DNA from: a virus
IMG/VR virus record: IMGVR_UViG_3300030108_001985
Location: 1-24,175 of that record
DNA length: 24,175 bases
Strand: one strand, 5' to 3'
Shown: positions 1-24,175 of the stretch, in pieces
Numbering within the stretch: the stretch's first letter is position 1
Layout of the letters: each line of letters begins with the position of its first letter
Made by a program: the position numbers and the translations under genes
The notes under the pieces: model-generated
The model's input: only the letters and a program-made list of their open reading frames with translations
Told to the model about the DNA's origin: nothing
The model's database searches: none

Positions 1-209
1 ACGCCGTTAAACACACCGACAATTGGAACAGTGCCAGAAGCTGCATGTCTACCAATTACACCAGCAGTAAGCTGAGTAACCAAGTCTCCTTGGAATATTG
101 GTGTCGTTGCTCCACTAGCAATCCTATATCTAGATTGACCTCCAGAATAAGGTGCTCCGCCCATCATACGAACAGGTTTACATCCAAATGCGCTATTATT
201 ATTAGCCAT
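1..209 (-). CDS. Phage structural protein, N-terminal 69 codons (partial)
   Basis: The gene starts at an ATG at 209 and runs off the left edge. An AGGAGA ribosome-binding site lies at 217-222. The visible N-terminus is MANNNSAFGCKPVRMMGG and continues with a glycine-, threonine- and serine-rich stretch free of charged clusters. Its place directly after the scaffold-like gene and one small gene, at the end of a terminase-portal-scaffold series, is where phages put a capsid or decoration protein. I cannot tell major capsid protein from decoration protein from 69 residues. The strong separate ribosome-binding site, unlike the coupled starts upstream, fits a highly made virion protein. Confidence 0.6.
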   Translation of the reverse strand, partial: MANNNSAFGCKPVRMMGGAPYSGGQSRYRIASGATTPIFQGDLVTQLTAGVIGRHAASGTVPIVGVFNG

Positions 210-233
210 AGAATATTCTCCTAAATATGATTG

Positions 234-719
234 TTACTTTTTCCCAAAAGTAACATTAGATCTTCTATCGCTGTCGTACTTCACATATCTGCCGTCTTTT
301 TTCGATTCATTGAACATATTATTGTCCAACGCATCTTTTTTTCTTGCAGTTTGTTCCTCGTAATAAGCATTACGCTCATTCTTGGTTTCGATTGGTATTT
401 TCGCTAATAAAAGACCTTCACTATAAACTAAACCAGCATGTCTTGAATTGTCGTCAGCTACAGGTAAAGCAAATTCTGTAGGCAAGTCAGTTCCTCTAAC
501 GAGTTCCCATCCTTCTCTAAGTCGTCTACTTACATTAGCAACGTCCTGCTGTCCCAACATGGATTCTCTTATCCATCGATATTCGTATCCTTCTGGTGGA
601 GGAGGAGTTTCAAGTTTTCTTACTGGTCTCCATGGTTGTCTACGAGTATTATTAGCGTGATTCTCGGATTCACGGGAATTTCTGGAATGTGTCATATCAT
701 TATTTTCTTCGATTGTCAT
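234..719 (-). CDS. Putative virion-associated protein (161 aa), unknown function
   Basis: This is a 161-residue soluble, charged protein with no signal peptide or membrane segment. It has a proline patch (PPPPEG, about residues 39-44) followed by an aromatic/charged block (YEYRWIRESM, about 45-54), and a lysine-rich tail. The start ATG overlaps the stop of the scaffold-like gene (ATGA at 716-719), so it is probably translated by coupling. Similar small proteins sit between scaffold and capsid genes in marine phages as I remember them, but I cannot name a family. Its position suggests a head-assembly or minor capsid role; that is inference. Confidence 0.6.
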   Translation of the reverse strand: MTIEENNDMTHSRNSRESENHANNTRRQPWRPVRKLETPPPPEGYEYRWIRESMLGQQDVANVSRRLREGWELVRGTDLPTEFALPVADDNSRHAGLVYSEGLLLAKIPIETKNERNAYYEEQTARKKDALDNNMFNESKKDGRYVKYDSDRRSNVTFGKK

Positions 720-1669
720 TTTGCCTCCCTGGACTGTATGCGTTGTTTTTCTTTAGCAACGGATTTTAACCACGCGTCTTCCGTCATACCGTGTGGCTTT
801 AATCCACGGAGTCTGGCAACCTCAGATTTAGAAAATTGCACACCGTTCTTTTTGCCTTGTGTTTTTTGCCGACCTCCTACAGAGGCTGAGGCGACTCTTT
901 GCACAGCGGGTCTCTCCTCACTTTGTTCAGCATTTCCCGATTGTAAACCGGGATAAACTTTGTAAACTCTTTGATTTAAAGCTTCGTAATACTCATCAGA
1001 ATCAGGCTCATAACCTTCATTCACTAGAATCATGTGTGTGTATTGAGCATATTGTGTTGCCTCAGCATCTTCACCGTACCACTTATTTTTTGATGCCCAC
1101 TCTAAGGCTTCTTGTGTTGGTTGCACAGGTGCTTCTTGTGGCTGTTGTTGATAGGTTTGTGGCTGTTGTTGATGAGTTTGTGGCTGTTGTTGGCCTTGAA
1201 ACGCTTGTTGACTTTGTGTATTAGCCTCTTCCTGTCTTTGTTTAGCTATACGAACTTTCTCTTTTTGTATGGAAACCTCGTTTTTAAGGCTATCAGCCTT
1301 AGATATTAAGTCTGCATCGCCAGATTCATGCGCTTTTTTATAAAGCTGATCTGCTTCGCGTTCTTTAATTTGTACTGCTTCTTCTTCTTTTGCCAACAAA
1401 TTTTGCTGATAAGTAACAGCTGCATTGTAATATTGCTGTACCTGTTGATCTTTTTGTAAAAGCTCTTGCTCTAGTCTAGCTGCTTTTTCCTCAGCCTCTC
1501 TTCTTTTTGCATTAACTTTATTAATTCTTTTTGATACACCTTTGGTGTAATTTTCTAACTCATCGTCACTTGAGGGCGCTGCTACGTCCTGTTGCTCAGA
1601 TTCAGTAACCTCTACCTCAATTTCTTCAACCTCAGGTTGTATTTGATTTTGTTCGTTTTCTATCGTCAT
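716..1669 (-). CDS. Scaffold-like coiled-coil head-assembly protein
   Basis: This is a 317-residue, strongly charged protein. Residues about 1-35 are acidic. Residues about 45-150 form a long predicted coiled coil rich in Glu, Lys, Gln and Ala. Next come a glutamine/proline linker built from an imperfect tandem repeat (about residues 160-180), a short ordered block around residues 188-240, and a basic C-terminus. Acidic head, coiled coil and basic tail is the usual plan of phage scaffolding proteins, whose basic end docks on capsid protein. The position between portal/co-chaperonin and capsid genes agrees. Its start overlaps the stop of the co-chaperonin gene by four bases. No protease motif is visible. 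The role is inferred from architecture and position. Confidence 0.65.
   Translation of the reverse strand: MTIENEQNQIQPEVEEIEVEVTESEQQDVAAPSSDDELENYTKGVSKRINKVNAKRREAEEKAARLEQELLQKDQQVQQYYNAAVTYQQNLLAKEEEAVQIKEREADQLYKKAHESGDADLISKADSLKNEVSIQKEKVRIAKQRQEEANTQSQQAFQGQQQPQTHQQQPQTYQQQPQEAPVQPTQEALEWASKNKWYGEDAEATQYAQYTHMILVNEGYEPDSDEYYEALNQRVYKVYPGLQSGNAEQSEERPAVQRVASASVGGRQKTQGKKNGVQFSKSEVARLRGLKPHGMTEDAWLKSVAKEKQRIQSREAK
1137..1193 (-). repeat. 21-bp tandem repeat coding the Gln/Pro linker of the scaffold-like protein
   Basis: On the plus strand the unit tgtggctgttgttgataggt begins at 1137, recurs with small changes at 1158, and begins again at 1179. Each 21-bp unit encodes seven residues (consensus QQQPQTx). 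It is in frame, so copy-number change would only lengthen or shorten a flexible linker. Confidence 0.8.
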
Positions 1670-2106
1670 AAGCTCACTATATCATCTGGATCAAGAATTG
1701 TGGCTATAACTTCATCATCGTTGATGATTCGTACCTCTGCACCATCCTCAAGTTTAAATCTCGAACCAGAGTAGCGTCCGATTAAAACCCATTGCTTTTC
1801 TTCGCACCAGGGTGTTTCTCCATACCTAGACTTATCGTTATAGCATAATGGTCCCTTTTTAACCACATAAGCTACAACGGTTGCTAGCGCCTCACGATCT
1901 GTTGTTTGTTTTGTAAGTACGATGCCGCCATCTGTTTTTGCTTTACCAGCATAAGGCAAGACCAAAATACGCCATCCTGTTGGTTGTGGCATCCTTTCTA
2001 AAATCGATGCATCAAGTTTTTCAGGATCTAAAACCCTATCACCTGGATCAATATATGCTTCTGCAAGTTTTTTGTTTACTGCTTTTTCTTGTGGCGTTGC
2101 CGTCAT
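1666..2106 (-). CDS. GroES-like (Cpn10) phage co-chaperonin
   Basis: This 146-residue protein has a GroES-type core from about residue 43 to 136. It opens with a beta strand (GWRILVLPY), then the mobile-loop region with the GroEL-docking hydrophobic tripeptide in GGIVL (I62-V63-L64), then a VVAYVVKKGP strand, then GRYSGSRFKLEDG and a final strand resembling the EEDILAV end of GroES. Compared with bacterial GroES (about 97 residues) it has some 40 extra N-terminal residues and an insertion around residues 87-103. Phage co-chaperonins such as T4 gp31 replace GroES so that host GroEL folds the large capsid protein. Its place among head genes fits that. Both ends overlap neighbours by four bases. 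Confidence 0.82.
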   Translation of the reverse strand: MTATPQEKAVNKKLAEAYIDPGDRVLDPEKLDASILERMPQPTGWRILVLPYAGKAKTDGGIVLTKQTTDREALATVVAYVVKKGPLCYNDKSRYGETPWCEEKQWVLIGRYSGSRFKLEDGAEVRIINDDEVIATILDPDDIVSL

Positions 2107-2285
2107 ATTTGTTTTCCCATGTCACTTATTGCGTTTGCAATATAGTATAAAGCAGAAAGCTCTCCTTGCAAATATTTATAATGTTCAATATCTTTTAAGC
2201 CACCAGACATTAAAGTTTCTTGTATCTGTTGTTCTCGGGAGGCAATAACCTTCTTAATGTTATCGATTACTTGGATTTCGTCCAT
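2103..2285 (-). CDS. Small helical phage protein (60 aa), unknown
   Basis: This is a 60-residue, probably all-helical protein (MDEIQVIDNIKKVIASREQQ at its start) with no membrane segment or known motif. It begins three bases after the stop of the basic AT-hook gene, and its TGA overlaps the ATG of the co-chaperonin gene. No clear Shine-Dalgarno sequence precedes it, so translation probably relies on coupling. Function unknown. Confidence 0.55.
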   Translation of the reverse strand: MDEIQVIDNIKKVIASREQQIQETLMSGGLKDIEHYKYLQGELSALYYIANAISDMGKQI

Positions 2286-2288
2286 AAA

Positions 2289-2558
2289 TTAAGATTTTTT
2301 TGGCCTACCTCTTTTTTTTGCCGCTGGTTTTTTTGGTTTTGCTTTTTTAACTGTAGCTTTTTTCTTTACTGGCTTTTCCTCTTCGACAACTTCGCCATTA
2401 ATTCTTGCCATTTTTTTGGCCAATCTTTCAACATGAGCTTGGTGAGCTTTTTCAGCTGCTTCAAGCTTTGCTTTGTGTTCTATTGCCTCTTGCTCCCTTA
2501 AAAGTTTTTTTTCAGCTTTGAGTTTTTTTTGTGCCTCTAGTTTATATGATGTGGTCAT
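2289..2558 (-). CDS. Basic Lys-rich protein with C-terminal AT-hook motif
   Basis: This is an 89-residue protein. Its first half is a charged helix or coiled coil (Lys, Glu, Ala). Its last 30 residues are a Lys/Pro/Ala tail like that of histone H1, ending in RGRPKKS (residues 83-89), a standard AT-hook core that inserts into the minor groove of AT-rich DNA. The gene lies directly after the portal gene, overlapping its stop by four bases. Binding to phage DNA, perhaps as a head-packaged DNA-condensing protein, is the natural inference. The AT-hook itself is seen directly. It has no catalytic features. Confidence 0.6.
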   Translation of the reverse strand: MTTSYKLEAQKKLKAEKKLLREQEAIEHKAKLEAAEKAHQAHVERLAKKMARINGEVVEEEKPVKKKATVKKAKPKKPAAKKRGRPKKS

Positions 2559-5041
2559 CTTATTCCTCTCAATTTATTTTCAAGTTCAAGCAGTTTTAAA
2601 TCTGCATTTTGTCTTAATCTATCTATCGCTACACCAAGTTTATCATCAGCTATTTGTTTTTGCACATTTAGTCTCTCTTGCTGTATTTCGCTATCCATGA
2701 TTTTTTCTTGTTGTCTTTGCGTTTGTTTTGCAACAAACTGCTCTGATTCCATGTCAAGCTCCTTATCGCGCAAGTCTAATTCACGTTTTCTGATATCAAC
2801 TAACGGATCTTCGCTGCCACCCATACCAATAGATTGTAAAAACTCGTTAGCTAGTTGCGCCATTATCTGAGAGCTAAATTGTTCAATAACCATCTGTATT
2901 TGTTGTTGGATGGCAGCAGCTTCTTGTGGCGACACTTGTTGCATCTGAGCTTGTATTTGTTGAATTTGTTGTTGCATTTCTGGCGGCATTTGTTCTTGTG
3001 CCATTTGCATTGCCATAAATTGTAAGTGTTGCATACAATGAGAAATTATTAATGCTTGCACTTGTGGACTTTGTTTTACGATATCGGTCAAAAATAAACT
3101 TTTGTGGGCATCTAAATGAGCTTGGTGGTTCTGCTCTGCAAACGCTTGAGCAGGTTGACCTAGTAACAAACCAGCGTTTTCTTGCCCTGCATCAATAGGT
3201 TTTGGTGTGTTGTCAGCTGGTGGCTGTAAAAGCGCATCTACATTATCAACGCCCAAGGCTGCATACATTCTTCGATAGGCCTCATAAATGCCTGTCGGAC
3301 CGTGTATTTCTGGATTGGATTGCACCATTTGTAATAGCTCTTGAGCCAACGTAACTCTTTGACTTTGTGAAAAAATATTAGGATCTGAGACAGGTATGAT
3401 GTCTACTCTATCATCAAAGTCCATTTGCTTGACTTCTTGTGGGCCGCTACCAACTTGATAATTATAAACAGGTGGCAGATATTCACTAAAAACTTTTGCT
3501 AATAAACCAAACTCAATACGCTGTGCATAATGCAATCTTTTGTGTATTGCGCTCATAACTTTAGTGCCTCGTTCAAGCAAAGCGACAGTTGTGCCAACAG
3601 GCATTGCTTGATTCATGTCGCCTACGTTCATGTCTGCTATGGCTGCAAATCTTTTTCCTGAGTCAACTAAAATGCCTAATAACTGCATAAGAACATTGCT
3701 AGGCTCTTTAATTGGCAGAGGTATAAGGTTTTCTCTTAAAGATCCGCCCGTGGTGTCAATATCTCTAAACTCTCCGGGTTGTAGCGGATCATCTTCATCT
3801 CTAATACGCATGCCTCTTGCTTTAAAACCAGCAGGAAGATTGGCTAGTGTACCAGCATCAATGAGCTGTCTTAATATTGAGGTTGATGCTTTGGAAAGGC
3901 CGCCGATCATGTGGGATAAGCCTAGACCGTAAAAACCTAATCCAGGTAAAAACTTATATTGAACAAAATAATTAATTTTATTCTTCAACACATCGTTTTC
4001 TCTATAGTTTCTGCGTATTGAGAGTATTTTTTGGGAATCTTCTTCAATGGTTACAATATATGGTAGCTTTAATCCTGTAGGCATGCCTTGGGCATCTAAA
4101 TCTTCAAAACCCTCTATGTCTAATACTGTATGCACTTCGTAAACCGTTCTGTTTCTATTTTCTTTGTAGCTAGGTGAAATGCCTTGTATATCATCTATAG
4201 CTTCTTCAATCTCGTCTAAGTCTTCACTATATGATCCTGAGCCTATATCTACGTTTGCATAAAAACCAGAAACCTGTTGTTTTTTGATTTCATTAGCAGA
4301 CATGCTTATAGAGTGTGTGATTCTTTCTGCTGAACTAATATCTGCTGCCTCATATGGAACTATAAGATCTTCTGGCGCTACAAATTTAGCCACTGCTCTG
4401 TTTAACACAAAGTCAAAATATATTTTCTTAAAACAAGAGCCAGCAAGCGGTAAGTAAAACAACATTTGATCTAGTTCAGGATCATATTCGTCCATCTCAT
4501 TCATGATGTAATAATTCATAAATTCTTGAACTCGCTCCGCTTGGCTTTCTGTTTCTATAGTCCGAGCACCAACTATTTCTGTTTTTACTGGTCCTTTTGC
4601 TGGTAACATTTCTTTGTAGGCTTGTGCTTGGAACTGTGTGACTGCCTCAGCCAGAATAGGATGCACAACGCCAGATGAGCCTTCAAAGGGTTGAGATCTG
4701 GTATCGTCAAACTTCATTCCTAAGTATTTCAAGCCATCTGTATATGTTTTTTCCCATTCAGACCTAGATTGTTTATCAGAATCAATTGCATCTAATAAAT
4801 CGTTAGATATTTTTTCTAAGGTGTTTAGATCTATAAAATTTACTAAATTAGCGTCAAAACTCATTTGTGGTTGTGTTGGTGCTTCAATTTCATCGTCTAG
4901 TAAGACTTGTTCATCATTTACCAACACTTGTGCTGCTGCTTGTATTTGCTCGTCTCTAGTAGTATCAGGAACGATATTAACTGCTGATCCTTGCACTTTT
5001 ATGTCTGGATCATTATTGGTGCCTAACTTATCTATAGCCAT
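2555..5041 (-). CDS. Portal protein (P22-like)
   Basis: This 828-residue protein forms the dodecameric ring through which DNA enters and leaves the head, and on which the terminase motor docks. Its length, its place just after terminase, and features such as EWEKTYTDGLKYLGM near residues 95-110 followed by a long mixed alpha/beta body match the P22-type portal family of podoviruses. From about residue 640 the protein is helical and very Gln/Met-rich, then a charged coiled coil (RKRELDLRDKELDMESEQ) to the end, resembling the C-terminal helical barrel of P22 gp1. The start at 5041 follows the stop of a small gene by one base. Family assignment is from recognition, not from a search. Confidence 0.85.
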   Translation of the reverse strand: MAIDKLGTNNDPDIKVQGSAVNIVPDTTRDEQIQAAAQVLVNDEQVLLDDEIEAPTQPQMSFDANLVNFIDLNTLEKISNDLLDAIDSDKQSRSEWEKTYTDGLKYLGMKFDDTRSQPFEGSSGVVHPILAEAVTQFQAQAYKEMLPAKGPVKTEIVGARTIETESQAERVQEFMNYYIMNEMDEYDPELDQMLFYLPLAGSCFKKIYFDFVLNRAVAKFVAPEDLIVPYEAADISSAERITHSISMSANEIKKQQVSGFYANVDIGSGSYSEDLDEIEEAIDDIQGISPSYKENRNRTVYEVHTVLDIEGFEDLDAQGMPTGLKLPYIVTIEEDSQKILSIRRNYRENDVLKNKINYFVQYKFLPGLGFYGLGLSHMIGGLSKASTSILRQLIDAGTLANLPAGFKARGMRIRDEDDPLQPGEFRDIDTTGGSLRENLIPLPIKEPSNVLMQLLGILVDSGKRFAAIADMNVGDMNQAMPVGTTVALLERGTKVMSAIHKRLHYAQRIEFGLLAKVFSEYLPPVYNYQVGSGPQEVKQMDFDDRVDIIPVSDPNIFSQSQRVTLAQELLQMVQSNPEIHGPTGIYEAYRRMYAALGVDNVDALLQPPADNTPKPIDAGQENAGLLLGQPAQAFAEQNHQAHLDAHKSLFLTDIVKQSPQVQALIISHCMQHLQFMAMQMAQEQMPPEMQQQIQQIQAQMQQVSPQEAAAIQQQIQMVIEQFSSQIMAQLANEFLQSIGMGGSEDPLVDIRKRELDLRDKELDMESEQFVAKQTQRQQEKIMDSEIQQERLNVQKQIADDKLGVAIDRLRQNADLKLLELENKLRGIR

Positions 5042-5042
5042 A

Positions 5043-5261
5043 TTAATGTATTACCTTATTTTTAAGATCTTCTTCAAAACCTATTTCTGTCCCTATAATA
5101 GCCTCTAATTCACCATCAAGCAAAAGACCATGGTATTCTGCAATAAGTTTTGCTGACTCTAAGCTAGGCGCATGTATTAATGGCCCAATATATTCTGTGC
5201 CATCCCACAAAAACCTAGTTGCATAAGTTTTTAATAATAAACTGTCCTGTTCTTCCTTAAT
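5043..5261 (-). CDS. Small acidic protein between terminase and portal, probable non-AUG start
   Basis: An open frame from 5270 to a TAA at 5043-5045 fills the otherwise empty gap between terminase and portal. It encodes up to 72 residues with normal-looking content (for example TRFLWDGTEYIGPLIHAPS and a long acidic helix near the end) but has no ATG or GTG in frame. A GAGGTG ribosome-binding site at 5267-5272 stands five bases before an ATT codon at 5261-5263, so initiation at AUU is my preferred start. A TTG at 5208-5210 would give 55 residues but has a poor ribosome-binding site. It overlaps the terminase 3' end by 31 bases. No known domain is recognised. A frameshift extension of terminase is less likely, since no classic slippery site is present. 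Confidence 0.45.
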   Translation of the reverse strand: MKEEQDSLLLKTYATRFLWDGTEYIGPLIHAPSLESAKLIAEYHGLLLDGELEAIIGTEIGFEEDLKNKVIH

Positions 5262-6715
5262 AATTTCACCTCATCTTGGTAATCTTCATATAAAGATATG
5301 AAGCCACCTTGCCTAAATCTCATTAAAGCCATTGTAGCACTATCACAATAGTCATCATAATCACCAAAAGGAAAGGATGCCATTTCTTCAATGACTTCCT
5401 CGGCAAAGTCATCCTCAGGTGCCCAAACCATACCTGATTCAAATATTGGCGCAACACTGTTCATGCGGGCTACTTTGTCTTGTCCTCTACTTGGAGTGTA
5501 AGAAGTTACAGGTATGCCCATACGACGCAGCTCATGCGTCAACGGTGTGCCTGACGCTTTAGCCTCAATCAAAACACAATCTGGTTCCCAATATCTGTAT
5601 TCTTCTAAGGCTAGTTTTTTCAACTCTGGAAAGTCGCACCTTACCCTTTTGGCATCTAAAAGTATGATTTCATCATTGTTTTCATCGCCACGATTAAAGA
5701 TCGCCCATGTTGTTATAGCTGAGTAGTCAGCCGTTTCTTTTTTTGAGAACGCCGTATCATAGCTTTGTATAACATAACTATAGGGCGGCACATCTTCATC
5801 TTCCCATCGATTCCACCATTCTCTTTTAACAATAGATCCTTCCTCAGCTGTTGGGTTTTGCATCCATTGACTATTCCATTTAGATATAGGTAATGATGCT
5901 TTTACTCCCAATAGTTCTTCTTTCTTCCAAAACTCAGGCCACAACGGCTTTTCTGAATCTGGCATGATTGCAGGAAACTCAACAACTTCCCATTTGTCAG
6001 CATTTTCTTCGCCTTGTTTATTAAGGACTTTGCCAACCAGATCTTTTGTGCTCCATCTAGTCATTACTATCACTATAATCCCGCCTGGTTGTAAACGCTG
6101 TCGAGGTCCAGATGTATACCATTCGTATGCTGATTCCAACGCTTTGGGCGAAAGCGCGTCCTGTTCAGAATGAGGATCGTCTATTATAAGAAGATCCGCA
6201 CCACGACCTGTAATAGCACCACCAACACCAGCAGCAAAGAACTCGCCCTCTTGGTTACTTGTCCAACGCCCGGCTGATTTGTTGTCTGCTTGTAGTTTAA
6301 GTTCAGGAAAAATGTGCTGATATTCAGTGCTGTCAATAATATTTCTTACCTTTCTGCCAAACCTTACTGCAAGTTCAGCTGTGTGAGTGGTTTGAATTAT
6401 TTTTAAATTACCTCTTCTGCCCATCATCCAGGCAGGAAAAAAGGTTGACGCAAACTCTGACTTAGAGTGTCTTGGCGGTAAACAAACAATTAATCTTTTA
6501 AGTTTACCATCTGCAATTTTGTTGAATTTATCAGCTATTATTTTATGGTGTCTGCCTTCAATAAAGTCTGGCCACATGTGTTTTATAAAACTAATAAAGT
6601 CACTTTGACAGCCATCTTGCTTTTCTAATTGATCGTATCTTTGTAATAAAGCAACCGCCTCAGCTTTATCTTGTTCAGACAATATATCAAAATCTTTGAA
6701 AGATATGTCGCTCAT
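5231..6715 (-). CDS. terL: Terminase large subunit (packaging ATPase/nuclease)
   Basis: This 494-residue motor protein packages DNA into the procapsid. The N-terminal ATPase has a deviant Walker A (LPPRHSKSE, about residues 79-87) and Walker B (LLIIDDPHS, about 175-183). The C-terminal RNase H-like nuclease has its acidic residues in SYDTAF (D320), VLIEAK (E384) and DDYCDS (about 455-458). These are the features of the Terminase_6 type. I chose the ATG at 6715 because a small upstream gene ends in an ATGA overlap there; a TTG at 6733 would add six residues but has no ribosome-binding site. No small terminase subunit is visible in the window. Confidence 0.93.
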   Translation of the reverse strand: MSDISFKDFDILSEQDKAEAVALLQRYDQLEKQDGCQSDFISFIKHMWPDFIEGRHHKIIADKFNKIADGKLKRLIVCLPPRHSKSEFASTFFPAWMMGRRGNLKIIQTTHTAELAVRFGRKVRNIIDSTEYQHIFPELKLQADNKSAGRWTSNQEGEFFAAGVGGAITGRGADLLIIDDPHSEQDALSPKALESAYEWYTSGPRQRLQPGGIIVIVMTRWSTKDLVGKVLNKQGEENADKWEVVEFPAIMPDSEKPLWPEFWKKEELLGVKASLPISKWNSQWMQNPTAEEGSIVKREWWNRWEDEDVPPYSYVIQSYDTAFSKKETADYSAITTWAIFNRGDENNDEIILLDAKRVRCDFPELKKLALEEYRYWEPDCVLIEAKASGTPLTHELRRMGIPVTSYTPSRGQDKVARMNSVAPIFESGMVWAPEDDFAEEVIEEMASFPFGDYDDYCDSATMALMRFRQGGFISLYEDYQDEVKLLRKNRTVYY

Positions 6716-6816
6716 AATCGAGCTGAGAAACAAGGTAGCGACGATATTTTTTGCAACTCAGCTCTAAGCTTTTTAAGCCTAGCTGTAGTATTACATACTG
6801 TTATACTTCGTGCCAT
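6712..6816 (-). CDS. Tiny basic ORF (34 aa) coupling endolysin and terminase
   Basis: An ATG at 6816, inside the 3' end of the endolysin gene, opens a 34-codon frame whose TGA overlaps the terminase ATG (ATGA at 6712-6715). The product is basic and has a short helix-like run (ARLKKLRAELQKISS). It has no membrane segment. A purine run (AAGGA) lies immediately before the ATG, too close to be ideal. It may be a real small protein or only a device that carries ribosomes into terminase. The gap 6717-6800 holds nothing else. Confidence 0.3.
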   Translation of the reverse strand: MARSITVCNTTARLKKLRAELQKISSLPCFSARL

Positions 6817-7256
6817 TCCTTGCCTTCAAATAACAAAGATTCAGCTAATCTTCTTCGCTCTAAACCTGGCAAAACAACTTTTTCTCCGTTTACTCTTGCT
6901 TTATTCCATTTGCGCATTTGATGTGGTACTTCATCTTTTTTATTTTCATTTAAAACTTTTAACATGGTGCTACTATTTAGGTTTGTAGGACCTAGGTTAT
7001 ATGTCCAAGCAACTAAAGCATCAAATTCATTTTGTTCTAATGGCACTAATACAGAGTTACTTACATACGCTCCATACACAGGCAGCTCCTCCTCTAACCA
7101 CTTATCTGCTTGTTCTTGTGTACAGGTGTCGCCTTCTTTTACATTTTTGATTCTACCAAAACCTATCGTCCATTTTCCTGCAGCACATTTATAGGCTTCA
7201 AGCTCACACCCTTCAAACTTCTTAATTAATTGTTTGCCTTCTTCTGAAATTTGCAT
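6801..7256 (-). CDS. Endolysin, GH24 lysozyme (muramidase)
   Basis: This 151-residue phage lysozyme hydrolyses the MurNAc-GlcNAc bond of peptidoglycan. Motif KKFEGCELEAYKCAAGKWT near the N-terminus supplies the catalytic Glu15 and, at T4-lysozyme spacing, Cys24 and Thr30. The Glu-Cys-Thr version of the Glu-Asp-Thr triad is known from P21-type endolysins. GFGR and the later AWTYNLGP block are also family features. The ATG at 7256 is preferred over an upstream in-frame start at 7358 because it has a GGGGAG ribosome-binding site eight bases away and gives the normal length. No signal peptide is seen, so it should need the holin encoded two genes upstream. Confidence 0.92.
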   Translation of the reverse strand: MQISEEGKQLIKKFEGCELEAYKCAAGKWTIGFGRIKNVKEGDTCTQEQADKWLEEELPVYGAYVSNSVLVPLEQNEFDALVAWTYNLGPTNLNSSTMLKVLNENKKDEVPHQMRKWNKARVNGEKVVLPGLERRRLAESLLFEGKEWHEV

Positions 7257-7257
7257 G

Positions 7258-7653
7258 TTATTCTCCCCATACTTTTGTTTTCTTACCGCCGTCGTAGTCG
7301 ACTGCAAGGTTTTCTTTTTTAAGCAAGTCTGCAACATTACCTTGATCGCAGAATACATCGCCTAAAACTCTTCCATATTTATCTGTTCCATAAGATCTTA
7401 ATGTTATATCACCAACCAACCACTCTTTCAATTTTGCTTTTGCTAATAAGCCAAGCTCTTTTTCCTTAGTGCGTTCAGGATATTTTTTAATGTTGATCCG
7501 GGATTCTGGAGTGTCAATTTTGGCTATTCGTACTGCTTTATTATGTAATTGTACCGAAAAACCAAGATCTATGGTTTCTAGACGTATAGTGTCTCCATCG
7601 GTAACAGATCGAAGTTTGCATTTATATACAAAAGCCTCTGGTGAGCTAGCCAT
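7258..7653 (-). CDS. Staphylococcal-nuclease-like (SNase/TNase) protein
   Basis: This 131-residue protein has a thermonuclease fold. The calcium and catalytic residues have counterparts: TDGDT (D21), VRIAKIDTPES (R42, D47, T48, E50) and DKYGRVLG (R95). The family cleaves DNA and RNA using Ca2+. No signal peptide is present, so it would act in the cytoplasm or be released at lysis. It lies between the holin and endolysin genes; its ATG overlaps the holin stop (TAATG). It could degrade host nucleic acid late in infection, or clear DNA at release; which of these is unknown. Domain assignment is firm, role is inference. Confidence 0.85.
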   Translation of the reverse strand: MASSPEAFVYKCKLRSVTDGDTIRLETIDLGFSVQLHNKAVRIAKIDTPESRINIKKYPERTKEKELGLLAKAKLKEWLVGDITLRSYGTDKYGRVLGDVFCDQGNVADLLKKENLAVDYDGGKKTKVWGE

Positions 7654-8126
7654 TAGTCATCCCCTTTATGACTTGCGCCAAAGTAAAAAGATATTATGGC
7701 ACTAGCGAGTCCGCCTAGGTAACCAAGCACCAAGTTAATTAGTGCCTCACTATTTTGTTCTGGTGGTTGTAGCGTTACTAAAAATATATAACCTAAAAAA
7801 CCAGCTATTGTGGCAATACCTATGATTCTAGCCGTCCAATCTTTGCTAAACATACTTCTTGCGTTTTGTTTGTCCTCTGTTTCCAGCTTGAAGACATCAA
7901 CATCCAGTTCTTTCATTTTTACTTTAAAATCTTGTTCGGCTTGTTTTATCTGCATCATTTGCTCAGGCGTAGCATTTTGTATCGCAGTTTGTATGTCTTT
8001 AGGATTATTAGCACATCCCAACACTTCTGAAATCATGTTGCCTGCCATGCCTCCCATCGGGCCACCTAACGCTGTTCCTATTGTAGGAGCTACCTGTCCT
8101 AATATCCCTTTTATTAAATTTTTCAT
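7653..8126 (-). CDS. Holin, three-TM gene-transfer-agent type
   Basis: This is a 157-residue protein. It begins with a glycine-rich hydrophobic segment (about residues 5-37), followed by a soluble charged helix (about 45-95) and two strong membrane spans (about 101-118 and 129-149) that end in a short charged tail. This layout matches the GTA_holin_3TM family as I know it. Holins form inner-membrane holes that let a cytoplasmic endolysin reach the wall, and the endolysin gene is two genes downstream. The start ATG overlaps the stop of the cyclase gene (ATGA at 8123-8126), so the envelope cassette upstream and lysis are translationally linked. Confidence 0.75.
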   Translation of the reverse strand: MKNLIKGILGQVAPTIGTALGGPMGGMAGNMISEVLGCANNPKDIQTAIQNATPEQMMQIKQAEQDFKVKMKELDVDVFKLETEDKQNARSMFSKDWTARIIGIATIAGFLGYIFLVTLQPPEQNSEALINLVLGYLGGLASAIISFYFGASHKGDD

Positions 8127-9880
8127 ATTTTTTCCTTAACAGTATAAATCGTTAATTTATCTTTTTTACCTTTTACATTTATAGGTTTTAGTAATTTTAA
8201 TACAATTTTACAATTTTTTGCAGTTTGATCTCCAATTAAGATATCCACACCAACTTCTTTGGTTGCCGACTCTAGCCTAGCAGCCGTATTTACAGGATCT
8301 CCAATAGCAGAATAATCAAACCGAGTTTCAGATCCCATATTACCTATAACTGCATATCCAGACTGACAGCCAACGCCTACTGCAACCGGGGTAGATAATG
8401 TTTTGTTCAGTTCGGCTATGCCTTTTTGTATATCTATTGCAGCTTGGACCGCTTTGGTTTCGTGATCTTCACAATCTAAGGGCGCTCCAAAAATGAACAT
8501 CCCTGCATCGCCGATGAATTTGTCTGTCATGCCACCTAACTTTTGCACTGCGTTTACCTGCACAGTCAAAGTTTTATTCATTATGCTAGTCACCTCCTCT
8601 GGCGGCAACTCTTCACTTAACGCAGTAAAACCTCTTAAGTCGGTAAATAAATAACTACAATATTTTTTTTCACCACCTAACTTCAAAAGCTCTGGACTTT
8701 TTTGTAGCCTAGCCACTTGTCTAGGGTCGAGGTAATGCTCAAACTGTTTTTTTATTTGCTGACGTAATAAATACTCTTTTCTAAAGCGTAAATAGAAAAT
8801 AACGCTGCCAACAACAAATTCTGACACTAAAGTCCATGAAAAATCTAATAAAATCCCATTTTTTATGCTAAAAACGCCTAAGAAGCCTGTCATGGCCATG
8901 AAAACAACGCCGAAGGCTAATGCCTTGGTCATGCTAAGATATGCGCATACAAGTGAAACTGTGAGCACAAAAATTGCAAAAATCAAAATTTCGGCTGCTA
9001 ATGCCCAATCTGGTATTTTTGGAGAATCTTGGATCAAAATTGACTCAGCTAAAGCTGCTTGAACTTTGTGTGGGCCAAGCAAACCAACAGGAGTTGCAAC
9101 TTGCGGCATAACACCTGGAGCATCCACAGAAACAAAAACAAATTTACCATCGACATTCATTTCGTCTAGTGTGGTTTCTGGAGTTTTTACCCAACTAATC
9201 CATTTTCTGCCTAAGCGGTCAACATCAACTGGCGGTAATCCTTGCACAGTTATTTGTTGCATGCCATTTTCATCGCCTTTAATTATGTAGGTATTAGCAC
9301 CTGCCAAAACTTTTAAAACCTCTGTACCATAAGAAGAAACAAAACCGTCTGGTGTTTGCATTAACAATGGTAGCCGTCTTACAAGATTATCAACTTCGGA
9401 GGGAGCTGATGACAGACCTTGGGGGATATACATGAATTGTTGGCTGTTCGTGACAACTCCCTTAGCCATAATACCACTTATGTTTTCACCAAGTAAAACA
9501 GTTCCGCTGGTTTTCGGATAAAAGCCATTATCATATTCAAACATAGCTAATACGCTAGGACTGTAATTTAGTGCTTCTAGAAACACATCATCACCACCAA
9601 AACGATCTGCTTGAGGAAACGATACTACCCAACCAACTCCTATAGCTCCAGCATTTAGCAAATCAACATGTATTTGTGCAAGCTCTTGTCTTGGAAATGG
9701 CCAACCGCCAGATTTAAAAATATCTTCTTGCGTTATATTGAGAATTGCAAAGTTGCCACTAGGCTCATATTCTTTAACAAAAGCATCAAAGGTTTGTAGT
9801 TTTAAGATCTGTAAAGGATATGACTGAAATACTAATGGCAACAATAGTATTATAAATACTGTGAATATTACCTTTTTCAT
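8123..9880 (-). CDS. CHASE2-domain class III adenylate/guanylate cyclase
   Basis: This is a 585-residue membrane receptor cyclase. It has an N-terminal anchor (about 4-18), a CHASE2-type extracytoplasmic sensor (about 22-285), three closely spaced membrane spans (about 294-316, 320-337, 344-364), a linker containing HYLDP, and a C-terminal class III cyclase domain (about 405-585). Metal-binding aspartates are present in FTDLRGFT (D414) and FIGDAG (D458), substrate lysine K454, and transition-state N531 and R535 in GDPVNTAARLE. The residue at the second purine-selecting position is Ser (S524), as in Thr/Ser-type (IIIb) enzymes, so cAMP is the likelier product. It starts in an ATGA overlap with the FecR-domain gene, suggesting a sensor pair. 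A cyclase of this type is unexpected in a phage. Confidence 0.93.
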   Translation of the reverse strand: MKKVIFTVFIILLLPLVFQSYPLQILKLQTFDAFVKEYEPSGNFAILNITQEDIFKSGGWPFPRQELAQIHVDLLNAGAIGVGWVVSFPQADRFGGDDVFLEALNYSPSVLAMFEYDNGFYPKTSGTVLLGENISGIMAKGVVTNSQQFMYIPQGLSSAPSEVDNLVRRLPLLMQTPDGFVSSYGTEVLKVLAGANTYIIKGDENGMQQITVQGLPPVDVDRLGRKWISWVKTPETTLDEMNVDGKFVFVSVDAPGVMPQVATPVGLLGPHKVQAALAESILIQDSPKIPDWALAAEILIFAIFVLTVSLVCAYLSMTKALAFGVVFMAMTGFLGVFSIKNGILLDFSWTLVSEFVVGSVIFYLRFRKEYLLRQQIKKQFEHYLDPRQVARLQKSPELLKLGGEKKYCSYLFTDLRGFTALSEELPPEEVTSIMNKTLTVQVNAVQKLGGMTDKFIGDAGMFIFGAPLDCEDHETKAVQAAIDIQKGIAELNKTLSTPVAVGVGCQSGYAVIGNMGSETRFDYSAIGDPVNTAARLESATKEVGVDILIGDQTAKNCKIVLKLLKPINVKGKKDKLTIYTVKEKI

Positions 9881-10998
9881 CCAGAACTTTGTTTTATAGT
9901 TATAACCGATGAAGATGTGCCATTGATTTGAACTGTTTTTGTAACTCCGTCTTGTATAAAGATAACCGTGTAAGAATCATCACCATCCACTAAAACTTGC
10001 GCGTTTTGATTAACCATGCGCATTAGCTTTACTTGGTTGCCTTGAATAATCGTTGTAATCTGTGTTTCTAGGTCTTGCCCAAAGTTAGTGCCTACTAGCT
10101 GAACACCGTTAGAAAAGTTAGTTAGTTGGTCTTCTTCCTCTTTTATGCCTAGCTCATCTAATACGTCTAGTAGGTTTTCAAAAAAGTCTGTCGCTAGGTA
10201 ATCTATATCTAGCTCCGAAAAAGACATGTCCTCTTCCTCTTCCAAAAAGTCTTCTGCTAGCGCATCTATTTCCAAATCTGTAAATTCCAAATAATCTGAC
10301 TGTTCGCCCTGTTGTTGTTCCTCATTGATGACTTCTTCTTTAGGTGGCGAGACAATAAGCATGTTGTCAATAAAATTAAGATCTATGTCTAAAGTTATTG
10401 GTTTAGTTGGTGCTTTCTCATACATGGAAGTGGTGGTAGCCTGATAAGGTTGATTAAGTAAAGTCTGCCCAGCTGCGGTTTGCACCACAATCTCACCGCT
10501 AGCATTACCAAATTCATCCGGGAGTAAAATTACGAGTGCCTTGCCCAGAAGATCAACGGAACACACAAAATCTGTGCCTTGCACAAAAATTTGTGAAGTG
10601 GGTGTAGATAGCGTAATGTTTTTCTTATTTAGTTTATTTGCGTTACCACTGATAAACCGTATTGTGCCACTAGCAAACTGTAAAGCCATTTTAGATTTGT
10701 CGGGGTTGCTGTTGAAGACGTATTCGTCTATAAGAAGATTGCTATGCTCTGTAAGTTTTACAGTAGATTCATCAAGGAATGTAATGGCAATGCGGCCAGC
10801 AGAGGTTTCGACATTATCTAACGAGTTAATGTCAAAATCCAACTCAGCAGCAAAAGTCTCGTCTCTTACAACTCTGCCGTATCCTTTTAATTCAGTAATA
10901 TCTCCTATCGCATCAGCATGAAGTGGTGGTGCCACCATCATTTTGAACGACGCAAATATTAGAATTTGAAGAATTAGTTGAGATGGATAACCAATCAC
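9877..10998 (-). CDS. Secreted FecR-domain protein with acidic repeat and beta-rich C-terminus
   Basis: This 373-residue protein begins at a GTG at 10998. That start adds a hydrophobic signal-like N-terminus (LILQILIFASF) with a possible cleavage after HADA (about residue 30); ATG codons at 10941 and 10938 would lose it. Residues about 60-155 form a FecR-type beta domain (ETSAGRIAITFLDEST, then ASGTIRF and STPTSQIFVQGTDF). Residues 241-257 and 261-278 are an acidic duplication (DLEIDALAEDF and ELDIDYLATDF). The last 60 residues are short beta strands with N/G turns. FecR domains act in the periplasm in signalling. The gene overlaps the curlin-like gene upstream by 86 bases and the cyclase downstream by four. 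Confidence 0.82.
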   Translation of the reverse strand: MIGYPSQLILQILIFASFKMMVAPPLHADAIGDITELKGYGRVVRDETFAAELDFDINSLDNVETSAGRIAITFLDESTVKLTEHSNLLIDEYVFNSNPDKSKMALQFASGTIRFISGNANKLNKKNITLSTPTSQIFVQGTDFVCSVDLLGKALVILLPDEFGNASGEIVVQTAAGQTLLNQPYQATTTSMYEKAPTKPITLDIDLNFIDNMLIVSPPKEEVINEEQQQGEQSDYLEFTDLEIDALAEDFLEEEEDMSFSELDIDYLATDFFENLLDVLDELGIKEEEDQLTNFSNGVQLVGTNFGQDLETQITTIIQGNQVKLMRMVNQNAQVLVDGDDSYTVIFIQDGVTKTVQINGTSSSVITIKQSSG

Positions 10999-11638
10999 GA
11001 GCTAAAGTTGAAGATTGAGTGATGTCTAGCGTGTTATTGCTGCCATCAAGATCTAAATTAAAATAACCAGAATCAGATGCTGTAGTACCAGAGTATCCAC
11101 TAGCAGTAAAATTTATTGTGTTAGTGCTGCCGTTTATGTCCATATAGTTGACTGCGTTTTCATAATCTATATCAAAGTCAAACACGTTAGAATCACCAGT
11201 GATAATCCAATCTAAATTAAGATAGGAGGAGTCAGCGTTTTCTGCTATTTTGATATCTGCCTCATTACTAGATCCTGTAACGTCAATATTAAGGTCGACA
11301 TAATCAGCTGTAATTAAGCCTGTAGAGTTCATTAACAAGTCCCAAACATTGCTATCGCCATCAAACTCAAAAAAACCAGTAAAGTTATCGCCGTCAATAC
11401 CGTCAGATCTAAAGACGTTTGAAGATCCTATTTGATTGATGTCAAGTGTCATTGACACACCGTCGAGGTCCATTGCGGTCATCGATGTTGTAGTGGCGCT
11501 AGTGCCGCCGATAAGGTTTGAAGAGCCAAGCTGTTCTAGATCTATAGTAGCTGAGTTCCCAGTTTGATCTACAAAGATTTCGTTGTCTGCAAAAACAGTT
11601 GTGCTAAACAATAAAAAAAACAAGAGTTTATTCATCAT
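10913..11638 (-). CDS. Secreted curlin-like repeat protein, candidate curli subunit
   Basis: This is a 241-residue protein with a clear signal peptide (MMNKLLFFLLFSTTVFA, cleavage near residue 17). The rest is low in Lys and Arg, rich in Asp, Asn, Ser, Gly and Thr, and carries about eight degenerate repeats centred on G-[SD]-[ST]-N: EQLGSSN, NQIGSSN, FDGDSN, VTGSSN, ITGDSN, INGSTN, LDGSNN and NSSNSN, spaced 22-33 residues apart and each flanked by alternating hydrophobic residues. CsgA/CsgB repeats have Q-x-G-x-x-N at their core, so this looks like a strand-turn-strand amyloid subunit. Two cysteines (C229, C241) close the protein. It overlaps csgG by 11 bases. The curlin call rests on repeats, signal peptide and neighbours. 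Confidence 0.75.
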   Translation of the reverse strand: MMNKLLFFLLFSTTVFADNEIFVDQTGNSATIDLEQLGSSNLIGGTSATTTSMTAMDLDGVSMTLDINQIGSSNVFRSDGIDGDNFTGFFEFDGDSNVWDLLMNSTGLITADYVDLNIDVTGSSNEADIKIAENADSSYLNLDWIITGDSNVFDFDIDYENAVNYMDINGSTNTINFTASGYSGTTASDSGYFNLDLDGSNNTLDITQSSTLARDWLSISTNSSNSNICVVQNDGGTTTSC

Positions 11639-12473
11639 AATATTCCCAAAAATTTCGTTCGCGCCCTTGTTTTACAATATCTACGATACCAATTTCTATA
11701 GCTGATTGCAAAGCGATGGACTTACTTTCATTCATGGCATTTCCCGTTTCAAACTCTATTAACTCAGTAGAGTTATTAGTAAACCTAAATACATCGCTAG
11801 AAATACCAACTGATAAAATAGTTCTGGTCGTCAAGTTTTCTAATAAGATCTCGCCAGTGCTTACGGATACAACTCTTATTGAAACCAAAACAGTATCCTC
11901 CCGGTATTGTTTAGATCTCCCGATCCCGAGCGTTCTGGCGCCCGCGCCGCCTGTGCGTAGATTTGTGTTGTAATCTACAATACCACCTTCGATAATAAGG
12001 CCCGCGAAGAGTAACGGCAATTGTTCTGTTTCATCCTCAAACTTCTCACGAGTCGATCTAATTATTTGGCGCTCACGAGTGATGTGATCTATATTTACGC
12101 GCTCGACCACACGAAAAAAACCAGATTGTTTTAGAGCTCTTATTAGATAAGTCTCAGGTGCTTGCGTCATTGCTGTGCTGAAATTTGCATAACCGTCTAC
12201 TGATTTTCTTTGTCCAGTGAAGTCGCCAAACTTATAAACAGCAACTATGGGTTGATCTTTAGGTTTAGGAATATTAAGTATTTCTTGCGTTATCGGCAGA
12301 TTAATAAAAGCGTCTTTGGAAAAACATTGAGCTTTGCCAACAATGGAGACAAGGTCTTTGTAATCTCCTTCGGGGTTAGTTAGACATGGTGATATTAATT
12401 TAGCGTGCGAAGAGCAACTAATTACCAAAGCCAAAATCGCCGATTGGCACAATAATTTCAGTAGTCGTTCCAT
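11628..12473 (-). CDS. csgG: CsgG-type curli secretion pore lipoprotein
   Basis: This is a 281-residue homologue of CsgG, the nonameric outer-membrane channel that exports curli subunits. A lipoprotein signal ends in VISC (lipidated Cys20). The conserved core begins near residue 75 (IVAVYKFGDFTGQRK). It includes GYANFSTAMTQ, in which N97 and F98 align with the N55/F56 eyelet residues of E. coli CsgG, then ERQIIR, LIIEGGIVDYNTNLRTGG, GARTLGIG and RVVSVSTGEIL, each matching the E. coli protein closely. It has about 50 extra residues between lipobox and core. It overlaps csgF by 56 bases and the curlin-like gene by 11. The GGAGARTLGIG codons (about 11918-11957) are unusually GC-rich. Confidence 0.95.
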   Translation of the reverse strand: MERLLKLLCQSAILALVISCSSHAKLISPCLTNPEGDYKDLVSIVGKAQCFSKDAFINLPITQEILNIPKPKDQPIVAVYKFGDFTGQRKSVDGYANFSTAMTQAPETYLIRALKQSGFFRVVERVNIDHITRERQIIRSTREKFEDETEQLPLLFAGLIIEGGIVDYNTNLRTGGAGARTLGIGRSKQYREDTVLVSIRVVSVSTGEILLENLTTRTILSVGISSDVFRFTNNSTELIEFETGNAMNESKSIALQSAIEIGIVDIVKQGRERNFWEYYDE

Positions 12474-12912
12474 CTAAAGTATTAAAAATAGTTAGGGTTA
12501 TGTAAGTCCCGTCGCTGGACCAACTGATTATGTTATCAAATAAAGTAAAAGATCCTGTCGTCTCCGGGTTCTCACCAAATAACTGTTCCACGATCTGTCT
12601 GCTGATTTGTGCAAAGATGCGTGATTCTAGGTTTTTAGTGAATCTTGAAATTACTGAGTTCTCTTCGTCTCTTTTTCTTTGTTCTTCTAAGGCTTTTAAG
12701 TCAGCTTTTAATTGTTCTTTCCGTGAAAATTCTTGTTGTTCAATCGTAAGATAGTGTGCTGAGGTACCAATTCCGCTGAAAGATGGAGACTTAAAGTTAA
12801 ATTTAATTTCGTCTGCTCTCAGATTTGTAGCAAATATACCTACAAATAAAACCAATGCCCAAACAATTATTATTTTGTAATGTAGTGGTAAATTAATCTT
12901 TTCTTTGGTCAT
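12418..12912 (-). CDS. csgF: CsgF-type curli assembly factor
   Basis: This is a 164-residue homologue of CsgF, which plugs its N-terminal peptide into the CsgG channel from outside and helps nucleation. A signal segment (about residues 11-30) ends near LRA|DE. The predicted mature start, IKFNFKSPSFSG, aligns with the channel-binding start of E. coli CsgF (TFQFRNPNFGG). A helical charged middle (about 60-110) precedes the C-terminal beta part (TYITLTIFNTLDGTTTEIIV, about 135-154), equivalent to the end of CsgF. The gene overlaps csgG by 56 bases and the upstream membrane-protein gene by 20. In E. coli csgF also precedes csgG. Confidence 0.92.
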   Translation of the reverse strand: MTKEKINLPLHYKIIIVWALVLFVGIFATNLRADEIKFNFKSPSFSGIGTSAHYLTIEQQEFSRKEQLKADLKALEEQRKRDEENSVISRFTKNLESRIFAQISRQIVEQLFGENPETTGSFTLFDNIISWSSDGTYITLTIFNTLDGTTTEIIVPIGDFGFGN

Positions 12913-13243
12913 CTCTATTTGCCTTTGCCAGCCTATCTGTGTGCATAAGCTGGGGTACTCCTAGTATAGTCTTTAGTAAAGTGTCTTGTCTAATGATCTC
13001 ATTGTCTACAGATCTTACTCTGTCGATAAGCGCAACCAAGATACCGTGCTGTGAGTCAAGCTTTTGGCCTAATCTTTGTTCTATTTCAGATATTTGTGCT
13101 GATACTTTTTCATCCAAGACATCTACTTTGGTTTCCATACCATCAATAATTTTATTGATAAGCTTCCAAATAAATAGACCAAGACCTATGGCCGCCGCTA
13201 TTGGGAAGCCAACTTCGTTAATTAACTGTACAACTGAGTCCAT
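12893..13243 (-). CDS. Small single-span membrane protein with coiled-coil tail (116 aa)
   Basis: One N-terminal membrane segment (GFPIAAAIGLGLFIWKLI, about residues 12-29) is followed by a long helical coiled coil (about 35-90) and a charged tail. The layout resembles small phage holin-like or YvrJ-type proteins, but there is no decisive motif. It starts directly at the stop of the preceding small membrane protein and overlaps csgF by 20 bases. A role in lysis timing, or as a membrane partner of the curli-type cassette, is possible. Function unknown. Confidence 0.6.
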   Translation of the reverse strand: MDSVVQLINEVGFPIAAAIGLGLFIWKLINKIIDGMETKVDVLDEKVSAQISEIEQRLGQKLDSQHGILVALIDRVRSVDNEIIRQDTLLKTILGVPQLMHTDRLAKANRDDQRKD

Positions 13244-13426
13244 TTAGATGAACTCCGCTATAACTATTGCTCCGACAATAAATGGATAAACAGCCCAAAT
13301 CATATTCTCTAGTTTATCGAACCGCTTTGAGCCTTCTTCAAGACGCCTATCAATGCTTTTGTACAGAACCTTGCACTCTCTTTCGTGTGATTCAATAGCT
13401 TTAATTGCGTCTTTGACAGTTGCCAT
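13244..13426 (-). CDS. Tail-anchored small membrane protein (60 aa)
   Basis: A charged helical N-terminal part (about 1-40) is followed by one hydrophobic segment reaching the C-terminus (WAVYPFIVGAIVIAEFI, about 44-60), so the protein is probably anchored by its tail. Its ATG overlaps the stop of the gene before it (TAATG at 13424-13428) and its own stop abuts the next start. It has the reverse layout to its neighbour, which has its span at the N-terminus. The two may form a holin/antiholin or spanin-like pair; that is speculation. Confidence 0.55.
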   Translation of the reverse strand: MATVKDAIKAIESHERECKVLYKSIDRRLEEGSKRFDKLENMIWAVYPFIVGAIVIAEFI

Positions 13427-13584
13427 TATGTTTTCTTTTTCTTTACTCTTTTGGTTGTATAGGCCTCGTTGACATCTGGTGTAGATTTATCATCTGCCAC
13501 ATAACGACCTTTTTTGTTTCTAGCCCTAACTTTTACTTTCTCGGTGCCAGTAACTTTGTCCCATAGATTACTAAAAAATTTCAT
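13426..13584 (-). CDS. Small basic protein (52 aa), unknown
   Basis: The ATG at 13584 has a GGGAGA ribosome-binding site at about nine bases and lies one base past the upstream stop. It is preferred over an in-frame start at 13683, which would overlap the upstream gene by almost 100 bases. The product (MKFFSNLWDKVTGTEKVKVR at its start) ends in a lysine/arginine-rich tail. No domain is recognised. Confidence 0.5.
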   Translation of the reverse strand: MKFFSNLWDKVTGTEKVKVRARNKKGRYVADDKSTPDVNEAYTTKRVKKKKT

Positions 13585-13585
13585 A

Positions 13586-13837
13586 TTATTTTTCTCCCTC
13601 AGACTCATCGTCTGATAACACTTCCTCAGCTTGTTCTTTAACAGAGTTAAGCAATGAGGTTTCAAAAACATTAAGACTAGCATTTACCTGGTCTATTTGG
13701 AATTGCAATCTTGCTCTTTGATTTCTAAGATCTATAACTTGTGAGTGTATATATTGTTGTTGTTCTGATAAATCACTAATTTTAAACTCTTTATCGTCCA
13801 GCACAACTACTGGTTCTTCATTTTTATTCGTCGCCAT
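13586..13837 (-). CDS. Small coiled-coil phage protein (83 aa), DUF6447-like
   Basis: A short beta start (VVVLDDKEFKISDLSEQQQ) leads into a helix of about 40 residues and an acidic end. The DDKEFKISDLS opening resembles the DUF6447 family of small proteins in marine cyanophages; I give that only as a resemblance. TTAGGAGA stands upstream of its ATG as a ribosome-binding site. Located between tail-fibre-type and membrane genes. Function unknown. Confidence 0.55.
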   Translation of the reverse strand: MATNKNEEPVVVLDDKEFKISDLSEQQQYIHSQVIDLRNQRARLQFQIDQVNASLNVFETSLLNSVKEQAEEVLSDDESEGEK

Positions 13838-13854
13838 AAAATTCTCCTAAAAAA

Positions 13855-14139
13855 TTAACTATTTGAACTAATATACGCTTTTCCTTTAGTGATTGCATTA
13901 GTGCAATTAGTTTTTTTACTGCTAGATGAACCTTTAACATTAGGTGTATCATCTTCACTATCAACTGGTTCATATAATAAAATGATTTCTAAATGATCTA
14001 CGTTTCTTTGTACCAACTCGTTTATTTCAGACTGCGATAGTCCTTCACAATTTGGTTCGCTTGATGCATCTGCATCTATACTGTCTATTAACGCAACGCT
14101 ATGTAATGCTGCATCTAATACTTCTGTTACTGTTGCCAT
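13855..14139 (-). CDS. Small phage protein after tail fibre (94 aa), unknown
   Basis: This is an acidic 94-residue protein with a helical region (SQSEINELVQRNVDHLEIIL, about 36-55) and a Ser/Asn/Lys-rich tail with two cysteines overall. It begins two bases past the tail-fibre stop, with a GGAGGA ribosome-binding site located inside the end of that gene. No domain is recognised. Its position suggests a tail-fibre accessory, but nothing in the sequence proves it. Confidence 0.5.
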   Translation of the reverse strand: MATVTEVLDAALHSVALIDSIDADASSEPNCEGLSQSEINELVQRNVDHLEIILLYEPVDSEDDTPNVKGSSSSKKTNCTNAITKGKAYISSNS

Positions 14140-14140
14140 A

Positions 14141-17100
14141 TTAATCCTCCTTTAAGGTTTGTATTTCGGCTTTTAATTCATCTACCTGGGTAGACAGTTC
14201 TTGTACTGCTTTGACCATTATAGACATCATAGCTGATGGTGCAATTCTTTGCCTTCCATCTGCTTCATCTTCTGACCACATATCAAAGCCTTCTTTTAAA
14301 TTGTGATTATCAATCACTTCTTTAACTTCTTGTGCTATAAAGCCATGATTATATTTACCATTCATTGTTCTTGCTTCTGAATCTTCTTTATAAGCTTTCA
14401 TATCCGGTGGTATATCTTTTTCTTTTTTCCAAAGGAAAGTTACAGGTCTTAAATCATTTACAAAATCTAAACCTACTTCTTCGTCTTGTATATCTTCTTT
14501 TAGTCTTACATCTGATGGTGCTGTTATAGAAGTTGCACCAAAAGCAATATTAGAATCTGTAGTGCCATCACCAAATGTAAAGTTACTATTACCAACACAG
14601 GTAACATTTTGTCCCATAACTATTTGATTAGCACCATCTGCAGCTGATAAAGATGTATCAACACCGATAGCAATATTTTGTTGACCAGTAGTTAAGTTAT
14701 CAGCAGCATCATGCCCTATAGCTATATTGTCGTCACCAGAAGTTAAAGACCCAGCTGATACTTGTCCTAATAAAGTATTTTGTTCGCCTGTAGTTACGTT
14801 AGTACCTGCTGATTTACCTAAAGCAGTATTATTATCAGATGTAGTTAATGAGGCTAAAGCATCCTTTCCAATAGCTGTATTAGCACTTCCAGTACTTGCT
14901 GTTGATAAAGCAGTCCTACCAAGTGCTACGTTATTAGTGCCTGTAGTGTTTGCTGTTAAAGATTTATAACCAACTGCTGTGTTATTAGAAGCTGTGGTGT
15001 TAGCATCTAAAGCATCAACACCTATAGCAGTATTGTTTATACCAGTTGTATTTACACCTAAAGCAGCATAACCATAAGCAGTATTATCATCACCTGTAGT
15101 GTTAGCATCTAATGCTACACTACCCATAGCAGTATTCCTTGTACCTGTGGTGTTTGCTTCTAAAGCTTGATAACCTATAGCAGTATTATCGCTAGCTGTA
15201 GTGTTAGCACTTAATGCTGCTCTACCAACAGCTACATTATTGCTCCCTGTAGTATTAGCATCAAAAGCATAAGTACCGACTACTACATTTTTTTCACCAG
15301 TAGTATTAGCAGTACCAGCATCATATCCGATTGCTGTATTGTCGTTAGCTGTAGTATTAGCGTCTAGAGATAAAGCTCCAACTGCTACGTTTCTTGTGCC
15401 TGTAGTGTTTACTTCTAATGCCTTATATCCAACACCTACATTATTAGAAGCTGTAGTATTACTTTCTAGTGCTTCAGAACCTAACGCTGTATTTTGTGTT
15501 CCTGTAGTATTCGTATTTAATGCATGAAAACCAACTGCTACGTTATTAGTATCTGATTCTGAACTAGGGTCTTGTGCGGCTAATGAAGCATATCCAACTG
15601 CCGTACTCCTGCTACCATCTACATTCGCAGTAAGAGCATTTCTTCCTACTGCTACATTGTATTGTCCTATAGTATTAGCATCTAATGCTGCTGAACCAAC
15701 TGCTGTATTTTCAGCACCTGTGGTGTTTTTATCTAAAGTTCCTGCACCTATAGCAGTATTATTTGCACCTGTTGTGTTGGCTGATAAAGAACTAAAACCA
15801 ACAGCTGTATTGTTATTAGCTGTTGTATTAGCATCTAAAGCACCAGTACCAACAGCTGTATTTTGATTACCTGTAGTATTTACTAACAGAGCATTACCAC
15901 CTATAGCAGTATTGTTTTTACCTGTAGTATCTGCTTCTAGAGCAGCATAACCTACTGCTACGTTATATGAATCTTCGTTACTAGAAGGGTTGTAAGTTTC
16001 TAAAGCTGAATAACCTATAGCTATGTTTCTATCACCCACAGTATTAGTGTTCATAGCTTGACCACCAATAGCTATATTAGTGTTACCTGTAGTTAAAGCA
16101 TTAGCAACATTTTTACCTACGGCTATATTATCTGAACCTGTTGTGTGATTTTCTAAGGCATCTGTACCTACAGCTACGTTATTAGTACCAGTAGTGTTAC
16201 TCGCTAAAGCTCTTTTACCAACAGCAACGTTAGCACTTGCTGTCGTGTTTGCACTTAGAGATTGATAACCTATAGCTGTGTTATTACTTGCGGTAGTGTT
16301 AGCATCAAGTGCAAAAGAACCAACTGCTGTATTTGAATTTCCAGTAGTAATTGATACACCTGCAAAATATCCCACCATAGTATTATCATCTGGTGAGTTT
16401 GCTACATTTAAAGCTCCAAAACCAAGCCCTGTGTTCCTGTTACCATCTACATTAAGTTTTAATGAGTCTTTACCAATAGCAGTATTAGAATGACCTGTTG
16501 TATTCGCTCCTAGAGAATCTTTACCTATTGCTGTATTGCCATCCGCAGTTGTATTAGCATCTAAGGCATTACTACCTAAAGCAGTATTATTAGCACCTGT
16601 AGTGTTTGTTAATAAAGCATCTTTACCGACAGCAGAATTACTAGCTCCCGTAGTGTTTGCTCTTAAAGAATGTTTTCCGACTGCTGTGTTACTTGATGCT
16701 GTAGTATTAGCATGTAAGGCTTCTCTACCTATCGCAACATTAGATGAACCTGTAGTGTTATCTGCAAATGCCTCACTTCCAACTACTGTATTTAAATTAC
16801 CTGTTGTATTAGCTCCAGCAGCACCTTTACCAACTGCGGTATTTTCATCTGCTGTGGTGTTAGCATCTAGTGCAGCTTGACCTATTGCTGTATTACTTGC
16901 ACCTGTGGTGTTTACTAACATAGCATTAGTGCCTACTGCTGTATTATTAGATGCAGTAGTAGTGGCAGTAGCAGCATTAACTCCAATACCTGTATTTGAG
17001 GCACCTGTAGTCATTTGTGCTAAAGCTTTTCTACCTATAGCAGTATTATTAGTGCCTGATGTTAAATCATCTAAAGCTTCAAAACCAAAACCTGTATTGT

Positions 17101-18511
17101 TAGAGGCACTAGATAAAGTTCCTGTACCAGCATCTTGGCTGATAAGTAAACTTTCACTAAAGTTAGTGGCGTTAGATAATATACCTGCACCATTGATTGT
17201 GCCTGTAACGTCTACACCAGAACTTGTTGTTTCTATTTTTTTACTATTATCGTGATATAGTTCGACAGCACCATTTTCAGCAGCTAAAAATAATATTTCA
17301 TTTAAAGCAGGATTTTTTATTGATAAAGAATTACTAGCAAGAGTAAGTCCACCTGTTCCAGAATCAACTATAAAACTATCTGAGCCATCGTGAAATATTT
17401 TTAAATCATCACCAGCTCCAAAAACAGCTAATCCATTATCACCAAGTTTTATATCGTGATTAAAGGTTGCAGTACCAGCATCTGACATATCAAGGGTAAG
17501 GGCAGTTATTTCACTACCACCATCATTACCTAAAAACTTTAAATCATCATCTGAGCCTTCAGATTTAATAACAAAATTACCTGAAATATTTCTTAAACGA
17601 CCTATAGAGCTTCCAGCATCTTTAAATACTACATCTCCACCATCAGCATCAAGTGAAATGTCTCCTACAGCATCAATTATAAAATCATCTGTAGCTGTAA
17701 TAGTATCACCATCAATAGTCATTTCATCTACTACTACACCTGCGTTTGCAGTTACAACACCACCTACAGCTAAAGTAGAAGCCATATCTACAGCTCCATC
17801 TATATCTACTACATCTAGATTAGTAGTACCATCTACGTCTATATCACCAGATATGTCTAGTGCGGTACCAATAAGAGTTTGTGAAAAAGTGACTTGTCCG
17901 TTAGAAGCTATAGTCATAGCGTCTACATCAGAGGCAGATCCTATAGTTTTACCGTCACCAATAATTAAATCATCAGTAAGTGTGACTATACCTGTAACTC
18001 CTAGTGTGCCACCAATAGTCATGTCATCTGTTACTGTAAGATCGTCTGAGATAGTTAAATCATCAACTGTGGTAGTACCACCTAGATTTAGATTAGTAAA
18101 AGCATCTACTATAGCTGCGCCAGAGCCAGCTCCGTCTGAATACACAGCTTTTACATGACCTGCTGGGATCGTGACATTAGCGCCAGATCCTTGCGAAATA
18201 ATGATGTTTTGTGATCCTGATGTGCCGTTTTCAATAAACCATAGTTTAGATACGGTATTTGGGCCTATTGTTATGGTGCAAGCTGAATCAAGTGTACCTG
18301 TATATTTTAAATAAATAGATCTGCCTGGATCAGTAGAGCCGTCTGCAATAGTGGTGGTGTGAGTATCTGCGTTGGTTGTTATAGCCTCTGTACCAAAACT
18401 AAACGCCTCAGCAATTAGCTCTAAATTGGTGTTTGTTTCTGTTCCCCAGGTACCAGAAGATTCACCAGTACCAATTTCTTTTAATCTTAAATCATTTGTA
18501 TAAGCTGCCAT
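14141..18511 (-). CDS. Giant tail fibre/adhesin with 17-residue repeats and S74 self-cleaving chaperone
   Basis: This is a 1456-residue protein. Residues 1-150 are a virion-attachment-type head (TNDLRLKEIGTGESSGTWG). Residues about 150-300 alternate short DDLTVTDD/GGTLGVTG strands typical of trimeric fibres, and a beta-rich stretch follows. From about residue 470 to 1300 there are some 48 copies of a 17-residue unit with consensus NTAIGxxALxANTTGxx, like the YadA-type head roll. The end is a peptidase S74 intramolecular chaperone: S1333-DVRL-K1338 gives the Ser-Lys cleavage dyad, and HGFIAQEV follows. Cleavage before S1333 would release 124 residues, including a terminal coiled coil, after trimer folding. 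The role is host recognition. The many antisense open frames here are shadows. Confidence 0.88.
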   Translation of the reverse strand: MAAYTNDLRLKEIGTGESSGTWGTETNTNLELIAEAFSFGTEAITTNADTHTTTIADGSTDPGRSIYLKYTGTLDSACTITIGPNTVSKLWFIENGTSGSQNIIISQGSGANVTIPAGHVKAVYSDGAGSGAAIVDAFTNLNLGGTTTVDDLTISDDLTVTDDMTIGGTLGVTGIVTLTDDLIIGDGKTIGSASDVDAMTIASNGQVTFSQTLIGTALDISGDIDVDGTTNLDVVDIDGAVDMASTLAVGGVVTANAGVVVDEMTIDGDTITATDDFIIDAVGDISLDADGGDVVFKDAGSSIGRLRNISGNFVIKSEGSDDDLKFLGNDGGSEITALTLDMSDAGTATFNHDIKLGDNGLAVFGAGDDLKIFHDGSDSFIVDSGTGGLTLASNSLSIKNPALNEILFLAAENGAVELYHDNSKKIETTSSGVDVTGTINGAGILSNATNFSESLLISQDAGTGTLSSASNNTGFGFEALDDLTSGTNNTAIGRKALAQMTTGASNTGIGVNAATATTTASNNTAVGTNAMLVNTTGASNTAIGQAALDANTTADENTAVGKGAAGANTTGNLNTVVGSEAFADNTTGSSNVAIGREALHANTTASSNTAVGKHSLRANTTGASNSAVGKDALLTNTTGANNTALGSNALDANTTADGNTAIGKDSLGANTTGHSNTAIGKDSLKLNVDGNRNTGLGFGALNVANSPDDNTMVGYFAGVSITTGNSNTAVGSFALDANTTASNNTAIGYQSLSANTTASANVAVGKRALASNTTGTNNVAVGTDALENHTTGSDNIAVGKNVANALTTGNTNIAIGGQAMNTNTVGDRNIAIGYSALETYNPSSNEDSYNVAVGYAALEADTTGKNNTAIGGNALLVNTTGNQNTAVGTGALDANTTANNNTAVGFSSLSANTTGANNTAIGAGTLDKNTTGAENTAVGSAALDANTIGQYNVAVGRNALTANVDGSRSTAVGYASLAAQDPSSESDTNNVAVGFHALNTNTTGTQNTALGSEALESNTTASNNVGVGYKALEVNTTGTRNVAVGALSLDANTTANDNTAIGYDAGTANTTGEKNVVVGTYAFDANTTGSNNVAVGRAALSANTTASDNTAIGYQALEANTTGTRNTAMGSVALDANTTGDDNTAYGYAALGVNTTGINNTAIGVDALDANTTASNNTAVGYKSLTANTTGTNNVALGRTALSTASTGSANTAIGKDALASLTTSDNNTALGKSAGTNVTTGEQNTLLGQVSAGSLTSGDDNIAIGHDAADNLTTGQQNIAIGVDTSLSAADGANQIVMGQNVTCVGNSNFTFGDGTTDSNIAFGATSITAPSDVRLKEDIQDEEVGLDFVNDLRPVTFLWKKEKDIPPDMKAYKEDSEARTMNGKYNHGFIAQEVKEVIDNHNLKEGFDMWSEDEADGRQRIAPSAMMSIMVKAVQELSTQVDELKAEIQTLKED
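14620..17110 (-). repeat. 51-bp coding repeat array in the tail-fibre gene (about 48 units)
   Basis: Roughly 2.5 kb of in-frame units of 51 bp, each coding 17 residues of the NTAxG...NTTG type, with a few longer units. Units share protein motifs but differ in codons, so the array is old or diversifying rather than freshly copied. It is coding throughout, without CRISPR-like conserved repeats and unique spacers. Borders and copy number were judged by eye. Confidence 0.8.
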
Positions 18512-18529
18512 ATTAAACTCTTCTCATAT

Positions 18530-19381
18530 TTATGCCGCGTCCCTACCTGCTTTTATATTAGTATAATTGGGAGATTGACTTGTCGCAACCTCTGAATAGC
18601 TAGCAGTTTGTGAGGTTGAAACCTCGCTAAAGCTAGGTGTTTGCGATGTGCTAACCTCTGCATAGCTTGCTGTTTGTGTGGTGGAGATTTCTGCAAAGCT
18701 TGCATTTTGGTCAGTGTCTATCTCTCCATATACTAAAATAAAGCCGGGATTAGTTGTTATATCAACACCTGTGATATTAACATCAGCTGCTGCCGTTGGA
18801 CTAATCGCGCCAACGCCACTGTTAGATGCTTGCCCTGTAAGCTCTAAGGTTATGCCAACGTTAATAGTAGGCGTGCCTAGTTGCGATGTAGCAACTTGCG
18901 AATCTGGTGTTACATTGGCCGCAGCATTGGTAGTTACAGATCCTGAACTTGCGGTAATTACACCAGCCGTTGACACAGTTGTATTTGCATCTGCTGTCGG
19001 TGCTATAGATCCTACAGCACTGGTGGCAGCTTGACCTGTTGGTATGATGTTGGCTTTCCCGGTTACGGTCAGAGAGCCAGTGCTTCCTGTGGCTGCAACT
19101 CCCGTAACTGAAACATCAGCTGCTGCGGTAACACTTGGAGCTCCTAAGCTAGTGTTTGCGGCTGTGCCACTGACTTGTACTATGGCTGCGGCAATAACGG
19201 AGGGTGATCCAGTCGATGCTGTGATCGATTGACTTGCCGGGGTGACGTTAGCTTTAGCTACTACGCTGACTGAGCCAACCGCAGAAGTTATGACGCCTAC
19301 GCTAGATAAGTTTACTGGTAAGACGCTTCCCCACGCACCTTCTCCCCAGGATCCTCTACCCCAGCCGTTGATGTTGGCCAT
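18530..19381 (-). CDS. Repetitive tail/structural protein (283 aa)
   Basis: The N-terminus carries tandem WGRGSWGEGAWG. The middle (about residues 25-215) is an Ala/Thr/Ser/Val-rich beta array of about 24-residue units (VGSxxVxAxANVxxxG). The end has four to five 11-residue units of the type ASYAEVSTSQT. No charged catalytic motif, signal peptide or membrane span is present. Position before the giant fibre gene suggests a tail or fibre-base component. It starts at an ATG overlapping the stop of a 46-residue gene (TAATG at 19379-19383). Function is inferred from context only. Confidence 0.65.
   Translation of the reverse strand: MANINGWGRGSWGEGAWGSVLPVNLSSVGVITSAVGSVSVVAKANVTPASQSITASTGSPSVIAAAIVQVSGTAANTSLGAPSVTAAADVSVTGVAATGSTGSLTVTGKANIIPTGQAATSAVGSIAPTADANTTVSTAGVITASSGSVTTNAAANVTPDSQVATSQLGTPTINVGITLELTGQASNSGVGAISPTAAADVNITGVDITTNPGFILVYGEIDTDQNASFAEISTTQTASYAEVSTSQTPSFSEVSTSQTASYSEVATSQSPNYTNIKAGRDAA
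18554..18703 (-). repeat. 33-bp tandem repeat at the end of the 283-aa tail-type gene
   Basis: Four full units and a partial fifth, each coding 11 residues (ASFAEISTTQT, ASYAEVSTSQT, PSFSEVSTSQT, ASYSEVATSQS, then PNYTNI). Nucleotide similarity between units is high, so slippage could alter copy number without breaking the frame. Confidence 0.75.
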
Positions 19382-19521
19382 TAGCTTAAGTTATCTCTTA
19401 CTGCAACTAACAAAATCTTAATATTATTAAGATCTGCGCGCACCGGATCTGTCATAAAATCAAGTGTAAGCATGGAGTCAATAGTAGCTATAGCGCTAAT
19501 AATTTTTTCTTTATCGGTCAT
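19381..19521 (-). CDS. Small phage protein (46 aa)
   Basis: An ATG at 19521 opens a 46-codon frame ending in TAA at 19381-19383, where it overlaps the ATG of the 283-residue tail-type gene. The product (MTDKEKIISAIATIDSMLTL at its start) is predicted helical and soluble. It begins three bases after the stop of the gene before it, fills the only gap in this stretch, and keeps the tight-packing pattern of the operon, which is the main support. Function unknown. Confidence 0.5.
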   Translation of the reverse strand: MTDKEKIISAIATIDSMLTLDFMTDPVRADLNNIKILLVAVRDNLS

Positions 19522-19523
19522 AA

Positions 19524-19709
19524 TTAGTCATATCTTGATAAGACATTTTTTACAATATTACGATAAGCTCGTGATTTGGACGCTATATCTGCATCTTTTT
19601 CTTCTTTATCGTAATCAAAGACCAGTGTCGGTGAAGATGTCTGCTGTGTCTTCGAAGATTTTTTTAGGCTCGCCAACCCTCGTAGTCGTGTCGATTTTTC
19701 CATAACCAT
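19524..19709 (-). CDS. Small basic protein overlapping the zeta-type gene (61 aa)
   Basis: The frame begins inside the zeta-toxin-like gene, 95 bases before that gene ends, with a strong AAGGAGGG ribosome-binding site (about 19719-19726) that argues for real translation. The first residues are MVMEKSTRLRGLASLKKSSK; the rest is charged and helical. It could be an accessory to the zeta-type kinase, but it does not look like a typical acidic helical epsilon antitoxin. Function unknown. Confidence 0.5.
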   Translation of the reverse strand: MVMEKSTRLRGLASLKKSSKTQQTSSPTLVFDYDKEEKDADIASKSRAYRNIVKNVLSRYD

Positions 19710-20799
19710 CTGCTATTCCCTCCTTTCTAAGTTTATTATAAGTTATACTTTGTTTACCTCTATTAGCTAAGGCGTAATCTGACGGAATCAGTCTGCCCTT
19801 TCTAATAAATCTATCATTCATTCTAATCAATGCTAAATCAGGATCTATTTCTGTTAAAACCAAATTCACCCTATAGCCTTCGTTTTTTAAATTATTTGTT
19901 AGTGTGCGTATCGCATCAGTATCATTACCAACTTTAGGTAAAACTAAATTGTCGCCTCTTGCAATGGCTGTTTCCATCACTTTGTTGGATAAAATTTTAG
20001 ACTCGTGGTGCGTTGCATTAGATCCGATTCCGCCTTGGTATTCGGGTAGTATTTTTTTTGATTCATCAGCATCAATTATTGTGGCTTTGTTTTTAATTGC
20101 GATAGGATTAGATATTCTGCTTTTGCCCGCTGCTGGTGGACCTATTACTATCGTAGCCGACTTTTCACCTGTATTTTTTGCCATAACATTTATAGGTATA
20201 GCCAAATTTTCTTCTCGGTATGCTAAAGTTCTGCCACCTTTGTAAAGCTCATCAACTGCATCGTCATAACCTGTTACTGATTTACCTGCAATGTTAAATT
20301 TTCTGTTTTTAACAAAGTCATCGGTGCCGTATCCCGGCATATCTCTTGTTAGTGGCATGTCTTCCATAGCTTTTGTTGCTTGTACCACCGCAGGGTGGTT
20401 TTTAGCTTGTTCTAATTTGTTTGCGTTTGATAACTTAGGATCATCAAGTATTTTTTTAAGATCCAACATATCATCATCTAAGCTAACAATACCGCTTTTT
20501 AGCGCTTGTTTACCTGGTCTAAATAAATCGCCAATCAACGGTAAAGCACCAAGGGTTGAGAGTCCGGCGATACCCGCATACATTAGGCCAGGTTTGATAT
20601 TGCCTGCTCTAAACTCTTCGACTGCATCGCGGCCGTATTTACCACCAGCCGCTAAATCTGCTGCCATTCCGGGTGGTGTAAAACCAGCTGCTATTTGTGC
20701 GAGTAAAGGCACATTCTCTTCGTAGCCTTCAACCACTCGATCTAAGAGATCTTTGTCAGCTGCTCCACCTTGTTGGAATATGTCAATATTTTGATACAT
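19615..20799 (-). CDS. Zeta-toxin-fold kinase with phage-type N-terminal region
   Basis: This is a 394-residue protein. Residues about 210-394 match the zeta toxin/PezT P-loop fold: Walker A GPPAAGKS (220-227), DADES (243-247), THHESK (263-268) and the arginines of IRMNDRFIRKG (R326, R330, R333). Zeta toxins phosphorylate UDP-N-acetylglucosamine and block wall synthesis. The first 200 residues are separate: residues 36-105 (GFTPPGMAADLAAGG, then a hydrophobic GIAGLSTLGALPLIGDLF) resemble the pre-toxin segments of polymorphic toxins and internal proteins of marine phages. No epsilon-like antitoxin adjoins it. A TATAAT at 20806-20811 sits just before the ATG. Enzyme fold is well supported; substrate and purpose are not. 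Confidence 0.75.
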   Translation of the reverse strand: MYQNIDIFQQGGAADKDLLDRVVEGYEENVPLLAQIAAGFTPPGMAADLAAGGKYGRDAVEEFRAGNIKPGLMYAGIAGLSTLGALPLIGDLFRPGKQALKSGIVSLDDDMLDLKKILDDPKLSNANKLEQAKNHPAVVQATKAMEDMPLTRDMPGYGTDDFVKNRKFNIAGKSVTGYDDAVDELYKGGRTLAYREENLAIPINVMAKNTGEKSATIVIGPPAAGKSRISNPIAIKNKATIIDADESKKILPEYQGGIGSNATHHESKILSNKVMETAIARGDNLVLPKVGNDTDAIRTLTNNLKNEGYRVNLVLTEIDPDLALIRMNDRFIRKGRLIPSDYALANRGKQSITYNKLRKEGIADGYGKIDTTTRVGEPKKIFEDTADIFTDTGL

Positions 20800-20805
20800 T
20801 CCATG

Positions 20806-20833
20806 ATTATAACTGAAACGCTAACTTTTTCTA
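20806..20833 (-). promoter_or_regulatory. Sigma70-like promoter before the zeta-type/tail operon
   Basis: Read leftwards, TAGAAA (20833-20828) is followed after 16 bases by a perfect TATAAT (20811-20806). The -35 match is 4 of 6. Transcription would begin near 20799, which is the ATG of the zeta-type gene, so the message could be leaderless. It overlaps the stop codon of the recombinase gene. Confidence 0.4.
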
Positions 20834-21664
20834 TTAGCTAACCTCTCCGTAACCAATGTCATATTTTTGATCTTCCATGTCAAGCAAGCCTTGGAACTTA
20901 CGTTTTAGAATCCTGTGGACCTTGTGATACGGAAAATCCTCATAGCCGGGATGTGAACTTTGAATCTGTTTAGCTATCTTCCTTGCACCTAAGCCTTTGG
21001 CTCTAAGTGCATAAATATGTTTTAAAACTTTTTGCTCCTCTGGTATAGGCACTAGCTTGGTTCTGCGTCTGCTACCAGATCCATCGTATTCTTTGCGATA
21101 ACCAAACGGCGTTTTACCGCCAATAGAATAGCCTCTTTCTGCATAGACGAGTTTGCCGCCGTTAAGTCGAGACATAATCATTTCTCTCTCCATGGCCGCA
21201 AACCAAGCAAGCATGGTAACCAATTGATTGTTAGCCATTCTGGTTAAATCCATTTTTGCTGCCAATCCTGTTTTTTCTTTTGCTTTCGGTAATACCATCG
21301 GCACATCACCGAACATATCGCAAAAATACAACGTAATACCAGTCTCCTCCAGATCGGGAACCATGTTAATCATCTCAAGAGGTGATCTGGCAATACGGTC
21401 GAGCTTAGTTGCCACTATCACATCGTTGGCGTCCATCACGTCAGTCAGCTCTCTAGAGCCTGGTCGCTCTAATAATGGCTTCATGCCACTAATGCCAGCG
21501 TCGGTAAAGAACTTGTCAACTTTCCTGCCGCCGTATTTGTTAGCGACAAACTCCTCAATCGATCTTTTTTGCTCCTCAAGTGAAGAGCCGTCTTTGACCT
21601 GTTGCTCAGACGATACTCTGATATAGCCGTAGATATGGTTTACTTGTTTTCTTGGTTCAATCAT
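20834..21664 (-). CDS. Serine recombinase (resolvase/invertase catalytic domain)
   Basis: This is a 276-residue site-specific recombinase. The catalytic domain begins YGYIRVSSEQQ with nucleophile S18, has the active-site arginines R16 and those of KLDRIARS (R90, R93), and ends in the long E helix (AAMEREMIMSRL). A short DNA-binding part with helix-turn-helix character follows (GLGARKIAKQI, about 224-234). It is longer than a Gin/Hin invertase (about 190) and shorter than large serine integrases (450 or more). It could integrate the phage, invert a segment or act like an IS607-type enzyme; no attachment site or inverted crossover pair was found. It starts in an ATGA overlap with the gene before it. 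Confidence 0.88.
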   Translation of the reverse strand: MIEPRKQVNHIYGYIRVSSEQQVKDGSSLEEQKRSIEEFVANKYGGRKVDKFFTDAGISGMKPLLERPGSRELTDVMDANDVIVATKLDRIARSPLEMINMVPDLEETGITLYFCDMFGDVPMVLPKAKEKTGLAAKMDLTRMANNQLVTMLAWFAAMEREMIMSRLNGGKLVYAERGYSIGGKTPFGYRKEYDGSGSRRRTKLVPIPEEQKVLKHIYALRAKGLGARKIAKQIQSSHPGYEDFPYHKVHRILKRKFQGLLDMEDQKYDIGYGEVS

Positions 21665-21891
21665 ACTGCCTCCGTATAATTTGTAAACTGAATATGTAGC
21701 TTGCCTGCTTTGATATGCAGTCCATAAAAATCACATTTTGAATACTCAAAGATAGGTCTTGGATACTTGTATCTTCTTTTCGTAAAATCTAACCAAAAGA
21801 AAAATGACCAGCAAGGCTTTACAGAATTTATCTGAAACCCGTACTCTTGCTCCTTGGCTCTTGGTTTTATTGCGTTTATCGTATAATTCAT
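21661..21891 (-). CDS. Small aromatic-rich protein (76 aa), unknown
   Basis: The ATG at 21891 overlaps the upstream stop and has an AAGGAGG ribosome-binding site. The product is rich in Tyr, Phe and Lys, with an aromatic patch (CWSFFFWLDF, about 27-36) and no clear membrane span or domain. Its own stop overlaps the recombinase ATG within the same GGAGGCAGTATGA sequence that precedes it. Function unknown. Confidence 0.55.
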   Translation of the reverse strand: MNYTINAIKPRAKEQEYGFQINSVKPCWSFFFWLDFTKRRYKYPRPIFEYSKCDFYGLHIKAGKLHIQFTNYTEAV

Positions 21892-22208
21892 ACTGCCTCC
21901 TTATTAAAAGAATAAAAACCGCACTTATCTAGATCGATGTCGTCGTTTAGGTGCACTTGGCGAATGGCGTCCATGACTGCTTCAAATGCCGTATCACCAA
22001 AACCTTTAACACCAGTACGATAGTAGTGGGTAAGAAAGAGCTCTGCTACATATCCTTTGCCGTCTTTTCCAACCAGTGCCATGTGGTCGTCAACCACGCC
22101 GTAAAGTTTGATAAAAAACGGTGCTGGATAAAGTTTGTAGCCATCACTTTGTAATACTGACTTAATTCTTTTATCAACAACCATCTTTGCTTTGAGTTCG
22201 TTTTTCAT
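21888..22208 (-). CDS. Phage protein, first gene of the leftward unit (106 aa), unknown
   Basis: This is the first leftward gene after the divergent region, with a GGAGGGA ribosome-binding site before its ATG at 22208. The 106-residue product has a basic start and a mixed alpha/beta body (YPAPFFIKLYGVVDDHMALV, about 27-46) with no membrane span or known motif. Expression is probably controlled by the operator-like palindrome just upstream. Function unknown. Confidence 0.6.
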   Translation of the reverse strand: MKNELKAKMVVDKRIKSVLQSDGYKLYPAPFFIKLYGVVDDHMALVGKDGKGYVAELFLTHYYRTGVKGFGDTAFEAVMDAIRQVHLNDDIDLDKCGFYSFNKEAV

Positions 22209-22224
22209 AGTCCCTCCATAAAAA

Positions 22225-22255
22225 ATTTGTTATTCACGATACAATAATAACAAAT
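22225..22255. repeat. Perfect inverted repeat, operator candidate
   Basis: Arms ATTTGTTATT (22225-22234) and AATAACAAAT (22246-22255) are exact reverse complements separated by 11 bases (about two helical turns between arm centres). The site lies upstream of the leftward genes and next to the rightward promoter, where a repressor could control both. The helix-turn-helix protein encoded at 22843 is a candidate binder. Confidence 0.6.
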
Positions 22256-22265
22256 GAGCAGAAAT

Positions 22266-22294
22266 TTGCAACTATTTATAAAATTTAGTATATT
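22266..22294 (+). promoter_or_regulatory. Sigma70-like promoter for the rightward genes
   Basis: TTGCAA (22266-22271), 17 bases, then TATATT (22289-22294). Transcription would begin about 22301, giving a 28-base leader with a GAGGGA ribosome-binding site (22316-22321) before the ATG at 22329. Confidence 0.55.
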
Positions 22295-22328
22295 GTTTTT
22301 TGTAAGTTAATTTTGAGGGAAAATTATT

Positions 22329-22625
22329 ATGAGTGAAGAAAAAATGGAGTGGCAGCTTATAAAGCCAACAAGAGACAGAAGCTCTTATGACAAATATATA
22401 GAGGATGCTGAGTTGCCTGTAAAAATCGACAAAGATATACCTATGCCCGGTCAAAAAAAACCTTTTATATGGGTTAAGCTAGCAACCAAGATGGAGGTTG
22501 GTGATTCTGTATTATTTGATAATGAAGATAAAGTTAGGGTTTTGCGTCAAGCTGGTTATCAAAAAGGTATAAAATTTAAACAACGCCGAGTAGATGAAGG
22601 TATAAGAGTTTGGAGGGTTTTATAA
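22329..22625 (+). CDS. Small early-type phage protein (98 aa)
   Basis: First rightward gene, with a GAGGGA ribosome-binding site. The product has a charged helical start, then LPVKIDKDIPMPG (about 29-41) and a C-terminal half with the pattern KMEVGDSV...KVRVLRQAGYQKG...KFKQR...GIRVWRV. That pattern recurs in small proteins of unknown role in many marine cyanophages and other phages, as I remember them, and looks like a compact DNA-binding-type fold. Its TAA overlaps the next ATG by one base. Confidence 0.65.
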   Translation: MSEEKMEWQLIKPTRDRSSYDKYIEDAELPVKIDKDIPMPGQKKPFIWVKLATKMEVGDSVLFDNEDKVRVLRQAGYQKGIKFKQRRVDEGIRVWRVL

Positions 22626-22843
22626 TGAATAAACCAAAACATATCAAAGATACTTTATATCCGATGTTGAAAGAAATTTTTATTCGCTACTTGTCCAGAA
22701 AACATGACAAGCCATACAATCAGATAGCTATGTCTGAGATGGCGCCAGAGGATCTTAAGTTGTGGCAGGAGATTGAAGAAATGAATGGCCGCAAGGTTGG
22801 AGTGGTTTATAAAGACGACGCAGCGACAAGGGTGGTGCATTGA
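22625..22843 (+). CDS. Small phage protein (72 aa), unknown
   Basis: The ATG at 22625 has GGAGGG eight bases upstream and overlaps the preceding stop (TAATG). It is preferred over a TTG at 22610. The product is helical and charged (MNKPKHIKDTLYPMLKEIFI at its start) with no membrane span. Its stop overlaps the next ATG (TGATG). Function unknown. Confidence 0.55.
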   Translation: MNKPKHIKDTLYPMLKEIFIRYLSRKHDKPYNQIAMSEMAPEDLKLWQEIEEMNGRKVGVVYKDDAATRVVH

Positions 22844-23136
22844 TGGGAGCAGATATTATTAAAGAGGATGACGGTTTTTGTTTAGACAGAGAAATTAAAG
22901 AAATGAAACTTAAAAAGGATTTGCAGTTTTTAAAAGAAAGATTTTTTAAGTCGGATGCAGCTCTAGGCAGAATGTTAGGCGTAACAGGCAAAGTTATGGG
23001 AGATTGGTTGAAAAGAAATCATAAAATGCATGACAGAACTTATAATCATGTCTTAGTGAGAGTAAATTTAATTAAAAGAGCAATTAAAGAGGTCGATAAG
23101 TACGATCCAGAAAAATTTTTTTTTGATAAAGAGTGA
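22843..23136 (+). CDS. Helix-turn-helix DNA-binding protein (97 aa)
   Basis: The ATG at 22843 overlaps the preceding stop by one base; a TTG three bases earlier is less likely. Residues about 28-60 read as a helix-turn-helix: a first helix ending in RFFKS, then DAALGRMLGV, the turn at TG, and the recognition helix KVMGDWLKRN. This is the pattern of small Cro/CI-type or other phage regulators. It may control the divergent promoter 500 bp upstream. The C-terminal third is basic and helical. Regulator status is inference from the motif. Confidence 0.6.
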   Translation: MGADIIKEDDGFCLDREIKEMKLKKDLQFLKERFFKSDAALGRMLGVTGKVMGDWLKRNHKMHDRTYNHVLVRVNLIKRAIKEVDKYDPEKFFFDKE

Positions 23137-23255
23137 TGCTTGATTGGTTTTGGAGCTTAATCGATAAATGCGTTGAAAGATCGTTGCAAAACCAGTCTAA
23201 TAAATTATTTGAGAGGGAGGTAAAGCGCCATGAAGATGAAAGACGAGATTGCTAG
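23136..23255 (+). CDS. Tiny ORF (39 aa) with TGATG coupling
   Basis: An ATG at 23136 overlaps the stop of the HTH gene and opens a 39-codon frame ending at TAG 23253-23255, overlapping the next gene by 26 bases. The product starts MLDWFWSLIDKCVERSLQNQ and then becomes highly charged. It fills the 93-base gap between two genes, with the same overlap style as its neighbours. No known domain. Confidence 0.4.
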   Translation: MLDWFWSLIDKCVERSLQNQSNKLFEREVKRHEDERRDC

Positions 23256-23475
23256 ACAAAAGAAATTTAGAGAGTATGAAGTAGAGAGTATGAAACGAAT
23301 TTTATGGATTGTGTATTCACACCAGATCGAAGTTTTGGAGGATCGGCTACCTAAAGTTACCAATCCGCTGGAACGAGAGGATCTACAAAAACAGATCGAC
23401 ACATTGCACGAGAAGACAGATGAGGTGAATCGACGCGCTGAGGCTTTGATCCGGGAGTATGATAACAAGACATGA
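23230..23475 (+). CDS. Small coiled-coil protein (81 aa), unknown
   Basis: The ATG at 23230 follows a GAGGGAGG ribosome-binding site. The product is almost wholly charged helix with heptad-like spacing (LEDRLPKVTNPLEREDLQKQ in the middle). Its TGA overlaps the ATG of the methyltransferase gene (ATGA at 23472-23475), suggesting coupled synthesis. Function unknown. Confidence 0.55.
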   Translation: MKMKDEIARQKKFREYEVESMKRILWIVYSHQIEVLEDRLPKVTNPLEREDLQKQIDTLHEKTDEVNRRAEALIREYDNKT

Positions 23476-24175
23476 AAGTCTTAAGTTTATTTGATGGTAT
23501 GAGTTGTGGGCGTATTGCCCTAGATCAGCTTGGCATACCTGTAGAGAAGTATTACGCTAGTGAGATCGATAAATACGCCATGCAGGTTAGTGCAGCAAAC
23601 TATCCAGATATAGAACAAGTTGGCGATATTTGTAATTTAGATCCAAAAAACTACAAAGATGTAGATTTGATGTTAGCAGGCAGTCCATGTCAGGGTTTCT
23701 CATTTGCAGGTAAACAGCTAGCTTTTGATGATCCGAGATCTGCATTGTTTTTTGAGTTCATACGCTTGCTCAAAGCAATTAAGCCAAAGTATTTTTTGCT
23801 TGAAAATGTCAGAATGAAAAAAGAGTTTTTAGAAGTAATCACTGAGCAGTTGTCTCAGTGTTATGAGCCAGCAGATGTTGATAACCAGTTTAAGAATGTT
23901 CTAAACGAGGTTAGGTTTGAGCCTATTTTCATAAATAGTTCGCTTCTTAGCGCTCAGTCAAGGCAAAGATACTATTGGACTAACATACCTGGTATAAAGC
24001 AACCAGAGGATAGAGGCATAGTGTTGAGGGATATATTGGAAACTGAGCCAAATAATTTTACTAAGATGTCAGATAAATTTGTAAAAAGAAATGGCGATAG
24101 AAACTGCATGATTGACCAAAACAAAGAAAAGGCTAGTAATTTATCTGCTATGGAATATGTCAAGAATGGCAGACA
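23472..24175 (+). CDS. Cytosine-C5 DNA methyltransferase, Dnmt3-like (partial, 3' end off window)
   Basis: The first 234 codons are present. Motif I is VLSLFDGMSCG (residues 3-13, AdoMet binding), motif IV GSPCQGFS with catalytic C73, motif VI ENV (111-113) and motif VIII QSRQRYYW (162-169). Motif I and the LFFEFIRLL and YYWTNIPG segments resemble eukaryotic Dnmt3 enzymes more than classical bacterial Dcm enzymes, a similarity shared by a group of phage enzymes as I recall. It would methylate cytosines in phage or host DNA, perhaps to evade restriction. No partner restriction enzyme is visible. The target sequence cannot be read from the protein. Confidence 0.92.
   Translation, partial: MKVLSLFDGMSCGRIALDQLGIPVEKYYASEIDKYAMQVSAANYPDIEQVGDICNLDPKNYKDVDLMLAGSPCQGFSFAGKQLAFDDPRSALFFEFIRLLKAIKPKYFLLENVRMKKEFLEVITEQLSQCYEPADVDNQFKNVLNEVRFEPIFINSSLLSAQSRQRYYWTNIPGIKQPEDRGIVLRDILETEPNNFTKMSDKFVKRNGDRNCMIDQNKEKASNLSAMEYVKNGR

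What the first reader, a model, noticed from the sequence alone, without database searches (positions are those of the whole stretch)
19615..20799. Zeta-toxin-fold kinase fused to a pre-toxin-like, membrane-active-looking N-terminus
The C-terminal half has the zeta/PezT motifs. The N-terminal half has a hydrophobic segment ending in PLIGDLF, like pre-toxin regions of polymorphic toxins. The gene opens the tail-type gene series rather than a plasmid-addiction pair, and no usual antitoxin is beside it. It may be a virion-packaged effector injected into the cell, aimed at wall precursors.
Basis: partly seen in the sequence, partly recalled or inferred. Interest (0 to 1): 0.6.

Follow-up and report, generated by a model that had tools for sequence, protein, structure and literature searches.

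The report
Swappable-toxin phage protein with zeta kinase
A marine virus of bacteria carries a gene whose front end is fixed in its relatives while the back end is exchanged between different toxin-like enzymes (here a zeta-type kinase, elsewhere an alarmone-synthetase-like domain), with a second small gene hidden in another reading frame at the kinase's tail; this is the layout expected of a weapon that the virus delivers into its host.

Summary
Window 19615-20799 (-) encodes 394 aa; residues about 149-387 form a zeta/PezT-type kinase (Pfam 7e-16; fold match to zeta, Z 16.9). No known pre-toxin domain was found, but the N-terminus behaves like the constant part of a polymorphic toxin. In relatives with 95% identical flanking DNA, homology stops at codon 107 and resumes just after the gene; the cassette between is replaced by a RelA/SpoT-like module, sometimes with an ART-like or other insert. 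31 viral contigs share the N-terminus, with at least five C-terminal layouts. Related zeta modules also sit after a portal gene, after a DNA-ejection gene, or inside a ddrB-ParB polyvalent protein: virion-gene contexts. A 61-aa ORF overlaps the kinase 3' end in the +1 frame and travels with it; synonymous change there is 0.19-0.28, against at least 0.41 in every upstream window. Haloarchaeal viruses show a similar +1 ORF. An RF2-like frameshift idea was tested and dropped. UDP-GlcNAc as target is doubtful: the Glu essential in zeta (E116) aligns with an invariant Pro. Verdict: a non-MuF, polyvalent/MuF-like polymorphic phage effector; delivery and toxicity are inferred, not shown.

The parts
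19615..20799 (-). effector gene, 394 aa: constant N-terminus plus zeta-type kinase
20485..20799 (-). constant N-terminal region (residues 1-105; invariant motifs around YE.NVPLL.QI, TP.G, KYGRD, GIA.LS, P..G.L)
   Evidence: alignments A1 and A4; 31 viral contigs share it; no Pfam or significant PHROG hit
19522..20478 (-). exchangeable cassette: zeta kinase plus overlapping ORF, replaced by a non-homologous RelA/SpoT-like module in relatives with 84-95% identical upstream flanks
   Evidence: blastn window vs L008, L005, L006, L007, L009
19639..20355 (-). zeta/PezT-fold kinase domain (residues 149-387); Walker A GPPAAGKS with K226; D243/D245; R326, R330, R336 invariant
19524..19709 (-). overlapping +1-frame ORF, 61 aa (P0004), starting inside the kinase gene, preceded by AAGGAGGG; candidate immunity or companion protein
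19381..19521 (-). 46-aa ORF (MTDKEKII...) present behind both zeta and RelA/SpoT-like alleles, so not a cassette-specific immunity gene
   Evidence: sequence
20834..21664 (-). serine recombinase gene directly upstream (34 bp gap)
   Evidence: Pfam Resolvase 2.1e-26; phrog_95 integrase 1.7e-43, phrog_125 invertase 2.5e-31
18530..19381 (-). GWGRGSWGEGAWG repeat protein, next gene in the tail-type series
   Evidence: conserved beside both allele types; no significant family hit
14141..18511 (-). tail spike/fibre with S74 chaperone domain
   Evidence: Pfam Peptidase_S74 2.2e-12; phrog_4636 tail spike

Best explanation
The gene encodes a polymorphic, probably virion-carried effector of a pelagiphage-like virus. 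A constant ~105-aa N-terminus docks the protein in the virion or ejection machinery; this step is inferred from gene context. An exchangeable C-terminal cassette supplies an enzyme that acts in the newly infected cell. In this window the cassette is a zeta-superfamily P-loop kinase that uses ATP to phosphorylate a small host metabolite (a nucleotide-sugar or another nucleotide compound); in sister phages it is a RelA/SpoT-like alarmone synthetase, sometimes with an ART-like or other insert. Phages exchange cassettes by homologous recombination in the flanking DNA. The 61-aa +1-frame ORF that overlaps and travels with the kinase is most likely a cognate partner (immunity or chaperone) for the producing cell. 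Shown here: the domain, the cassette swap, the dual-frame constraint, the virion-gene contexts. Inferred: packaging, injection, toxicity, substrate, recombination route, partner function.
For: Kinase: Pfam 7e-16, fold Z 16-17 to zeta/PezT, Walker A Lys, Asp and Arg invariant. Swap: window vs L008 95.3% identical over recombinase and codons 1-107, no homology across 957 bp, then 93% identical from 2 nt after the +1-ORF stop; same borders in L005-L007 and L009. Alternatives: RelA_SpoT Pfam E 0.0017-0.04 in eight relatives; all ten PDB matches with E <= 0.001 of the RelA/SpoT-like model are alarmone synthetases, including the toxin Tas1; ART-PolyVal 0.0034. 31 contigs share the N-terminus. Virion context: after the portal gene in L031 (phrog_1216, 4e-153), after a DNA ejection protein gene in L004 (5.2e-13), inside a 1204-aa ddrB-ParB polyvalent protein followed by a virion structural protein in L076, after gpF/MuF or head-assembly genes in HCTV-1 and HVTV-1. 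Overlapping ORF: synonymous change 0.19-0.28 vs at least 0.41 in all 222 upstream windows. Iyer 2017 (PMC5512222) lists zeta, RelA/SpoT and ART domains in polyvalent/MuF proteins.
Against: No virion proteomics or toxicity data. In the window's own lineage the gene sits between a recombinase and tail genes, not next to the portal, so virion location is inferred from other lineages and gene order. The RelA/SpoT and ART assignments are below Pfam gathering scores, and the L016 model is poor outside residues 208-334. The E116 equivalent is Pro, which could mean a different substrate or weak catalysis. No immunity gene is demonstrated.
Confidence: 0.62

Rival explanations
1. Intracellular takeover enzyme: the protein is made after infection (not packaged) and remodels host nucleotide or alarmone metabolism; the swap reflects host adaptation.
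For: Cassettes are all nucleotide enzymes by assignment (zeta kinase, RelA/SpoT-like, ART-like). The gene is directly downstream of a recombinase gene. No packaging data.
Against: Module relatives lie after portal genes, after ejection-protein genes and inside ejected-type polyvalent proteins. The gene is on the strand of the structural genes. Similar domain sets are proposed to be injected in Iyer 2017 and Jamet 2017.
Confidence: 0.22
2. Superinfection exclusion or abortive module: the kinase and its overlapping small ORF act as a toxin-antitoxin pair that protects the phage-infected or lysogenic cell from rival phages.
For: Zeta plus a tightly linked small ORF resembles a TA pair; the recombinase suggests a possibly temperate phage.
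Against: The constant phage-specific N-terminus is shared with non-zeta cassettes; no PADLOC match of note; the partner lies at the 3' end rather than upstream as in epsilon-zeta and PezAT.
Confidence: 0.1
3. On the small ORF only: it is not a separate gene but a C-terminal extension made by ribosomal frameshifting, as with RF2 (CTT TGA).
For: CTT TGA TTA is conserved in window, L002, L026-L028, L030/31 and L033; Listeria phages use +1 shifts for tail proteins (PMC5009743).
Against: In L029, L032, L034 and L035 the kinase frame does not stop there, yet the same +1 ORF is kept. The overlap itself is dual-constrained. No AGGGGG element or +4 C as in prfB (PMC12421855).
Confidence: 0.2

Closest known systems
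MuF polymorphic toxins of temperate phages (Jamet 2017, PMC5576092; Apk2, PMC12226406)
   Same: Constant phage N-terminus with exchangeable C-terminal enzymes including RelA-like and ART domains; small ORF behind the gene; hypothesised loading in the head and injection.
   Different: No MuF domain found; different N-terminus of about 105 aa; zeta kinase cassette; partner ORF overlaps the toxin in the +1 frame; virus related to pelagiphages.
Polyvalent proteins (Iyer 2017, PMC5512222)
   Same: The same domain types: zeta-like kinase, RelA/SpoT, ART-PolyVal; the relative L076 is a ddrB-ParB plus zeta polyvalent protein.
   Different: Short (394-618 aa), few modules each, swapped as alleles at one locus rather than accreted into one large protein.
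Zeta/PezT toxins of epsilon-zeta and PezAT systems
   Same: Fold (Z 16-17), Walker A Lys, Asp and an Arg.
   Different: No epsilon or PezA antitoxin; E116 equivalent is Pro; fused to a phage N-terminus; partner ORF at the 3' end.
AvrRxo1 (zeta-fold NAD kinase effector with partner AvrRxo1-ORF2)
   Same: Zeta-fold effector (Z 14.0) with a small partner protein.
   Different: Type III effector of a plant pathogen, only a fold match; cited as a precedent for a zeta-fold kinase with a substrate other than UNAG (PMC5491322, abstract).

Membership tests
Zeta/PezT kinase superfamily | Zeta_toxin domain above the curated score | tested here: met
   PF06414 58.7 bits vs 22.3
Zeta/PezT kinase superfamily | zeta fold | tested here: met
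   1gvn Z 16.9, rmsd 2.9 over 199; 2p5t Z 16.0
Zeta/PezT kinase superfamily | Walker A Lys, catalytic Asp, Arg of the ATP site (K46, D67, R158 in zeta) | tested here: met
   K226, D243/D245 and R330 invariant and aligned to PezT
Zeta/PezT kinase superfamily | second ATP-site Arg (R171 in zeta) | tested here: inconclusive
   R336 is invariant but no printed alignment places it on R171
UNAG-phosphorylating zeta toxin | Glu of the IEGT motif (E116), essential and UNAG-contacting (PMC6356619) | tested here: not met
   aligned residue is an invariant Pro in VLPKVG
UNAG-phosphorylating zeta toxin | UNAG kinase activity | not testable with these tools
   needs an enzyme assay
epsilon-zeta / PezAT toxin-antitoxin system | upstream epsilon or PezA antitoxin gene | tested here: not met
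   upstream gene is a serine recombinase
MuF polymorphic toxin | N-terminal MuF domain | tested here: not met
   no Pfam hit in residues 1-105 at E <= 1
MuF-like polymorphic toxin (works like) | constant N-terminus with exchangeable toxin-type C-termini | tested here: met
MuF-like polymorphic toxin (works like) | small ORF linked to the toxin cassette | tested here: met
   +1-frame ORF inside the cassette; immunity function not tested
Polyvalent protein | domains typical of the class in an invasive element | tested here: met
   zeta; related zeta in a ddrB-ParB protein; RelA_SpoT and ART-PolyVal sub-threshold in relatives
Polyvalent protein | transferred into the host with the DNA | not testable with these tools
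   needs virion proteomics or an injection assay
Pre-toxin domain proteins | a Pfam pre-toxin domain | tested here: not met
   no such hit at E <= 1

The most novel reading that the evidence does not exclude
The zeta kinases of phage and archaeal-virus polyvalent proteins form a lineage of injected toxins whose partner protein is encoded in the +1 frame on the toxin's own 3' end: an overlapping toxin-partner cassette, exchangeable as a unit and shared in layout by pelagiphage-like viruses, an alphaproteobacterial prophage and haloarchaeal tailed viruses, acting on a metabolite other than UDP-GlcNAc.
Probability: 0.25. Interest if true: 0.75.

Novelty: new variant of a known kind. Interest (0 to 1): 0.6.

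Why it matters
It extends phage polymorphic toxins beyond the MuF scaffold to marine viruses whose large terminase is closest to pelagiphages, and shows the cassette exchange with nearly identical flanks on both sides. It names a defined locus where different nucleotide-acting enzymes replace one another, so the question of what virion-borne toxins do at the start of infection can be tested. The overlapping +1 ORF is a concrete candidate partner that ordinary ORF calling would miss or misread.

Tried and rejected
RF2-like +1 programmed frameshift at CTT TGA: proposed from conserved CTTTGATTA, dropped as necessary because relatives without that stop keep the same +1 ORF. Pre-toxin domain homology: none. 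MuF domain: none. The 46-aa downstream ORF as immunity protein: rejected because it is the same behind both cassette types. Relation of the N-termini of L004 and L031 to the window's: not found (hhalign). A wide cellular reservoir: 1 relative in genome contigs, 1 of 394 genomes of that family. A folded model of the +1-read-through protein could not be submitted (tool rule). PDB sequence search with the RelA/SpoT-like alignment gave nothing at E <= 0.01, though fold search did. A ParB-like region in L059, L064 and L066, seen by eye, got no supporting Pfam match.

Full report
What is there. The ORF at 19615-20799 (-) is real: 394 aa, ATG start, in a same-strand series of tail and head genes. Pfam finds Zeta_toxin at 7e-16 over residues 211-348. 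An AlphaFold model from nine relatives (mean pLDDT 68.5; mostly 70-95 from residue 107 on, below 50 before it) matches zeta of epsilon/zeta (Z 16.9), zeta with substrate (16.7), PezT (16.0) and the zeta-fold effector AvrRxo1 (14.0) over residues 147/149-387. Walker A K226, D243/D245 and R326, R330, R336 are invariant. The Glu of the zeta IEGT motif, essential for toxicity and ATPase activity and in contact with UNAG (E116, PMC6356619), lies in PezT opposite an invariant Pro of this family; that PezT's Glu corresponds to E116 is my knowledge of the family. So the ATP site looks intact, but the substrate is not settled by the name 'zeta'.

Virus. The window is an IMG/VR record of 24,175 bases. 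Its large terminase is 60-62% identical to marine phage 023Pt_psg01 and Pelagibacter phage HTVC027P. The window carries a CsgG-like gene (1.2e-44); curli secretion genes are reported in HTVC023P-type pelagiphages (PMC9599517). The host is not shown.

Swap. Relatives found with the whole protein and then with its N-terminus share a ~105-aa N-terminus, but their C-termini differ. Of the 31 contigs, by my reading 9 carry zeta, 11 RelA/SpoT-like alone, 3 RelA/SpoT-like plus an ART-PolyVal-like insert, 2 RelA/SpoT-like plus another insert, 3 another region before the RelA/SpoT-like module, and 3 are too short. DNA comparison places the borders. Window and L008 are 95.3% identical through the recombinase and codons 1-107, then show no homology for 957 bp, then are 93% identical from two bases after the stop of the +1 ORF; L005, L006, L007 and L009 give the same borders within a few bases. 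The replaced stretch therefore contains the kinase and the +1 ORF, and nothing else. L018 against L016 and L019 shows a clean gain or loss of the ART-like insert.

Alternative cassettes. RelA_SpoT (PF04607) is a sub-threshold Pfam hit (E 0.0017-0.04) in L016, L019, L018, L064, L066, L059, L053 and L061; it was not reported for L005-L008 or L063. The L016 model is poor overall (pLDDT 35.6) but about 50-84 over the module, and its ten PDB matches with E <= 0.001 are all alarmone synthetases, among them the type VI toxin Tas1. ART-PolyVal matches at 0.0034-0.013. MuF toxins with RelA-like and ART domains are described (PMC5576092, PMC12226406), and zeta, RelA/SpoT and ART domains are listed in polyvalent or MuF proteins (PMC5512222).

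Context. Zeta modules related to this one also lie on other proteins: L031 directly after a portal gene (phrog_1216, 4e-153), L004 directly after a DNA ejection protein gene (phrog_26400, 5.2e-13). A 41% identical zeta in a Rhodobacter MAG lies in a 1204-aa ddrB-ParB polyvalent protein followed by a virion structural protein. More distant zeta proteins follow gpF or head-assembly genes in HCTV-1 and HVTV-1 and lie in a 'minor head protein' of cyanophage PSS2. This supports, but does not prove, a virion-borne protein.

Overlapping ORF. P0004 (19524-19709, -) begins inside the kinase gene in the +1 frame. I first took it for an RF2-like frameshift product, because CTT TGA TTA is conserved. That failed: in L029, L032, L034 and L035 the kinase frame has no stop there, yet the same small protein is kept. 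In the overlap, synonymous change is 0.19 (0.28 with L030 included) against means of 0.54 (0.52) and minima of 0.44 (0.41) in 222 upstream windows; L026 vs L029 gives Fisher p = 3.5e-6. Pairs of L030 with the other four carriers of the CTT TGA stop do not show the reduction. Behind the overlap, changes concentrate on the third position of the +1 frame in every divergent pair tested. L076 shows +1-frame third-position GC of 0.89 over 162 nt there. In the haloviruses HCTV-5 and HVTV-1 a +1 ORF behind zeta changes at codon positions 1, 2, 3 by 1, 1, 12, so it is a coding frame. I read these as overlapping genes; similarity between the three groups' small proteins is not shown. PSS2 shows no such ORF. 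An immunity role is a guess by analogy with MuF toxins.

Judgement. Shown: kinase fold, cassette exchange, dual coding, virion-gene neighbourhoods. Inferred: packaging, injection, toxicity, substrate, partner role.

Noticed in passing
window 10913-12912: Curli (type VIII secretion) genes: CsgG-like at 11628-12473 (NCBIfam 1.2e-44), CsgA/B-like repeats at 10913-11638 and a CsgF-like ORF at 12418-12912 by eye; such genes are reported in HTVC023P-type pelagiphages (PMC9599517).
   Followed up: partly
window 8123-9880: CHASE2 plus adenylate/guanylate cyclase protein (1.7e-20, 1.8e-18) in a phage structural/lysis region, next to a FecR-like ORF (9877-10998, by eye).
   Followed up: no
L005, L007, L008, L018, L054, L059-L061, L063, L064, L066: 3' end of the RelA/SpoT-type genes: A 75-80 codon antisense ORF (e.g. 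MEKETLYFGWEDGPAV...LPAVT in L054) is open in all 11 lineages compared; that frame shares its third positions with the sense frame, so conservation does not tell which is real. No homologue found.
   Followed up: partly
L023 5686-5793, L078 3156-3263, L079: In haloviruses HCTV-5 and HVTV-1 (and by eye HCTV-1) a +1-frame ORF lies inside the annotated zeta gene; substitutions 1/1/12 by codon position show it is coding, so the annotated long genes may be misread there.
   Followed up: yes
window 14141-18511: S74 tail spike with many NTAVG/ALxxNTT-type repeats.
   Followed up: no
window 20805-20816: TCAGTTATAATC, a TATAAT-like block just upstream of the effector start; the reading FSYNH/FSYNY of this stretch is also kept before the gene in L026, L027 and L053.
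   Followed up: no
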